Source of the DNA: Chryseolinea sp. H1M3-3
Lineage (GTDB): Bacteria; Bacteroidota; Bacteroidia; Cytophagales; Cyclobacteriaceae
DNA length: 64,000 bases
Assembly: GCF_029360725.1 (NCBI RefSeq)
Contig: NZ_JARKMY010000002.1
Location: 310,001-374,000 of the forward strand
Reading direction: 5' to 3'
The position numbers and the translations under genes were made by a program. The notes below the pieces were generated by a model. The model did not search any database. It worked only from the letters and a program-made list of their open reading frames with translations, and was not told the DNA's origin. This document shows, in pieces, positions 1-64,000 of the stretch. Every line of letters starts with the position of its first letter. The first letter of the stretch is position 1.

Positions 1-509
1 TTTAACACAGCACCTTCAGGAGTAACATAATTGTCAGCGGCCCATACGGCTTTATCAAAACCTTTAAGTCCTCCGTGTAAATGATTTTCACCATTGTTAA
101 CGGCGAGGTTATAGGTTTGATCATCCAGTTTGAATTTTCCTTTTGCAATGCGGTTGCCATAACGCCCTACGATGCATCCAAAAAACGGATTAGATTTTAC
201 ATAGCTTGACAAAGAGTCAAACCCCAATACCACATCTTCAAATGTGCCGTTTTTATCTTCGGTTTTTAGGGATACGATGATTCCTCCGTAGTTCGTTACG
301 GTCATCGTAGTGCCCACGGTATTGGTGAGCGTATAAAGGGAGATTTCGGTTCCATCCTCCAGTCGGCCATAAACTGACCTGCTAGTGGTTGCTTCAGGAA
401 CTGAAACCGAGTCGTCGGAGCTTTCCGTGGGTTCAGATTTTGGTTTGCACCCTGTAAAAATTACAATTAGTGCAGTTACTACCAAGAAAGGAAGAACAAA
501 TTTTTTCAT
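1..509 (-). CDS. galM: Aldose 1-epimerase (galactose mutarotase), 5' part only
   Basis: Translating the minus strand from the ATG at 509 gives a lipoprotein-type signal (MKKFVLPFLVVTALIVIFTGC) followed by an acidic/Ser linker and a mutarotase N-terminal domain: YGRLEDGTEISLYTL, NYGGIIVSL, FFGCIVGRYGNRIAKGKF and NGENHLHGG are family hallmarks. The gene runs off the left edge, so the catalytic His/Glu of the C-terminal half are not seen. It interconverts alpha and beta galactose (or glucose), feeding galactokinase, whose gene lies just upstream on the same strand with a 139-nt gap. The lipoprotein signal implies periplasmic action, as in many Bacteroidota mutarotases. Family call is firm; substrate is inferred from the neighbour. 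Confidence 0.9.
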   Translation of the reverse strand, partial: MKKFVLPFLVVTALIVIFTGCKPKSEPTESSDDSVSVPEATTSRSVYGRLEDGTEISLYTLTNTVGTTMTVTNYGGIIVSLKTEDKNGTFEDVVLGFDSLSSYVKSNPFFGCIVGRYGNRIAKGKFKLDDQTYNLAVNNGENHLHGGLKGFDKAVWAADNYVTPEGAVL

Positions 510-648
510 TAGGGTTTAGCGGTTGGGTGTTTAATGTTTATAGCCTAAAAGTAATATGGGGTGTGTATTAATCCTAGGACGCCGTTGGATGATCTATAGT
601 CACACTAATAAACTTAAGTTACTGCACTACAATATATTCCACATCCTA

Positions 649-1821
649 TTAGATTTTTATGATTCCTGTCCCATCTTTAATTGAAACGATGTAGGTGTTC
701 ATTTTCACATTGAATTGCTTCTCATACGCTCCACTCATGGAATTAATGAAGTTCTTCACCTGATCCTTAATCACAAAATTAATAGTACATCCACCAAAGC
801 CACCACCCATCATTCGGGCGCCAAGAACCCCATCTATTCTTTTTGCTTCGTCAACCAAGAAATCAAGCTCTTCACAACTCACTTCATAAAGCCTGGATAA
901 TCCTTCGTGCGTAGCATACATTTTTTTTCCAAAAGCGGCGAGATCACCTTTTTCTAAATCTTTGGAAGCGTCCAATACGCGTTGATTTTCCTGGACAACG
1001 TATGTGCATCGATCGTAAACCTTACCGGGAAGTGCCGCCTTTTGAGATTCAACCATCTGAAGAGTAGCATCACGCAAGCTGTGGACCTCGGGATAATGAT
1101 CGCGAAGGATCTTAACACCTTGCTCACATTCCATACGCCTAGTATTGTAGGCGGAGCTGGCCAACGAATGCTTTACCATGCTATCGCAAAGCACGATGGC
1201 ACTATTGTTCAGATTCACAGGGAAATAACGAAATTCCAACGATCGGCAATCAAGGACAAAGGCCTTTCCTTCCAGTCCCATCATGCTGGAAAATTGATCC
1301 ATAATTCCACATTTGACGCCGGCGTAATTATGTTCCGCCCACTGTGCTATAAAGATTAATTGCTGTCGTGGTATATTAAATTGATGAAGCTGATCCAAAG
1401 CAAATGCAAAACTACATTCCAGCGCCGCCGAAGAAGAAAGTCCAGCACCAGTGGGGACATCACCATCAACGACACAGTTAAAGGATTTCACAGCATGCCC
1501 CTGATCGATAATTTTTCTGACAACACCCAATAAATAATTCGCCCACAGGGGAGATTTGACCCGGGCGGGATCGCTTGTATGGAATGAAAAAAATTCATTG
1601 TTCTTTACTGAAAAGAGCGTCGAATGATCATCCATTGAAAAGTCAATAGCCACCACGATATCCCGATTAATCGCAGCAGGCATCACAAATCCTTCATTGT
1701 AATCGGTATGTTCGCCAATAAGATTAATCCTTCCGGGCGAGCGTGCCAGGATGGGTTGTGTATCAAATAATTCTAAGAATTTTCTATAAACACTTTTGGG
1801 ACTAAATTGCTCCTTTTCCAA
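649..1821 (-). CDS. galK: Galactokinase
   Basis: Phosphorylates alpha-D-galactose to galactose-1-phosphate with ATP (Leloir pathway, cytoplasm). The 390-residue product has normal GHMP-kinase length. Visible motifs: galactokinase signature GRINLIGEHTDYNEG (about residues 30-44), the ATP loop GAGLSSSAALE (about 126-136) and the C-terminal GGGFGG motif. The frame opens only two codons before a TTG (1821), with no in-frame ATG before the signature, so TTG is the likely start. It is upstream of galM on the minus strand and probably cotranscribed. galT/galE are not in the window. Confidence 0.95.
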   Translation of the reverse strand: MEKEQFSPKSVYRKFLELFDTQPILARSPGRINLIGEHTDYNEGFVMPAAINRDIVVAIDFSMDDHSTLFSVKNNEFFSFHTSDPARVKSPLWANYLLGVVRKIIDQGHAVKSFNCVVDGDVPTGAGLSSSAALECSFAFALDQLHQFNIPRQQLIFIAQWAEHNYAGVKCGIMDQFSSMMGLEGKAFVLDCRSLEFRYFPVNLNNSAIVLCDSMVKHSLASSAYNTRRMECEQGVKILRDHYPEVHSLRDATLQMVESQKAALPGKVYDRCTYVVQENQRVLDASKDLEKGDLAAFGKKMYATHEGLSRLYEVSCEELDFLVDEAKRIDGVLGARMMGGGFGGCTINFVIKDQVKNFINSMSGAYEKQFNVKMNTYIVSIKDGTGIIKI

Positions 1822-2043
1822 TATCTTTCACGTTTATGAGTGCGAAGTTAACTATTGACAGCATTAATTTAAGAAAAGAAGGCACGCAAAACTTAAGGGA
1901 ACTTTGTCGGTTGTGTGATGTTAGTTACGGAGATGCTGAGTAGTTTGACTGGGTTGGTTCATAAACTAAATTGTACCAGATTTCCAACAACCGAAAAGTA
2001 TACTCGTTTATTATTGCATATTAAATATTAAATATAACCTCAC

Positions 2044-2484
2044 GTGAACTGGTCGGACGTTTTAAATTATGCCACAAAGGGTACTCCTGCTCCTGATAAG
2101 CGGGTCGAGAAGTCTGACGAGGAATGGATGAAAATCCTTACCCCCGAAGAATTTCGTATAACGAGGAAGAAAGGTACTGAGCGTGCCTTTACGGGTGAAT
2201 ATTGTGAGGCCCATGAGCCGGGCCTGTATGCATGCCGTTGTTGTGGTACACCGCTTTTTGATTCTACCCAGAAGTTCGAGTCTGGCACCGGTTGGCCAAG
2301 CTTCACAGAACCTGTGAAAGATAATGTTATTCAATATGAGAAGGATACTTCCTTTGGTATGACGCGGGTAGAAGTGATGTGTAATATTTGTGATGGACAT
2401 CTCGGTCATGTGTTTCCAGATGGTCCCAAACCTTCCGGGCTCCGGTTTTGCATCAATTCAGCATCGATCAAACTCGTCGGCTAA
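2044..2484 (+). CDS. msrB: Peptide-methionine (R)-S-oxide reductase
   Basis: Reduces methionine-R-sulfoxide in proteins using thioredoxin. The 146-residue product has the complete MsrB fold: zinc-binding pairs C64/C67 and C113/C116, the GTGWPSF motif near residue 81, GHLGHVFPDGP near 118, and the catalytic cysteine C136 in RFCINSAS. C54 could be a resolving cysteine. The start is a GTG with no Shine-Dalgarno. It has no signal peptide, so it is cytoplasmic, and it stands alone between divergent galK and the downstream SDR. Confidence 0.95.
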   Translation: MNWSDVLNYATKGTPAPDKRVEKSDEEWMKILTPEEFRITRKKGTERAFTGEYCEAHEPGLYACRCCGTPLFDSTQKFESGTGWPSFTEPVKDNVIQYEKDTSFGMTRVEVMCNICDGHLGHVFPDGPKPSGLRFCINSASIKLVG

Positions 2485-2785
2485 GTTTGGCAGGGCTCTT
2501 TTTACTATTCTAAGGTTGGGTTACCGCCAGCTAATTCATCATCGGTTATTATCGTGAACCCGCGCAGGATGTACATCACCGTGAATAAGAAGTCAGGTTC
2601 AGACGTGCGGCCTTGGATGTTGTTAAATTATCGGACTAATCACATGACGGTTAAAAAAGTTCTTCTATAGCAAAGATTGTCAGGTACCAATTTCAAGGAA
2701 ACTTGAAACAAGGATAAATACTGTATTTAAAAACATCATGCGCCGGCCCGCCGTTTATTAGGTAATTCGATTTAAATAATCAGCG
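2485..2785. other. Intergenic stretch without recognised feature
   Basis: About 300 nt between msrB and the SDR gene. No convincing reading frame, tRNA, terminator hairpin or TAnnTTTG promoter was seen. It probably holds the promoter of the downstream gene. Confidence 0.4.
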
Positions 2786-3589
2786 ATGAAACGAAAATTA
2801 GAAGGACAGGTAGCAATTGTTACAGGAGCTAGCTCTGGCATTGGCGCTGGTGTAGCCAAGGCGTTGGCAGGCGAAGGTGCCTCTGTTGTCATAAACTATT
2901 CATCAAGTGCGGAGAAAGCTGAAAAAGTCAAGGAAGAAATACAAAGCGCGGGAGGGACAGCCACGATCATAAAAGCCGATGTGAGCAAGGAAGAAGACGT
3001 TTTAGCAATGTTCCAGGAAACTTTTAAACAATTTGGCACGATAGATATCCTCATCAACAACGCAGGCTTACAAAAGGATAACAAATTTCATGAGATGTCA
3101 CTAGAAGAATGGAACCGCGTTATTGGTATCAATTTAACAGGTCAGTTTTTATGTGCCAGGGAAGCGATAAAAGAATTTCTCAGGCGCGGGGTAGTGCCTG
3201 AGAGATCGCGAGCGGCAGGAAAAATCATATGCATGAGTTCCGTGCATGAAGTTATTCCATGGGCTGGCCATGCTAATTATGCCGCATCGAAAGGTGGCGT
3301 AATGATGTTGATGAAAAGCATCGCGCAGGAATATGCCCCAATGAAGATCCGCGTTAATAGCATTGGCCCGGGTGCGATACGGACGCCTATAAATCATGCA
3401 GCATGGCAAACACCCCAGGCGTATAAACAATTGTTAAAACTTATACCCCAGAAAAGAATCGGAGAAGCCGAAGACATTGGAAGTGCAGCCGTATGGTTAG
3501 CCTCCGATGATTCTGATTATGTGAATGGCATTACACTTTTTGTGGATGGCGGTATGCTGTTATATCCAGGGTTTGAGGATAATGGCTGA
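2786..3589 (+). CDS. SDR-family oxidoreductase, glucose 1-dehydrogenase-like
   Basis: A classical short-chain dehydrogenase of 267 residues. The cofactor motif TGASSGIG is at 13-20, NNAG at 91-94, and the catalytic Tyr165/Lys169 in YAASK, with the catalytic Ser in CMSSVHE around 151. The overall pattern (VHEVIPWAGHANYAASKGG) matches glucose-1-dehydrogenase-type SDRs, which oxidise beta-D-glucose to gluconolactone. The two downstream genes release glucose from alpha-glucans/oligosaccharides, consistent with a sugar substrate, but SDR specificity cannot be fixed from sequence. Inverted repeats follow directly after the stop. Confidence 0.85.
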   Translation: MKRKLEGQVAIVTGASSGIGAGVAKALAGEGASVVINYSSSAEKAEKVKEEIQSAGGTATIIKADVSKEEDVLAMFQETFKQFGTIDILINNAGLQKDNKFHEMSLEEWNRVIGINLTGQFLCAREAIKEFLRRGVVPERSRAAGKIICMSSVHEVIPWAGHANYAASKGGVMMLMKSIAQEYAPMKIRVNSIGPGAIRTPINHAAWQTPQAYKQLLKLIPQKRIGEAEDIGSAAVWLASDDSDYVNGITLFVDGGMLLYPGFEDNG

Positions 3590-3590
3590 G

Positions 3591-3755
3591 GAGTGTCGAA
3601 GTGTTGGAGTTCGGAGTGTTGAAGTTGTGCTACTAATCAAGTTTTTTAACTTACTTCGAATTCAAAACACAGAATGTCTGGTATGACTATAATACTTCGC
3701 ACGCCCGCAATCTCCGCACACTTCAACACTTCGAACTTCAACACCTCAACACTTC
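3591..3755. repeat. Long imperfect inverted repeat between SDR and glucosidase genes
   Basis: The left arm 3591-3630 and the reverse complement of the right arm 3716-3755 match over about 40 nt with only a few differences. Both are built from GTGTTGAAGT-type words, so each arm is itself a quasi-tandem of about 16-19 nt units. The spacer is about 85 nt. The right arm ends two bases before the ATG of the glucosidase gene. It could act as a terminator/attenuator in RNA or be a dispersed intergenic repeat. Confidence 0.75.
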
Positions 3756-3756
3756 C

Positions 3757-6378
3757 ATGAACTCCGAGCAACTCCGCCTTATCGAAGACCGCGACAACAA
3801 AAAAAGGTGGCGCAAGTTTGGACCATATGTTACAGAACGTCAATGGGGAACTGTGCGTGAGGACTACAGCCCTTACGGAAACGCGTGGGAATATGTATCG
3901 CATGATGCTGCCCGGAGTAAAGCCTTTCGATGGGGAGAGGAAGGAATCGGTGGCATCAGTGATGACCAGCAGCTATTGAATTTTTCCGTAGCCTTCTGGA
4001 ATAAAAAAGATCCTATCATCAAGGAACGCATTTTCGGCCTCACCGGAAAAGAGGGTAATCATGCTGAAGATTGTAAAGAACATTACTATTACCTCGACAG
4101 CACGCCAACGCACTCGTACATGAAGATGTTGTACAAATATCCTCAGAGCGAGTTTCCTTATAATGACCTTGTCCAGGAAAATCGCAGACGGGGAAAACTC
4201 GATCCTGAATATGAACTGATCGATACCGGCATCTTTAATCACAATAAATATTTTGATGTCTTCATCGAATACGCGAAGGCAGATACTGACGATATTCTCA
4301 TTCGGATTACTGTTCATAATCGCGGTGCTGACGAATCGTCTCTCCATGTACTCCCTCACGTTTGGTACCGAAATACCTGGTCATGGGGCTATGATCATTA
4401 TAAGCCCCAAATGTATCTGGACGATAAAGGATATATACAAATCATTCACCGCGACCTTGGTAATTATTATCTGATGGCGGAAGGACAATCTCCAGCATTG
4501 TTTTGCGAGAATGAAACAAACACAGCACGGTTATACAATTCGCCCCGGCCGGGAACTTTCAAAGATGGCATCAATGACTATCTCATTCATGGAAAAAAGG
4601 ACGCTATCAACGCGCTTCCCAAGGGAACAAAAGCTGCGTTTAATTATGAGCTATCAATTCCGGCAGGCGCCTCCAAGACGATCCGGTTACGCATGTCACC
4701 TGAATTTTTTTTAGAACCTTTTGAGGACTTTGATCAGATCTTTAAAGAAAGACTCAAAGATGCTGATCAGTTTTTTTCAGACATGCAGAAAAATATCAGC
4801 GATGAAGATAAGAGGGGAATTCAGCGGCAGGCGATCGCTGGACTGATGTGGAGCAAGCAGTTTTTTTACTATGATGTGGCGCAATGGTTAAAAGGCGATC
4901 CGGCACAACCGCCTCCTCCAAAGGAAAGAAAACATGGAAGAAACAGTGAGTGGACGCACCTAAATAATGCTGATATCATTTCGATGCCCGACAAGTGGGA
5001 ATACCCATGGTACGCGGCTTGGGATCTTGCCTTCCACATGATTCCGATTGCTATGGTGGATCCGGAATTTGCAAAAAAGCAAATGATCTTGTTGACTAAA
5101 GAATGGTACATGCATCCCAATGGTCAGCTACCTGCTTATGAGTGGGCTTTTGGCGACGTTAACCCTCCGGTGCACGGTTGGGCTACTTGGCGCGTATATA
5201 AGATTGATGAAAAACTGCAGGGCAGAGGCGACCGGAAGTTTTTGGAGGAAGTGTTCCATAAGTTGCTGCTGAATTTTACGTGGTGGGTTAATAAAAAAGA
5301 TTATAACGGTAATAATATTTTTCAGGGAGGCTTTTTGGGAATGGATAATATCGGTGTGTTTGACCGAAGTAATCAATTGCCGACCGGGGGATTTATAGAG
5401 CAATCTGACGGGACGAGTTGGATGGCGATGTTTACGTTGAACATGTTAAGAATGTCGCTTGAACTTTCCAAAGAAAATTCAACCTATCAGAACCTGGCTA
5501 CAAAATTCTTCGAGCATTTTTTATACATCGCAGGCGCCATGGCCAACGTTGGAAACGAAGGTATCAACCTGTGGGACGAAGAGGATGAATTTTTCTATGA
5601 TGTTTTACACACGCCGGATAATCATCGGTTCAGGATGAAAGTTCGGTCAATGGTCGGACTCGTTCCATTGTTTGCTGTAGAAGTGCTAGACCAGGAGTTG
5701 TTCGATTCCATGCCTGAATTTACTGAACGCCTACAATGGTTCCTGAAGTATCGGCCAGACCTAGCCAACCTGATATCGAGATGGAATGAAAAGGGCAAGG
5801 GTGAAAGACATTTGCTTTCCCTTTTGCGTGGACATCGGATGAAAAAGTTGTTGAAACGAATGTTAAAAGAATCCGAATTTCTTTCTGAATATGGAATTCG
5901 CGCGCTGTCCCGGGTCCATTTGGATAATCCGTATGTACTGCACGCTAATGGAAGTGTTTTTTCAGTTAAATACACGCCAGGTGAAAGTGATACAACATTG
6001 TTTGGAGGAAATTCAAACTGGCGTGGACCTATTTGGTTTCCTGTAAACTATCTACTGATCGAGTCTTTGCAGCGTTTTCACCATTACTATGGTGATGATT
6101 TTAAGGTAGAGCATCCAACAGGATCAGGAAAATATTTAACACTTCGTGAAATTGCTGATGAGTTGTCGGAGCGCTTGATCAAAATTTTTAAACGAGACAA
6201 AACGGGCCGCCGGCCCGTGTTTGGTAAAAATGAAAAGCTTCAACAAGATGAACATTTTCGTGACTATATTTATTTCTACGAATACTTCCATGGCGATAAT
6301 GGCAGAGGGGTGGGAGCTACGCACCAAACCGGTTGGACTGGTCTGGTAGCAAAATTAATACAACCTCGAAAGCCATAG
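3757..6378 (+). CDS. GH63/MGH1-like glucosidase
   Basis: An 873-residue protein without signal peptide, of the large (alpha/alpha)6-barrel glycosidase type annotated as GH63 or mannosylglycerate-hydrolase-like. An N-terminal beta-rich region (about 1-350) precedes the barrel. Recognisable blocks are WEYPWYAAWDLAFH near residue 410, QLPAYEWAFGDVNPPVHGWA near 452, a GGFLGMDNIGVFDR segment near 525 and GGNSNWRGPIWFPVNYLL near 750. It probably hydrolyses alpha-glucosidic bonds in a cytoplasmic oligosaccharide or glucosyl conjugate. The next gene is a debranching enzyme 43 nt downstream, suggesting a shared alpha-glucan pathway. Exact substrate unknown. Confidence 0.85.
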   Translation: MNSEQLRLIEDRDNKKRWRKFGPYVTERQWGTVREDYSPYGNAWEYVSHDAARSKAFRWGEEGIGGISDDQQLLNFSVAFWNKKDPIIKERIFGLTGKEGNHAEDCKEHYYYLDSTPTHSYMKMLYKYPQSEFPYNDLVQENRRRGKLDPEYELIDTGIFNHNKYFDVFIEYAKADTDDILIRITVHNRGADESSLHVLPHVWYRNTWSWGYDHYKPQMYLDDKGYIQIIHRDLGNYYLMAEGQSPALFCENETNTARLYNSPRPGTFKDGINDYLIHGKKDAINALPKGTKAAFNYELSIPAGASKTIRLRMSPEFFLEPFEDFDQIFKERLKDADQFFSDMQKNISDEDKRGIQRQAIAGLMWSKQFFYYDVAQWLKGDPAQPPPPKERKHGRNSEWTHLNNADIISMPDKWEYPWYAAWDLAFHMIPIAMVDPEFAKKQMILLTKEWYMHPNGQLPAYEWAFGDVNPPVHGWATWRVYKIDEKLQGRGDRKFLEEVFHKLLLNFTWWVNKKDYNGNNIFQGGFLGMDNIGVFDRSNQLPTGGFIEQSDGTSWMAMFTLNMLRMSLELSKENSTYQNLATKFFEHFLYIAGAMANVGNEGINLWDEEDEFFYDVLHTPDNHRFRMKVRSMVGLVPLFAVEVLDQELFDSMPEFTERLQWFLKYRPDLANLISRWNEKGKGERHLLSLLRGHRMKKLLKRMLKESEFLSEYGIRALSRVHLDNPYVLHANGSVFSVKYTPGESDTTLFGGNSNWRGPIWFPVNYLLIESLQRFHHYYGDDFKVEHPTGSGKYLTLREIADELSERLIKIFKRDKTGRRPVFGKNEKLQQDEHFRDYIYFYEYFHGDNGRGVGATHQTGWTGLVAKLIQPRKP

Positions 6379-6421
6379 TTCAACACTATCCGTAACAAAC
6401 TTATATATCCGGGCCCTCGAT

Positions 6422-8422
6422 ATGAAATTCGGTAAAAACATCCTTTCTGACTTCGATAAGTCCCGGGAATTAGAGTGGCTTGAGACCAACGGGGTGGGTG
6501 GATACGCAAGTAGTACGATCTCCGGTGCAAATACCAGACGTTATCATGGTTTGCTAATAGCTTCCACGAATCCACCGGTCGGACGAATGAATGTACTTTC
6601 AAAATTGGATGAGACCATTGTCGTTGGTGAAAAAAGAATTGATTTAGGAACAAATCAATATCCGGGCACGCTTCACCCAACAGGTTTTCAATATCTGGAT
6701 CAATTCGAGCGAGATTTATTCCCTGTTTTTATCTATCGAGCGGGTGGTATAGAAATTAAAAAGACGATCGCAGCCATTCATGGCGAGAACACCACAATTG
6801 TTTTGTACGAAGTAATCAACGCTCCCGATGTCTTTCAATTGGATTTATTGCCGTTATATGCCAGCCGCGATTTTCACAGCCTGTCTCATGCAAATGATTT
6901 TATCGGTAAACAATATGTTTTTGAAGAAGGGACTTTCAGGACATTGAATTACCATTGTTGCCCCGAGATTTTTATTTCAGTGCCCCACTCACAATTCACA
7001 CCAGGTCGAACATGGTATTACAATTTTGAATATGTTGTTGAACAGCATCGCGGCATGGATTATAAAGAGGACTTATACAGTCATGGCGTTTTTTCCGTCG
7101 AACTGAAAAAAAGGGAGAAGCTTGGCGTCATAATTTCCACTGACGACCCTACAGGACGAGATGCATTTCAACTTTTTGAAACCGAACAGAAACGCCGGCA
7201 AAATCTTGTCTCTAATTTTTCAGGACATGAATTATTAAAGCGTTTAACGCTTGCAGCCGATCAGTTTATTGTGAAGCGAAAAAGGCATAGTACCATCGTT
7301 GCGGGATACCCCTGGTTTGCCGATTGGGGGAGAGATACCATGATTTCGTTACCAGGTTTGTGTTTGGTGACAGAACGATTTGACGATGCAAGAGATATTC
7401 TTTTACAGTTTACTAAATTCATCAGTGAAGGAATGATGCCAAACCGCTTTCCCGATCATGGTGAAGTACCTGAATACAATACCATGGATGCAACTTGGTG
7501 GTATTTTATAGCCAGTTACCAATACTATTTAGCTACAGCGGATAAGGGGCTCGTTAAAGAATTGTTGCCAATATTGGAAGACATCGTAGCATGGCATTAC
7601 AAAGGAACGCGCTTTAATATTCAAGTTGATGCAATGGATGAATTGTTAAGTGGAGGAGAGGAAGGGGTTCAGCTAACGTGGATGGATGCCAAAGTTGCCG
7701 ATTGGGTGGTGACACCGCGCAGGGGAAAACCCGTTGAAATAAATGCGCTTTGGTATAACGCATTATGCATAATGGCATTATTTTACAGGGAAGTCGGAAG
7801 CGCTGACAAATCAACTTTATACCGCACCAGAGCTACCAAAGTGCTCAACAGTTTTAATGAGTTGTTTTGGAACGAACAGCAGCGATACTTGTATGATCAT
7901 GTAAATGGTGATTATAAGAACACTGACTTGCGACCTAATCAATTGTATGCGATCAGTCTCCCTTTTTCATTGCTATCCGACGAACGTGCCAATGCTGTCT
8001 TTGAGGCAGTTTCAAAACATTTATTTACATCGCGAGGATTACGGAGTCTTTCTCCTTTGCATCCTGATTATAAGTCGGCGTATAAGGGAGACGTGTGGAG
8101 TCGCGATGGGGCATATCATCAGGGAACTGTGTGGAGCTATTTAATGGGCGCTTACATTGATGCGCTGTTTTATGTTAAAGGTGAGAGTGCTAAAAATGAA
8201 GCGTCACAAATCATCAACTCGTTTTCAGAACATCTGGATGAGGCAGGTGTAGGAACTATTTCTGAAATTTTCGACGCGGATCCTCCGCATACACCACGCG
8301 GTTGTATCGCCCAAGCGTGGAGTGTAGGCGAAATACTTCGTGTTATTGCAAAATATAACTTGCTTCCCGGGATGAATGCGGTCGGGAAAAAAATTCAAGA
8401 GGCTAATACAGCAGTGAACTAA
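6422..8422 (+). CDS. Amylo-alpha-1,6-glucosidase (glycogen debranching-type enzyme)
   Basis: A 666-residue protein with the bacterial/archaeal GDE architecture: the N-terminal domain signature EWLETNGVGGYASSTISGAN and RRYHGLL (residues about 16-43), then the GH133 barrel with GYPWFADWGRDTMISLPGL (about 295-313) carrying the putative catalytic acid region, and DGAYHQGTVWSYLMG near 562. It removes alpha-1,6 branches from glycogen or related glucans in the cytoplasm. Probably cotranscribed with the GH63-like gene. It ends convergent to purB with a 29-nt gap. Confidence 0.92.
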   Translation: MKFGKNILSDFDKSRELEWLETNGVGGYASSTISGANTRRYHGLLIASTNPPVGRMNVLSKLDETIVVGEKRIDLGTNQYPGTLHPTGFQYLDQFERDLFPVFIYRAGGIEIKKTIAAIHGENTTIVLYEVINAPDVFQLDLLPLYASRDFHSLSHANDFIGKQYVFEEGTFRTLNYHCCPEIFISVPHSQFTPGRTWYYNFEYVVEQHRGMDYKEDLYSHGVFSVELKKREKLGVIISTDDPTGRDAFQLFETEQKRRQNLVSNFSGHELLKRLTLAADQFIVKRKRHSTIVAGYPWFADWGRDTMISLPGLCLVTERFDDARDILLQFTKFISEGMMPNRFPDHGEVPEYNTMDATWWYFIASYQYYLATADKGLVKELLPILEDIVAWHYKGTRFNIQVDAMDELLSGGEEGVQLTWMDAKVADWVVTPRRGKPVEINALWYNALCIMALFYREVGSADKSTLYRTRATKVLNSFNELFWNEQQRYLYDHVNGDYKNTDLRPNQLYAISLPFSLLSDERANAVFEAVSKHLFTSRGLRSLSPLHPDYKSAYKGDVWSRDGAYHQGTVWSYLMGAYIDALFYVKGESAKNEASQIINSFSEHLDEAGVGTISEIFDADPPHTPRGCIAQAWSVGEILRVIAKYNLLPGMNAVGKKIQEANTAVN

Positions 8423-8451
8423 TTACGTTAAGTTGACAGATGTTTACTCAA

Positions 8452-9789
8452 TCAACCACCCACATAGGTAAACGGTGTGATTGACTTTAGTTTGGTTTTT
8501 AAGTCCTCATTAACCTTCAGTGTATCAATAAATGCCACCAGGCTTTGCTGCGTTATCTTTTCATTTTTACGCGTCAGGGTTTTTAGGGCTTCATATGGAT
8601 TAGGGTAACCCTCTTTCCGCAAGATGGTCTGAATCGCCTCGGATACAACAGCCCAATTATTTTCTAAGTCTTGATTTATTGCGGAAGGATTCAATTCAAG
8701 TTTATTCAGCCCCTTAAGGATGGATTGAACGGCAATGTAAGTATGGGCAATAGGCACCCCGATATTTCTTAAAACTGTTGAGTCAGTTAGGTCACGTTGC
8801 AAGCGGGATATAGGAAGTTTCGCTGATAAAAATTCAAAAATAGCATTGGCAAATCCTAAGTTTCCTTCTGCATTTTCAAAATCGATAGGATTGACCTTAT
8901 GCGGCATAGCCGACGATCCTACTTCACCCTCTTTTATTTTTTGTTTGAAATATTCCATTGAAATATACTGCCACATATCGCGGCAAAGATCAATAAGAAT
9001 AGTATTGATGCGTTTCATGTTGTCGAACATCGCCGCCATGTTATCATAATGTTCAATCTGTGTCGTGGGATGACTTCTTACCAGTCCTAAATGATGACAG
9101 AAATCGTCCGCGAATTTGTTCCAATCTATATTAGGATAGGCAGCATAATGCGCATTTAGGTTACCCGTTGCACCGCCAAATTTTGCCGAAAAAGGAATGG
9201 TCTTGAGCTGATTCATTTGCTTTTCCAACCGCGACGCAAATACCATGATTTCTTTTCCAACACGGGTAGGTGATGCAGGTTGACCATGTGTATGCGCCAG
9301 CATCGGTACATCTTTCCATTCTTTGGCTAATCCATTCAGCTTTCCAAGCAACATGTCAATTAGCGGAAAATATTCGTGCTCGATAAAATTTTTGAGAAGT
9401 AACGGTATCGCTGTGTTGTTGATATCCTGAGATGTTAAGCCGAAATGAATGAACTCCTTGAACGGTTCAAGTTTCATGGAATCAAATTCTCTTTTGATGA
9501 AATATTCCAGGGCCTTTACGTCATGATTTGTGGTCTTCTCAATCGCCTTGATTTCTGAGGCCTTTTGTTCTGAAAAGGTTTTATAAATCCCCCGAATGTC
9601 TTTCAGCCTATAAACCGGGAAATCGTCTAACTCAGAAACAGTTCCGGATAGGGCGATCAAATATTCGATTTCCACTTGTATGCGGTAATGCATCAACGCA
9701 AATTCTGAGAAGTAAGGTGCCAGGGGCTTTACGGTTTCAAAATACCGTCCATCGATGGGCGATATGGCAGTTAGGGGATTTAGCTCCAC
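8452..9789 (-). CDS. purB: Adenylosuccinate lyase
   Basis: Cleaves SAICAR and adenylosuccinate, releasing fumarate, in purine synthesis. The 445-residue product carries the superfamily signature SSAMPHKVNPIDFENAEGN (about residues 294-312), the TTNHDVKALEYF and HFGLTSQDINNTA segments, and AHTHGQPASPTRVGKE with a catalytic His. Standard length. The ATG at 9789 follows a good promoter at 9809-9840. Confidence 0.96.
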   Translation of the reverse strand: MELNPLTAISPIDGRYFETVKPLAPYFSEFALMHYRIQVEIEYLIALSGTVSELDDFPVYRLKDIRGIYKTFSEQKASEIKAIEKTTNHDVKALEYFIKREFDSMKLEPFKEFIHFGLTSQDINNTAIPLLLKNFIEHEYFPLIDMLLGKLNGLAKEWKDVPMLAHTHGQPASPTRVGKEIMVFASRLEKQMNQLKTIPFSAKFGGATGNLNAHYAAYPNIDWNKFADDFCHHLGLVRSHPTTQIEHYDNMAAMFDNMKRINTILIDLCRDMWQYISMEYFKQKIKEGEVGSSAMPHKVNPIDFENAEGNLGFANAIFEFLSAKLPISRLQRDLTDSTVLRNIGVPIAHTYIAVQSILKGLNKLELNPSAINQDLENNWAVVSEAIQTILRKEGYPNPYEALKTLTRKNEKITQQSLVAFIDTLKVNEDLKTKLKSITPFTYVGG

Positions 9790-9808
9790 TGTACGATTGG
9801 TTAGGTCT

Positions 9809-9840
9809 CAAAATTAATCGCTTACGGCGAAGAACCCAAA
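9809..9840 (-). promoter_or_regulatory. Bacteroidota-type promoter of purB
   Basis: On the minus strand, TTTG (9840-9837) and TAATTTTG (9816-9809, consensus TAnnTTTG) are separated by 20 nt. Transcription would start near 9803, about 14 nt before the purB ATG. Confidence 0.7.
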
Positions 9841-9857
9841 ATTTAATTATTCCTCGC

Positions 9858-9865
9858 TACTTTTG
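9858..9865 (+). promoter_or_regulatory. -7 element upstream of the reductase gene
   Basis: TACTTTTG fits TAnnTTTG and points toward the reductase gene. No clear -33 TTTG at the right spacing was found. The leader would be about 115 nt. Confidence 0.45.
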
Positions 9866-9987
9866 CAGACGAAGGATTAGAGGGGAATGTATTTTAAACC
9901 TACGAATAAAGATCTTTGTTTGTACTATTGCACCGACGATGGACGTGTACACACAATTTACTTTTAACTGATAACGGATTTGCACCC

Positions 9988-11109
9988 ATGGCATTTAGCT
10001 TTTTTAAAAAAACGGAGAAACCAAAAAAAGAAGAAACACACTCGGGACCCAAATACTATGATTTACGGGTAAAAAATATCATACAAGAAACAAAAGACGC
10101 TATCTCCATCGTCTTTGAACATCCTGCTTCAGGAAAGATAAACTATAAGCCTGGCCAGTTTTTGACCCTGATCACAAGTGTCAATGGCAAAGAAGTCAGA
10201 AGGGCATATTCACTATGCTCTTCTCCATTTGTAGATCACGACTTGGCAGTAACGGTAAAGCGTGTAGAAAACGGGTTGATGTCCAATTGGCTTCCCGATC
10301 ATTTAAAAACCGGAGCTACTATAAAAGTGATGGAGCCAATGGGCCAGTTCACCACAGAATACAATACGAATAATAAACGCCATATTATTTTATTTGCCGG
10401 CGGATCGGGTATTACACCCATGATGTCTATCATTAAAAGTATTCTGTCTCAGGAACCCAATAGCATCTGCTCACTCATCTATTGTAACAGGGACATCGAC
10501 AGCATCATCTTTAAAAATGACCTTGAAAAAATCGAAATAAGCGATGAGGGGAGATTGCATGTCATTCATGTTCTGGATAATGCACCAATGAATTGGCAAG
10601 GATATTCCGGGTTGTTGAATCATGACATGCTGACCAAACTTTTTGAACGTATTCCTGATTGGGGCATTGCAAACACAACGTACCTGATGTGCGGACCCGA
10701 AGGCATGATGAAAAATGTTGAGACGCTATTAGGCCAACGGAATATTCCGAAGGAGAAAATCTTTAAGGAGAGTTTCGTTCAGGGTACAATTGATAAGGAT
10801 GAAAAGAAAGAGATTGCGACATCAGAAGAACTGAAACCGCGTGAGGTAACAATTCGCTATGACGGGCAGGAATATAAAGTTATGGTTCCGCCACATAAAG
10901 CAATTCTTGAGACGGCGCTGGACCAGGGGATTGATTTACCGTACTCTTGCCAAAGCGGATTGTGCACCGCCTGCCGCGGTAAAGCATTATCCGGCAAAGT
11001 GAAATTGGATGAAGAAGAGGGTTTGTCGCAATCAGAACGGGCAGAAGGTTATGTGCTTACTTGTGTTGGGCACCCACTCACCGATGATGTTGTAATAGAA
11101 ATTGGTTGA
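9988..11109 (+). CDS. PaaE-like FAD/2Fe-2S ferredoxin reductase
   Basis: A cytoplasmic electron-transfer protein of 373 residues from the ATG at 9988. A longer frame from 9916 exists, but its extra 24 residues look non-coding. Domain order: FAD-binding FR-type domain with RAYSLCSSP, NAD-binding domain with LFAGGSGITPMMSIIKS and MCGPEGMM, and a C-terminal plant-type 2Fe-2S ferredoxin domain with cysteines in SCQSGLCTAC (C-x4-C-x2-C) and a fourth in LTCVGHP. This matches phenylacetate-CoA epoxidase reductase/flavohaemoprotein-like reductases. No paaABCD genes are nearby, so the electron acceptor is unknown. Confidence 0.88.
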   Translation: MAFSFFKKTEKPKKEETHSGPKYYDLRVKNIIQETKDAISIVFEHPASGKINYKPGQFLTLITSVNGKEVRRAYSLCSSPFVDHDLAVTVKRVENGLMSNWLPDHLKTGATIKVMEPMGQFTTEYNTNNKRHIILFAGGSGITPMMSIIKSILSQEPNSICSLIYCNRDIDSIIFKNDLEKIEISDEGRLHVIHVLDNAPMNWQGYSGLLNHDMLTKLFERIPDWGIANTTYLMCGPEGMMKNVETLLGQRNIPKEKIFKESFVQGTIDKDEKKEIATSEELKPREVTIRYDGQEYKVMVPPHKAILETALDQGIDLPYSCQSGLCTACRGKALSGKVKLDEEEGLSQSERAEGYVLTCVGHPLTDDVVIEIG

Positions 11110-11114
11110 TCTGA

Positions 11115-12098
11115 TTAATTTAAAAAACCATTTCCATTTTTAATCACCCCTGTTTTTAAGTCGATCTTATACATCGGGTTGTTTCCTCTTTTGCCGATTT
11201 GCCGCGGCACGATCATTCCTTTATAAGCATCTTCAATATCCTTTCCAGAACGTTCACGAGGTCCGAAAAAAATAAACTCGTTGTTAATTTTTTGAATCGG
11301 ATAAAAATCCTGGTGAAACGCAATAAACAGTTGATTGTCTTTCGCAAATCCATACACACTGGTTTCCTTTTCTTCACCATCACAGTTTATCAGGGAGAAG
11401 TCGTCCAGTTTTACAGAACAGTTAATTGACACAGATGGCGCATTGTTTATGAATTCGTCGAAGGTGGTGTAGTATCCTTCCTTATAATCTGTTGCTTTTA
11501 CAATAGGCATGGAGGAAAGGGAACGAAAACTTTGAGCAGGGTCAATTAAATCTTCTTTAGCGAAAGGCTGAACCGAATTTACCTCTGTTGCCCGTTTTGA
11601 AAATTGTATCAAGGCGTTTTCAATAACCGTTGCAACATTCGAAGCATGAAACGCTGTAACATCGGAACCGCGGGTCTCAATGGTTGCATGAACAGAGGTA
11701 ACGTAGTAGTAATCTTGATTGTAAGGTATAAAGAAGTCCATGCTTATCTCTCCCCTGGCAGTCTCCCTCCACATGGACGTGATTTCCGAAACTGTGAGTT
11801 CTGAAATACGCAACACAATACCTTTGTCTTTGGAAAACAAATTTGCCCGTTTTAGTAATTCGTCCAATTCCTGGACACCTGGCTTCTCAAATACCGCAAG
11901 ATCTTTTCGGTTGGTCACTCCGCGCTGAATGATCCCGATAACTTTGCTGTCCTTGCGGGCATCAACAATTTCCGAGATTTTGAAGGACATGCTGTCGGTA
12001 TTCAGTTCAAAATCCGAAAGGGAAATTTTGAAAAGGTCCTGACTGAAACTGGTTAAGCTTGAAGCTACCAGTATAGCGGAAACGATAAACCTGGCCAT
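11115..12098 (-). CDS. Secreted protein of unknown function
   Basis: A 327-residue protein not recognised. Residues 1-20 (ending TSFSQ) form a Sec signal peptide with a Gln cleavage context typical of Bacteroidota. The rest is soluble mixed alpha/beta: a domain to about residue 170 resembling DUF-type stress/envelope proteins with an RxSELTVSEITS segment, then a C-terminal part about 200-327 with beta-strand repeats. No membrane segment after the signal. Convergent with the reductase gene (5-nt gap). Confidence 0.6.
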   Translation of the reverse strand: MARFIVSAILVASSLTSFSQDLFKISLSDFELNTDSMSFKISEIVDARKDSKVIGIIQRGVTNRKDLAVFEKPGVQELDELLKRANLFSKDKGIVLRISELTVSEITSMWRETARGEISMDFFIPYNQDYYYVTSVHATIETRGSDVTAFHASNVATVIENALIQFSKRATEVNSVQPFAKEDLIDPAQSFRSLSSMPIVKATDYKEGYYTTFDEFINNAPSVSINCSVKLDDFSLINCDGEEKETSVYGFAKDNQLFIAFHQDFYPIQKINNEFIFFGPRERSGKDIEDAYKGMIVPRQIGKRGNNPMYKIDLKTGVIKNGNGFLN

Positions 12099-12166
12099 AA
12101 CTATGACAATAATGTGGATAGTAGAATGTGAAAGCGCCGAGAGGAATTCTAATTTAGGTGCAATTC

Positions 12167-12652
12167 CTACAGGTTGTATCCGCCATCCCGGACTTTTTTT
12201 ATAATTACTTTCGAAAACGTTATAAAATTCCTTACGAGCGGAACAAAAAGGATAGCCTGCATAACTCCGGTAGACTCAAAGAGCAGGTTGTTTGGCAATA
12301 CATATTTGGGCGAAGGGAACATCTTAGCCAGAATACCGTCATCTATGCCCGAAAAGAATACAATATTTTTAATCGCATGGTTGTAAACGCCTTCATACGC
12401 TCCAATAAGGATGATCGAAAAAACTAGGATGATCAGCCCATTGATGACGGAAAGGTGATTTTTCCATTTGCCTGCCCTATTTTTCACGAGCCAATGGATT
12501 GTCGTTGTCAAGATAACCACAGGTATGCTAAGCAATAAAACGTGAAGACGCCAAGGGGTTTCATAAACCATTGCGCCATAGACATGATGTAAAGATGTTA
12601 TCAGCATCAATACATTGCTGTAAAAATTCAACTTTGAAACTTCTTCCTGCAT
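12167..12652 (-). CDS. Small multi-pass membrane protein, divergent to an HxlR regulator
   Basis: About 161 residues from the ATG at 12652; the frame extends to 12742, but that would cover the regulator's promoter and lacks hydrophobic character. Four hydrophobic segments are visible (about residues 7-25, 30-50, 63-82 and 120-140), with conserved-looking HHVYGA and HW histidine motifs. Family not recognised. The divergent HxlR gene 113 nt away makes it a plausible target of that regulator. Confidence 0.6.
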   Translation of the reverse strand: MQEEVSKLNFYSNVLMLITSLHHVYGAMVYETPWRLHVLLLSIPVVILTTTIHWLVKNRAGKWKNHLSVINGLIILVFSIILIGAYEGVYNHAIKNIVFFSGIDDGILAKMFPSPKYVLPNNLLFESTGVMQAILFVPLVRNFITFSKVIIKKVRDGGYNL

Positions 12653-12765
12653 GATGCGTTGTTTTTTAGCAATACTATGGGGGCATGGTTCTACAATCAA
12701 GTAGTTACTATTTGGAAACCAGCCCATTGCTTTGCTATTCAATTGATAATGAGAATGAAATAATT

Positions 12766-13176
12766 ATGCGTAATCCAACCTTTGATGCAGGCATCTGCGT
12801 GATGACAAAAATTGTCGGACTGCTGAGCGGTAAATGGAAACCGATTTTACTTTATCTCATTCAACATGATGTGAATCGGTTTGGCATTATGAAAAAATAT
12901 ATGCCGAAGATCAGTAAGAAAGTATTGGCGGAGCAGCTTAGAGAATTGGAAAAAGATAATCTTATCTTCAGAGAGGTTCTGGTGTCACAAGCGCCTCAAG
13001 TTGTAATGTATAGTCTTACAGCGAAAGGTATTTCATTGCGAGCCCTTATCGATGAAATGATCCAATGGGGATTGATCAATTTTCAAAATGAATATTCGGA
13101 GGAACAATTAAGGGAGTTCGAGGGTATTCATCAGGGTCAACTCAGTTCTAATTGTGGAGTGACTGATCAATCATAA
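12766..13176 (+). CDS. HxlR-family transcriptional regulator
   Basis: A 136-residue winged-helix DNA-binding protein. The core LLSGKWKPILLYLI (about residues 20-33), FGIMKKYMPKISKKVLAEQLREL and REVLVSQAPQVVMYSLTAKG are the HxlR signature. The ATG at 12766 (MRNPTFDAG) gives the normal family length; an upstream ATG at 12685 would add 27 atypical residues. HxlR proteins usually bind as dimers in the divergent intergenic region, here 12653-12765. Confidence 0.9.
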   Translation: MRNPTFDAGICVMTKIVGLLSGKWKPILLYLIQHDVNRFGIMKKYMPKISKKVLAEQLRELEKDNLIFREVLVSQAPQVVMYSLTAKGISLRALIDEMIQWGLINFQNEYSEEQLREFEGIHQGQLSSNCGVTDQS

Positions 13177-13187
13177 CATTCAATAAA

Positions 13188-14177
13188 CTATGTATTGATC
13201 TCATGTTTTTTGTCCTGCGAAATATTCTCCACCGTCCATTGTATTTTCCTTTGGAAGAGATGCTGTCTTACCGGGCAATTCTGTTTATCACATATCCTGC
13301 ATTGAAACTCCAGGCAACCGTCAGTGTGAATAAAGAATTCGATCGACTTTCCGAAATGATCGCGGGTAAATTTTTTAAATACATCGATTTCGAAATGAGC
13401 TTCATGTAGGTTTAGATACCATGGAACTGTAAGATGGCAGTCAATGTGAAGTTTATCTCCATACTTGATCACCCGGAGGTTATGCAAGTCTATCCAGTTT
13501 TCTCTTCGGTTTTTGTTCAATGTGTCAACGATCTTTGCCAGCAATGCAATATCTGTTTCATCCATTATTCCCGCGAGTGAACTCCGGATAATTTTATAAC
13601 CGGTGTAAATGATGATGCCTGCAAAAAGAATGGCGACAGCACTATCGAGCCAATAAATTTCAGTAAAATAAATGAGGGTTAATCCCGCCACTATGCCAAT
13701 CGTTGTATAGGTATCTGATTGCAGATGTTTACCGCTGGCCTCAAGCGCGATGGAATTGTTTTTTGTTCCAATACGAACGCAAATCATACCCATCACATAA
13801 TTTACAACGGCAGTGATACACACTAAAATCATACCCAAATCCAACTGATTGAGTGGTTGTGGGTAGAAAATATTTCGTATCGCGTTATAGATAATAAAGA
13901 ATCCAGCTATGAAAATCATACTGCCCTCTAATGCTGCGGAAACAAATTCAACCTTCCCGTGACCATAAGGATGATCTTGATCACCGGGTTTAGCGGAAAT
14001 ATATAAGCTATACAATCCAATAAAGCCTGCTACAACATTCACAATGCTTTCTAACGCATCAGTTAATATGGCAACCGAATTGGTAAGATAGTAGGCTACG
14101 ACTTTGATGATCAGTAACAGTACCGAGATAAAAGCTACCCATTGTTGAACCTGAATGTTTTTCTTTGAAGACTCCAA
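13188..14177 (-). CDS. Cation diffusion facilitator (CDF) metal exporter
   Basis: Proton-coupled efflux of divalent metals from the cytoplasm. Six hydrophobic segments occupy about residues 10-205. The CDF metal site motifs are visible: SVAILTDALESIVNV (TM2, D-x3-like), HPYGHGKVEFVSA after TM3, and LDSAVAIL with HLQSDTYTTIG in TM5. A C-terminal domain (about 210-330) ends with a Cys-rich tail (CLEFQCRICDKQNC) that may bind metal. No ATG lies at the expected N-terminus; the frame is open to 14303 but overlaps the preceding gene, so the TTG at 14177 is favoured (330 residues). Confidence 0.85.
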   Translation of the reverse strand: MESSKKNIQVQQWVAFISVLLLIIKVVAYYLTNSVAILTDALESIVNVVAGFIGLYSLYISAKPGDQDHPYGHGKVEFVSAALEGSMIFIAGFFIIYNAIRNIFYPQPLNQLDLGMILVCITAVVNYVMGMICVRIGTKNNSIALEASGKHLQSDTYTTIGIVAGLTLIYFTEIYWLDSAVAILFAGIIIYTGYKIIRSSLAGIMDETDIALLAKIVDTLNKNRRENWIDLHNLRVIKYGDKLHIDCHLTVPWYLNLHEAHFEIDVFKKFTRDHFGKSIEFFIHTDGCLEFQCRICDKQNCPVRQHLFQRKIQWTVENISQDKKHEINT

Positions 14178-14181
14178 ATAT

Positions 14182-14442
14182 CTATTTATTTGCCTGTGAT
14201 TTGTTTTTCTTGAATAACCTGAGAAAAGCAGGGATTGTAATGGCCACCCACACGACATTGATAAACGTGTTCGCGTAGGCCGTTTTGTTAACAGAATAAA
14301 CAATCAAAAAGATTCCTCCAATGATGTTTAATGAATAAAACAATATGGAGTTTGATTTGATTAATTGGTAGCTATTTAACCCATAAGCAATCACCAAACA
14401 AATAGAGCCGGCCCAGCCTAGGGTATCTATAATTAAATCCAC
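14182..14442 (-). CDS. CBU_0592-type small membrane protein
   Basis: 86 residues with three hydrophobic segments (about 6-24, 32-50, 57-76). The pattern LGWAGSICLVIAYGLNS followed by LNIIGGIFLIVYSV and NVVWVAITI matches the CBU_0592 family of small integral membrane proteins, function unknown. It starts one base after the lactonase stop and is followed four bases later by the CDF gene, so all three are probably one transcript. Confidence 0.75.
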   Translation of the reverse strand: MDLIIDTLGWAGSICLVIAYGLNSYQLIKSNSILFYSLNIIGGIFLIVYSVNKTAYANTFINVVWVAITIPAFLRLFKKNKSQANK

Positions 14443-14443
14443 A

Positions 14444-15466
14444 TTAATCTCTTAGCTTGATCCTGACAACGTACATGTCTGCTGTAACATACAGTGTTTT
14501 TTCATCAGGTGAAAGCGCACAATTTGAAGTCAATTCCGAGATCTTTATCCGTCCTAATAATTTCGCATCACGGTTAAAAATCCAAACACCGCCGGGCCCG
14601 GTCGCAAAGACATTTCCTTGCTTGTCTATCTTTAATCCATCAGGCAACCCCTTTTCAGTCTTCGCATTTTCACTCGCATCGTAAAAAATTCTGGCGTTGG
14701 TAAGCATATCGTTTTCGGCCAAGTCAAAAGCATACCATTTTGCTTTCTCAGGGTCAGAGTTTGCGACGATCAACGTTTTTTCTTCAGGAAACAAGGCAAT
14801 ACCATTCGGTCTTGTGATTGAATCTGTGAGCAACTTCAGCTGTCCATTGGATTGCTTGTAGACACCGTGGAATGGTGTTTCCTTCGTTGGATCGTCTGCT
14901 TTTTTCGGGAGCCCGTATGGAGGATCCGTTATAAACAATTCACCTTTGCTATTAAATACTGCATCGTTGGGGCTGTTCAGTTTTTTGCCATTGAAGTTAT
15001 CTGCCAGTGATATAAATTTTGGTTCGGGCGCTGACAATGGCGCATCCATTATGGCAACTCGTCGATCTCCATGTTGACAAAGTACGAGCTTGCCTTCACT
15101 ATTTAAGGTCAGACCGTTCGATCCGGGTTCGTCACCATAAGGCAACGTGCCCGTCCTTCCCGAAGGCGTCAGGTAAGTTTCTTTTCCCTTTTCCTCCGTC
15201 CATTTATAAACTGTATTGGCAGGAACATCCGAAAATAGCAACGCTTTTTGTTCTTCAATCCAAAGCGGACCTTCGCTCCACTCAAAACCTTCTGCAATGA
15301 TCTCAACAGCAGCATCTGCCTTGACAATCGCATCTAAGTCTGGATCAATTCGTTCGATCGTGCCAATGGATTTCGTTTCTTCTTGGGTCTCCGTTTCTGC
15401 TTGCTGTTCTTTTTTAGTACACGAAAAGGAAGCGATGAGGAGCGCACATGCAATCAGGTATTTCAT
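14444..15466 (-). CDS. SMP-30/gluconolactonase-like lipoprotein
   Basis: A 340-residue lipoprotein: the signal MKYLIACALLIASFSC ends in a lipobox Cys at 16, then an acidic/Gln linker. The body is a six-bladed propeller of the SMP-30/LRE family: EGPLWIEEQKALLFSDV (metal Glu in FEWSEGP), LNSPNDAVFNSKGELFITDPPYG (metal Asn) and LPDGLKIDKQGNVFATGPGG (metal Asp). It likely hydrolyses a sugar or other lactone in the periplasm. First gene of a minus-strand set with the two membrane proteins. Confidence 0.88.
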   Translation of the reverse strand: MKYLIACALLIASFSCTKKEQQAETETQEETKSIGTIERIDPDLDAIVKADAAVEIIAEGFEWSEGPLWIEEQKALLFSDVPANTVYKWTEEKGKETYLTPSGRTGTLPYGDEPGSNGLTLNSEGKLVLCQHGDRRVAIMDAPLSAPEPKFISLADNFNGKKLNSPNDAVFNSKGELFITDPPYGLPKKADDPTKETPFHGVYKQSNGQLKLLTDSITRPNGIALFPEEKTLIVANSDPEKAKWYAFDLAENDMLTNARIFYDASENAKTEKGLPDGLKIDKQGNVFATGPGGVWIFNRDAKLLGRIKISELTSNCALSPDEKTLYVTADMYVVRIKLRD

Positions 15467-15514
15467 AGGAGTGGTTTAGGTATTTTGAACAATAAAGTAT
15501 TGAAAGCTGGGGCA

Positions 15515-16120
15515 TTACAGCGCTTCAATTCTTTTATATTTCGAGTTATAATCTTTAAGTGCTTCAATGTATTCAAATCTTTTTTTGGTGGTCGATTTAT
15601 CAACTCTCGTATAGATAAATTTTGTATTTCTGTCCCACTTCAATTCGTAGTTGGTTAAATTTTTATTTAATACTTTCTTTTGATTTTCGGAATGGATGAC
15701 TTTTTCAGATTTTAATAAAGTGCGTGTAAGCGTATCGTAGCCTTTTATTGTAAAATTGCCATAGCTATGAATCAGATCATCAGAGATGTCCTCTTCTAAT
15801 TCGTACTTTGTTTTGGCCAGTGTGCCATCCAGGAAATATAACGTGATGCATTTCACCGGCCGGTTATAAATGGTTTTATTGGGATGTTCAATGACGTAAA
15901 ACTCGGCTCTTTTTTTATGGAATTTGCCAAATAAATTTTTCCCCAGCTCATAGCCCCTAAGCGTATCGGTCGTGCCATCCAATCTCAAAAAACGTTCAGC
16001 TATATTTTTTTCGCTCTTCTTGATTTCTTCCTCATCGGGATTTTTTTCCTTCTTAGGCTCATCACGTTCACAAGACGCTAATGCGAGAACGCCTGTTAGA
16101 AAAATAATTACCCCTTTCAT
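15515..16120 (-). CDS. Lipoprotein of unknown function
   Basis: 201 residues from the ATG at 16120: signal with lipobox LALASC (Cys 16), a highly charged KK/EE linker to about residue 45, then a beta-rich domain. The C-terminal part contains YNGxxxG-free beta strands resembling MORN-type/antitoxin-like repeats, but I cannot assign it to a family. The frame is open upstream to 16234, overlapping the next gene; the lipobox settles the start. Confidence 0.65.
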   Translation of the reverse strand: MKGVIIFLTGVLALASCERDEPKKEKNPDEEEIKKSEKNIAERFLRLDGTTDTLRGYELGKNLFGKFHKKRAEFYVIEHPNKTIYNRPVKCITLYFLDGTLAKTKYELEEDISDDLIHSYGNFTIKGYDTLTRTLLKSEKVIHSENQKKVLNKNLTNYELKWDRNTKFIYTRVDKSTTKKRFEYIEALKDYNSKYKRIEAL

Positions 16121-16160
16121 AACCTGAGCAAACTGAGGTTTTGAGTTGTTGAATGCGGAA

Positions 16161-16571
16161 TTAACCAAACACAGCCTTGATGGCAGTATAGGCAATTCGC
16201 TCGTCTTCATCTTCTGATAGTCCACTGACACCAATTCCGCCGATCACTTTATTACTTTGTCGGATCGTAACGCCGCCTCCAAAACCTGTAATGCCTTTAT
16301 CACCCCAGAATGCAGGTGGTCTGTCGTTGTTTAACATGAATTCGCCCATGAGTTTGGTGTCTTTTCTGTCGCGGGCAGCTGTGTAGGCTTTATTATGTGC
16401 AATTAAGGAGGCTGCCGGACTCGCTTCATCCATCCTGAGAAATGCAATCAACTCACCTTCAGGCCCGCTTACCGCAACAGCGATTTGTTTGTTAATTTTT
16501 TTTACTTCGTTAACGACGTGCTCGATCAATTGGACGGCTTCCTGGGAGCTGACCTTTTCGTATGAATACAT
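16161..16571 (-). CDS. GlcG/HbpS-family (DUF336) haem-binding-like protein
   Basis: 137 residues from the ATG at 16571 (a TTG six codons upstream is also possible). The pattern AVAVSGPEGELIAFLRMDEA, HNKAYTAAR, GGVTIR and IGGIGVSGLSEDEDERIAYTAIKA is typical of GlcG/HbpS proteins, small alpha/beta proteins linked to glycolate use, corrinoid or haem binding. No signal peptide, so cytoplasmic. Specific role unknown. Confidence 0.85.
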   Translation of the reverse strand: MYSYEKVSSQEAVQLIEHVVNEVKKINKQIAVAVSGPEGELIAFLRMDEASPAASLIAHNKAYTAARDRKDTKLMGEFMLNNDRPPAFWGDKGITGFGGGVTIRQSNKVIGGIGVSGLSEDEDERIAYTAIKAVFG

Positions 16572-16750
16572 AACTTGTTTTTTTGACAACCATCCAATGT
16601 AAGGGCTCTCATGAAATTATGCAAAAAGCAACTGACACTTTGTTAAGGATTCTCAAGACTGGTTATTAAACTATCAAATCTGCGACCTCCTGTCAAAGAA
16701 ATAGGGATTAACGATTATGGTTTCTTATTTTTCAGTCCTAAAGACAGCGC

Positions 16751-17380
16751 ATGATTTCAGTTTCGAACCTTTCTTTTACCTATTCACCCAACTCAGAAAT
16801 GTCTTTTCCTGATTTTACAGTGAACAGCGGTGAGCACTTTTTATTGTTGGGTGATTCGGGTAGTGGAAAAACGACTTTACTCTATTTATTGGGTGGACTG
16901 CTCCGTAACTATACCGGTTCTGTTAGAATTAACGACGTTGCCCTTGAAAACCTCAGCGAACATGCGCTGGATAAGTTCCGTGGTCAGCACATGGGGTTCG
17001 TCTTTCAAAGAAATCACCTGATCAGCGCTTTGACCGTCGAACAAAACCTCATGATGCCTGCTTATCTGGCAGGGTTGCCTGTTCAGGGCGAACGTATCGA
17101 ATCGGTACTGAGCAGCCTTAAGATTTCGGATAAGAAAAAAAGCAAAGTTACAAAACTGAGCCAGGGACAGGCGCAACGCGCAGCCATCGCCCGCGCAATA
17201 ATAAATAGACCGTCAATTATTTTGGCCGACGAACCAACCTCTGCCCTGGACGACAAACACTGTCATAGTGTAATATCCTTACTGATGGAAGTTGCTGATC
17301 AAAACAAATCAACATTGCTTATTGCAACGCATGATCAAAGACTAAAAAGTGAGTTTTCGAAGAAAATCTTATTAAAATAA
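16751..17380 (+). CDS. ABC transporter ATP-binding protein, LolD/MacB type
   Basis: 209 residues with Walker A GDSGSGKTTLL (about 34-44), Q-loop FVFQRNHLI (near 82), signature LSQGQAQR (near 137; the second position is G-Q in place of the usual G-G/E), Walker B IILADEP (near 157) and the H-loop ATHDQ (near 194). It is the energising subunit for the FtsX-like permease 48 nt downstream. Confidence 0.92.
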   Translation: MISVSNLSFTYSPNSEMSFPDFTVNSGEHFLLLGDSGSGKTTLLYLLGGLLRNYTGSVRINDVALENLSEHALDKFRGQHMGFVFQRNHLISALTVEQNLMMPAYLAGLPVQGERIESVLSSLKISDKKKSKVTKLSQGQAQRAAIARAIINRPSIILADEPTSALDDKHCHSVISLLMEVADQNKSTLLIATHDQRLKSEFSKKILLK

Positions 17381-17428
17381 AATTTTGAAGCACGATACAC
17401 ACAAACCGATAACGATTAACGAACGTCC

Positions 17429-18676
17429 ATGAACATCTTTACGCTAGTTTGGAGTTACCTGAAGGCAAGACCCCTGAACACGGCGATCAATATTCTCTTG
17501 CTTTCACTCGGTATAGCTGTTATCACGATCCTGCTTTTATTTAATAATCAACTGGAGGAGAAAATTTCAGACAATGCCAAAGGAATTGATCTGGTAGTAG
17601 GTGCCAAGGGTAGTCCGCTGCAATTAATTCTCTGCAATATTTTCCATGTCGATTTACCTACTGGGAATATTAAATTATTTGAGGCCGAACGAATCGCAAA
17701 GAACAGGCTAATTAAAACAGCCATACCCTTAGCCCTGGGCGATAGTTATCAAGGTTACCGTATTGCTGGAACAAACGTTAATTATCCCGAATTGTATGAG
17801 GCAACACTAGCCCAGGGTGCCTGGTGGAAAAATAACCTGGAGGTAACGATTGGTGCTAATGTAGCCGCCTTATCTAAGCTTAAACTGAATGATGAGTTTG
17901 CCAGCGCTCACGGCCTTTCACAAGAAGGACATGCCCACAATGAGCATCATTATATTGTGAAGGGTATCATGAAACAAACAAATAGCGTGTTGGATAATTT
18001 GATCCTTACAAATGTTGAAAGTGTGTGGATCATGCATGAAACTTCAGATAACCCATTTCTTTCAGACAGCTCCAAGAATATATCCACCAAACATTCGTCG
18101 TTAGTTCCGTCAGTATTGCGGACTGATTCTTCGAAAGAAATCACATCCTTGTTGATCAAATATCGTTCGGCATTAGCGGCGATTCAGCTTCCGCGATTAG
18201 TAAATTCTCAAAGCAGTTTGCAGGCAGCTGCGCCGGCATACGAAACCGCGCGATTGTTTTCCATTCTAGGTGTGGGTGTCGATATTATGATGAGCTTTGC
18301 CTACGTGCTAATTCTGATTTCCGCTTTGAGCATTTTCATTGCACTCTATAACTCTTTAAAAGAACGCCGCTACGATATGGCTGTGATGCGCACAATGGGG
18401 GCGTCGCGTACAAAACTTTTAATGTCCATATTGATGGAAGGTGGTTTACTTACACTGGTCGGAAGTTTGATAGGACTTTTAATGGGTCATTCAGTACTTT
18501 TTATTTTATCCAACATCCTCGAACAAACACAAAAGGCTGGAATAACAGGCCTTATTTTCTATTCGCAGGAATGGATAATTTTGGCCGGAAGTCTGATCTT
18601 AGGCGTTTTATGCTCACTGATACCAGCTATCCAGGCATATAAAACAGATATATCAACCGTACTATCAGGGAACTGA
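17429..18676 (+). CDS. FtsX-like ABC permease with His-rich periplasmic loop
   Basis: 415 residues with the MacB/FtsX topology: one N-terminal membrane helix (about 15-36), a large periplasmic domain (37-285) and three C-terminal helices (about 288-312, 337-360, 381-405). The motif RRYDMAVMRTMGASR between helices is typical. The periplasmic domain contains EGHAHNEHHY (about residues 168-177), a possible metal-binding loop. With the ATPase and the following secreted protein it resembles metal-linked LolD/FtsX systems; direction and cargo are not known. Confidence 0.85.
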   Translation: MNIFTLVWSYLKARPLNTAINILLLSLGIAVITILLLFNNQLEEKISDNAKGIDLVVGAKGSPLQLILCNIFHVDLPTGNIKLFEAERIAKNRLIKTAIPLALGDSYQGYRIAGTNVNYPELYEATLAQGAWWKNNLEVTIGANVAALSKLKLNDEFASAHGLSQEGHAHNEHHYIVKGIMKQTNSVLDNLILTNVESVWIMHETSDNPFLSDSSKNISTKHSSLVPSVLRTDSSKEITSLLIKYRSALAAIQLPRLVNSQSSLQAAAPAYETARLFSILGVGVDIMMSFAYVLILISALSIFIALYNSLKERRYDMAVMRTMGASRTKLLMSILMEGGLLTLVGSLIGLLMGHSVLFILSNILEQTQKAGITGLIFYSQEWIILAGSLILGVLCSLIPAIQAYKTDISTVLSGN

Positions 18677-18747
18677 AACTTTACACTATGAAATATGCGT
18701 TAATCCCCCACGTGTCTGCTATGAGCATGCTTCAATATTTTACAAAA

Positions 18748-19191
18748 ATGAAAAAATGGGTTTTTTCTGTAGCCTTGTTGCTACTTATAAATATCGCTTT
18801 CGGCCAGGTTCAACCTAATGCCTGGGATTTATTTGCCAGAACAAAGTTTGAATCCAAATTTCAGGAAAAGTTAGGTGAGTACATTTTCTATCCCAACTTT
18901 CCGCCCGATCTGAAAGCGATGGCCGGAAAGGAAATCACGGTAGAAGGCTATTATGTTCCCTTCGCACCGGAGGATGGAAACTATATCATCATCTCCAAGT
19001 ATCCCATGGCGCAATGTTTCTTTTGTGGTGGAGGTGGCCCCGAATCAATTGCTGAAGTGAATTTTGCCAAAGAACCTTCCAAGTTTAGTGTCGACGATCT
19101 TATCACTGTAAAAGGAAAGTTAAAGCTTAACACCGACGACCTTGACCACGTGACCTTCATATTAGATCAGGCAGTACTCATCAGTAAATAA
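18748..19191 (+). CDS. Secreted DUF3299-like protein with CxxC
   Basis: 147 residues from the ATG at 18748, which begins a clear signal peptide (MKKWVFSVALLLLINIAFGQ); a longer frame from 18688 adds no such feature. The mature part has the layout of DUF3299 proteins: GKEITVEGYYVPF, then IIISKYPMAQCFFCGGGGPES, then a second strand set VKGKLKLNTDD. The CFFCGGGGPE element could bind a metal. It follows the ABC permease by 11 nt (71 nt to this start), so the three genes likely form an operon. Confidence 0.7.
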   Translation: MKKWVFSVALLLLINIAFGQVQPNAWDLFARTKFESKFQEKLGEYIFYPNFPPDLKAMAGKEITVEGYYVPFAPEDGNYIIISKYPMAQCFFCGGGGPESIAEVNFAKEPSKFSVDDLITVKGKLKLNTDDLDHVTFILDQAVLISK

Positions 19192-19357
19192 TGCTTTTGG
19201 AAGACCCCAACCCGTACGCAAAACCCTAAAACGGATAGGCCGTTCGTGAACGTTAGAAAATATCCAATTTTTTAAAATATTGACTTTCCACTAGAAGTTT
19301 GTTCCGATAGGTACATCCTACTCCAAACCTTAAACTAGCATCTTTAAAGTTATTATG

Positions 19358-19365
19358 TATTTTTG
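19358..19365 (+). promoter_or_regulatory. -7 promoter element upstream of the pigment locus
   Basis: TATTTTTG fits TAnnTTTG and is 39 nt before the ammonia-lyase ATG. No exact -33 TTTG is present at 19-21 nt, so it may be weak or activator-dependent. Confidence 0.5.
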
Positions 19366-19404
19366 CGATCATTTTGACTTAGCCTTTATAATAATTCAAC
19401 GCTT

Positions 19405-20946
19405 ATGATTAAAGTCGGACAGCAACGACTGTCAGCCGATGATTTTGAAAAGATCCTCTACGCCGGTGAGAAAATTGAATTGGATGCTGGTGCCTTAGAG
19501 AAGGTGGAGAAAAGTTTTACGTTCCTTAAAACCTATTCTCAAAACAAAATCATTTATGGCATCAACACGGGTCTTGGGCCCATGGCACAATATAAAATCA
19601 GTGACGACGATCAACGTCAGCTTCAATATAATTTAATCAGAAGTCACAGTTCCGGAAGCGGCCAACCCATCGCAGAAGATCTGTCGCGGGCAACTATGCT
19701 GGCCCGGCTTAACAGTTTGATGCAAGCGGCATCGGGTGTTCATACCAGCACAGTTACACTACTTCGTGATTTGCTAAATGAGAAAATTTCGGCATGCATC
19801 TTTGAACGTGGGGGTGTTGGCGCAAGCGGGGATCTAGTTCAATTGGCACATCTCGCATTAAACCTAATCGGTGAAGGGGAGGTGCTTTTAAATGGCAAAT
19901 GGCTTCCTGCGAAAGAAGTCTATCTATCGAAGAACATCAACCCGCTGGAAGTTCATCTCCGGGAAGGTCTGGCGCTCATGAATGGTACTTCTGCCATGAC
20001 TGGCGTGGGAATGTCTAACATCATTCACGCCCGATATCTCCTCGTGTGTTCAATCATGATGTCCGCTATTACAAACGAGCTGATGAAGTCTTTCGATGAC
20101 CATTTCTCATTCGAGCTGAATCATGTCAAACATCACAAAGGTCAATCGAAAGTAGCGGAGATTATCAGAACACTTCTTGGTGACAGCAAATTAATCCGTA
20201 AACGCCCGGAACATTTGTATCACCGAAAAATTGAAGAAGCGGTGTTTACCGATAAGGTGCAGGAGTACTATTCACTCCGTTGTGTTCCGCAAATCTTAGG
20301 TCCGGTATACGATACGTTGCTGGAAGTAAGACGTGTGTTGGAAGATGAAGTGAATTCTGCAAACGATAATCCGGTGATTGATCATGAAAAAGAGATGGTT
20401 TATCACGGCGGAAATTTCCACGGCGATTATGTGTCATTGGCCATGGACAAGCTGAAAATCGTGGTAACAAAATTGTCTATGTTGTCCGAACGTCAGCTGA
20501 ATTATTTGCTGAATGACAAGTTGAATCAGAAATTACCACCTTTTATAAACCTGGGTAAGTTAGGATTGAATTTGGGTATACAAGGGATGCAATTTACGGC
20601 GACCTCAACGGTGGCCGAGAATCAAACGCTTTCGTACCCCATGTACCTGCATAGTATTTCCAACAATAACGATAATCAGGATATTGTGAGCATGGGTTGT
20701 AATGCTGCCCTCATGACGCGAAGAGTGATTGATAACAGCTTTGATGTCCTGGCGATTCAGGCCTTAGCCTTAGCTCAAGCCATCGACTTCCTTAAATGCC
20801 AGACGCGCATGTCTTCATTCTCACATAAATTTTTTGACGAAATCAGGGCGTTGGTGCCACCCATAATTGAAGACAAACCACGGTATAAGGATATTCAGCT
20901 GGTAAGGCAGTACTTAATCAAATTAGGTTCTACCATGCCATTGTAA
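19405..20946 (+). CDS. Aromatic amino acid ammonia-lyase, tyrosine ammonia-lyase-like
   Basis: Non-oxidative deamination of an aromatic amino acid; here most likely tyrosine to 4-coumarate. The 513-residue protein has the MIO-forming Ala-Ser-Gly at 140-142 (GGVGASGDLVQLAHL), catalytic Tyr51 (IYGINTGLGPMAQY), and SANDNPVID and GGNFHGDY blocks. The selectivity region reads LIRSHSSGSG (Ser80-His81). As I recall the Flavobacterium johnsoniae tyrosine ammonia-lyase, it shares this segment and GPMAQY, which favours TAL over hutH despite the His-like Ser-His pair. No histidine-utilisation genes adjoin; instead it opens a pigment locus where coumarate would be the starter. Confidence 0.88.
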   Translation: MIKVGQQRLSADDFEKILYAGEKIELDAGALEKVEKSFTFLKTYSQNKIIYGINTGLGPMAQYKISDDDQRQLQYNLIRSHSSGSGQPIAEDLSRATMLARLNSLMQAASGVHTSTVTLLRDLLNEKISACIFERGGVGASGDLVQLAHLALNLIGEGEVLLNGKWLPAKEVYLSKNINPLEVHLREGLALMNGTSAMTGVGMSNIIHARYLLVCSIMMSAITNELMKSFDDHFSFELNHVKHHKGQSKVAEIIRTLLGDSKLIRKRPEHLYHRKIEEAVFTDKVQEYYSLRCVPQILGPVYDTLLEVRRVLEDEVNSANDNPVIDHEKEMVYHGGNFHGDYVSLAMDKLKIVVTKLSMLSERQLNYLLNDKLNQKLPPFINLGKLGLNLGIQGMQFTATSTVAENQTLSYPMYLHSISNNNDNQDIVSMGCNAALMTRRVIDNSFDVLAIQALALAQAIDFLKCQTRMSSFSHKFFDEIRALVPPIIEDKPRYKDIQLVRQYLIKLGSTMPL

Positions 20947-20991
20947 ATTAACTGCCGGCAGTTCAACCTTTGAGGAAATTTCATCAGCTAT

Positions 20992-21030
20992 CACGTAAAC
21001 ACTTAACCACGTAAACACCTAAACACGTTT
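20992..21030 (+). repeat. Short tandem repeat before the ketoreductase gene
   Basis: A 16-nt unit CACGTAAACACYTAAM occurs at 20992-21007 and 21008-21023, with a third partial copy CACGTTT to 21030. It sits directly before the ATG at 21033. Confidence 0.75.
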
Positions 21031-21032
21031 AA

Positions 21033-21761
21033 ATGAAATATGCGCTAGTAACCGGAGGTTCCCGCGGAATCGGGAGAGCCATTAGTGTCAAGCTGGCCGA
21101 AGCAGGGTATAGCATTTTGATTAATTACAAAAGCAATGAAGCAGAAGCTAACAAAACGGCCGAGATGGTACGTGAGAAAACGGTACAGGCCGAGCTGCTG
21201 AAATTTGATGTGTCGAAGAAAAGTGAAGTGGATGATGTGCTTGGAGCGTGGGTCGAAAAAAACAAAGAAAGCACCATAGAAGTATTGGTCAATAATGCAG
21301 GAATTCGTGAAGATGCACTGATGATGTGGATGACGGAAGATCAATGGAAAAATGTATTAGGGTCCAGTCTGGATGCTTTTTATTACGTTACACGACAGGT
21401 GTTAAATGGCATGCTGGCCAATAGGTATGGACGTATTGTAAATGTTGTCTCGTTGTCTGGAATCAAGGGAATGCCCGGTCAAACAAACTATTCTGCGGCA
21501 AAAGCCGGGGTAATTGGAGCAACAAAGGCTTTGGCGCAGGAAGTAGCCCGCCGTGGCGTAACGGTTAATGCTGTTGCACCAGGTTTTATACGAACGGATA
21601 TGACCCAGGATTTGAACGAACAAGAACTGAAAGGTCTTATTCCGATGAAGCGGTTTGGTGAGCCCGACGAAGTTGCAGATGCAGTCGCGTTTCTTGCATC
21701 ACCAAAAGCCTCGTACATCACGGGTACTGTCTTGTCTATCAACGGTGGGTTATACTCGTAA
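21033..21761 (+). CDS. 3-oxoacyl-ACP reductase (FabG-like, ApeQ-type role)
   Basis: 242-residue SDR that reduces 3-ketoacyl-ACP to 3-hydroxyacyl-ACP with NADPH. Motifs: TGGSRGIG at 7-14, NNAG at 87-90, Ser140, Tyr153 and Lys157 of the catalytic tetrad, and PGFIRTDMT near 193, as in FabG. It lies between the ammonia-lyase and the first ketosynthase, so it is likely the ketoreductase of the polyene cycle. Confidence 0.9.
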   Translation: MKYALVTGGSRGIGRAISVKLAEAGYSILINYKSNEAEANKTAEMVREKTVQAELLKFDVSKKSEVDDVLGAWVEKNKESTIEVLVNNAGIREDALMMWMTEDQWKNVLGSSLDAFYYVTRQVLNGMLANRYGRIVNVVSLSGIKGMPGQTNYSAAKAGVIGATKALAQEVARRGVTVNAVAPGFIRTDMTQDLNEQELKGLIPMKRFGEPDEVADAVAFLASPKASYITGTVLSINGGLYS

Positions 21762-21893
21762 AATTTTTCATTCAGATTTTATAACTTACTCCGAACGTTA
21801 TTAAAAATGTTCACGTTTTTATTCAATCTTACGAGGGTGCTAATAGCAAAGGACTTTGCGCACCTGATTTATGTGAATCCGCATATTTAAATA

Positions 21894-21901
21894 TATTTTT
21901 G
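21894..21901 (+). promoter_or_regulatory. -7 promoter element before the first ketosynthase
   Basis: TATTTTTG (TAnnTTTG) lies 55 nt before the ketosynthase ATG within a 195-nt gap, the largest inside the locus. It suggests that 21957 onward can be transcribed separately. The -33 box is unclear. Confidence 0.5.
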
Positions 21902-21956
21902 CACTTGTGTTTGGGTATGTAACATGCATACAGACATAAATTTTTTTAGTTGATTA

Positions 21957-23183
21957 ATGAACAGAGTCGTAATCACAGGTATAGGGATTTATTCTTGCAT
22001 CGGCAAAAACCTGACGGAAGTGCGCGAGTCACTTTACGAGGGCAAGTCGGGAATCGTGCTTGATGCCAAACGTAAGGAGATGGGATATCGCTCTAGCTTG
22101 ACTGGTTATGTTGAAAGGCCACAGCTAAAAGGGATTCTAGATCGCCGTGCGCGCGTGATGCTTCCTGAACAAGGCGAATATGCATATATCGCCACCACCG
22201 AAGCCTTAAAACACTCGGGCCTCGATCAGGATTTTATCGATAACCATGAGATAGGAATTATTTACGGAAACGACAGTTCCGCGCAGCCTGTCATTGAAGC
22301 AATCGACATCATTCGCGAGAAAAAAGATACGACGCTGGTGGGTTCTGGTAATGTTTTTCAAGTGTTGAACTCCACGGTAAATATGAACCTGGCTACCATT
22401 TTTCGCCTCAAAGGTGTCAACTTTACCGTAAGTGCTGCCTGTGCCAGTGGTTCCCATGCTATTGGATTAGCTTCTATGTTCATTCGCAATGGCATGCAGG
22501 ATATCATTATTTGCGGCGGTGCGCAGGAAACAAATGTTTACTCTATGGGTAATTTCGACGCGTTGGGAGCATTTTCGATACGCGAAAATAATCCAACTGG
22601 AGCTTCACGGCCTTTCGATAAAAATCGAGACGGACTGGTTCCAAGTGGTGGAGCTGCAACGGTTATTCTCGAAAGTCTGGAATCAGCCCAGCGCCGCGGC
22701 GCAAAAATTTTAGGGGAAGTGATTGGATATGGATTTTCTTCCAATGGCGAACATATTTCAAATCCCAGCGTTCAGGGCCCTGCGCGGTCTCTCCGAATGG
22801 CAATGAAGAGCTCTGGCCTGAGTGCTTCTGAGATAGATTATGTAAATGCCCACGCCACTTCTACCCCAGCAGGCGACACGAGCGAAGCGAAAGCGATTTT
22901 TGAAGTTTTCGGACAAGCAAATACGCCAGTAAGTTCAACCAAGTCAATGACGGGCCATGAGTGTTGGATGGCAGGTGCAAGTGAAATTGTTTATTCATTA
23001 CTGATGATGGAAAATTCTTTTATCGCACCAAACATAAATTTTGAAACTCCCGACGTGGATTCTGAAAAGCTTAACATCATCGCGAAAACGATGAATAAAA
23101 ATATTGATGTATTTTTGTCAAACTCTTTTGGCTTTGGCGGTACAAACTCGACTTTGATCATTAAAAAGTGGAAAAATTCGTAA
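21957..23183 (+). CDS. Beta-ketoacyl-ACP synthase (FabF-like), intact triad
   Basis: 408-residue condensing enzyme with the Cys-His-His triad: Cys162 (SAACASGSHAIG), His299 (NAHATSTPAGD), Lys329 and His334 (KSMTGHECWMAGA), plus GFGGTNS at the C-terminus. It would extend an ACP-bound chain with malonyl-ACP. The ACP gene begins immediately after its stop. Sequence alone does not say whether it initiates or elongates. Confidence 0.93.
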   Translation: MNRVVITGIGIYSCIGKNLTEVRESLYEGKSGIVLDAKRKEMGYRSSLTGYVERPQLKGILDRRARVMLPEQGEYAYIATTEALKHSGLDQDFIDNHEIGIIYGNDSSAQPVIEAIDIIREKKDTTLVGSGNVFQVLNSTVNMNLATIFRLKGVNFTVSAACASGSHAIGLASMFIRNGMQDIIICGGAQETNVYSMGNFDALGAFSIRENNPTGASRPFDKNRDGLVPSGGAATVILESLESAQRRGAKILGEVIGYGFSSNGEHISNPSVQGPARSLRMAMKSSGLSASEIDYVNAHATSTPAGDTSEAKAIFEVFGQANTPVSSTKSMTGHECWMAGASEIVYSLLMMENSFIAPNINFETPDVDSEKLNIIAKTMNKNIDVFLSNSFGFGGTNSTLIIKKWKNS

Positions 23184-23441
23184 ATGGAAGCAACAAGTAT
23201 CATAGAAAAAATCAATGGTTTTTTAATCGAGGAATTTGAGGTAGAGCCAGGAAAGATTTCGTCTGAAGCAAACCTTCGCGAAACATTGCAACTGGATAGT
23301 CTGGATTACATTGATCTGGTGGTAGTGATCGAAAGCAACTTTGGTTTTAAAGTTAAACCCGAAGATTTCGCGCACATCAGTACTTTTCAGTCATTCTACG
23401 ACTACGTCATCAACCGCGTAGCAACGAAAGTTCACTCCTGA
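23184..23441 (+). CDS. Acyl carrier protein
   Basis: 85 residues, acidic, with the phosphopantetheine attachment Ser39 in QLDSLDYIDLVV. It carries the growing chain and is expected to be activated by the AcpS-type transferase encoded at 43261. No gap to the ketosynthase before it. Confidence 0.93.
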   Translation: MEATSIIEKINGFLIEEFEVEPGKISSEANLRETLQLDSLDYIDLVVVIESNFGFKVKPEDFAHISTFQSFYDYVINRVATKVHS

Positions 23442-23442
23442 C

Positions 23443-24327
23443 ATGCCGCAGTGGCAAGGTAAATCCAAAGGTACGCCTCTGGGTTACCGTATTTTTGTGT
23501 TTATCATCAAAACATTCGGAGTAAACTTTTCATACCTGATATTGCGCTTCGTATCGTTCTATTATTTTTTGTTTTCGTGGAACTCTACAGGTCATATCTA
23601 TCGCTATTTTCATAGGCGCCAACATTACGGTGTACTGAAATCCATCCTTAAAATCTATCAGAATTATTATGTGTTTGGCCAGACGTTGCTCGATAAAGTG
23701 ATTGTAATGGCCGGCATCGAGAATAAGTTTACATACGATTTTGATGGTGAAGATAATCTTCGTGAAATCGTGAAAGGTGGTAAGGGTGGTATTTTGCTGA
23801 GCGGTCACGTGGGAAATTGGGAAGCGGCCGGGCACTTATTGAAGCGATTGAATACCCGCATCAATGTGGTGATGTACGACGGAGAACATCAGCAGATAAA
23901 AGAATACCTTGAACGTGTAACTGGAGGGCATAAGTTGAACATCATTTTGATCAAGGAAGATATTTCTCACGTCTACGCTATGGGCGAAGCGTTGCAAAAA
24001 AATGAATTGATATGTTTACATGCCGACAGGTTTATGGAAGGCAACAAAACCCGGTTTCACAAATTGTTGGGAGAAGACGCACAATTTCCTGTTGGTCCAT
24101 TTTTATTGGCTGCAAGTTTCCGGGTACCTGTGTCGGTTGTATTTGCTTTTAAGGAAACAAAAAGTCATTACCATTTTTTCGGCAGCTCCATCCTTACCAG
24201 GAAGGATGATGAATCGAAAGAACAATTCGTGACGCGTCTTACATCAACCTTTGTTCAGGACTTTGAACAAAAAATAAAAATGTATCCAGAACAGTGGTTT
24301 AATTATTATAACTTTTGGCAAAAATGA
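23443..24327 (+). CDS. LpxL/HtrB-like lysophospholipid acyltransferase
   Basis: 294 residues of the LPLAT superfamily. One N-terminal hydrophobic segment (about 16-48) anchors it to the inner membrane. The active-site HX4E motif is His122-Glu127 (SGHVGNWEAAGH), and CLHADRFMEGN (near 190) fits the acceptor/phosphate region. It may transfer the ACP-bound aryl polyene onto a lipid or glycolipid. Such genes are standard in aryl polyene and flexirubin loci. Confidence 0.88.
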   Translation: MPQWQGKSKGTPLGYRIFVFIIKTFGVNFSYLILRFVSFYYFLFSWNSTGHIYRYFHRRQHYGVLKSILKIYQNYYVFGQTLLDKVIVMAGIENKFTYDFDGEDNLREIVKGGKGGILLSGHVGNWEAAGHLLKRLNTRINVVMYDGEHQQIKEYLERVTGGHKLNIILIKEDISHVYAMGEALQKNELICLHADRFMEGNKTRFHKLLGEDAQFPVGPFLLAASFRVPVSVVFAFKETKSHYHFFGSSILTRKDDESKEQFVTRLTSTFVQDFEQKIKMYPEQWFNYYNFWQK

Positions 24328-24761
24328 TGCTGGCAACACGCGACGATATTACTAAATACATTCCGCAGCGACATCCCATCGTTATGGTGCATGAGCTACT
24401 GGAAGCGGACGATGATCATGCGGTAACACGGTTGACAATTGAGCCGGATAATGTTTTTGTTACTAAAGAACGTTTTGCTGAACCAGGCCTTGTTGAAAAC
24501 ATTGCCCAGACTGCAGCCATGCATGTAGGATATCAGTGCGCTTCCCGAAATATTCCAATTCCCATTGGATACATCGCAGCCGTTAAAGATTTGAAGATCC
24601 ACTCCCTGCCAAAACAAAATACGAGTATCACTACATCGGTAAAAGTGACAAACAAAGTTTTGGATGTGACGGTGGTGGAGGGTCGTGTAGAACAGGAAGG
24701 AGCCTTGTTATGCTCCTGCGAGATGAGAATTTTTGCTAAGATAAATTCTAAAACACAGTGA
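24324..24761 (+). CDS. Hot-dog 3-hydroxyacyl-ACP dehydratase, ApeP-like
   Basis: 145 residues from the ATG at 24324, which overlaps the previous stop as ATGA. RHPIVMVHELLEAD is the FabZ N-terminal motif, and EPGLVENIAQTAAMHVGYQ retains the catalytic Glu (Glu58), but the GHFPG segment with the catalytic His is absent (KERFAEPG in its place). This is the pattern I know from ApeP, which pairs with ApeI in E. coli aryl polyene synthesis; the complementary partner here is at 34663. Confidence 0.85.
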   Translation: MMLATRDDITKYIPQRHPIVMVHELLEADDDHAVTRLTIEPDNVFVTKERFAEPGLVENIAQTAAMHVGYQCASRNIPIPIGYIAAVKDLKIHSLPKQNTSITTSVKVTNKVLDVTVVEGRVEQEGALLCSCEMRIFAKINSKTQ

Positions 24762-24762
24762 T

Positions 24763-25395
24763 ATGAACTACAAAACAATTGTTTTCGTACTTCTGGCAGC
24801 CTTGGTGTCCCCAGTTTTTGGTCAAACAAAAGGCGATGTTTTTAATCCGGATACGCAAATCACTTGGCTTGGTCTTGATTTCAGCGGGGCTAAGTTTATT
24901 GGTGACCGTGAGCGATTAGGTTCTGAATCTGACATTCGCCATTTATTAGATGCAATAAATGAATTGATGATCAAGGAAGCTGACAAATATAACGTGGCGG
25001 CTGCGCTAAAAAGGAAAACTGTTGAGAATGCCATTGATATAACCAACGAGCATAACGCAGAGCTTGACATCCTGTCTATGATCTCAGCAGAAGGAAAAGA
25101 TCATATCCACCTAAAGCCTGATGATGTAGATCAGATTATTTCAACTTACGATTTCAAAGGAAAGTCTGGCATTGGGTTAATGTTCAATGTAGAAAGTTTT
25201 AACAAGGTAATCGAAGAAGGATCGTTTTGGATAACGTTCATTAACATGGGCACGAAGGAAGTTCTCTTTACAGAACGTTTAACAGCACCACCCAGTGGTT
25301 TCGGTATGCGAAATTTCTGGGCTGGTTCAGTGAACGGTGTGCTGGCAAAAATTAAGAAAAAAGAATTTGAAAACTGGAGAAAGAAACACGGGTAG
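24763..25395 (+). CDS. Secreted protein of unknown function in the pigment locus
   Basis: 210 residues with a clear signal peptide (cleavage after ...SPVFGQ, residue 21). The mature part begins with NPDTQITWLGLDFSGAKF and ends with AGSVNGVLAKIKKKEFENWRKK. No catalytic motif or lipobox seen. It starts one base after the dehydratase stop, so it is cotranscribed; a periplasmic role in handling the product is possible but unsupported. Confidence 0.7.
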   Translation: MNYKTIVFVLLAALVSPVFGQTKGDVFNPDTQITWLGLDFSGAKFIGDRERLGSESDIRHLLDAINELMIKEADKYNVAAALKRKTVENAIDITNEHNAELDILSMISAEGKDHIHLKPDDVDQIISTYDFKGKSGIGLMFNVESFNKVIEEGSFWITFINMGTKEVLFTERLTAPPSGFGMRNFWAGSVNGVLAKIKKKEFENWRKKHG

Positions 25396-25470
25396 TCATC
25401 AGCAAGCTGCGGCACAATTTGTTTTGTCTTACCGCATGTTGAGCGCTAACTGCGGGATGCTTTAAACCTA

Positions 25471-25884
25471 ATGAAACATACCACCGAAATAACCGTCCGA
25501 TTTAACGAAGCCGATCCGCTTGGAATCGTATGGCACGGTCACTATGTGCGTTACTTTGAAGATGCACGTGAGGATTTTGGTAAGGTACACGGCATCTCAT
25601 ACATGGATTTTTATAGAAATAGCCTAGCCGTACCGATAGTTTCTATTCAATGTGATTATAAGAAACCACTTCGGTATGGCGATACGATCGTTGTTGAAAC
25701 GTCGTACATCAATACACCGGCAGCTAAGCTTAATTTTACTTATGCTGTTTTCGATGCACAATTGGGTACCCATATCGCAACGGGTTCATCAAGCCAGGTT
25801 TTTGTAGATGCAAAAACATTTGAGCTGCAACTGACGATTCCACCATTTTTTGAGGCTTGGAGAAAGAAACAGAAATTGGTTTAA
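25471..25884 (+). CDS. 4-hydroxybenzoyl-CoA/acyl-ACP thioesterase-like hot-dog protein
   Basis: 137 residues of the YbgC/4HBT family: FNEADPLGIVWHGHYVRYFEDARE contains the active-site Asp15 and the usual hot-dog helix. It would hydrolyse or proof-read thioesters on ACP or CoA. Gap to the following ketosynthase is 3 nt. It corresponds in position and type to the thioesterase-like ApeG component of aryl polyene loci. Confidence 0.88.
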   Translation: MKHTTEITVRFNEADPLGIVWHGHYVRYFEDAREDFGKVHGISYMDFYRNSLAVPIVSIQCDYKKPLRYGDTIVVETSYINTPAAKLNFTYAVFDAQLGTHIATGSSSQVFVDAKTFELQLTIPPFFEAWRKKQKLV

Positions 25885-25887
25885 TCG

Positions 25888-26994
25888 ATGAAGAAAGTTT
25901 GGATGGTCGCCGATAGCATCGTTTCTCCGTTAGGCTCTACTACCGATGAAAATTATGAGAATATCCGCAATGGAATTTCCGGCCTGAAACTAATTCAGGA
26001 TAAATCATTAAGTGATAGTCCATTTTATGGTGGCATGATAAAAAGCCCAAAGGACGATTCGACATCTTCCAGATTCGAATCAATGTGCAGCCAGGTTATA
26101 CAGCGGTTACTATCAAATGTATCCTTGGATTTAGACCGCTCTATTTTTATTTTGTCAACAACAAAAGGAAATATTACCCATCTGGAACAAGGGCAACCTG
26201 ATAATCCCAGAATTCATCTGCACGAAGTTGCAACTTATCTCGCCAATACATTCGGGTTTAAAAATAAATTGGTGATCTCCAATGCATGTATCTCAGGCGT
26301 TATGGCGCTGCTGGTGGGAAAACGGATGATTGAAAGTGGACAATATGAGCATGCAGTCGTTGTGGGAGCAGATGTGCTAAGTCAATTTGTTATTGCTGGC
26401 TTTCAAAGTTTACAGGCATTAAGTCCAGAAATGTGCCGCCCTTTTGACGCCCATCGAAAAGGTATAAACCTAGGTGAGTGCGCCGCAGGCGTTGTGCTTA
26501 CAGGCAACGAAGCTATTGGAAAGGCGGCAGTGATTATTAGCGGCGGCGGTCTTAGCAACGATGCAAATCATATATCAGGTCCGTCGCGTACCGGAGAGGA
26601 ATTGAGCTTTGCCATACGTCAGGCAATTGAAGAAGCCAAAATCAAAGTGGAAGATATAGATTTCATCTCTGCTCACGGTACGGCTACCCTTTATAACGAC
26701 GAAATGGAAGCAAAAGCTTTTAACCTGCTGAACCTTGGAAAAGTGCCACTCAACAGCTTGAAAGGTTACTATGGTCATACGTTAGGAGCGGCTGGAATTT
26801 TGGAAACCATCATTAGCGCCGAAAGCTTAAAACGCGACGAGCTAATTCCGACCGCTGGGTTTGATCAGGTAGGTGTCACGCAGCCAGTTAATGTGATTAA
26901 GCATCGCCAACATAGTTCTTTAAAAACTTGTCTTAAAACTGCCTCCGGCTTTGGCGGATGCAATGCAGCAATAATTTTACAAAAAGGAACATAA
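25888..26994 (+). CDS. Beta-ketoacyl synthase, short form with intact triad
   Basis: 368 residues, shorter than FabF, but with Cys134 (SNACISGVMA), His263 (SAHGTATLYND), Lys292 and His297 (LKGYYGHTLGAAG). The N-terminal part is reduced. Likely active in condensation, perhaps the first step on the aryl starter (ApeR-like role). That role is inferred from cluster content. Confidence 0.9.
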   Translation: MKKVWMVADSIVSPLGSTTDENYENIRNGISGLKLIQDKSLSDSPFYGGMIKSPKDDSTSSRFESMCSQVIQRLLSNVSLDLDRSIFILSTTKGNITHLEQGQPDNPRIHLHEVATYLANTFGFKNKLVISNACISGVMALLVGKRMIESGQYEHAVVVGADVLSQFVIAGFQSLQALSPEMCRPFDAHRKGINLGECAAGVVLTGNEAIGKAAVIISGGGLSNDANHISGPSRTGEELSFAIRQAIEEAKIKVEDIDFISAHGTATLYNDEMEAKAFNLLNLGKVPLNSLKGYYGHTLGAAGILETIISAESLKRDELIPTAGFDQVGVTQPVNVIKHRQHSSLKTCLKTASGFGGCNAAIILQKGT

Positions 26995-27003
26995 ATTTTG
27001 ATC

Positions 27004-28065
27004 ATGAATTTTTTTGAAAAAGAAAAACTCTCAGCGTTGCAAGCGAAAGAAGAAGCACAATGGATAACGTTCGCTCCATTCGTATTTCAAGCTACACGTG
27101 TGCTTCGTGACAGCGGAATTTTATCACTTGTGGAATCACACCGGGAAGGTATTACACTCGAAGAAATAACCGATAAAATTAAACTTCCCCCTTATGGAAT
27201 CAGGGTGTTGGTAGAGGCGGCTTTAGGTATTGGCCTAATGACTTTGAAAGAGGGCAAATACAAAATCACTAAAACAACCTATTTTATTCTTCATGATGAG
27301 TTGACAAAAGTGAATATGGATTTCACCCACGACGTGTGTTACAATGGAATGTTTTTCCTTGAAGACAGTATCAAGAATCAAAAGCCGGAAGGTTTGAAAG
27401 TATTCGGCAACTGGAATACGATTTATGAAGCACTGTCGACAAACCTTCCTGAAAAAGTAAAAGAAAGCTGGTTTTCTTTTGATCACTTTTACTCCGATTA
27501 TGCGTTTCCAGAAGCATTACCTTTCGTATATGAACACAAACCCAAAAAATTACTGGATATCGGGGGTAACACTGGTAAATTTTCGATGGCTAGTTTTGAA
27601 CATGATCCTGATGTAAAAATAACGATCATGGATTTACCTGGACATGTTGAAACCGCCAGGGGACAAATTGAGAAAAAGGGTTTTGGTAATCGAATTTCTT
27701 TTTTTCCAAACAACCTGCTCGACGAATCCAGAGCTTTCCCGGTAGGATTTGATGCGATTTGGATGAGCCAGTTTTTAGATTGCTTCTCCGATGACCAGAT
27801 TGTTTCCATCCTCAAGAGATGTAAAAAAGCCCTGAACGCTGATGGACACATTTTTATTTTGGAAACATTTTGGGACCGCCAGCGATTTGAGGCGTCGGCG
27901 TTCTCACTGCAGCAAACATCTTTATATTTTACCGTTATGGCCAACGGCAATAGCCAAATGTATGACTCCAAAGTGTTTATCAAGCTGGTAGAAAAGGCCG
28001 GACTAGAAGTGCTGGATCAGAAAGATTATATTGGTGTATCCCATACGTTATTGATTTGTAAATAA
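27004..28065 (+). CDS. SAM-dependent O-methyltransferase
   Basis: 353 residues from the ATG at 27004 (a TTG two codons upstream is less likely). An N-terminal winged-helix dimerisation domain (about 15-100) precedes a Rossmann domain with the SAM motif LLDIGGNTGKFS (about 181-192). This is the plant/actinobacterial O-methyltransferase type (Methyltransf_2-like). In this locus it could methylate the phenol or catechol of the aryl head group. It follows the ketosynthase by 9 nt. Confidence 0.82.
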   Translation: MNFFEKEKLSALQAKEEAQWITFAPFVFQATRVLRDSGILSLVESHREGITLEEITDKIKLPPYGIRVLVEAALGIGLMTLKEGKYKITKTTYFILHDELTKVNMDFTHDVCYNGMFFLEDSIKNQKPEGLKVFGNWNTIYEALSTNLPEKVKESWFSFDHFYSDYAFPEALPFVYEHKPKKLLDIGGNTGKFSMASFEHDPDVKITIMDLPGHVETARGQIEKKGFGNRISFFPNNLLDESRAFPVGFDAIWMSQFLDCFSDDQIVSILKRCKKALNADGHIFILETFWDRQRFEASAFSLQQTSLYFTVMANGNSQMYDSKVFIKLVEKAGLEVLDQKDYIGVSHTLLICK

Positions 28066-28118
28066 TGAATAAAACGGTTTGAGTCCGTCCCCTCTAAATG
28101 CTATTAAATAATAAATAA

Positions 28119-29363
28119 ATGAGCGAAAAGATTGATGTCTTAGTAATTGGCGCCGGACCTGCTGGATCGGTTTCTGCTTCGATGATTCATCAGGCAGGCT
28201 ATTCGGTGCGTGTTGTTGAACGGGAGAAATTTCCTCGATTTGTAATTGGTGAAAGTTTGTTGCCCCGTTGTATGGAAGTGTTGGACGATGCCAAATTTCT
28301 GGACGCGATTAAAGCAAAGAATTTTCAGGAAAAATCCGGCGCGAAATTCATGAAAGAAGATAAGATCGCAGATTTTAATTTCTCTGATCAATTTTCAAAA
28401 GGGTGGACCTGGACATGGCAGGTTCAACGTGCCGAGTTTGACTTGACCCTGATAACAGAAGTGGAGAAAATGGGCGTCCCTGTTAACTTCGAAACCACTG
28501 TTACAGCGATTGAATTTTTTGAAGATGAAAGTTCAGTAACCACCGTCCAACGCAAGGATGGTTCTACTGAAAAAATTTCTGCGCGATACATCGTAGATGC
28601 CAGCGGATACGGGCGTGTTATTCCGCGATTGTTCAATTTGGACAAACCGTCAAACCTGGATCCGCGCAAAGCTGTATTTGCACATGTACAAGATAAACGC
28701 AGAAACAATTACGACGAGCCCAACCGTATCATCGCCGTCATGTATGCGCCCGGTGTCTGGACCTGGATTATACCTTTTTCAACCGGAGTTACATCCCTGG
28801 GTTTCGTCGGGAGCTACGACTTCTTCAAAACATTACCAGAAAGTCAGGCAGACCAATTTAAAACTTGCATAAATGGCAATCCGTATTTGAAAAAGAGATT
28901 TGGCGATGCGGAATGGGTTTTTGAACCGCGTAAGTTAGAAGCATGGTCAGCAACAACCGACAAGTTTTATGGTAATGGTTTTGTGCTGACCGGAAACGTG
29001 ACGGAGTTTCTCGATCCGATATTTTCATCAGGTGTGATGTTTGCAACAGTATCGAGCCACACAGCCAGTAAGTTGGTGATCCGGAAACTAAAAGGAGAAA
29101 CCCTTGATTGGGATAATGACTATACTAACTTCATCAGACAAGGTGTGGATACTTTCCGTACGTTTGTCATGGCTTGGTATGATGGTACTTTAGAGAAGAT
29201 TTTCTTTTCTAAAAATCCGGATCCGGAAATCAAACGTCAAATTTGTTCGGTGTTGGCAGGATATGTATGGGATAAGAATAATCCTTACGTTCGCGATCAT
29301 GGTACGGCACTGAAACGACTGGCGAAACTAATCGACGTTCAGGAAAAACTGTCTTCTCTTTAG
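28119..29363 (+). CDS. FAD-dependent oxidoreductase, halogenase-like
   Basis: 414 residues with the FAD motif GAGPAG at 11-16, GESLLPRCMEVLDD at 44-57 and the sequence WTWIIP at 214-219, which fits WxWxIP, the hallmark of flavin-dependent halogenases. A Lys in KSGAKF (72-77) could be the haloamine lysine by position, but this is uncertain. It may chlorinate or hydroxylate the aryl ring; ring-chlorinated flexirubins are known. A flavin reductase partner is not in the locus. Hydroxylase activity is the main alternative. Confidence 0.8.
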   Translation: MSEKIDVLVIGAGPAGSVSASMIHQAGYSVRVVEREKFPRFVIGESLLPRCMEVLDDAKFLDAIKAKNFQEKSGAKFMKEDKIADFNFSDQFSKGWTWTWQVQRAEFDLTLITEVEKMGVPVNFETTVTAIEFFEDESSVTTVQRKDGSTEKISARYIVDASGYGRVIPRLFNLDKPSNLDPRKAVFAHVQDKRRNNYDEPNRIIAVMYAPGVWTWIIPFSTGVTSLGFVGSYDFFKTLPESQADQFKTCINGNPYLKKRFGDAEWVFEPRKLEAWSATTDKFYGNGFVLTGNVTEFLDPIFSSGVMFATVSSHTASKLVIRKLKGETLDWDNDYTNFIRQGVDTFRTFVMAWYDGTLEKIFFSKNPDPEIKRQICSVLAGYVWDKNNPYVRDHGTALKRLAKLIDVQEKLSSL

Positions 29364-29453
29364 GTGCAGCGGCACATAAAGCTTCAAGCATTGAACCTAA
29401 CATCCGCATGACCATACGCTTGAGAACAAACCTTAGCTCACGGGCTTAACACA

Positions 29454-30086
29454 ATGATTTATATTAATCGCTTTGCGCATATTCGTAATCGTGCAGTTTT
29501 CAGAATGGGCGAGTTGGTCTGCCGGGACATAAGGGGTAGCCTTGACGACTTCTTAATAAGTGCCTTTGAGGGACTTGGAATAAATTACCCCAAGTACTAC
29601 AAGATGGATGCATCCTCAAAACTTGGTTTCCTGGGAACTGAGATGCTTTTAAATAACCTTAGACTTGAAGATGATTACAAACCCGAAGAGGTGGCCTTAA
29701 TATTGTCGAACGCTCATGGCAGTTTAGATACGGATCTACGGTTTTTTGAATCCACGAAAACAATGGCAAGTCCCGCGTTGTTCGTGTATACATTACCAAA
29801 CATCGTCGCCGGCGAAATTTGTATCCGGAATAATATCAAGGGCGAAAATGCATTTTTTGTTTCGCCCAGGTTTGATGTAAAACAAATGCACGATTATGTT
29901 GAAATGGTGATGACTTCCGACAAAACGAAGGCCTGTATTGCAGGTTGGGTAGACGTTATGGGGAGTCAACACGATGTTTTCTTATATTTGACAGAGAAAA
30001 AGAAAAGAGAGAACGCGTTGGAACATACTGCGGTTCAACTACAAAAACTTTATCAGTTGAAAGAATATGGAACAGTTGATAGCTGA
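29454..30086 (+). CDS. Half-length degenerate ketosynthase-like protein
   Basis: 210 residues resembling only the N-terminal half of a ketosynthase: LILSNAHGSLDTD, PALFVYTLPNIVAGEICIRNNIKGEN and a GWVDVMG strand are KS core elements. The nucleophile position after KGENAFFV has no Cys, and the C-terminal half with both His is missing. It cannot condense on its own; a structural or protein-interaction role is likely. It overlaps the next ACP gene by 20 nt, so the two are translationally coupled. Genes of this kind occur in Bacteroidota pigment loci, so it is probably not simple decay. Confidence 0.72.
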   Translation: MIYINRFAHIRNRAVFRMGELVCRDIRGSLDDFLISAFEGLGINYPKYYKMDASSKLGFLGTEMLLNNLRLEDDYKPEEVALILSNAHGSLDTDLRFFESTKTMASPALFVYTLPNIVAGEICIRNNIKGENAFFVSPRFDVKQMHDYVEMVMTSDKTKACIAGWVDVMGSQHDVFLYLTEKKKRENALEHTAVQLQKLYQLKEYGTVDS

Positions 30087-30324
30087 TCTCAAGAGACAAA
30101 TAATAGAAGCGCTCAATTTAAAGCACCTTAAGCCAGAGGATATTGGCGATGATCAGCCCCTGTTTGTGGATGGTTTGGGATTGGATTCCATCGATGCGTT
30201 GGAGCTCATAGTACTGCTGCAGCAGCATTACAACATCAAACTGGCTAACCCGCAGGACGGACCGCAGATATTTAAATCGGTGAAGAGTATAGCGGAGTAT
30301 ATCACGGCTAATCAACCAAAATAA
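30067..30324 (+). CDS. Acyl carrier protein (second of the locus)
   Basis: 85 residues, with the 4'-phosphopantetheine Ser41 in GLGLDSIDALELIVLL. Clearly different from the first ACP (DSI, not DSL; different helix II). Two ACPs also occur in the E. coli aryl polyene system. Lies between the half-KS gene (overlap) and the KS gene (1-nt gap). Confidence 0.93.
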   Translation: MEQLIADLKRQIIEALNLKHLKPEDIGDDQPLFVDGLGLDSIDALELIVLLQQHYNIKLANPQDGPQIFKSVKSIAEYITANQPK

Positions 30325-30325
30325 T

Positions 30326-31525
30326 TTGGAAGAACGCGTTCACGTAGCTGGCGTTGGAGTAATTTCTGCCATTGGAACTTCCGTGGGAGAAACACTTCAA
30401 TCCTTTCGAAACCAAGCTTCGGGCATCGATCATATTACCCTGTTTGACTCTGTCTACCGCGATAAACTTCCTGTCGGAGAAGTTAAAGTCACTAACAAGT
30501 CCCTTTGCGAAAAGCTTTCACTCAGGCCTCACGTTACGCGTACTGCTTTACTGGGGACACATGCTGCACGCGAAGCGGTAAAAAATGCAGGAATTGATTT
30601 AAAGAAATGGAGAACAGGTCTTATCTCAGCCACAACGGTTGGTGGTATGGATAAAACCGAAAACTTTTTTATTGATTTTAAAAAAGATCCAAAAAAAGGG
30701 AGACTGCGTGAAGTGGTGAATCATGAATGTGGCAAAACAACGGAACTAATTGCTGACGACCTGGGTGTAAAGGGTTTTATTTCTACGATCAACACGGCTT
30801 GCTCTTCGTCAGTTAATGCAATAGCCCTTGGAGTCCGTCTCATCAGGCATAACCAACTGGATGTTGTTGTTGCCGGCGGTACAGACGCACTTTCTAAATT
30901 TACGTTGAACGGTTTTAATAGTCTCATGATCCTGGATACACAACCTTGCCGCCCGTTTGATGCCGGTCGTAATGGATTGAATTTAGGAGAAGGTGCGGGC
31001 TTTGTTGTATTAATTTCTGAGCGGCTTAAAAGTGCATTAAAAACGAATTGTGTTGCGCATGTAAGTGGGTATGGAAATACAAACGATGCTTATCACCAAA
31101 CTGCTTCTTCACCTGAAGGCCGCGGATCATACGGTGCAATGCAAAAAGCCCTGGCCATGAGTGCGCTTAACCCAACCGATATTGACTATATCAATCTTCA
31201 CGGTACGGGCACACTGAATAATGATCTATCGGAAGGAACTGCGATTTCCCGTTTGTATGGAAATCATTATCCAAAGCTAAGCTCAACAAAGGCATTTACC
31301 GGACACACGCTCGGGGCCAGTGGTGGAGTGGAGGCAGTGTTTTCAATCATAGCTATTGAAAATCAATGCGTGTTTCCTAATCTTCGATTTGAAAAGCCAA
31401 TTCCTGAAATCAATATTACGCCGCAAAAGAATTTCGAAGAAGGGATAAAAATTAAACACGTGATGAGCAACTCATTCGGTTTCGGAGGCAATTGTTCATC
31501 GATCATATTTTCTAAGAATGAATAA
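30326..31525 (+). CDS. Beta-ketoacyl synthase, ApeO-like elongating subunit
   Basis: 399 residues starting at TTG one base after the ACP stop. Full triad: Cys159 (NTACSSSVNAIAL), His292 (LHGTGTLNND), Lys322 and His327 (TKAFTGHTLGASGG). It is followed by a catalytically dead KS-like gene, the standard KS-alpha/chain-length-factor arrangement of type II PKS, and is likely the main elongating enzyme of the polyene. Confidence 0.92.
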   Translation: MEERVHVAGVGVISAIGTSVGETLQSFRNQASGIDHITLFDSVYRDKLPVGEVKVTNKSLCEKLSLRPHVTRTALLGTHAAREAVKNAGIDLKKWRTGLISATTVGGMDKTENFFIDFKKDPKKGRLREVVNHECGKTTELIADDLGVKGFISTINTACSSSVNAIALGVRLIRHNQLDVVVAGGTDALSKFTLNGFNSLMILDTQPCRPFDAGRNGLNLGEGAGFVVLISERLKSALKTNCVAHVSGYGNTNDAYHQTASSPEGRGSYGAMQKALAMSALNPTDIDYINLHGTGTLNNDLSEGTAISRLYGNHYPKLSSTKAFTGHTLGASGGVEAVFSIIAIENQCVFPNLRFEKPIPEINITPQKNFEEGIKIKHVMSNSFGFGGNCSSIIFSKNE

Positions 31526-31596
31526 GCAAAGCCATTGTCAATATTTGATAGGTAATAACTTTGCTTATTAAGGTTTAACTCATAACATCTCAGGCA

Positions 31597-32652
31597 ATGA
31601 CGACATACATCAAAGGCATGGGCAATATATCACCTCAGCAAACCTGGGATGATAGTGTATTGCTGAACAAGCCTTTGGTTTATCACGACGACAAACTTAA
31701 ATGTCATGAGCCTGATTACACACAGTATATCGACCCGAAACAACTCCGTCGGATGAGTCGTGTAATCAAAATGGGTGTTGCTGCCGGTTCCATGGCATTA
31801 AAACAGGCCGGACTATCTGTTCCCAACGGGATCATTACTGGTACTGCCTATGGCTGTCTTGAAGACACCGGGATTTTTTTGAATAAGATGATTGAAAACA
31901 ACGAACATGCTTTAAATCCCACGCCGTTCATTCAATCAACACATAATACAATTGGTTCACAGATTGCTTTGTTGTTGCAATGCCAGGGATATAATCAAAC
32001 CTATACGCAAGGAGCTTTTTCCTTTGAAAGCGCGCTGCTCGATGGGATGCTTGAATTAAAGGACGCCCCTGATCAATCCCTTCTTGTTGGTGGCGTGGAT
32101 GAAATTACTTCGACCAGTCACGCTATTCAACGACGATTTGGCATCTTCAGAAAAGCCATGAATAACATGGATCTCTTTCAATCAAAAGAAAAAGGTACAC
32201 TTAACGGTGAGGGCGCTGCTTATTTCGTCCTTTCAGGAGAAAAAGGGATGAATGACAAAGTATGCATTGAGGCGGTAAAAACTTTGTTTAAGCCAACCGA
32301 ATCAGATTTGCATCATGAAATCATTTCGTTTCTGGAAATGGCATCAGCAAAACCCAATGATATTGATCTGGTGTTAGCAGGTAAAAGCGGTGATCAGAGT
32401 TTTGGTACAGATACAGATAAAATTCTTGAGGCTTTTTTTCCAGCCAGCACCATTGGATTATTTAAACACTTATGCGGCGAATTTCCCACCGCGTCCGCCT
32501 TTGCATTGTGGCTGGGAGCGAAAATTATTCAGGAGAACTACCTTCCTGCTGCAGTTGTTTTCAGAAATAATAGCAGACCGATCAACCGGTTGTTAATTTA
32601 CAATCCGTATTTCGGTACGCATCATTCACTGATATTATTACGGGCATGTTAA
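31597..32652 (+). CDS. Chain-length-factor-like KS (ApeC-like), catalytically dead
   Basis: 351 residues with KS fold markers (TGTAYGCLEDTGIFL near 81, STHNTIGSQIALLLQ near 114) but all catalytic residues changed: the nucleophile position in TQGAFSF is Ala140, the first His region reads GKSGDQSFGTD, and the KxxxGH motif reads KHLCGEF. It should pair with the KS encoded just upstream and help set polyene length. It overlaps the next gene by 7 nt. Confidence 0.86.
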   Translation: MTTYIKGMGNISPQQTWDDSVLLNKPLVYHDDKLKCHEPDYTQYIDPKQLRRMSRVIKMGVAAGSMALKQAGLSVPNGIITGTAYGCLEDTGIFLNKMIENNEHALNPTPFIQSTHNTIGSQIALLLQCQGYNQTYTQGAFSFESALLDGMLELKDAPDQSLLVGGVDEITSTSHAIQRRFGIFRKAMNNMDLFQSKEKGTLNGEGAAYFVLSGEKGMNDKVCIEAVKTLFKPTESDLHHEIISFLEMASAKPNDIDLVLAGKSGDQSFGTDTDKILEAFFPASTIGLFKHLCGEFPTASAFALWLGAKIIQENYLPAAVVFRNNSRPINRLLIYNPYFGTHHSLILLRAC

Positions 32653-33419
32653 ATGCAAAGACGATCAATATTACCTTCCTTGCAATACTCCTCGCAATGA
32701 TCGGGTACGATTGGAGTAGCCAAATGTCTCCCTGGTGGTACGCCGTTCTGCTGATTGTTTACCTGAATATTCAGGCGTATGGTGCATCTGTTTTATCAGC
32801 ACAATTCTTTCTACCGGTAAAGTATCAGGGTGATACCAATTCAAATAAAATTGCGATCACTTTCGACGATGGTCCAATTCCGGTGATGACCGAAAAAGTG
32901 CTTGATATTTTATCCGAATACAAAGCTCCCGCCGCGTTCTTTTGTATCGGAAACCGGGTAAACGACTATCCTGCATTAACGAGACGTATTTACGAGTCCG
33001 GCCATCTAATTGGCAACCATAGTTACTGGCATGGTGCTATGTTCGACTTACAGTCTGCGTATAAAATCGCGAAGGAATTGAAGGACACGGATACAGCTAT
33101 CCAAAATGTTATCCATAAAAAACCAAATTTCTTCAGACCTCCTTTTGGTGTAACAAATCCAATGGTTGCAGCGGCCGTAAAAAAAGGCGGGTATAAAACT
33201 ATTGGCTGGTCAATCCGGTCTTTCGATACAGTTACGAAAAATGGCAGCGTTTTACTGGAACGTGTAACAAGATCATTGAAGGGAGGTGATATAATCCTGT
33301 TTCACGATTATAGTACAACAACTTTGGAAATCTTACCTGCATTTCTGGAGGAGGTAGCAAAGCTTGGATTGAAAATTGTAAGGGTAGACGAATTGCTAAA
33401 GGAAAAAGCGTATGTCTAA
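32646..33419 (+). CDS. NodB-type polysaccharide deacetylase-like protein
   Basis: 257 residues: two hydrophobic N-terminal segments (about 4-20 and 26-46), then a NodB domain with TFDDGP (metal Asp, near 76), GNHSYWHG (H-x3-H metal site near 125), RPPFG and FHDYS. Such enzymes remove acetyl groups from amino sugars; in a pigment locus the substrate may be a glycolipid or another ester/amide. All main metal ligands appear present. Overlaps LolA gene by 8 nt. Confidence 0.88.
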   Translation: MLNAKTINITFLAILLAMIGYDWSSQMSPWWYAVLLIVYLNIQAYGASVLSAQFFLPVKYQGDTNSNKIAITFDDGPIPVMTEKVLDILSEYKAPAAFFCIGNRVNDYPALTRRIYESGHLIGNHSYWHGAMFDLQSAYKIAKELKDTDTAIQNVIHKKPNFFRPPFGVTNPMVAAAVKKGGYKTIGWSIRSFDTVTKNGSVLLERVTRSLKGGDIILFHDYSTTTLEILPAFLEEVAKLGLKIVRVDELLKEKAYV

Positions 33420-34062
33420 AAACAACAGCCTGCACAGGTTTTTATTGACGATGCTGTTTTGTGTTTTTGTAACAAGTGTTGATGCACAATATGCCGGTTA
33501 TAAACCTGTAAGCGATTTGCCTTCCTTTAAAAAGAAATTCGCTACTGAGTCAGCCAAGGTTAAATCCATAACCAGTGATTTCACCCAGGAGAAAATCCTT
33601 ATGGCGCTGACAGAAAAAATTACATCAACAGGTAAATTTTGGTTCAAAAGAGAAAATCGGGTCAGGATAGAATACATAAAACCGTTCGCCTATCTGATGA
33701 TCATGAATAACGACAAAATGCTGGTAAAGGATAATGATAAAGAAAATAAGATCAATGTAAAATCCAATAGGCTGTTTCAGCAAGTCCATCGCATCATGAT
33801 TGATTGTGTTCAAGGAACAATTCTTGATAGCAAGGATTTTACGACCAGAATTTTTGAGGATGATAAGGTATATTTACTCGAAATGACTCCTTCGTCAAGG
33901 GCGCTCCGTGAATTTTTTCAAACCATTCTGCTTACCGTCGAGAAGAATGATTACTCCGTAAAAACCATTGAGATGAATGAACCTGCCGGCGATAAAACCA
34001 TCATTTCTTTCAAGAATAAAAAATTGAATGAACAAGTCGCTGACGCAGTTTTTGCTCTTTAA
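33412..34062 (+). CDS. LolA-like outer membrane carrier protein
   Basis: 216 residues with a signal peptide (about 1-25, ...TSVDAQ) and the LolA beta-fold pattern: VKSITSDFTQEKILMALTEKITSTGKFWFKRENRVRIEY broken into strands, then KDFTTRIFEDDKVYLLEMTP. It is a periplasmic hydrophobic carrier. A dedicated LolA-like protein is characteristic of aryl polyene/flexirubin loci and probably ferries the lipidated polyene to the outer membrane. Confidence 0.87.
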   Translation: MSKNNSLHRFLLTMLFCVFVTSVDAQYAGYKPVSDLPSFKKKFATESAKVKSITSDFTQEKILMALTEKITSTGKFWFKRENRVRIEYIKPFAYLMIMNNDKMLVKDNDKENKINVKSNRLFQQVHRIMIDCVQGTILDSKDFTTRIFEDDKVYLLEMTPSSRALREFFQTILLTVEKNDYSVKTIEMNEPAGDKTIISFKNKKLNEQVADAVFAL

Positions 34063-34666
34063 TTTTGCTTCCATTGTCTGCCTGGCCTGCGCTTCCGATT
34101 ACAAGCACATGCGAGCTGTTGAGCCAGATGCGACATGCATTTCCAAATTGGCTCCCCGACAGTTCAGTACATCCTGGTACCACGCAAGCGTAGACGTTAT
34201 TGGAAAGCACATCAGTGGTCTGTTGTTAATTAAAAACATGCCTGATAGCGCTTATCGTATTGTATTTACCAATGAAGCCGGGGTTACCTTTTTTGATTTT
34301 GGGTTTTCCAGAGATGGAAAATTTAACGTTTATAACATCATCAACCAATTGAACAAAGGGCCGGTAATTCAAACGTTGCGTAAAGACTTTGAGTTAATTT
34401 TAGGTTTACCGTTTCATACAAAAATATCCCAGGCCTGGACTATGGATGATGATGTTTTTTATGGTGTAACGCAAAAAAAGGAAACGGCCTATTTCATTAC
34501 CAGTAAAGATTGTGCTTCTTTGCGAAGGTTGGAATTGGGCTCTTCGAGGAAACGTAAAGTGACAGTTAATATAACCGGACAGCCGTATCCCACGCCTGAT
34601 AAGATTGAAATAGTGCATAACACATTCGATATGCAGATAAAACTTACCCGCTTCGAAAAAGAATGA
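34028..34666 (+). CDS. Putative lipoprotein of the pigment locus
   Basis: 212 residues. The N-terminus FLLFNFASIVCLACAS is a lipoprotein-like signal with Cys near residues 18-21. The rest is beta-rich (FYGVTQKKETAYFIT, KIEIVHNTFDMQIKLTRFE), resembling DUF3261-like or LolB-like lipoproteins that accompany LolA in these loci; I infer an outer-membrane acceptor role. Overlaps lolA by 35 nt and the next gene by 4 nt. Confidence 0.7.
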   Translation: MNKSLTQFLLFNFASIVCLACASDYKHMRAVEPDATCISKLAPRQFSTSWYHASVDVIGKHISGLLLIKNMPDSAYRIVFTNEAGVTFFDFGFSRDGKFNVYNIINQLNKGPVIQTLRKDFELILGLPFHTKISQAWTMDDDVFYGVTQKKETAYFITSKDCASLRRLELGSSRKRKVTVNITGQPYPTPDKIEIVHNTFDMQIKLTRFEKE

Positions 34667-35031
34667 TTCTGCTCAACGACTTTTATACGATTCTCCAAAG
34701 AGATACTACTCCGGGAACTGTAAAGGCAAAAATTGCCATCAACAAAAAACACCGGATTCTCGAAGGCCATTTTCCTGGTTTACCTGTAGTGCCCGGTGTC
34801 TGCATGTTGCAAATGGTCCGCGAAGTAATGGAGGTAAATACCGGAAAGGAGTTGAACCTGAAAGAAGCTGATAATATGAAATTTCTGTCGGTCATCAATC
34901 CCGAACAACACAATGAGGTTGATGTTAGCATTCACTATACGGAAGATGGAGGTAAATTTTCCATCAATGCAACGCTCTTTGCCGGTACGGTTACTTTTTT
35001 TAAATTAAAAGCAATGCTGCAAACTGCCTGA
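34663..35031 (+). CDS. Hot-dog dehydratase, ApeI-like, Glu replaced by Gln
   Basis: 122 residues with the FabZ-type motif LEGHFPGLPVVPGVCMLQMV. The catalytic His36 (GHFPG) is kept, but the position of the FabZ/FabA acidic residue is Gln50. It is therefore the complement of the hot-dog protein at 24324, which keeps Glu but lacks His. Together they could form an ApeI:ApeP-like heterodimeric dehydratase making the trans double bonds. Confidence 0.85.
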   Translation: MILLNDFYTILQRDTTPGTVKAKIAINKKHRILEGHFPGLPVVPGVCMLQMVREVMEVNTGKELNLKEADNMKFLSVINPEQHNEVDVSIHYTEDGGKFSINATLFAGTVTFFKLKAMLQTA

Positions 35032-35846
35032 TGGTACCTGCTGATGCTAGCGAGATGTTCAAACAAAGAAAGGTATGTATACTCGTACCTACGTACAACA
35101 ATGAACAAACGCTTGAAAACGTATTGCATAGCTTATTGGAATATACGAATCAGATTATAGTTGTAAACGACGGCTCCACAGACTCGACGATAAATATACT
35201 GGCGCAGTTTTCGCAAATCAACGTGGTCAGCTATACGCAAAACAAAGGGAAAGGCCATGCATTGCAAACGGGATTTAAGCATGCTGTAAAACTGGGCTAT
35301 GACTACGCTATCACCATTGATTCTGATGGGCAACATTTTGCGGAAGATCTCAACAAGTTCCTGACAAAACTGGAAAATCATCCTTCTGCAATTATCATAG
35401 GCGCACGCAACATGGATCAGGCTAGCGTGCCTGGTAAAAGTAGTTTTGGAAACAAATTTTCGAATTTCTGGTTTTGGGTAGAAACGGGATTAAGGATGAG
35501 TGATACACAAAGTGGTTATCGTCTTTATCCCGTGCGGTTAATGGAGTCTGCAACTTTTTTTACACGGAAATTTGAGTTTGAAATTGAGGTACTGGTAACA
35601 TCAGCCTGGCGGGGAATTGAGATAACCGAAGTCCCTGTACGGGTGTATTACGCTGGTAAGGAAGAACGTATTTCACATTTTCGTCCTTTTAAAGATTTTA
35701 CGCGCATCAGCATTCTGAATACATTTCTGGTAACCATTGCGTTGCTTTACATCAAACCCCGCGATTTCTTCCGGGGTATTAAAAAAAAAAATTCAGGCAA
35801 GCTGTCTATGAGCAGCTCTTTGATCCGCTCGAAACAGATTGGATAA
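35031..35846 (+). CDS. Family 2 glycosyltransferase (N-terminal part of a split GT2-DUF2062 unit)
   Basis: 271 residues of GT-A fold: ILVPTYNNEQTLENVL, VVNDGSTDST (nucleotide-sugar Asp) and TIDSDGQH (DxD-like), then RMSDTQSGYRLYP. The end of the frame after FFRGIKKK crosses eleven A (35781-35791) and reads an uncharacteristic Ser-rich tail. In the -1 frame the sequence continues directly into DUF2062. The GT2 domain itself is complete. It would add a sugar or polyprenyl-linked group to the product or its lipid carrier. Confidence 0.87.
   Translation: MVPADASEMFKQRKVCILVPTYNNEQTLENVLHSLLEYTNQIIVVNDGSTDSTINILAQFSQINVVSYTQNKGKGHALQTGFKHAVKLGYDYAITIDSDGQHFAEDLNKFLTKLENHPSAIIIGARNMDQASVPGKSSFGNKFSNFWFWVETGLRMSDTQSGYRLYPVRLMESATFFTRKFEFEIEVLVTSAWRGIEITEVPVRVYYAGKEERISHFRPFKDFTRISILNTFLVTIALLYIKPRDFFRGIKKKNSGKLSMSSSLIRSKQIG
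35781..35791 (+). other. A11 homopolymer, possible slippage site
   Basis: Eleven consecutive A. Reading shifts from the GT2 frame (AAA AAA AAA AAT) to the DUF2062 frame (AAA AAA TTC AGG) by -1. Runs of nine or more A are known sites of transcriptional slippage and of ribosomal -1 shifting. Also a typical place for a sequencing indel. Confidence 0.6.
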
Positions 35847-35875
35847 AAAGTTTTTCGGTTGGCTTCGGCGTCTTC

Positions 35876-36211
35876 ATGGGCATTTTTCCGGTCTGGGGTT
35901 TTCAATTAATCATTGCCATAACTTTAGCATTTATTCTTCGGTTAAATAAAGTGCTGGTTATCCTCGCGGCAAACATTAGCATCCCACCGATGATTCCCTT
36001 GATTTTGTTTTTAAGCCATCTTACAGGTGCATTTTGGATGGGCGACCATGCCCAATATATAACTTTTAGCCAGGAAATTACTTTTGATATGATGAAAGCC
36101 AATTTGATACAGTATGCCGTGGGTGCGATCACGTTAGCCTTTGTAGCATGTATTATTTCTACGGCTATAACCTACGTCATGTTAAAAATATTTAAGCGGC
36201 AGAAAGTCTGA
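35876..36211 (+). CDS. DUF2062 membrane domain, likely expressed by frameshift from the GT2 gene
   Basis: From the ATG at 35876 there are 111 residues with two or three membrane helices (MGIFPVWGFQLIIAITLAF and later), the DUF2062 core. In frame before this ATG, coding resemblance clearly continues (FRQAVYEQLFDPLETDWIKS then FSVGFGVF), back to 35783 at the A run, with no ATG, GTG or TTG. The conserved N-terminal helix of DUF2062 is thus outside the ATG-started protein, which argues for translation as a GT2-DUF2062 fusion. Followed by the MMPL gene after 3 nt. Confidence 0.75.
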   Translation: MGIFPVWGFQLIIAITLAFILRLNKVLVILAANISIPPMIPLILFLSHLTGAFWMGDHAQYITFSQEITFDMMKANLIQYAVGAITLAFVACIISTAITYVMLKIFKRQKV

Positions 36212-36214
36212 TAC

Positions 36215-39200
36215 ATGGCAAAACTCTTTCTAAATATTTATGATTTCTTTCACAAGCGCATTCCGCTGTTCTGGATTGTATTTATACTAACGCTGGTGAT
36301 TCTCGGCCTCGGGGCATCGCGTATTAAGCTTGAAGAAGATATCACTAAATTTTTCCCGGAAGATGAGAGAGTAGAAAAACTGAACTACGTTTTTCAAAAC
36401 TCAAAGTTTGTTGAACGGATTGTCGTAATGGTATCTGTTAAGGATAGTAGCACAACACCCCAGCCTGACAGTCTTATAAGTTTGGCAGCGACGCTTGCTG
36501 CGCGAATGGACCGTGATCTAAAGCCTTTCATCAAGCAACTAACAACACAAGTAGATGAGGAAAAGGTCATGAACCTTTTTACATCTATCTATGAACACCT
36601 GCCAATTTTTTTGGAAGATCAGGACTATGAAAAAATCGACTCCATTCGCCAACCGGAAAATGCGGTGAAAGTATTGGAGAATAACTACCGGCAGTTAATT
36701 TCTCCCGCCGGGGTAGTGGTAAAAAGAATTGTCGTTAAAGATCCATTAGGTTTTTCTTTCCTTGCACTTCAAAAACTTCAACAGCTTCAGTACGACGACA
36801 ATTTTGAGCTGTATGATGGATATATTCTCACGAAGGATCATCGTCACCTGGTATTTTTCATCTCGCCAACCTATCCTCCCTCGGAGACAGGTAATAATTC
36901 AAAGTTTGTCGAACAACTGGATGTTTTGATTCAGTCGCTTTTACAACACCATCCGCAGTTACATGTATCCTATTTTGGGGCGCCCGTTGTTGCCGTTGGT
37001 AATGCACAACAATTAAAAAGCGACTCGATGATAACGGTGAGCTTGGTTGTTATTTTTCTGGCGATCTTTCTGGTGGGGTTCTTTAGGAAGAAACGTGTGC
37101 CCATCCTGATATTTATCCCTGTTTTATTCGGGGCAATATTTTCCTTGTGCTGTATTTACCTGATAAAGGGATCCATCTCCATTTTGGCAATAGCGGCAGG
37201 ATCCGTCATCTTAGGTATTGCAGTTAATTACTCGTTGCATTTTTTGTCTCACCTGAAGCATACTCACAACATCAAAGCGGTTATTGAAGATTTGGTGAGA
37301 CCAATGACCATTGGCAGTGCCACTACAGTCGTGGCCTTTTTCTGTTTACAATTTGCAAATGCTGCAGTGCTTCGTGATGTAGGTTTATTTGCCGGCTTTA
37401 GCTTGATAGGCGCTGCGTTGTGCTCTTTAATTTTCCTGCCACATTTTATAAAAGAAAATTTATTCCCAGAACATCAGCGCGAAAACTGGATTGAGAGGTT
37501 TTCATTTTCCGCATTTGAATCAAATCGATATGTTGCGCTGATCATATTGCTGGCCACTCCCGTTTTCTTATACGTTGCTCAGGATGTTACTTTCAATAGC
37601 GATATGAGCAAACTGAATTTTATGCGCAGCGATACCCGGGAGGCGCAGCGACGATTAGAAATGATCAATAAATCGTCGTTAACCTCCGTTTATGTGGTAT
37701 CCAGCGGAAAAGATTTACAATCTGCCTTAACAAAGAATGAACAAGTTTCTCCTGTTCTGAAAAAATTGAAAGACCAGAAGACAATCAACAAGTATTCTTC
37801 CGTCTCTATTTTTTTAATTTCCGATTCCCTACAGCGCGCACGTATTCGCAAATGGAATGATTACTGGACCGCCGAGAAGAAGAATAATCTTACCAGTATT
37901 ATTCAGGATAAGGGTGAGGAATTGAAATTCTCCGCACAGGTAATGGAAAATTTTAGAACCCTTCTTTCAAAAGATTTCAAGACAGGTGATACGGCCGTGA
38001 TGAATCAAATTCGCTTGGCCTTTTTTGATGACTACATCATCGAAAAAAATAACGATGTTACGGTGATCACGCTGGCAAATGTAAACGCTGAAAATAAAAG
38101 CCTTGTATATGATGCGTTGAAGACTACGCCAGTCCATGCTTTTGACCGTCAGATGTTGACCAATCTTTTTGTTGAGTATGTAAATGCGGATTTTAATTTC
38201 ATTGTCACCTTCACGGCCGTACTGGTGTTTTGTGCTTTGCTTCTTTTGTATGGTCGGATTGAATTGACACTTATCACATTCGTTCCCATGTTGATTACTT
38301 GGATATGGATACTTGGTATCATGGCGCTGGTAGGGATTGAATTTAATATTATCAACATCATGGTTTCAACGTTCATCTTCGGGTTAGGGGATGATTACAG
38401 CATTTTTACGATGGATGGTTTGTTGCAGGAATATAAAGTTGGAAAGAAAAACATCGCTTCAATACGTACTTCCATCTTTCTGTCTGCAGTAACGACTATT
38501 GCAGGACTCGGCGTACTAATTTTTGCTCAACATCCCGCGCTCCGATCGATCGCCGCGATTTCCATCATTGGCATTGCATGTGTTTTTATCATGTCTCAAA
38601 CCATTGAGCCATTCTTGTTTCGATGGTTGGTGACCAACAGAACCAGTAAAGGGTTCTCGCCGATGACTTTTCATGGAGTATTCAGGACAACGTTTACATA
38701 TTCGTTGTTTGTATTTGGAGCAATATCCGCAACCATCCTGGGTTTGATCTTTCGCTGGATACCTTTTGGTAAAAAAAGGATCAAAGTTTTCTTTCATTCA
38801 TTGCTGAAAGGCTTTGCAAGGTTAATCATTTACGTCGAACCGAGTGTCAGGAAAAAGATCATCGGTCGAACACCTAAGACATTTTCAAGAGCAAGTGTGA
38901 TCATCGCCAATCATACTTCATTTCTTGACATTCTTTTAACGATCATGCTGCACCCTAAATTAATTTTGGTCACTAATAAATGGGTTTGGAATTCACCAGT
39001 ATTTGGAAGTGTGGTTCGTTTGGCGGACTATTACCCCGTGAGCGAAGGCGCTGAAGATGGTGTTGAAAAGCTAAAGGACAGAATTCAGGAAGGATACTCC
39101 GTAGTAATTTTTCCTGAGGGCACAAGGTCGGAAAACGGCGTCATAAAACGCTTTCATAAAGGCGCATTTTATATCGCAGATATTTTTAAAATTCCGGTGC

Positions 39201-40057
39201 AGCCATTGCTGATCCATGGAGCAGCGGATGCTATTCCTAAAGGAACTTTTTATTTAAACGCTGGACAGCTTACACTGAAATTTCTTCCACCAATTGAAAT
39301 CAGTGATCCAGTTTTCGGTACAGGTTATTCTGATCGAACAAAAAAAATCAGCAAATACTTCAAACATGAGTTTGCATTATTAAAAGCTGAAGTTGAGGAT
39401 GCTGACTATTTTTCGCACAAACTGATTTCGAATTATATTTATAAAGGTCCGGTGCTGGAATGGTACATGCGTGTGAAGCTACGGTTGGAAAAATATTATG
39501 CACCATTTCATAAGCTCCTTCCGCTACAAGGTACCATCCTCGATCTGGGTTGCGGCTACGGCTTTTTATGTTACATGCTTCAATTCATGTCCCAAGACCG
39601 GATTATTATTGGAGTGGATTATGATGAAGAAAAAATTGATGTTGCCCGCCATGGATATCTGAAATCAGAACGCCTGACTTTTTTCTGCGATGATGTGACG
39701 CGCTTTCCGTTAACCAATTATGATGGTATCGTAATCAGTGATGTATTACATTACCTGCCCTATGATGCTCAGGAAATGCTATTGGAACGAGCGATTGATG
39801 CGCTTAACCCAGGCGGTATCCTCGTGGTGAGGGAGGGAAACGCTGATTTGAAAGAACGACATAAAGGTACCCAGATCACTGAATTTTTTAGCGTGAAGCT
39901 GCTGAAGTTTAATAAATCGACTAATGATCTGAATTTTTTGTCCGGGGAAAGCATTAAAAGAATAGCAAATCGCAAGGGACTTACGGTAACAATAGATGAT
40001 GATGCGAAATTTACCTCGAATGTTATTTTTGTAATTAGAAAACCCAATGATTTATAA
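36215..40057 (+). CDS. Trifunctional MMPL exporter / PlsC acyltransferase / SAM methyltransferase
   Basis: 1280 residues. Residues 1 to about 840 are an RND/MMPL transporter: helices at about 16-35, groups near 265-410 and near 645-800, and two large periplasmic loops. About 870-1050 is a PlsC-type acyltransferase with NHTSFLD (HX4D, near 900) and FPEGTRSENG (near 965). About 1090-1275 is a class I methyltransferase with LDLGCGYGFLCYML (near 1108) and SDVLHYLP. This triple architecture is known from Bacteroidota pigment loci; it couples lipid acylation or methylation to export of the polyene. Confidence 0.92.
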   Translation: MAKLFLNIYDFFHKRIPLFWIVFILTLVILGLGASRIKLEEDITKFFPEDERVEKLNYVFQNSKFVERIVVMVSVKDSSTTPQPDSLISLAATLAARMDRDLKPFIKQLTTQVDEEKVMNLFTSIYEHLPIFLEDQDYEKIDSIRQPENAVKVLENNYRQLISPAGVVVKRIVVKDPLGFSFLALQKLQQLQYDDNFELYDGYILTKDHRHLVFFISPTYPPSETGNNSKFVEQLDVLIQSLLQHHPQLHVSYFGAPVVAVGNAQQLKSDSMITVSLVVIFLAIFLVGFFRKKRVPILIFIPVLFGAIFSLCCIYLIKGSISILAIAAGSVILGIAVNYSLHFLSHLKHTHNIKAVIEDLVRPMTIGSATTVVAFFCLQFANAAVLRDVGLFAGFSLIGAALCSLIFLPHFIKENLFPEHQRENWIERFSFSAFESNRYVALIILLATPVFLYVAQDVTFNSDMSKLNFMRSDTREAQRRLEMINKSSLTSVYVVSSGKDLQSALTKNEQVSPVLKKLKDQKTINKYSSVSIFLISDSLQRARIRKWNDYWTAEKKNNLTSIIQDKGEELKFSAQVMENFRTLLSKDFKTGDTAVMNQIRLAFFDDYIIEKNNDVTVITLANVNAENKSLVYDALKTTPVHAFDRQMLTNLFVEYVNADFNFIVTFTAVLVFCALLLLYGRIELTLITFVPMLITWIWILGIMALVGIEFNIINIMVSTFIFGLGDDYSIFTMDGLLQEYKVGKKNIASIRTSIFLSAVTTIAGLGVLIFAQHPALRSIAAISIIGIACVFIMSQTIEPFLFRWLVTNRTSKGFSPMTFHGVFRTTFTYSLFVFGAISATILGLIFRWIPFGKKRIKVFFHSLLKGFARLIIYVEPSVRKKIIGRTPKTFSRASVIIANHTSFLDILLTIMLHPKLILVTNKWVWNSPVFGSVVRLADYYPVSEGAEDGVEKLKDRIQEGYSVVIFPEGTRSENGVIKRFHKGAFYIADIFKIPVQPLLIHGAADAIPKGTFYLNAGQLTLKFLPPIEISDPVFGTGYSDRTKKISKYFKHEFALLKAEVEDADYFSHKLISNYIYKGPVLEWYMRVKLRLEKYYAPFHKLLPLQGTILDLGCGYGFLCYMLQFMSQDRIIIGVDYDEEKIDVARHGYLKSERLTFFCDDVTRFPLTNYDGIVISDVLHYLPYDAQEMLLERAIDALNPGGILVVREGNADLKERHKGTQITEFFSVKLLKFNKSTNDLNFLSGESIKRIANRKGLTVTIDDDAKFTSNVIFVIRKPNDL

Positions 40058-40098
40058 AGTTAACCTGTACTTCGTATCCTTTAATCGCACTTTTTAAA

Positions 40099-41625
40099 AT
40101 GACAGAACAGTATGACGTGGTAATTGTGGGCAGCGGATTAGGCGGACTGGCGTGCGGAACTATTCTGGCTAAAGAAGGCTATAAAGTTTGCATTCTTGAA
40201 AAGAACAAGCAAATAGGGGGCAATCTTCAAACCTACGTCCGTGAGCGTGTAATCTTTGATTCCGGCGTACATTACGTTGGAGGCCTCGATAAAGGACAAA
40301 ACCTCTATCAGTTGTTCAAATACCTGGGTATCATGGATAAACTGAAACTCCGGAAAATGGACGAAGATTGCTTCGATGCCGTTGTGTTTGAAGGAGATCC
40401 GGTGGTTTATAAATACGCGCAGGGTTACGAAAATTTTATCCAGTCGTTGTCAAAACAATTTCCTGGTGAAGAAATGAATTTGCGAAAATTCTGTGACGCA
40501 ATTAAAGAGGTGTGCAGTAAATTTCCTTTGTACAATTTGAAGAGCGGCGGTGGCTTATTTGAAAAAATGTCAGCGTTGGAAATGGATACGAAGACCTTTA
40601 TCGAGTCGGTTACATCGAACAAAAAACTGCAAAACGTTTTAGCCGGTAATAATTTATTGTATGCCGGTGCAGCGTATAAGACTCCCTTTTATGTGCATGC
40701 CCTGATCGTCAACAGTTATATCGAAAGCTCATATAGATTTATTAATGGCGGTTCACAGATATCAAAATATTTGTCGCGACAAATTCATGCGCATGGGGGG
40801 AAAATTCTGAAGCATATTAAAGTAACGAAGTTGAAAGAGGAGGGAGGACAAATTGCATACGCAGAAACCGATAAGGGTAATCGATATTATGGAAAAATTT
40901 TCATTTCGAATATCCATCCCGCGCAAACTTTGGATATCACCGAAAGCACATTAATAAAAAAAGCTTTCAGAAATAGAATCAAGAGTTTAGAGAATTCCAT
41001 ATCGACTTTCTATGTGAACGCTGTAATGAAAAAAGATTCTTTTAAACATCTTAACCATAACTATTATTATTTTGAAAAGGAAGATCCATGGGGTGTGCTG
41101 AATTATACAGCCGAAAATTGGCCCTTGGGTTTTGCATTATTTTTTACAACAGCTGCGGAAAATGAGATCTATACAGAAGGGGTAACCGTCATGGCTTACA
41201 TGCGATTCGAAGATGTTAAAAAATGGGAACATACTTTTAACACCGTTTCCAATGAATCGAGTCGCGGTGAGGATTACGAAGCTTTTAAAAAAGAAAAAGC
41301 GGAAATCCTGCTGAATTATGTCGAGAGGCAATTTCCTGGGTTTCGGTCCTGCGTTAAATCCTACACAACAGCTACTCCGTTGTCGGCAAGAGATTACATC
41401 GGTACGGATGATGGATCTTTGTATGGGCTAACGAAAGATTATCGGGATCCATTAAAAACGTTTATCTCACCGCGCACAAAGGTACCAAACCTACTGCTTA
41501 CCGGGCAAAATCTGAATCTTCATGGGGTATTGGGGGTAACCGTGAGCTCTGTCCTTACATGTTCACAGATTTTAGGAATGGACTATATGCTTGATAAAAT
41601 TCGTGATGCTCAGAAAGACAGTTAA
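40099..41625 (+). CDS. CrtI-like NAD(P)/FAD-dependent oxidoreductase
   Basis: 508 residues, with the FAD motif VIVGSGLGGLACGTILAKEG (about 7-26), EKNKQIGGN, and the C-terminal LLLTGQNLNLHGVLG segment near 475. The family includes phytoene desaturases and related isomerases. In this locus it could desaturate or isomerise the polyene, or oxidise the acyl terminus. Substrate is not deducible. Confidence 0.85.
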   Translation: MTEQYDVVIVGSGLGGLACGTILAKEGYKVCILEKNKQIGGNLQTYVRERVIFDSGVHYVGGLDKGQNLYQLFKYLGIMDKLKLRKMDEDCFDAVVFEGDPVVYKYAQGYENFIQSLSKQFPGEEMNLRKFCDAIKEVCSKFPLYNLKSGGGLFEKMSALEMDTKTFIESVTSNKKLQNVLAGNNLLYAGAAYKTPFYVHALIVNSYIESSYRFINGGSQISKYLSRQIHAHGGKILKHIKVTKLKEEGGQIAYAETDKGNRYYGKIFISNIHPAQTLDITESTLIKKAFRNRIKSLENSISTFYVNAVMKKDSFKHLNHNYYYFEKEDPWGVLNYTAENWPLGFALFFTTAAENEIYTEGVTVMAYMRFEDVKKWEHTFNTVSNESSRGEDYEAFKKEKAEILLNYVERQFPGFRSCVKSYTTATPLSARDYIGTDDGSLYGLTKDYRDPLKTFISPRTKVPNLLLTGQNLNLHGVLGVTVSSVLTCSQILGMDYMLDKIRDAQKDS

Positions 41626-43264
41626 AGTTCTTGCCTGGATTTCGGGAATTTTTGTTCTATTGATAATAGGCCTGATAGCCTATGTGCGTACCGTGGCCGA
41701 CATCGCGCCGCCAGTACCCGAATCGTTAACGGCGCTTGACAAAGAGGTTGTTGAAATTGATACCGGCTTATTTAAAATCGATAATAATTGGTTTAAAAAA
41801 AGTGAGAGCGGGTTGTACGAATTATACGTCGAGGGCGATCCTTTTGAACGTGGCGTAGCTAATGGAAAGCTTACGCGGGAATTGGTTCATTACCAGGAGG
41901 AAGTTTTTACAGAACAGATTCACCGGCTTGTACCATCTGATTTTTATTTGGGAATTCTCAAGTATTTTGTCGGTTGGTTTAATCGAAACTTGCAAGAAAA
42001 TATAATCGAAGAATATCAGCTCGAAATCCTCGGAGTATCATATGCCGCGTCTACCGAATTCGACGATATTGCTCCACCATATCAACGGATATTGAATTAC
42101 CACGCCGCCCATGATATAGGGCACGCGTTGCAAAATATGTCGCTGGTAGGATGTACCGCCTTTGCTACCTGGGGTGACGAATCAGAGGATTCAACGCTAA
42201 TCATAGGACGTAACTTCGATTTCTATGTGGGAGACGAATTTGCACGCGATAAGATCATTGCTTTTTATAAGCCTGCTGAAGGACATAAATTCATGATGGT
42301 CACCTTTGGGGGAATGACAGGTGTGCTATCGGGTATGAATGATCAAGGGCTAACGGTAACCATAAATGCAGCGAAGTCCGATGTACCCACAGCATCGGCT
42401 ACACCCGTTGCCTTAGTGACGCGGGAGATCCTCCAATACGCATCTACCATTCAGGAAGCGTACGACATCGTGGCCAAAAGGAAAATGTTTGTGGCGGAGT
42501 CTTTTTTAATTGGATCAGCCAGGGATGGAAAAGCTGCCATTATCGAAAAGACTCCTGATGACATTGATTTAGTCGAAGCACGTGATAACTATCTTTTAAG
42601 TACAAACCATTTTTTGGGTAATAAATTGGGGGTGAGCCAACTTAATCAGCTACATGTAAAGACCAGCGCGTCGCCCTACCGGTATAAACGACTTGGTGAA
42701 TTAGTAGCTCGAAATAAGAAAAACTCGGTTACTAAAACCGCAGCCATTCTTCGCGATCAACGTGGGTTAGGTGATAAAGATATTGGCCTCGGCAACGAAA
42801 AAGCCATCAACCAGTTGGTAGCACATCACGGCATCATCTTTCAACCGGAAAAAAAATTAATGTGGATTTCTACGGCACCCTGGCAACTTGGCAAATTTGT
42901 TTGTTATGATTTGGAAAAAGCTTTTGCCTATAAAGCTGAGTCTAACGAAGAAATATATGAAGCAGCACTGACCATTCCGGCTGACTCATTTTTACTGACA
43001 CAACAGTACCGGGATTACCTAAAGTTTCATAAGTATCGTTTCCCCTTTAATCCAAAAACCGGTCTCCAGCCTGACAGTATAGTAAAGTGGAATTCAAATT
43101 CGTACCACGCGTACATGATGGCTGCCGACTATTATTATGAGCGGAAGGAATGGGTCAAAGCGATTCCGTTTTATGAAAAGGGCCTGACGAAGGAAGTAGC
43201 CACCGTGCAGGAACGTTATCATATGGAAAAAAATCTCGAGGACTGTAAAAAGAAAAATAAATGA
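41606..43264 (+). CDS. Membrane-anchored C45/acyl-CoA:6-APA acyltransferase-like protein
   Basis: 552 residues from the ATG at 41606, overlapping the previous gene by 20 nt (a TTG five codons upstream is possible). One N-terminal membrane helix (about 10-28) is followed by a long periplasmic domain. The Ntn-hydrolase nucleophile is the Cys in LVGCTAFATWG (residue 183 in this numbering), with GRNFDF and GMTGVLSGMNDQGLTV downstream. Family members self-process and transfer or hydrolyse acyl groups. It may release or transfer the polyene acyl chain outside the membrane. A TPR-like segment follows near the C-terminus. Confidence 0.85.
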   Translation: MLRKTVKVLAWISGIFVLLIIGLIAYVRTVADIAPPVPESLTALDKEVVEIDTGLFKIDNNWFKKSESGLYELYVEGDPFERGVANGKLTRELVHYQEEVFTEQIHRLVPSDFYLGILKYFVGWFNRNLQENIIEEYQLEILGVSYAASTEFDDIAPPYQRILNYHAAHDIGHALQNMSLVGCTAFATWGDESEDSTLIIGRNFDFYVGDEFARDKIIAFYKPAEGHKFMMVTFGGMTGVLSGMNDQGLTVTINAAKSDVPTASATPVALVTREILQYASTIQEAYDIVAKRKMFVAESFLIGSARDGKAAIIEKTPDDIDLVEARDNYLLSTNHFLGNKLGVSQLNQLHVKTSASPYRYKRLGELVARNKKNSVTKTAAILRDQRGLGDKDIGLGNEKAINQLVAHHGIIFQPEKKLMWISTAPWQLGKFVCYDLEKAFAYKAESNEEIYEAALTIPADSFLLTQQYRDYLKFHKYRFPFNPKTGLQPDSIVKWNSNSYHAYMMAADYYYERKEWVKAIPFYEKGLTKEVATVQERYHMEKNLEDCKKKNK

Positions 43265-43632
43265 TTATTGGCGTTGGCATCGATATGATTGAGGTGGACC
43301 GCGTTATGGAGAAGATCAGTAAAAATAACGGGTTCAAAGAAAAAGTTTTTTCCCAGCGTGAAATTGCTTTTTGTGAAGCGAACCGTAAAGAAGAAAATTA
43401 TGCCGCCCGTTTTGCCGCCAAGGAAGCTTTTTTAAAAGCTACCGGACTGGGGTTATTGTTGGGAAACGATCTGTCGAAAATCGAAATTGTAAATGATGTA
43501 AATGGTAAACCTTCAATCAATCTTGACGGTAATTTTAAGAAAGAAGCTGAACAAAATAGTTGGAATAAAATACATTTGTCACTTTCGCATTTGCAGCAGG
43601 TTGCATGTGCTGTAGTTATCATTGAACAATGA
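43261..43632 (+). CDS. acpS: Holo-ACP synthase (4'-phosphopantetheinyl transferase)
   Basis: 123 residues of AcpS type: IIGVGIDMIEVDRV (Mg-binding Asp8) and FAAKEAFLKATGLG (Glu/Lys). Transfers phosphopantetheine from CoA to ACP. Start overlaps the previous stop by 4 nt, and its stop overlaps the ligase gene by 4 nt. It may be locus-specific (ApeB-like) or also serve fatty acid ACP; the symbol is by family. Confidence 0.9.
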   Translation: MIIGVGIDMIEVDRVMEKISKNNGFKEKVFSQREIAFCEANRKEENYAARFAAKEAFLKATGLGLLLGNDLSKIEIVNDVNGKPSINLDGNFKKEAEQNSWNKIHLSLSHLQQVACAVVIIEQ

Positions 43633-44924
43633 GCAGTATTCCTGAAATAGAATTACAATCCAGGGAAAATATTAAACGTTTCCAGGAAGAAAAATTGAAG
43701 CAGACCCTGGCCTATGTATCTGCGCATTCCCCGTTTTATAAGAATTTGTTCAAAAAATCCGGGACTTCAACGTCAGACATCTCTAGACTTGAGGATCTGC
43801 CTTCATTGCCTGTTACCACCAAGGACGATCTGCAACAATATAATTGGGATTTTTTGTGCGTATCCAGAGATGACATTGTTGAATATACAAGTACCTCCGG
43901 CACATTAGGAAAGCCGGTAACGATAGCATTAACAGAAAAGGATTTACAACGATTGGCCTATAATGAAAGCATTTCGTTTGCCTGTGCAGATGGTAAAAAG
44001 GACGATTTATATCAACTGATGCTAACCCTCGATCGGCAGTTTATGGCGGGCATCGCTTACTATGAAGGTATTCGAAAATTGGGCGCAGGTTTAATTCGCG
44101 TTGGGCCCGGACTGCCCGCTTTACAATGGGAAACAATTGAACGTCTTAAACCAACGGTATTGGTAGCGGTGCCGTCGTTTATTATAAAACTGATTGAATT
44201 CGCAAAGCATCAGGGAATCGATTTAAATAATTGCTCCGTAAAAAAAGCCATTTGTATTGGCGAAAGTCTGCGTAATGCTGATTTAGAACTTAACACGCTT
44301 GGTACGCAAATTTTCGATGCCTGGAAAATCCGGCTCTATAGCACGTATGCCTCCACTGAAATGCAAACGGCGTTTACTGAATGTAGTGAGGGCTCTGGCG
44401 GTCATCACCATCCCGAATTAATTATCGTAGAGTTGCTGGATGAAAATAATCAGCCGGTCAAGGAAGGGGAGATCGGTGAGGTTACGATCACTACACTGGG
44501 GGTTGAGGCTATGCCACTGGTTCGATATAAAACGGGTGACATGGTTAAAGCTTATCATACCCAATGCTCGTGTGGTAGAAATACATTGCGATTAGGCCCC
44601 GTGTTAGGCAGACATCAGCAAATGATCAAATTGAAAGGTACCACCATGTACCCTCCTGGGATTTACGACATCCTTAATCAGTTTCCGCAAGTAACGGATT
44701 ATGTAGTGGAGGCTTACACTGGGACTTTAGGCACAGATGAAATTAAGCTTCATATTTGTGTGGTGGAGAACGCTGTACAAGTTGAGGAGGCCCTTAAGAA
44801 TGCTTTTCAGTCCAGGCTTCGTGTTGTTCCAAATTTTGAATTCATCAGTAGCGCGCAAATGGACAAACTTCAGCACGACGGCAAAAGCCGGAAAATCAAG
44901 AAGTTTATCGATAACCGAAAATAA
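43629..44924 (+). CDS. AMP-dependent (PaaK-like) aryl acid ligase
   Basis: 431 residues of the phenylacetate-CoA ligase class: the P-loop YTSTSGTLGKPV (about 86-97), YSTYASTEMQTAF (near 237), and MPLVRYKTGDM. C-terminal domain includes the GRHQQMIKLKGTTMYP hinge. It likely activates 4-coumarate (or a hydroxylated derivative) as acyl-AMP for loading on CoA or ACP. It is the last gene of the locus; a bidirectional terminator follows. Confidence 0.87.
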   Translation: MSSIPEIELQSRENIKRFQEEKLKQTLAYVSAHSPFYKNLFKKSGTSTSDISRLEDLPSLPVTTKDDLQQYNWDFLCVSRDDIVEYTSTSGTLGKPVTIALTEKDLQRLAYNESISFACADGKKDDLYQLMLTLDRQFMAGIAYYEGIRKLGAGLIRVGPGLPALQWETIERLKPTVLVAVPSFIIKLIEFAKHQGIDLNNCSVKKAICIGESLRNADLELNTLGTQIFDAWKIRLYSTYASTEMQTAFTECSEGSGGHHHPELIIVELLDENNQPVKEGEIGEVTITTLGVEAMPLVRYKTGDMVKAYHTQCSCGRNTLRLGPVLGRHQQMIKLKGTTMYPPGIYDILNQFPQVTDYVVEAYTGTLGTDEIKLHICVVENAVQVEEALKNAFQSRLRVVPNFEFISSAQMDKLQHDGKSRKIKKFIDNRK

Positions 44925-44925
44925 A

Positions 44926-44950
44926 AAAGGATGACCATGGGCCATCCTTT
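44926..44950. terminator. Bidirectional terminator after the pigment locus
   Basis: AAAGGATGACC / GGCCATCCTTT form an 11-bp stem with one mismatch and a 3-nt loop, between convergent genes; A and T runs flank it on both sides. It overlaps the extreme end of the preceding reading frame's 3' flank. Confidence 0.75.
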
Positions 44951-44972
44951 CTCATCTACAGGTTAATTATTT

Positions 44973-45713
44973 TCAGCTTAAATCTTTTTCAAGTTCGTCA
45001 ATCTTAGCTTGGGCATCTTGTTTACCCAAAGACAATGACAACTTGTAAAGTTCAAGGGCTTCACGTTTAGTTTCTTTCTTCTTGCGAGGAGCAAACTTGG
45101 TACGATCAGCAGCTGTCTCTAAGGCTTGAGCTTGTGCAAAGTATAAGTCAGCTTGGCTCGCTTTAGACGATGCATTGATGTCTTCTACGTTCTTCTCGAG
45201 GTTAGCAACATCTTGCTCTCTCATCTTGATGGTCTCAAGACTAACATTGATTGTTGAATCGCGCTGAGTAACAGTTCTTGCCAGTGTCTCGTTCTCACCA
45301 CGCATTTTCTCAACCTCAGTTTGAAGCGCAGCGATTTGCTGAGTACTTAATTCAAGGTCATTTTTAAGTCTCTTGATTGTAGCAGCATAAGATCCTTTTG
45401 CTGACTTTACCGATTTTTCAAGAGTTGCAATTTTAGCTTGCGTTTCCTTGATGTGGCTATTGATGTCTTTCAAACGGTTCTTGTAATCCGCGTAAGAAGT
45501 CCCTTCAACAACATCTGTTCTTAATAATTGACGATTCGCATCAATTGAATCGATCAATACCCCAATCTCTTGTAGAGTTTGTGCGGTTTGCTGGCTTTCA
45601 TGGAGTTCAGTTCTTAGTGAATCCACTTGGGTTTGAAGGCGTTCTTTTTCTTTAGTGTCACAGCTCCAAAACGCGCCGGCTATGGCTAATCCAAATACTA
45701 ATTTCCTAATCAT
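44973..45713 (-). CDS. Coiled-coil lipoprotein
   Basis: 246 residues from the ATG at 45713. The signal MIRKLVFGLAIAGAFWSC ends in a lipobox Cys18. The mature part from about 20 to 190 is nearly all heptad coiled coil, rich in Gln, Glu, Thr, followed by a basic KKKETKREALELYKLSL segment resembling a TPR helix. Function unknown; codon use looks even and GC-moderate, suggesting good expression. Frame open to 45800 but the lipobox settles the start. Confidence 0.75.
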   Translation of the reverse strand: MIRKLVFGLAIAGAFWSCDTKEKERLQTQVDSLRTELHESQQTAQTLQEIGVLIDSIDANRQLLRTDVVEGTSYADYKNRLKDINSHIKETQAKIATLEKSVKSAKGSYAATIKRLKNDLELSTQQIAALQTEVEKMRGENETLARTVTQRDSTINVSLETIKMREQDVANLEKNVEDINASSKASQADLYFAQAQALETAADRTKFAPRKKKETKREALELYKLSLSLGKQDAQAKIDELEKDLS

Positions 45714-45922
45714 AATAGTAAGTTTTAAGTTCTTGCTTATGCTTAGCAAACGATGGGCAAGACTCTTAAAACCGATCTGGGCATTAATTGAAACCTTCAA
45801 AAACGTGAAATAAAGGCCTTTATTGCCGCAAGCTCCCTAAAACTGAAAAAAAAAGACAAACATTATGAGGAAAAATTCAACAAGTTGAGGTGCGTAAAGG
45901 CAAAAAAGTCAGGCAGTTAGGA

Positions 45923-46507
45923 CTAATTTATCTTCTTTCTGATGAACCCGCCTAGCTCCTTACCTGCTTTTGCGTAAGCTTCTTGCAGACGAGCCCCTGT
46001 TTCATAATCGAATCCAAAAACATCCCGGCCCAACGCCTTTGAAATAGTTATTTTGGCAATCGTCTTTTGAGGATTCTTAGTTTCTACTATCCAAGCCTCA
46101 GCATCAATGTAAGCTGGACGACTCATTACCCCTACATTGAAACCAGGTTCGGTATGGGTTGTCTTAAATATCAAGGTAAACTTGGCATTCTCGCCAACGG
46201 TCGACATTTCTGAATGCTTTGAAAATAACTCACGAAATTGTGGCTCAAAGCGTTCCTGCCGATCCGACTTCCAGTTTTTTTCCCAGGTATTGCCGCGGTC
46301 GGCTTCTTTTTCGTTTAACTCCTTTTTCTTGCTGGCTATGTAATCTGCCTCTTTGTCAAATTTTCCTACAGACATCTCATACTGAAATTCTGTTTTTAAT
46401 TCCTTTTCGCCTTTTAATGGACTCAAATCACCATCTACCAGCTTGATTTTTTGGGCATAATTGGTAAGGCAAGCGCAAACAAAAAGGATAAGCAAAGTTG
46501 GTTTCAT
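45923..46507 (-). CDS. Secreted protein of unknown function
   Basis: 194 residues from the ATG at 46507, which starts a signal peptide ending ACLTNYAQ. The mature protein has a charged central part (KKELNEKEADRGNTWEKNWKSDRQERFEP) given here in broken form: KKELNEKEADRG and NTWEKNWKSD, and beta strands such as FTLIFKTTHTEPGFNVG. Not assigned. Lies upstream on the same strand as the coiled-coil lipoprotein but about 210 nt away. Confidence 0.65.
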   Translation of the reverse strand: MKPTLLILFVCACLTNYAQKIKLVDGDLSPLKGEKELKTEFQYEMSVGKFDKEADYIASKKKELNEKEADRGNTWEKNWKSDRQERFEPQFRELFSKHSEMSTVGENAKFTLIFKTTHTEPGFNVGVMSRPAYIDAEAWIVETKNPQKTIAKITISKALGRDVFGFDYETGARLQEAYAKAGKELGGFIRKKIN

Positions 46508-46703
46508 AAAAAGTAAATATTGGATTTTGAGAATTTCATCATTCAAAAATAATAGAAAATTTTTTTTGTTCTCGCACGAGAAAAAATCAAAGCAAGTAAA
46601 CTAAATGCAAACTGGAACTAAAAAGTTGCGTTTCAAATTCGCGCAATCATATAACTAACTTTGAGCAAAGGGAGGTTTCTTACTGAGAAGCGAGAATACT
46701 TTT

Positions 46704-46711
46704 TATTTTTG
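46704..46711 (+). promoter_or_regulatory. -7 element before the BNR-repeat gene
   Basis: TATTTTTG, 13 nt before the ATG at 46725. A TTTC at about 46676 is off spacing. The transcript leader would be very short, under 10 nt. Confidence 0.5.
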
Positions 46712-46724
46712 TTAAAAATCAGAT

Positions 46725-48047
46725 ATGAACATCCGTATTGTAATTGGCTTAGTGGCGCTTTTTCTTCCTTCTTCCATTTTCGCGCAGTTTAAAAATATCC
46801 GGCTAGATCAGGGAACCACCAACATTCAGACCAGTGAGCCAAGCATTATCATCAACAAAAAAAATCCTAAAAACATTATTGCTGCTACCAATCCAGACAA
46901 TATTTATTACACGATAGATGGTGGTAACGTATGGCAGTCGCTGAAACTTTCGTCCCCGAATGGAGTCTTTGGACAACCGGTTTTGGTGTCCGACGATAAG
47001 GGGACAATTTATTCGCTTCATTTATCCTCCCCGAACGGCGATTTGAAAGATGAAAAAAGTCTGAATCAGATTCTGATTCATATTTCTAGGGATGGAGGTA
47101 AGACGTGGGAAGAAGGGAGCCCCCTCGGATTAAATGCTTCCAAAGATCAACGTAAACCCTGGGCGACTGTCGATTCAAAAGGAAATGTTTGGGTTGCCTG
47201 GACTCAGTACGACTCATTTAACAGTGCTGACGAAAATTGTCAAACCAATATTTTGTTAAGTAACTCATCGAACGGAAAGAAGTGGACAAAGCCGTTTCAG
47301 ATTTCCCAAACGCCGGGTAATTGTATGGATGATGATAACACGGCATTCGGAGCGATGCCTGCTATTGGTGTCGATGGTAAGGCCTTTGTAACCTGGGCAA
47401 ACCAAAATAAAATTTTTTTAGACCGGTCGTTTGGCAGTGGCCTATGGCTAACAAATGACATCGCCGTGGGGCAGCAACCTGGGGGGTGGGATATGAAAAT
47501 CCCGGGTCATGGCCGTTGTAATGGAACGCCAGTATTTATGATCGATCAAAGTAAGAGCATTTATCAGGGAAGCCTCTATTTGGTTTGGGCCGATCAACGC
47601 AATGGTGAAAACGATACCGATGTCTGGTTCATGCGCTCGACAAATTTCGGTGACAACTGGTCAGTCCCTACAAAACTAGGACAAGACAGCGCCAAATGCC
47701 ATCAGTATATGCCCTGGATGACCGTAGATCAAAGTACTGGGTACATCTACACTGTATTTTATGGTAGGTCAGGTCATGAAAACAATGATACGGATGTATA
47801 TCTCGCATACTCGTCCGATGGAGGTATTTCGTTTAAGAGCAGAAAAATCAGCGAAACCCCTTTTACACCGGATGAAAATGTTCCTTTTGGCGGAATCAAT
47901 AATATCGCAGCGCATAATGGAATTATTACGCCCGTTTGGACCAGCGTGCAGGATGGCAAGGCCAGCGTTTGGACTACGATTATAAAGCAGGCAGATTTAG
48001 TACAAGCCCCGCAGACAGCTTCAAAAAAGAAGAAAAAAGGGCAATAG
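46725..48047 (+). CDS. Secreted BNR/Asp-box repeat protein, sialidase-like propeller
   Basis: 440 residues with a signal peptide (1-20, ...SIFAQ). At least four Asp-box-type repeats appear: TIDGGNVWQS, SRDGGKTWEE, STNFGDNWSV and SSDGGISFKS, the mark of a beta-propeller exo-sialidase fold. The catalytic Arg triad and Tyr/Glu of true sialidases cannot be confirmed, so it may be a different periplasmic/outer surface propeller. C-terminus is a Lys-rich tail. Confidence 0.78.
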   Translation: MNIRIVIGLVALFLPSSIFAQFKNIRLDQGTTNIQTSEPSIIINKKNPKNIIAATNPDNIYYTIDGGNVWQSLKLSSPNGVFGQPVLVSDDKGTIYSLHLSSPNGDLKDEKSLNQILIHISRDGGKTWEEGSPLGLNASKDQRKPWATVDSKGNVWVAWTQYDSFNSADENCQTNILLSNSSNGKKWTKPFQISQTPGNCMDDDNTAFGAMPAIGVDGKAFVTWANQNKIFLDRSFGSGLWLTNDIAVGQQPGGWDMKIPGHGRCNGTPVFMIDQSKSIYQGSLYLVWADQRNGENDTDVWFMRSTNFGDNWSVPTKLGQDSAKCHQYMPWMTVDQSTGYIYTVFYGRSGHENNDTDVYLAYSSDGGISFKSRKISETPFTPDENVPFGGINNIAAHNGIITPVWTSVQDGKASVWTTIIKQADLVQAPQTASKKKKKGQ

Positions 48048-48118
48048 AAATTAGGCGATGTACAGGGCAAGTAGCCGTTAATCCTGATATTAAACTATGC
48101 AGTCTCAAGCCTTTATCT

Positions 48119-48126
48119 TACTTTTG
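48119..48126 (+). promoter_or_regulatory. -7 element before ahcY
   Basis: TACTTTTG fits TAnnTTTG, 20 nt before the ahcY ATG. No exact TTTG at the -33 position. Confidence 0.5.
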
Positions 48127-48146
48127 CACCTTCTAATAATTCAAAA

Positions 48147-49454
48147 ATGACAGTTGACGAAAAACTAAACTATAAGGTTAAAGACCTTTCCCTCGCTGAA
48201 TGGGGGCGTAAAGAAATTACATTAGCAGAAGCCGAAATGCCGGGGCTGATGGCTACTCGCGAAGAGTATGGTAAGCAGAAACCTTTAAAAGGGGCACGCA
48301 TCGCTGGTTGTCTTCACATGACAATTCAAACTGCAGTGCTCATTGAAACATTGGTTGAGCTTGGAGCTGAAGTAAGCTGGTCTTCATGTAACATTTTCTC
48401 GACACAAGATCATGCCGCCGCTGCCATTGCCGCTGCAGGCATTCCGGTATTCGCGTGGAAAGGCATGAATGAAAAAGAGTTCGACTGGTGCATTGAACAG
48501 ACCCTTTATGCATTCAAAGATGGCAAGCCATTAAACATGATTTTGGATGACGGTGGTGATCTTACTAACATGGTGCTAGACCGTTTTCCTGAGTTGGTGG
48601 CAGGCATCAAAGGAATTTCTGAAGAAACGACAACTGGTGTTCATCGCTTGATTGAACGCATGAATAACGGCAAACTACCTTTGCCAGCCATTAACATCAA
48701 CGATTCTGTTACAAAATCGAAGTTTGATAATAAGTATGGCTGTAAAGAATCTTGCGTCGATGCGATTCGCAGAGCGACCGATGTTATGATTGCGGGTAAG
48801 GTGGCCGTTGTAGCAGGATACGGCGACGTAGGAAAAGGCTCTGCCGCTTCCCTTCGCGGGGCCGGTGCACGTGTCATTGTAACCGAGATCGATCCGATTT
48901 GTGCGCTTCAGGCAGCTATGGACGGCTACGCTGTAAAAAAGATGGATGATGCAGTGAAAGAAGCCGATATTATCGTAACGGCTACGGGTAACTTTGGCAT
49001 TGTCGCGGATCGTCACTTCAAAAATATGAAGGATAAAGCAATTGTGTGCAATATCGGCCATTTTGATAATGAAATCGACGTAGCTTGGTTGAATAAGAAT
49101 GGTAAGAAAGATACCATCAAACCACAAGTTGATATTTATACGCTGAGCAACGGAAGACAAATTATCCTATTGGCTGAAGGCCGGTTAGTTAACTTAGGTT
49201 GTGCAATGGGCCACCCTTCTTTTGTAATGTCAAATTCATTTACAAATCAAACATTGGCTCAATTGGAACTTTGGACCAATGCTGGCAAGTATGAAAATAA
49301 GGTATACATGTTGCCAAAACATCTGGATGAAAAAGTAGCGAACCTGCACCTTAAGAAAATCGGCGTTGAATTAGACGTATTATCACCCGATCAGGCAAAA
49401 TATATTGGTGTTGATCCCAAAGGTCCGTTCAAACCTGAGTACTACAGGTATTAA
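48147..49454 (+). CDS. ahcY: Adenosylhomocysteinase
   Basis: Hydrolyses S-adenosylhomocysteine to adenosine and homocysteine. 435 residues: [13 protein letters not shown] near 54, TTTGVHRL near 154, the NAD motif [18 protein letters not shown] (about 213-230) and [12 protein letters not shown]-terminal KPEYYRY is the family ending. It clears the by-product of SAM methyltransferases; its position is not part of the pigment operon. Confidence 0.97.
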
Positions 49455-49474
49455 GATTGGAATTTGGAAAATTT

Positions 49475-49500
49475 AAGCCCTGGGATACATCCCGGGGCTT
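49475..49500 (+). terminator. Terminator after ahcY
   Basis: AAGCCCTGGGA / TCCCGGGGCTT form an 11-bp stem with a T-G wobble and a 4-nt ACAT-type loop, followed by TTTTTGTTTT. Classic intrinsic terminator. Confidence 0.85.
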
Positions 49501-49550
49501 TTTGTTTTATGGCATCAAGCTTGTTATTAAATTTAGCCAAAATTATAAGC

Positions 49551-49847
49551 ATGAAAATTCGAGTTTTTCTTGGTGTCCTGTTATGTATCCTTTGTACCTC
49601 CAGCGCTTATAAATACCAGGATGAAAGTATCGAATTTGTTTGCCATAAAACCCATAAAGCAACCAATACCTGCCATTTCAACTTTATCATCAGCGGCGCC
49701 AAATACCGGCACGTAGATATAGGTTGTAAATTCACAAAGAAGAAAGACGAACTTATTAAGAAAGTCAAAGAAGGTTCGTTGGCGTTAGCCAAGGATTGGA
49801 AAATAGATTGCCCCGAAGCAAAAGAAAAGAAAGAGTCTGAATTCTAG
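49551..49847 (+). CDS. Small secreted Cys-containing protein
   Basis: 98 residues from the ATG at 49551 (signal peptide to about residue 19, ...CTSSA). Four Cys in the mature part (FVCHK, NTCHF, IGCKF, IDCPE) could form two disulfides. Ends with a Lys/Glu tail. A longer frame from 49464 would run through the ahcY terminator, so it is rejected. Function unknown. Confidence 0.6.
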   Translation: MKIRVFLGVLLCILCTSSAYKYQDESIEFVCHKTHKATNTCHFNFIISGAKYRHVDIGCKFTKKKDELIKKVKEGSLALAKDWKIDCPEAKEKKESEF

Positions 49848-49908
49848 GTGGCACTGAATAGTTTAAACCTTTGAGATCTAAGTTTGATTTAACATATTGG
49901 AGATAATC

Positions 49909-51243
49909 TTAGTGAATGCCCAAATCTCGCTGAATTCCCTCCAGTGATTTTCCCTTTGTTTCAGGTAATACCTTCCAGACAAAAATTCCATGCACCAGCA
50001 TCATGATGGTAAATAGCAGGAAAGAATAAAAACCTCCCATATCTGACGACTCTGCTAAAACAGGAAACGTCCACGAAATGATAGCGGCCATAATCCAATG
50101 CGTAAAACTTCCAAGGGTTTGACCTTGTGATCGCACTTTGTTCGGAAAAATCTCAGACATAAAAACCCAGATTACGGCGCCTTGAGAAAAAGCAAAGAAC
50201 GCAATGAACCCAACGAGGTAGAACATCACAGCATATCCTCCAAAGTCCTGCGTGTAAAATGCCCAGGCAACCAGTCCGAGGAATAATACCATGCCGAAGG
50301 ATCCTACAATTAATAACGTTTTTCGGCCAAACTTGTCGATGAGGGAAATAGCAAGCAGCGTAAAAACCATGTTCGTAAGTCCAATAGAAACCGCCTGCAA
50401 CAAAGCGGTATCTTTGGCTAAGCCTGTCATCTCGAAAATGCGTGGAGCATAATACATGATGGCATTAATTCCCGAAAGCTGATTGAACATAGCGAGTGCC
50501 ACCACATAAAAAGCCGGTTTATTGTACTTACCATTAAACACACTTTCCTTGATCGCGCCGATTTCTGTATGAAGTGATTCGACGATCGTTTTGATAGCAG
50601 CGTCAGGATCATCCTCACCAATTTCGTTAAATACATCTTTTGCCTGGTTAAGCCGATTTTTCTTTACAAGCCACCGTGGACTTTCAGGAACAGCGAAAAC
50701 CATGATGAAAAAAAGTAACGAGGGAAAGGCCTGAATACCCAGCATCCACCGCCATGCTTCTTCGCCCACTCCAAATAGCAGATAATTGGAAACGAACGCA
50801 ATCAAAATACCACTGACGACATTGAATTGGAACAAGGCAACCAGCCGACCGCGGCTTTTTGCAGGCGATATCTCAGAAATGTACATGGGTCCAACAACCG
50901 ATGATGCTCCCACGCCAATTCCACCGAGGAATCGAAAAATTACAAACATCTCCCACGATGAGGTAAACGCCGTGACAAGCGATGTTACCAGATAAATAAG
51001 ACCAATGGCCTGAAGGACTTTTTTTCGTCCGAATTTTTCTGCCGGCCACCCTGCCAGCAAGGACCCTAATACGGTGCCGATCAACGCAGATGCAACGGTG
51101 AAGCCATGCGCAACGTCGCCAAGCATCCATAAATGCTGAATGGATTTTTCTACCCCTGAAATTACTGCTGTGTCGAAACCAAAAAGAAAACCGCCCAGGG
51201 CGGCAACAATAGCATTACGGAAGGCTGAATTTGAGCGGGTCAT
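49909..51243 (-). CDS. Sugar porter family MFS transporter
   Basis: 444 residues, twelve predicted helices. Family motifs: FGFDTAVISG in TM1, RFLGGIGVGASSVVGPMYISE, SPAKSRGRLV, PESPRWLVKK before the central loop, FGRKTLL and C-terminal PETKGKSLEGI. XylE/GalP-like proton-sugar symporter; likely brings in a hexose or pentose. The specific sugar is not visible. Confidence 0.93.
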   Translation of the reverse strand: MTRSNSAFRNAIVAALGGFLFGFDTAVISGVEKSIQHLWMLGDVAHGFTVASALIGTVLGSLLAGWPAEKFGRKKVLQAIGLIYLVTSLVTAFTSSWEMFVIFRFLGGIGVGASSVVGPMYISEISPAKSRGRLVALFQFNVVSGILIAFVSNYLLFGVGEEAWRWMLGIQAFPSLLFFIMVFAVPESPRWLVKKNRLNQAKDVFNEIGEDDPDAAIKTIVESLHTEIGAIKESVFNGKYNKPAFYVVALAMFNQLSGINAIMYYAPRIFEMTGLAKDTALLQAVSIGLTNMVFTLLAISLIDKFGRKTLLIVGSFGMVLFLGLVAWAFYTQDFGGYAVMFYLVGFIAFFAFSQGAVIWVFMSEIFPNKVRSQGQTLGSFTHWIMAAIISWTFPVLAESSDMGGFYSFLLFTIMMLVHGIFVWKVLPETKGKSLEGIQRDLGIH

Positions 51244-51295
51244 CCTTAAATGATTTTAGTTCATTTAAGGTAGTAAGAAATTTGACAACCAAAAA

Positions 51296-51823
51296 TTAAT
51301 GCTGTCCCTGCATCCTTCGTTGAAAAAACGGTTTGAGAATCGTGCGGTCAAGTAAAATCCAGGCTAGCCCAAGGTTTAATATGATGATGATATTGACAAT
51401 TAGCTTCCCGCTAAAATGAAAAGCAGGCAACGGTTCATTGATAAATTTTTTCGAGAGATAAACCTGATTTAAATCAATGCTCGTGGTTGTATTATCAAAG
51501 GCACCCGAGGAAACAAGAACGGTCGCTATTCCCACCGCGAGCAAAATAACCATCAATAAAAAAATTCCTTTCCAGATGGGGAAATGGTGTTGCGCTGGAT
51601 ATTGATCCAGCTTACCCATTACTAATTGCGTAAAATTCTTTGAAGGTTGGGAAAGTTTGGTTTCATTCATCACGATTGACACCATCCTTAATTCCTCTAG
51701 CCTGTTTTGCCAGTCTTTGTTATTTCGAAGAGACTGTTCAACCTTACTTTTATCGGCAGCGTTTAGATTGCCATCCAGGTAATCTAACAAAGTATCATCT
51801 ATGGATTGTGAAACTTTTTTCAT
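51296..51823 (-). CDS. Anti-sigma-factor-like membrane protein
   Basis: 175 residues: a cytoplasmic N-terminal helical domain (1-75; LLDYLDGNLNAADKSKVEQ resembles anti-sigma N-termini, without the HxxxCxxC zinc motif), a membrane helix near 85-105 and a second hydrophobic segment near 140-160. It starts 4 nt after the ECF sigma gene, the usual sigma/anti-sigma order. Confidence 0.72.
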   Translation of the reverse strand: MKKVSQSIDDTLLDYLDGNLNAADKSKVEQSLRNNKDWQNRLEELRMVSIVMNETKLSQPSKNFTQLVMGKLDQYPAQHHFPIWKGIFLLMVILLAVGIATVLVSSGAFDNTTTSIDLNQVYLSKKFINEPLPAFHFSGKLIVNIIIILNLGLAWILLDRTILKPFFQRRMQGQH

Positions 51824-51827
51824 ACGG

Positions 51828-52385
51828 TCACAAAGTTAACGCTTCTTGATTTAATATATTTTTCAATTCATCAGCCAACCTTTGACGTGCACGATGAATC
51901 CTCACTTTAGCCGTGTTTGCCTGCATACCTGTAATCTCTGCGATTTCCTCTAACGAAAATTCGTCAAGGTAAAACAATGTAAGCGCAGCTCGATCGGCAT
52001 CGTTTAGTTTTGCCAGGGCTAAGTGTAAGAATCGCTTCTTGTCATTTTTCTCAAGCATGCCTTCCGCTTCTCCCTGATATTCAATAACTGTGTTTTCAAT
52101 ACTTTGAAATTGTTGCCTGTTCTTCCGCTTATAGCTAATAGCAGTGTTGAAGACTATCCGATATAGCCAGGTTGAAAATTTCGACTGGAAGTTGAAGCCT
52201 TTCAGATGATGATAAGCTTTTATAAAAGCATCTTGTGATGCTTCCTCCGCCTCTGGCCTGTTTTGAAGAATTTTCTGAGCAATGGTGTAAGCATAGCTTT
52301 TATATTTATCTACCATGTCGGCATATAAATGCTGCTCACCGGCCAGAATTCTTTCAATACGTGAATGCTCCGGATCCTTTGTCAT
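51828..52385 (-). CDS. ECF RNA polymerase sigma factor
   Basis: 185 residues from the ATG at 52385 (frame open to 52412). Region 2 includes AEEASQDAFIKAYHHLKGF and FSTWLYRIVFNTA; region 4 includes LTLFYLDEFSLEEIAEI and ANTAKVRIHRARQRL. Acts with the membrane anti-sigma gene downstream in an envelope-signal response. Confidence 0.93.
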   Translation of the reverse strand: MTKDPEHSRIERILAGEQHLYADMVDKYKSYAYTIAQKILQNRPEAEEASQDAFIKAYHHLKGFNFQSKFSTWLYRIVFNTAISYKRKNRQQFQSIENTVIEYQGEAEGMLEKNDKKRFLHLALAKLNDADRAALTLFYLDEFSLEEIAEITGMQANTAKVRIHRARQRLADELKNILNQEALTL

Positions 52386-52706
52386 GACACCACTTGGACG
52401 CACGCCATGCAATCAAGTTACACCTTTACCTCAGAAATGGCAAAGCGATGTGATACGCTTTTTTAATCACGAAGATGTTTCCACTTGCTGAACCTAGCAG
52501 TGGACATCGACTTAACGCACCTATTGTTGCTTGCTTTATAGGCAGAAGGTAGAGTAGACTGACAGCGGAGCTAGGGCGAAGTTAAGGCGAAGCTAGAGTC
52601 AGGTTTTTATTTGAGCCTGAAATAATGTCAGTACCACATCACTTTGGGTTCATTGTAACCGGAATACGGTCCGGTGCGTCATAGCTCCAAACAAAAAAAA
52701 ATATTT
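52386..52706. other. Divergent intergenic region between sigma factor and DUF6249 gene
   Basis: About 320 nt. It contains imperfect direct repeats of the type GGCGAAG(C/T)TA around 52575-52605 and a small inverted pair ACCGGA (52658-52663) / TCCGGT (52670-52675). No clear TAnnTTTG promoter, RNA gene or reading frame was recognised. Confidence 0.4.
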
Positions 52707-53060
52707 ATGCATGAAGGACAGCTGGCACTAATGATTCCGATGATAGCACTGATCGGTTCATTTATCGTAATTATTTACCTGAGAAGATATCAAAATGAAG
52801 AGCGGATGACCATGATCGAAAAAGGCGTTGACCCGCAATTCTTTAATATTAAAAAGTCTTTAAATACTTCCTGGGCATTGAGAGGCTCATTGCTGCTTAT
52901 CGGCGCTGGTATAGGATTACTCTTAGGTAATGTTCTTGAAGATGTGTTCAATATGGACGAGGAGGTAGCATATTTTTCAATGCTTTTCATTTGGGGCGGC
53001 ATCGGACTCGGAGCGTCTTATTTAATTGAAGAGAAGAAGGCGAAGTCAGAAAAGAATTGA
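52707..53060 (+). CDS. DUF6249-like small membrane protein
   Basis: 117 residues from the ATG at 52707. Helix at about 5-25, cytoplasmic basic segment RRYQNEERMTMIEKGVDPQ, then two helices (about 57-77, 84-104) and a Lys-rich tail. The pattern RMTMIEKGVDP followed by two helices fits DUF6249. Function unknown. Divergent to the ECF sigma gene. Confidence 0.75.
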   Translation: MHEGQLALMIPMIALIGSFIVIIYLRRYQNEERMTMIEKGVDPQFFNIKKSLNTSWALRGSLLLIGAGIGLLLGNVLEDVFNMDEEVAYFSMLFIWGGIGLGASYLIEEKKAKSEKN

Positions 53061-53064
53061 TCTT

Positions 53065-53134
53065 AATTGCCCCGAGCTTCAGCTGGATGTATCAAGAATC
53101 AATTGCCCCGAGCTTCAGCTCGGGGCAATTGATT
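53065..53134. repeat. Palindromic repeat with a second half-copy
   Basis: AATTGCCCCGAGCTTCAGCT occurs at 53065-53084 and again at 53101-53120. The second copy continues into its own reverse complement: 53097-53114 pairs with 53117-53134, an 18-bp perfect stem around TC. The first copy is a half element. This resembles REP-type dispersed palindromes. Confidence 0.85.
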
Positions 53135-53309
53135 GTTCCTGTAGAAGTATGATCTCATCTTGTAGAATGCTTCTACACCTTTTGCCCACAGTAAAAAAAA
53201 GATGAATTTTAAGTAATTGAAAAACAGATCTTTAATTTCACAGAGGTTGCTGGCATATCATTAGACGACGAACAGTCAAACTAATGTTCAACTAAATTTT
53301 TTATTAATC

Positions 53310-53660
53310 ATGAAAAAACTAATGTTTGCCTCTCTAGCTCTGTTGGGAAGTGTTGCTCTAGCAAACGCTCAAGAAGCTACTCCTCAAGAAAGCAATAAAG
53401 CAACTGAAGCTGTAGCTCCTGCACCTGCTGATCCTGCTACTGCTGCACCTGCTGCTGCTGATCAAGATGACAAAGCTAAAATCAAATCTGAAGAACTTCC
53501 TGAGGCTGTAAAGAAATCACTAGAAGGCCAAGAATATCGTGGATGGTTGATCGATGCAGCTTACCATGTAAAATCAACTGATTCTTACGAAGTTCAATTA
53601 AAGAACGGTGCAGAAACTAAGACCGTAAAATTTAGCAAGGATGGAAAAGTAGAAGGTTAA
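53310..53660 (+). CDS. Secreted Ala/Pro-rich protein
   Basis: 116 residues: a strong signal peptide (1-20, ...VALANAQ), an Ala/Pro/Thr low-complexity linker (about 22-52, repeating APA and PAAA), then a PepSY-like C-terminal domain (SEELPEAVKKSLEG to VKFSKDGKVEG). Codons are strongly GCT/CCT biased, suggesting high expression. A strong terminator follows. Function unknown. Confidence 0.75.
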   Translation: MKKLMFASLALLGSVALANAQEATPQESNKATEAVAPAPADPATAAPAAADQDDKAKIKSEELPEAVKKSLEGQEYRGWLIDAAYHVKSTDSYEVQLKNGAETKTVKFSKDGKVEG

Positions 53661-53696
53661 TCCTTCATACTATTGACTTCTAACAACTTGTAAATG

Positions 53697-53734
53697 AAAA
53701 AAGAAAGCTGGAAAATATTCCAGCTTTCTTTTTT
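53697..53734 (+). terminator. Strong intrinsic terminator
   Basis: A 17-bp perfect stem built on AAGAAAGCTGGAA / TTCCAGCTTTCTT with a 4-nt loop, extended by A:T pairs. It separates the secreted protein gene from the response regulator gene whose ATG is 15 nt further. Confidence 0.9.
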
Positions 53735-53748
53735 ATTTTGGGCCGAAT

Positions 53749-55098
53749 ATGGCGCACATCCTAGTAATTGAAGACGATTTAACCTTCTCAAGAATTCTAG
53801 AAGGATTTTTGACCAAAAACGGATTTTCAGTGTCCGTTTGCCATAAAGGTCAGGAAGGCTTGAAGGCCTTTGGATCCAATAAAATAGACCTGGTTTTACT
53901 TGACTATCGTCTACCCGATATGACCGGAATGGATGTTTTGGCAGAATTAAAGAAAGCCGCACTTCATACCCCTGTCATTATCATGACAAGCTTCTCCGAC
54001 ATTCGCACTGCTGTTAAAGCGATGAAGATGGGTGCGTATGAGTACATCACAAAACCAGTTAATCCGGATGAATTGCTCATGCTGGTACAACAAGCTTTAA
54101 ACAAAGAAAAAAATGCTTTTGTACCCGAGAAACCACCAATGACCAAGGAGTTCGTCGAGGGAAGCAGCCCGGTGTCTCAAAAATTGTATGAATATGTTCG
54201 TTTAGTCGCTCCCACAGATATGTCGGTCATTATTGAGGGAGAAAGCGGCACAGGGAAAGAAAATGTTGCCCGGACGATCCATCGCTTGAGCGCACGCGCT
54301 AAAGCACCTTTTGTCGCTGTTGACTGCGGGGCAATTTCTAAGGAACTCGCTGCCAGCGAATTGTTTGGACATGCGAAAGGGTCATTTACCGGCGCCATAC
54401 AAGATAAAGTCGGGCAGTTTGTAGAAGCCCACAAGGGCACCTTGTTTCTGGATGAGGTCGGGAATTTGTCGTATGAAGTCCAGGTAAAATTGCTCAGGGC
54501 AATCCAGGAAAGAGTTATACAGCCCGTAGGGAGCAATAAAGAAATTAAAGTTGACGTTCGCATTCTCACCGCTACCAATGATGATCTCGCCGAAAGTGTT
54601 AAGAAAGGAACATTTAGAGAAGATCTGTATCATCGCTTAAATGAATTCAAGATGAAGGTTCCGTCGCTGCGGGAACGAAGCGAAGACCTCGAGGAATTTC
54701 TCAACTTCTTTAGGGAATTGGCCAACAGGGAATTAGGAAAGAATGCAATTGGATTTGATGCCCAGGTGCTTGAAATTTTCAGGAAGTACGACTGGCCAGG
54801 AAACTTACGCGAAATGAAAAATGTCATCAAGCGAGCTGTACTGTTGACTAACGAAGGCCTTATTGGTTTAAATGCTTTGCCTACAGAAATGTTAGAAACA
54901 GTTAAAAACCCGCCTCCAAAAATATCCTCTGAAACTCCCCCCATCTACGACTTAAAGGCGCTGCAAGAGACCCAGGAAAAAGAAATGATTATTAAAACAC
55001 TGCATGAAGTACGTTTCAATAAATCAAAAGCAGCGCGTATCCTCAACATAGATCGAAAAACGCTTTATCTTAAAATAGAAAAATACGGAATAGAATAG
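53749..55098 (+). CDS. Sigma-54-dependent response regulator (NtrC family)
   Basis: 449 residues. REC domain 1-120 with phospho-acceptor Asp52 (VLLDYRLPD), AAA+ domain about 135-370 with Walker A GESGTGKE (near 163), the sigma-54 loop GSFTGA (near 209; Ser in place of the usual Ala), and C-terminal Fis-type HTH (KSKAARILNIDRKTLYLKIEK, near 425). Activates sigma-54 promoters when phosphorylated. The hybrid histidine kinase gene lies convergent 34 nt away, likely its partner. Confidence 0.94.
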   Translation: MAHILVIEDDLTFSRILEGFLTKNGFSVSVCHKGQEGLKAFGSNKIDLVLLDYRLPDMTGMDVLAELKKAALHTPVIIMTSFSDIRTAVKAMKMGAYEYITKPVNPDELLMLVQQALNKEKNAFVPEKPPMTKEFVEGSSPVSQKLYEYVRLVAPTDMSVIIEGESGTGKENVARTIHRLSARAKAPFVAVDCGAISKELAASELFGHAKGSFTGAIQDKVGQFVEAHKGTLFLDEVGNLSYEVQVKLLRAIQERVIQPVGSNKEIKVDVRILTATNDDLAESVKKGTFREDLYHRLNEFKMKVPSLRERSEDLEEFLNFFRELANRELGKNAIGFDAQVLEIFRKYDWPGNLREMKNVIKRAVLLTNEGLIGLNALPTEMLETVKNPPPKISSETPPIYDLKALQETQEKEMIIKTLHEVRFNKSKAARILNIDRKTLYLKIEKYGIE

Positions 55099-55132
55099 GA
55101 GATGTCCTGCTGAAAAGACCTTCGGACTTTAA

Positions 55133-57640
55133 TTAAACCTCAAACTTCAAGCTTTTATTGATCGACTGAACAAGTTTAGCGACATCCGCCTTCGCATCCA
55201 TGAGTTCAACCATAAGCTCAGACACTGGTGTACCCTCAACCAGCTCGTTTTCGATATCATGCAGCTCTGATGACAATGACCTTGCACCCATTTGACCGAC
55301 GCGTCCGGCTAGCTTATGAACAATTTCCCTGATCATACCAGCTTCCGGTTTTTTCAAGCATTCAGTCAAACGTTGTAAATCCTTCTCAGTCTCTTCTTGA
55401 AATTGTGATAGGATAGATTGAAACAACGCTTCATCGCCCATGGTAATTTTCCGGAGCATCGACAAATCCAAGGCAATAGAATCTCTATTTTCTTGAACGG
55501 CTCGTTCCGCTGATCTTACGCCTAATACTTCAAGAAGTTCCTCCTCCCTGAACGGTTTGGAAAGAATGATGTCGAATCCTTCCTTAAGTAATTGCTCTTT
55601 TTCTTGTGAAAACACGTGTGCCGTAAGTGCGACAAAAACAGTTTTACTGCTATACCTTTCCTTGAGTGCATGGCACAAATCAACGCCGTTGATGCTGGGC
55701 ATACGTATGTCCATAAAGATATGTGTTACCGCAGGGTCTGGATCCTGGTGAATTAACTTGCCCGCATCATTGTAAGTAATGAATTCAATTTGATTCTTTT
55801 TTAAGATCAAACTGCACAGCTTTAAAATCATCGCATCATCATCCACCACAATTACTTTTCCTGAGAAAGGAGCCGCATTTGTTTTAGCGGTGATTTCGGG
55901 TTGACTGGTTTTCTCCGTTTCTTTTTCAAACTTGATTTCAACCATGAATGTTGATCCGTGTCCAGGCTCACTGGTTACATTTAAAGATCCACCTTGCGCT
56001 TCCGCAAGCGATTTTGCAATTGTAAGTCCTAAACCCGTGCCTCCAAAGTTATGAGTGATGAAGGAATTAGCCTGTTCAAATTGATTGAATATCTTCTTAA
56101 GGTCTTCCTGGCGTATACCTATACCGGTATCCATAATTTCAAAAGTACAATTCACACCGTTTTTATCTTCTTTAGTTTTGAGTGTGATTTTGACATAACC
56201 TTTGGTGGTAAATTTAATGGCATTACCAATCAGGTTGTATAATATTTGCCGCAAACGGAATGGATCTCCCAACAGCTGATAGTCAGATGACTTTTCCAAA
56301 TCCAACAGAAGGGTCAACCTTTTTCTTTCTGCTTGAATCCGCATCGCTGATTCCACTTCTTTTAATAAGGAATATAAGCTAAAGGGTGCCTTTACCAGAT
56401 TAAAGCTTCCTGACGAAATCCGGCTGTAGTCCAGTACTTCGTTAACAATATGCAGCAAGTGTTCTGAGGAACTGTTGATTGCACCAACGGCTTCCAGGTG
56501 TGGACCGTGATAGTTTTTTAATTGTTCGGAAAAACCAATGATGGATTGTAGCGGTGTCCGGATTTCGTGACTCATGTTGGCTAAAAAGCGCTGTTTGATT
56601 TTGCTTAATTCTTCAGCTTCTTCTTTCGCTTTTTCCAGTTGTTCTTTATAGAAGTTGCTTCTGGTGATGTCTGTCCAGATAAGGTAAACAAGTACAGCGG
56701 CACCTAGAAAAAAAACCAACAACAAAATACTGATCCGGGATATGTTTTGTGTTACTACCGTTACTGCACGACTATTATTCGCGTGCATCTTTGATAATTC
56801 TTCATTTTCAACTTCATGAAGAACTCCCAATAATTGAGTCACAAAAAGACTATTGGAATTGATAAGCGCCAATTCCTGTTCCATCAGTTTTCTGTTTTCA
56901 GCACGTTGTTCCTTGTCAAGGTCCATCATGATTTTTCCAACCTCCTCCAGTGCTTTATTCTGTCGTGCAACGGATAACGTATCGATAGTAACACTTACTT
57001 CTTCCTGCACTTGGAATTGCGTAGTGTCGGGAGCTTTTTTCTTTCTTCCGAAGAGACGCGCCAACCTGGATCGCTGATCTTTCTGTTCGATCACAGTATC
57101 TTTGGTGTACGTAGTGACAACTTTCTTTTCCGTGGTCACAACGTTTGTATCTACTTTAATCTTCTCTGTTTCAATTATCGTTGAAAGTGTATCCAGGCGG
57201 TACGACATCCTCGTGTTATTGATCAAGTCTGACCTTAGTTTGAGATAAGAGATAAAAAGCCGGTTGCGCTTGTTCAGTATGTTTTTCATCGATAGCAAAC
57301 GCTGATGTTGCGTGCTATCCCATGGCATCAGGCGAAGAGAATCAATCTTATCTACCATCGATTTTGATTGAATCAGAAATGCCTCATATGGCTTCCCGGG
57401 ATTCTTGATGGCATCTGCCCGCTGCAGCTGATCTAATCGCGTAATCTCTTGAAATAATGTATTGAGGGATTTAAGTTTTTCATTCGGAACAGACAATTGG
57501 TCTACGGTTGACATCATCTCCCTAAAACCAAAACGGGTAATGCCCAACGCCAGTAATATGGCCACAAAAACCAACAGAAAACCCGCCAGGACTTTTCTTT
57601 TTACAGAGTTTGGATGTAGCTTCTCTTTTATAGACTGCAT
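55133..57640 (-). CDS. Hybrid sensor histidine kinase with REC and Hpt domains
   Basis: 835 residues: membrane helix near 16-36, a long periplasmic helical sensor (about 38-300) with a KKVVTTYTK-type insert, second helix near 305-325, HisKA with His about 358 (NMSHEIRTPLQS), HATPase with GTGLGLTIAKS, REC with DIRMPSING (Asp about 643), and a C-terminal Hpt with VHKLAGRVGQMGA (His about 773). A complete phosphorelay in one chain. The end point is probably the sigma-54 regulator encoded next door. Signal unknown. Confidence 0.93.
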   Translation of the reverse strand: MQSIKEKLHPNSVKRKVLAGFLLVFVAILLALGITRFGFREMMSTVDQLSVPNEKLKSLNTLFQEITRLDQLQRADAIKNPGKPYEAFLIQSKSMVDKIDSLRLMPWDSTQHQRLLSMKNILNKRNRLFISYLKLRSDLINNTRMSYRLDTLSTIIETEKIKVDTNVVTTEKKVVTTYTKDTVIEQKDQRSRLARLFGRKKKAPDTTQFQVQEEVSVTIDTLSVARQNKALEEVGKIMMDLDKEQRAENRKLMEQELALINSNSLFVTQLLGVLHEVENEELSKMHANNSRAVTVVTQNISRISILLLVFFLGAAVLVYLIWTDITRSNFYKEQLEKAKEEAEELSKIKQRFLANMSHEIRTPLQSIIGFSEQLKNYHGPHLEAVGAINSSSEHLLHIVNEVLDYSRISSGSFNLVKAPFSLYSLLKEVESAMRIQAERKRLTLLLDLEKSSDYQLLGDPFRLRQILYNLIGNAIKFTTKGYVKITLKTKEDKNGVNCTFEIMDTGIGIRQEDLKKIFNQFEQANSFITHNFGGTGLGLTIAKSLAEAQGGSLNVTSEPGHGSTFMVEIKFEKETEKTSQPEITAKTNAAPFSGKVIVVDDDAMILKLCSLILKKNQIEFITYNDAGKLIHQDPDPAVTHIFMDIRMPSINGVDLCHALKERYSSKTVFVALTAHVFSQEKEQLLKEGFDIILSKPFREEELLEVLGVRSAERAVQENRDSIALDLSMLRKITMGDEALFQSILSQFQEETEKDLQRLTECLKKPEAGMIREIVHKLAGRVGQMGARSLSSELHDIENELVEGTPVSELMVELMDAKADVAKLVQSINKSLKFEV

Positions 57641-57766
57641 GGGCTAAGGACTACGGAATCGTTACGAAGGTAACAGTTATTATACCAACGAATAAACCCT
57701 AAAAAGAATTTACGGGTTTGGTATTATTTCTAAACCTGCTGGATCCAATAAAGTTTTTGCCAAAAA

Positions 57767-59227
57767 TTACCCATAAACCCATTTTACAAGGGTAAGAGAT
57801 GCCAGAAAACAAATGATTATCGAAACAATATCCAATAATATTCCAGCTTTAACCATGTCTTTCATCCTGATGTATCCGCTTGAAAAAACAATAGCGTTTG
57901 GAGGTGTTGCGATTGGGAACATAAATCCGATACTGGCCGCTAAGGTCACAGGCATAGCCAATAAAACAGGATTGATATGCATACTGTCGGCGATCCCAAA
58001 AATGACCGGCACAAAGATTTGCACAAGGGCCACATTGCTCATGAATTCCGAAAGTAACACCGTCGCGACGATAAGCGCTAAGACTAATCCAACATTAAAA
58101 GAACTTTGCCCGGCGATCCACTGTCCTACAGTTTGAATGATGCCCGTGTGCTCAAGGCCTTCAGCAAGGCATAATCCGCCGCCAAAGAGAAATAGAATGC
58201 CCCATTGTAAATGATACGTATCACGCCATGTGAGCAAAAACCGTGAAGTCCGTAAATCAACAGGTACTACAAACATCAATATACCGCCCATCATAGCAAT
58301 GTTTGTATCATTGAGCAGGTCTTGTTTGAAAATATAGTTATTCCACGCTTGTTGAAAAATCCAAAAGAAGGATGTTAATGCGAAAATGGCTAATACAAGT
58401 TTCTCTTCACGGGAGACGTTGCCTAACTCGTGAAGCTTGGTTTTAATCAGCTCGTCTGTGCCTTCTATTTTACTAAGATGGTTTGGAAAGAGTACCCTCG
58501 TGATAATAAGATGGGTGCTCGAAAGTAAAAGTGCGGCTACCGGTACGCCTACCAGCATCCATTTTCCAAAATCAAGTTTTTGGTGATAGAATTCATCTAA
58601 TAAACCGGCAAAAACTACGTTTGGTGGTGTTCCAATAATCGTCGCCAAGCCACCCAACGTTGCAGCGTAGCCTACCATCAACAGGAGGCCCATGGCAAAA
58701 TTCCTTTCATTCCTTGGAAGATCGTGTGGCATGACCGTTGGATCGCTTTTCAAAAGATTGATTACCGATAAAGCAATCGGAAGCATCATCATAGCGGTGG
58801 CGGTGTTGCTTATCCACATGCTGATGAACCCTGTCGCAATCATGAACCCTAAAATAATTCCGTTGCCGGAAGTGCCAGTTACACGGATGAGATTCAAAGC
58901 TATACGTTCGTGTAAACGATGTTTTTCTAACGCAAGCGCGATCATAAAACCGCCTAAAAAAAGAAAGATAATGGGATTGGCATAAGGTGCGGCCGCTTCT
59001 CTCATCTTCATAACGCCTAACAACGGGAACAAGATCAACGGGAGAAACGATGTAACAGGTATAGGCACGGCCTCCGCCACCCACCAGGTAATCATCCATG
59101 CTGCGATAGCCACGACTTTATTGGCGCCAGGAGAAATGAAGGTGTCGGGAAGCGTGATCCAGAGGATTACAAATAGCAAAGGGCCTAAAAAAAATCCAAA
59201 TTGACGGCTTGACTGTACGATATTCAC
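57767..59227 (-). CDS. DASS-family sodium:anion symporter (SLC13-like)
   Basis: 486 residues with about eleven membrane helices, GTG start at 59227. Family features: KVVAIAAWMITWWVAEAVPIPVTSFLP split as AWMITWWVAEAVPIPVTS, ISNTATAMMMLPIA (the SNT sodium motif), ATIIGTPPNVVF and, in the second repeat, EFMSNVALVQIF and PIATPPNAIVF. Imports dicarboxylates or sulfate-like anions with Na+. Substrate unresolved. Confidence 0.92.
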   Translation of the reverse strand: MNIVQSSRQFGFFLGPLLFVILWITLPDTFISPGANKVVAIAAWMITWWVAEAVPIPVTSFLPLILFPLLGVMKMREAAAPYANPIIFLFLGGFMIALALEKHRLHERIALNLIRVTGTSGNGIILGFMIATGFISMWISNTATAMMMLPIALSVINLLKSDPTVMPHDLPRNERNFAMGLLLMVGYAATLGGLATIIGTPPNVVFAGLLDEFYHQKLDFGKWMLVGVPVAALLLSSTHLIITRVLFPNHLSKIEGTDELIKTKLHELGNVSREEKLVLAIFALTSFFWIFQQAWNNYIFKQDLLNDTNIAMMGGILMFVVPVDLRTSRFLLTWRDTYHLQWGILFLFGGGLCLAEGLEHTGIIQTVGQWIAGQSSFNVGLVLALIVATVLLSEFMSNVALVQIFVPVIFGIADSMHINPVLLAMPVTLAASIGFMFPIATPPNAIVFSSGYIRMKDMVKAGILLDIVSIIICFLASLTLVKWVYG

Positions 59228-59439
59228 AAATACAATTCTTCAGTTAATCAAAACTAGGCCTTTTGCTTAGGTCTTCAAATATATTTTCAGGCATTTCGAG
59301 GCGTTTTAAACGATTGAAGCTAAAATTGGATCGACAATGGGTTATGTGGCTGTGTTTAACGTATAGGAAATAATAATTTTGAATCATTAAAATAAAAATT
59401 CGGTTAACATCGACTACTTGTTTATACACGCTGAACGCT

Positions 59440-59994
59440 ATGGATGTGGCCATGCAAATGAAAGAACAAACTTTTCTCAAGGAGAAAGACCGGTTGTTAG
59501 GGTTCATCCGAAACCGGGTTTCCAATCTTGAGGAGGCTGAAGATATCCTTCAGGATGTGTTCTACCAATTCATTGCCGGGTACGAGACAATTGATTCCCT
59601 TGACCGTGTAACCTCATGGTTGTTTTCAGTAGCGCGAAATAAGATTATCGACCGCTATCGAAAAAACGCTGCAAGACCCAAGCAATCTGATTTGGAAATT
59701 CATTCCGGTTCGGAAGATGGTGCTCCGTTAACACTTCAGGAGATCCTGCCAGATTTGGGAAATACGCCGGAAGATGTCTTGCTGAGAGAGGTAATCTGGG
59801 AAGCGATTATGGAAGCACTGGATGAATTACCTCCTGAGCAACGTGAGATATTTATTTTAAATGAAATTGAAGAACAAAGTTTCCGCGAAATAGCGGAGAA
59901 AACAAAGGTATCCATCAATACGCTTTTGTCCCGTAAGCGGTATGCCATCCTTTCCCTGCGCAAGAAATTACAACGACTTTATGATACCATGTAA
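59440..59994 (+). CDS. ECF RNA polymerase sigma factor
   Basis: 184 residues. Region 2: EEAEDILQDVFYQFI and RVTSWLFSVARNKIIDRYRK; region 4: LPPEQREIFILNEIEEQSFREIAE and SINTLLSRKRYAILSLRKKL. A two-residue-shorter or longer start (59452, 59458) is possible. The small membrane protein 12 nt downstream is probably its cotranscribed partner, possibly an anti-sigma or sensor. Confidence 0.92.
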   Translation: MDVAMQMKEQTFLKEKDRLLGFIRNRVSNLEEAEDILQDVFYQFIAGYETIDSLDRVTSWLFSVARNKIIDRYRKNAARPKQSDLEIHSGSEDGAPLTLQEILPDLGNTPEDVLLREVIWEAIMEALDELPPEQREIFILNEIEEQSFREIAEKTKVSINTLLSRKRYAILSLRKKLQRLYDTM

Positions 59995-60006
59995 AATTCG
60001 AGGGTT

Positions 60007-60342
60007 ATGAAAAGAGGTGGAATGTTTTTAAAGTGTGTTTTAGCCATTATACTGGCAATAATCTTTTTCTCGTGGGTTACCTATCTTCTTTGGAACTGGT
60101 TGGTCCCTGTATTATTTAATGGCCCCATCATTACATACTGGCAGGCTCTAGGATTATTAGCGCTTACCAAGATTTTGTTTTTTGGAATCGGCGGAAAGCG
60201 CCAATGCTATCCCGAGGGTTCAGGTCATGGACATTGGAAATATAGATTCTACGAGAAACTTTCGTCCCTAACGCCTGAAGAACGCGAAGCCTTTAAAAAG
60301 AAAATGCGCGATAAATGGTGTACTCCGCCTGATAAAGAATAA
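60007..60342 (+). CDS. Small membrane protein downstream of ECF sigma factor
   Basis: 111 residues: two hydrophobic segments (about 9-30, 43-60), then a cytoplasmic/soluble tail with the pattern KLSSLTPEEREAFKKKMRDKW, reminiscent of Spy/CpxP-like LTPEER segments. Also GKRQCYPEGSGHGHWKYR with His. Function unknown. Confidence 0.7.
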   Translation: MKRGGMFLKCVLAIILAIIFFSWVTYLLWNWLVPVLFNGPIITYWQALGLLALTKILFFGIGGKRQCYPEGSGHGHWKYRFYEKLSSLTPEEREAFKKKMRDKWCTPPDKE

Positions 60343-60508
60343 AAAATGTTAACATGTTTGTCCAGATTGAGAAGTTTCAGTTGTCATAACAACAATTGAT
60401 AATTATAGGGACGTGCGTAATTCAAACGATTGAGGTCGGCGCAACAAAAAAATAATAAAAAAATTCAAAAATAATTAAAACCTCAAATGGGTTATGACGT
60501 TCAAGGAA

Positions 60509-60550
60509 ACTACGGAAACTTTGGTAATGTTTAAAGTTTCCATAGTTTTG
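60509..60550 (+). promoter_or_regulatory. TetR operator overlapping the efflux-operon promoter
   Basis: The near-perfect palindrome ACTACGGAAACTTT (60509-60522) / AAAGTTTCCATAGT (60533-60546) has one mismatch and a 10-nt centre. Inside it lies a full promoter: TTTG (60520-60523), 19 nt, TAGTTTTG (60543-60550). Transcription should start close to the ATG at 60556, giving a leaderless or nearly leaderless mRNA. A repressor bound here would block the promoter. Confidence 0.85.
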
Positions 60551-60555
60551 CGCCC

Positions 60556-61188
60556 ATGGAACAAATAGAACAGCTGGACATCAAAAAGAAGATTTTAAAG
60601 GCCGCTGAAAATCTTTTTATGAAATATGGTGTGCGTAGCATTTCAATGGATGATATATCCCGTCATTTATCCGTGTCGAAAAAGACGTTATACCAACACT
60701 TTGCGGATAAAGAGGATATTGTTTCCATGACATGTCAGGCGCACATTGAAACCGTGGCCAACAGGTTTTTAGAGATTACAAAGAATGCAAAGAATGCAAT
60801 TGATGAGCTGACAAAAATTTCAATTTGTCTAAAACAAAATACGGAAGATACAAACCCCTCATTGCTATTTGATTTGCAGAAGTATCATCCAAAAGCCTGG
60901 AGTGTGTGGCTCAATCACAAGAATAAATTTATTCGCGAGTCGGTGATAAGAAATTTAAAGCAAGGAATAGAAGAAGGTCATTACCGACCTGAATTGAATG
61001 TTGAAATTATTGCCGCTATGCGACTTGAATTAGTACAACTTCCTTTTGATGATAATGCTTTTCCACCGTCACGATTTAAAATGGCGGAAGTGCAAATGCA
61101 GATCTTCGATCATTTTGTACATGGAATCGTTACGGAAAAGGGCAGGAAATTATACCTGAAGTACAAAGAAACATTAGCCAAACTATAA
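60556..61188 (+). CDS. TetR-family regulator of an efflux operon
   Basis: 210 residues with the TetR helix-turn-helix (SMDDISRHLSVSKKTLYQHF, about 30-49) and a C-terminal ligand domain. The palindrome overlapping its promoter suggests autoregulation. The following TolC, MFP and RND genes are on the same strand with short gaps, so it likely controls the whole pump. Confidence 0.93.
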   Translation: MEQIEQLDIKKKILKAAENLFMKYGVRSISMDDISRHLSVSKKTLYQHFADKEDIVSMTCQAHIETVANRFLEITKNAKNAIDELTKISICLKQNTEDTNPSLLFDLQKYHPKAWSVWLNHKNKFIRESVIRNLKQGIEEGHYRPELNVEIIAAMRLELVQLPFDDNAFPPSRFKMAEVQMQIFDHFVHGIVTEKGRKLYLKYKETLAKL

Positions 61189-61221
61189 AAACTTAACTAT
61201 CAACCTACTCTCTACATATCT

Positions 61222-62682
61222 ATGAAACGACTATTATCAATATTAATTATCGGAGTGCCGTTGTGGGTGAACGCTCAAACTACACCCACCAGCCTTACCT
61301 TGGATCAGTGCATCACTTATGCCCTTGAAAACACGGTGGACGTAAAGAACGCGCGTGTAGACGAACAGATAGCTGTAGCCAAAGTCAGAGAAACCAGGGG
61401 AATAGGCTTACCCCAAGTTGACGCTTCTGTAGGTTTAACCCATAACCAGAAACTCCCAAGATTTTTCGCAAGTTATCAAACGGCGCAAAGCTTTTCAGGA
61501 GTCAATGAAGAAACAAAAAAACCGAACTTGGATATCCCTGGCCTAAATCCAACGGATATTGTTGCCATGCAACAGTTTTTTCAATTACCAAGCAGTGGTA
61601 ACGCCGGTATAACCATCAACCAGATACTCTTTAACAGCTCTTACTTAGTTGGTCTAAAAGCAGCGAGTACTTATAAGGAACTTGCTTATAAAACTACCGA
61701 GCAAACAGAGATTCAAATCGTTGAGAATGTTATGAAGGCCTATTATGGTGTTTTAGTTAATAATGAACGAATCACCCTTTTTGATAATAACATTGCGCGT
61801 GTTGATTCCCTGTTACGTACAACCAGAGCGCTACATGAAAATGGGTTCGCTGAAGAAATTGATGTTGATCGTATTCAAGTCACTTTAAATAATCTAAAGT
61901 CTGAACGCCTAAACTTTGTAAATCTTCAGAATTTAAGCTTATCCCTTTTAAAATATCAGATGAATTATCCGATGGATAAAGAACTTTCTGTAACCGGCGA
62001 TTTGTCGAGTCTGCAGGTTGACAAGAGTATTTATAATGAATATCAAAACGGTTGGGATTTTAAAAATCGGATTGAGTACAAGCTTCTTGACACTCAACGG
62101 CGGTTGCTCGAATTAGATGTGAAAAATAAATTCTCTTCGTCGCTGCCGAATTTGTCTGGTTTTGTAAACCTCGGATATTCGACTCAGTCTCCTGATATCG
62201 GTGGTCTCTTTAAAACGACTACGAACCTTGCCGACGCCGGCGGAATCGGACCAGATAAATGGTATTCGTATTCAACCTTTGGTCTTACGCTGAACATTCC
62301 ACTGTTTAGTGGTCTGCAACGTAATTACCAATTACAACAAGCGAAGCTTGAGCTGTTAAAAACCCAAAACAATTTTAATTCCTTAAAACAAAATATTGAT
62401 TTAAGTATTCAACAAAATTCAGTTACATACCAAAACTCACTTGAAACTTTAAAGTCACAAGATCAAAACATGGACTTGGCAGAAAAAGTAGCGCGTGTAA
62501 CAAAAATAAAATACGAACAAGGCGTGGGCTCTAACATCGAAGTTATCGATGCGGAGAGCAGTTTACGCGAAGCACAAGTAAACTATTACAACGCGCTGTA
62601 TGATGCGCTTATCGCAAAGGTTGACTTGGACAAAGCGTTTGCGAAAATCGATCCGACAAAATATGTAACCACCGCTAAATAA
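61222..62682 (+). CDS. TolC-family outer membrane efflux protein
   Basis: 486 residues, signal peptide (...PLWVNAQ, about 19). Two homologous OEP repeats: LDQCITYALENTVDVKNARVDEQIA-type start given by SLTLDQCITYALENT, ALHENGFAEEIDVDRIQ, and the second NLSGFVNLGYS with KYEQGVGSNIEVIDAESSL. Forms the outer membrane channel of the tripartite pump. Gap to TetR is 33 nt. Confidence 0.93.
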   Translation: MKRLLSILIIGVPLWVNAQTTPTSLTLDQCITYALENTVDVKNARVDEQIAVAKVRETRGIGLPQVDASVGLTHNQKLPRFFASYQTAQSFSGVNEETKKPNLDIPGLNPTDIVAMQQFFQLPSSGNAGITINQILFNSSYLVGLKAASTYKELAYKTTEQTEIQIVENVMKAYYGVLVNNERITLFDNNIARVDSLLRTTRALHENGFAEEIDVDRIQVTLNNLKSERLNFVNLQNLSLSLLKYQMNYPMDKELSVTGDLSSLQVDKSIYNEYQNGWDFKNRIEYKLLDTQRRLLELDVKNKFSSSLPNLSGFVNLGYSTQSPDIGGLFKTTTNLADAGGIGPDKWYSYSTFGLTLNIPLFSGLQRNYQLQQAKLELLKTQNNFNSLKQNIDLSIQQNSVTYQNSLETLKSQDQNMDLAEKVARVTKIKYEQGVGSNIEVIDAESSLREAQVNYYNALYDALIAKVDLDKAFAKIDPTKYVTTAK

Positions 62683-62691
62683 GTACTCCCT

Positions 62692-63837
62692 ATGAAAAAT
62701 ATATTCCCTATGAACTCTAAGATTTACACCCGTTTGTCAATAGTGGCTACTGTCGCGTTGTTGGCTGCCTGCAGTGCAGCCACTCCCGACGACAAGCAAG
62801 CTCAGCTCGAAAAGTTAAAAGAACAACAAGCGGATATAACAAAGCAAGTGCAGCAATTGGAAAAAGATCTTGCAAAAGAAAACCCGACCGAAGCAAAGAT
62901 CAGACTGAAAGATGTTGGCGTCACTCAAATATCGCCTGTGCAATTTGAGCATTACGTTCAAACACAAGCTAGCATTGAAGCAGAAGATAATGTCGCTGTA
63001 AGTCCAAAATCTCCTGGCGTTGTCACTCAGGTATATGTGACGGAAGGTCAGCAAGTGTCCAAAGGACAATCACTTGCACAGATCGATAATTCCATTCTTG
63101 TCGGTAGCATTGAATCCATGAAGTCTCAATTGGAACTTGCTAAAACTGTTTTTGAACGTCAGGAAAATCTTTGGAAACAAAAGATTGGAACGGAAGTCCA
63201 GTACCTGGAAGCAAAATCCAGAAAGGAAAGCCTGGAGCGTCAACTTAGCTCACTAGAAGAGCAGAATAACGCGTTGCGGATCAAATCACCAATCAATGGT
63301 ACAGTAGACGAAGTAATGGCAAAAGTTGGCGAAGCTGTTGCGCCAGGTCAACCTGCCTTCCGTGTAGTAAACACATCGGACTTAAAGCTTACGGCAAAAG
63401 TTTCTGAGGCGTATTCAACTCAGATCAAAAAAGGAAATAAGGTTAAGGTAACTATCCCTGAACTTAAAAAGGATCTCGAGTCTACCGTAACGTTTGTGGG
63501 CAGAACGATCGACCCATTGTCACGGACGTTTACAGTTGAAATCAAATTACCTTCAGAAAAAGATCTCCGCCCAAATATGACTGGGATTGTGAAAATCATT
63601 CACCATACTGAACCCACTGCACTGGTGGTTCCTATCAATGCTGTACAGGATGTCAACGGAGAAAAAATTGTATTCGTGGCTGAAACGAGTGGCAAGAATA
63701 CAGTGGCTCGTAAAAAAGTAGTGAAGGTCGAAGGAGTCTACAATGGCCAGGCTCAAGTAACCGGAATCAATGCTGGAGATAAGGTGGTGACCTTTGGTTA
63801 CCAAGGCCTCAATGACGGCGAATTCCTGAAAATATAG
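62692..63837 (+). CDS. RND efflux periplasmic adaptor (MFP) lipoprotein
   Basis: 381 residues from the ATG at 62692 (ATG at 62710 also possible). The signal ends in a lipobox (ALLAAC). Then a coiled-coil hairpin interrupted by a lipoyl domain (VSPKSPGVVTQVYVTEGQQVSKGQ and SPINGTVDEVMAKVGEAV), beta-barrel, and membrane-proximal domain. Links TolC to the RND pump. Confidence 0.93.
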   Translation: MKNIFPMNSKIYTRLSIVATVALLAACSAATPDDKQAQLEKLKEQQADITKQVQQLEKDLAKENPTEAKIRLKDVGVTQISPVQFEHYVQTQASIEAEDNVAVSPKSPGVVTQVYVTEGQQVSKGQSLAQIDNSILVGSIESMKSQLELAKTVFERQENLWKQKIGTEVQYLEAKSRKESLERQLSSLEEQNNALRIKSPINGTVDEVMAKVGEAVAPGQPAFRVVNTSDLKLTAKVSEAYSTQIKKGNKVKVTIPELKKDLESTVTFVGRTIDPLSRTFTVEIKLPSEKDLRPNMTGIVKIIHHTEPTALVVPINAVQDVNGEKIVFVAETSGKNTVARKKVVKVEGVYNGQAQVTGINAGDKVVTFGYQGLNDGEFLKI

Positions 63838-63844
63838 TGTGATG

Positions 63845-63872
63845 AAACATGGATCATGCTTGATCCATTGTT
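63845..63872 (+). other. Intercistronic hairpin between adaptor and RND genes
   Basis: ATGGATCA (63849-63856) and TGATCCAT (63861-63868) form an 8-bp stem with a TGCT loop, extendable by AAAC/GTTT pairs with one bulge. No U run, so perhaps an mRNA-stability element or weak attenuator. Confidence 0.5.
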
Positions 63873-63899
63873 TCTCCATCATTTCTAACACTCTACAAT

Positions 63900-64000
63900 A
63901 TGCAAGACATCGAAAGAGAATTTAAGCCCACCAGTTGGGCGATCGACAATAAGGTGAGTATTTACGTCGCCACAATCCTTGTATGTATCGCTGGTATCAC
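63900..64000 (+). CDS. RND efflux inner-membrane transporter, 5' end only
   Basis: From the ATG at 63900 the frame reads MQDIEREFKPTSWAIDNKVS followed by a hydrophobic helix (IYVATILVCIAGI) to the window edge. The position after TolC and MFP genes and the start pattern (SWAIDNKVSIYV) match AcrB/HAE-type pumps. Only 33 residues are visible. Confidence 0.85.
   Translation, partial: MQDIEREFKPTSWAIDNKVSIYVATILVCIAGI

Follow-up and report, generated by a model that had tools for sequence, protein, structure and literature searches.

A run of eleven adenines as a probable programmed -1 recoding site between a GT2 glycosyltransferase and a DUF2062 membrane domain in Chryseolinea

The window analysed here, a 64-kb stretch of the genome of Chryseolinea sp. 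H1M3-3, holds a glycosyltransferase gene whose reading frame meets a run of eleven adenines, and the question is whether the gene is broken at this point or is built to give two products. The frame-0 ORF (35031..35846, forward strand, like all window features given below; 271 aa) belongs to the GT2 family (Pfam PF00535 Glycos_transf_2, E 1.5e-26; 93.7 bits against a cut-off of 23.3). A scan for A/T runs of at least 8 and G/C runs of at least 7 places the A11 run exactly at 35781-35791 (35781..35791), where frame 0 reads AAA AAA AAA AAT, and identifies it as the longest homopolymer of the window. The sequence-only reading of this DNA held that the GT2 frame passes through the run into a short tail, and that a DUF2062 frame follows in -1, opening at the run without a start codon. 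Both claims are borne out. The tail comprises 18 codons, from 35790 on. The -1-frame ORF (35783..36211, 142 aa) encodes a DUF2062 membrane domain (PF09835, E 6.9e-16; 59 bits against a cut-off of 27.4) with four hydrophobic stretches, and its first ATG, GTG or TTG lies 84 nt past the run, at 35876. A TAA at 35780..35782 stops the -1 frame at the run and so rules out in-frame entry into this ORF from the upstream side.

Runs of this length are scarce. The 6.88-Mb genome contains 38 distinct runs of at least ten adenines (40 overlapping matches), just two of them A11, and 440,784 nt of other ORFs of at least 200 aa, drawn from 80 relative loci, contain none. Among the 28 of the 38 genomic runs that were examined, several sit within long open frames, besides the one in dnaX discussed below. 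The same genome has a second DUF2062 match (L001 1501-1926; G000:C10:574493-574918) in an open frame of 162 aa.

The split recurs in close relatives. GT2 and DUF2062 are found together in all six Chryseolinea genomes searched, the present one included, and occupy two open frames each time. The run lengths in these six are A11, A11, A11, A10, A10 and A11; the flanking bases vary in compensation with run length, and DUF2062 stays in the -1 frame in 6/6.

Wider searches extend this pattern. At family level, GT2 was detected in 41/295 genomes (E<=1e-60) and DUF2062 in 42/295 (E<=1e-12); a search of named species contributed 80 of 574 loci, picked by similarity to the window's clade; a class-level search covered 69/395 genomes; and further stretches were added. 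From 219 loci with a GT2 match, the removal of four without DUF2062 and of 42 taken as duplicates leaves 173 distinct loci. Three of the four (L108, L154, L180) are cut by a contig end and the other, L205 (G460:C1), is a true absence, in which the ORF after GT2 resembles an MMPL exporter by eye. Also outside the 173 is L212 (G199:C21), a GT2-DUF2062 homologue in which a TGA interrupts the GT2 domain, away from the junction.

The 173 loci comprise 151 in-frame fusions and 22 split genes. Every split locus has A10 (n=17) or A11 (n=5) at the junction and DUF2062 in the -1 register, and no split locus without a run occurs among the 173. Junction position and -1 direction are thus conserved over species in 22/22, with slip-prone sequence kept at each frame transition, and the TAA closing the -1 frame at the run is shared by 19/22. 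Runs of at least ten adenines occupy 22/22 split against 12/151 in-frame junctions (Fisher 1.4e-19, over rows that are not independent). Comparison therefore establishes the site, its register and its recurrence. That the run and the interrupted frame persist jointly in relatives makes the arrangement look like an inbuilt switch between two products and not like an error.

As its alternative, the sequence-only reading offered a base-call error or a mutation in the homopolymer, here taken as a sequencing error or a recent frameshift in what is otherwise a plain fusion. It draws on the error-proneness of homopolymers and on the plain fusions of most relatives (151/173), but the six genus species and further genera agree, including a single-contig 8.24-Mb genome and two named isolates. 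In addition, the register is constant at -1 in 22/22 split loci, and the run of one isolated split gene, L146, differs from its sisters by substitutions as well. With 6/6 genus genomes split in the same direction, this alternative is rejected, at a probability next to negligible.

An A11 tract can change in length by replication slippage, a process also discussed in PMC3711429. Phase variation would use such changes to toggle the gene on and off between cells. Random phases would, however, spread over three registers between species, whereas every one of the 22 split genes has DUF2062 in -1 and flanking bases offset the changes in length. Phase variation is accordingly rejected as highly improbable.

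DUF2062 might instead be a separate gene, translated from its own start or coupled to the GT2 stop. An internal ATG does occur at +84/85 in 18/22 split loci, and some ATG, GTG or TTG precedes +84 in 10/22, within 60 nt of the run in 4 of these. The common ATG (35876..35878 in the window) is nevertheless the Met of a conserved FMG motif inside the domain, a motif found in in-frame homologues too, and the residues upstream of it are conserved. Moreover, 12/22 split loci have no start codon before it, and the frame-0 GT2 stop to which DUF2062 might be coupled lies anywhere from 0 to 119 nt past the run. The DUF2062 profile match begins at residue 26 of the -1 ORF, and the residues from run to domain are conserved within the clade. 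Over the first 78 nt past the run, differences at codon positions 1/2/3 are 0.345/0.219/0.624 (120 pairs, 16 of the 18 split genes of the main clade), so that the DUF2062 frame is conserved right up to the run, with coding-type substitutions that indicate selection on the protein. No conserved separate start for DUF2062, of the kind that would have spoken against the sequence-only reading, is seen in the 22 split loci. The ATG at 35876 is not a likely start for DUF2062, and the two-gene arrangement as a whole is rejected on the comparison with relatives as very unlikely. The frame-0 tail was also considered as a functional peptide; this candidate was rejected, as the tails differ between loci and end at variable distances (0-119 nt) from the run.

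The split form seems to have arisen repeatedly. On a maximum-likelihood tree built from the GT2 portion (quick search, 173 rows), the gene must have switched between the split and the in-frame form at least 7 times, a count that does not distinguish gains from losses. One clade, with 20 genes and an SH-aLRT of 99, contains 18 split genes with the run and 2 in-frame genes without it, one of which matches Pseudochryseolinea flava. Run length in relatives, which the sequence-only reading proposed to compare, takes no value in this clade that would restore a single frame. Four further split genes, each a single sequence, stand beside in-frame genes: L124 (branch support 82), a Saprospiraceae MAG; L146 (100); L157 (78); and L161 (46, a weak placing). 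L146 has 14 nt between two conserved blocks where its sisters have 15, plus several substitutions to A, so its run differs from theirs by more than a homopolymer count. Family searches for three of the isolated genes, L146, L157 and L161, returned uncut in-frame relatives in two families and no relative in the third, along with genes cut at a contig end. With one clade and four isolated cases beside in-frame relatives, about five gains of the split form are likely. Two products are dispensable, given that the frameshift is absent from two members of the clade and from most of the family.

Taken together, these comparisons make programmed -1 recoding at the A11 run very probable; a short GT2 and a GT2-DUF2062 fusion would be made by it in a flexirubin-type operon. 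The sequence-only reading had proposed programmed slippage or frameshifting, and the proposal gains support from the 22/22 split homologues, in which A10 or A11 is kept and compensating changes in run length and flanks preserve the -1 register. Unslipped reading would give a GT2 ending 18 codons past the run. A fraction would slip back one base at A11 and continue into DUF2062, yielding the fusion. The slip might be made by RNA polymerase, adding one extra A to the mRNA, or by the ribosome, moving back one base on A_AAA_AAA. The short form may be a modulator or a by-product. That both products are made, and in what ratio, is inferred.

The dnaX gene provides a positive control. In PMC3711429, dnaX is described with tau made only by recoding, and ten A's are reported in 9/17 genes (Antonov et al., 2013, PMC3711429). 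In the present genome, one of the 38 runs of at least ten adenines sits in dnaX (L224 1501-1519; run G000:C1:125408-125417): past A10, frame 0 has only two more codons before its stop, and tau, the longer frame, lies in -1. A survey of 29 genomes, 28 with a dnaX match, finds exactly A10, a nearby frame-0 stop and a longer -1 frame in 18/28 relatives, own genome included. In all 18, comparison with the 10 single-frame dnaX genes shows that only the -1 frame is homologous to the tau C-terminus. The first A is the third base of a Leu, Val, Ser, Ile or Ala codon and the last is the third base of a Lys codon; because both are third codon bases, one wobble A is kept outside any single heptamer in 18/18. 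Like the dnaX genes of Antonov et al. (PMC3711429), the split GT2 gene with A10 has its short product in frame 0 and its long product in -1, but in another gene and operon.

Other known systems resemble the site in part. In Thermus thermophilus dnaX, a homopolymer yields two products, one long and one short, as proposed here, by transcriptional slippage at nine A's (PMC5009743); its long product is in frame 0, whereas that of the split GT2 gene needs the slip. In Shigella mxiE, the longer product needs transcriptional slippage, with two ORFs joined by one non-templated base as in the present proposal, but the run is of U's and the gene is of another kind (PMC1088944). The -1 ribosomal frameshift of E. 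coli dnaX uses an A-rich slippery site after a Shine-Dalgarno (SD)-like element (PMC3711429), as here. It differs from the GT2 site in its A_AAA_AAG heptamer, its stem-loop and the short product that results from the frameshift.

Whether polymerase or ribosome makes the slip is finely balanced, with RNA polymerase slightly favoured. Runs of 10 or 11 in 22/22 split loci exceed the homopolymer length of at least 9 taken as a criterion of transcriptional slippage. They also exceed, at every split site, the 7 bases that a ribosome needs, and this favours the polymerase. The same is suggested by dnaX, with exactly A10 in 18/18 and one wobble A outside whichever heptamer is used, and by the in-frame genes described below, in which the excess over background is seen at A>=9 and not at A7-8. 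The polymerase is further favoured by the lack of a downstream RNA fold at the 22 split GT2 sites (60-nt mean z +0.2, vs -0.25 at 151 in-frame sites). Split dnaX sites have a mean z of -0.75, with 4/18 at -1.9 or below.

A purely ribosomal slip at the same programmed site, with tandem tRNA-Lys moving to -1 on A_AAA_AAA and an SD-like element assisting as in E. coli dnaX, takes a share of the recoding explanation a little short of half. Its in-phase heptamer, X_XXY_YYZ, is present in 22/22 split loci, since A_AAA_AAA fits into a run of at least 9 whatever the phase. Evidence in favour of the ribosome comes from the single register and from the SD-like element upstream. The slip is only ever -1, never +1, in 22/22 GT2 and 18/18 split dnaX genes, and a variable direction among orthologues, taken as a sign of transcriptional slippage, is absent from the 22. 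According to the GeneTack authors, direction is not fixed in transposase slippage and a single direction indicates ribosomal frameshifting (PMC3711429). This rule is an aid rather than a strict criterion, because the same authors favoured transcriptional realignment for A10 dnaX, though it is -1 only (Antonov et al., 2013, PMC3711429).

The SD-like element is a CGGGGT just upstream of the run (35772..35777; anti-SD duplex -6.3 kcal/mol), a possible stimulator. Defined as a duplex with the anti-SD tail of <=-5 kcal/mol within 12 nt before the run, such an element occurs in 15/22 split GT2 loci and 11/18 split dnaX genes, against 3/29 in-frame genes with A>=9, 15/122 in-frame genes without such a run and 7.1% of 1600 random sites. 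Pairing is stronger than at in-frame A>=9 genes for split GT2 (Mann-Whitney 4e-5) and split dnaX (9e-6), again over rows that are not independent; 14 of the 15 SD-bearing GT2 sites come from the one clade. Compared with GT2, SD-like pairing is somewhat stronger at the dnaX sites (mean -5.6 vs -4.5), which also have some downstream structure. Against the ribosomal slip stand, beside the run length and the missing stem-loop, the absence of a strong SD-like element at three of four isolated split sites. Bacteroidia ribosomes are also described as sequestering the anti-SD (PMC9976891), though prfB frameshift sites of the class are reported to retain their SD (PMC8710568). The SD-like purine stretch ahead of these runs, in split GT2 and dnaX alike, is found in a class where initiation seldom relies on an SD.

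Long runs also occur where no slip is needed. At the junction, the 151 in-frame genes have A>=9 (n=29), A7-8 (n=21) or no run of at least 7 (n=101). The ratio of A>=9 to A7-8 is 29:21 there, vs 8:192 in other ORFs of the same 80 relative loci (1.6e-17), and KKK is spelled with nine A's in 20/25 junction cases vs 5/41 in other ORFs of the 80 loci, themselves drawn from 574 (Fisher 4e-8). These tests are descriptive because rows are related, and the A>=9 share depends on sampling, with 22/70 in-frame loci in the similarity-picked set (80 of 574) vs 7/58 from the class draw. The 29 in-frame fusions with A9-A11 (e.g., L071, L077, L094, L096, L105, L107, L114 and L135) span several Bacteroidota lineages, including Mucilaginibacter, Aequorivita, Parafilimonas and Xanthocytophaga. 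Because long runs are rare elsewhere yet kept at the junction without need of a slip, the pattern suggests, short of proof, that slippage also takes place in the in-frame A>=9 genes, which would then yield a certain amount of short GT2 in the manner of the Thermus dnaX that they resemble.

The surroundings of the gene point to a role for the fusion. Upstream lie ketosynthase, polysaccharide deacetylase, LolA, an unassigned 212-aa protein and a FabA-like gene (31597..35031; Pfam); downstream, a single 1280-aa frame joins an MMPL exporter to an acyltransferase and a methyltransferase (36215..40057; Pfam). The gene thus sits between the FabA-like gene and the exporter. All five upstream homologues precede GT2 in 9/12 relative loci inspected (7 of the 9 split), single ones occur in 31-34 of 80 relative loci (80 of 574), and an MMPL-homologue ORF begins <=2000 nt from the GT2 ORF start in 58/80 of the same set. 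This gene set matches flxP-flxU of Chitinophaga pinensis (deacetylase, acyltransferase, LolA, glycosyltransferase and exporter), which are proposed to act in flexirubin export (PMC3992019).

The predicted structure of L068, a natural in-frame homologue (mean pLDDT 83, pTM 0.64), has as its best Foldseek matches ArnC, GtrB and DPMS, at 15-20% identity in the top matches. The model resembles these polyprenyl-phosphate glycosyltransferases in fold; its membrane part, in contrast to theirs, is DUF2062, and the junction falls in a predicted break between two helices. A sequence search at E<=1 finds no solved relative of DUF2062. The fusion would be the working polyprenyl-phosphate-glycosyltransferase-like membrane enzyme of a flexirubin/aryl-polyene-type operon. 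The frame-0 product would lose the four hydrophobic stretches of DUF2062 but keeps one of its own (residues 223-241), so membrane association is expected of it rather than the solubility that the sequence-only reading had supposed.

The kind of mechanism is known; the gene is a new one for it. Among the literature matches listed (title, abstract start and term counts), none points to GT2-DUF2062 recoding, the 146 clusters of PMC3711429 not being covered by name, and DUF2062 has zero occurrences among the matches listed in one query. A broader and rather doubtful possibility is that the junction acts across Bacteroidota as a hotspot for repeated recoding, in two registers (fusion encoded in frame 0 with A9-A11, or in -1 with A10-A11 and about five gains), and that an SD-like element was added at most obligatory sites in the window's order, dnaX included, which could make these sites responsive to loss of bS21. 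Such a response is conceivable because Bacteroidia ribosomes normally hide the anti-SD. If true, pigment/lipid export and clamp-loader composition would be tied to ribosome state.

An SD-like element at recoding sites of a class with occluded anti-SD makes a question about the Bacteroidia ribosome directly testable, and the apparent repeated gain and loss opens selection on the slip to study. Where the cell probably makes a fusion, annotation would list a gene as truncated or disrupted. With this locus, a biosynthesis/export glycosyltransferase would join the bacterial cellular genes that need programmed recoding for their full product.
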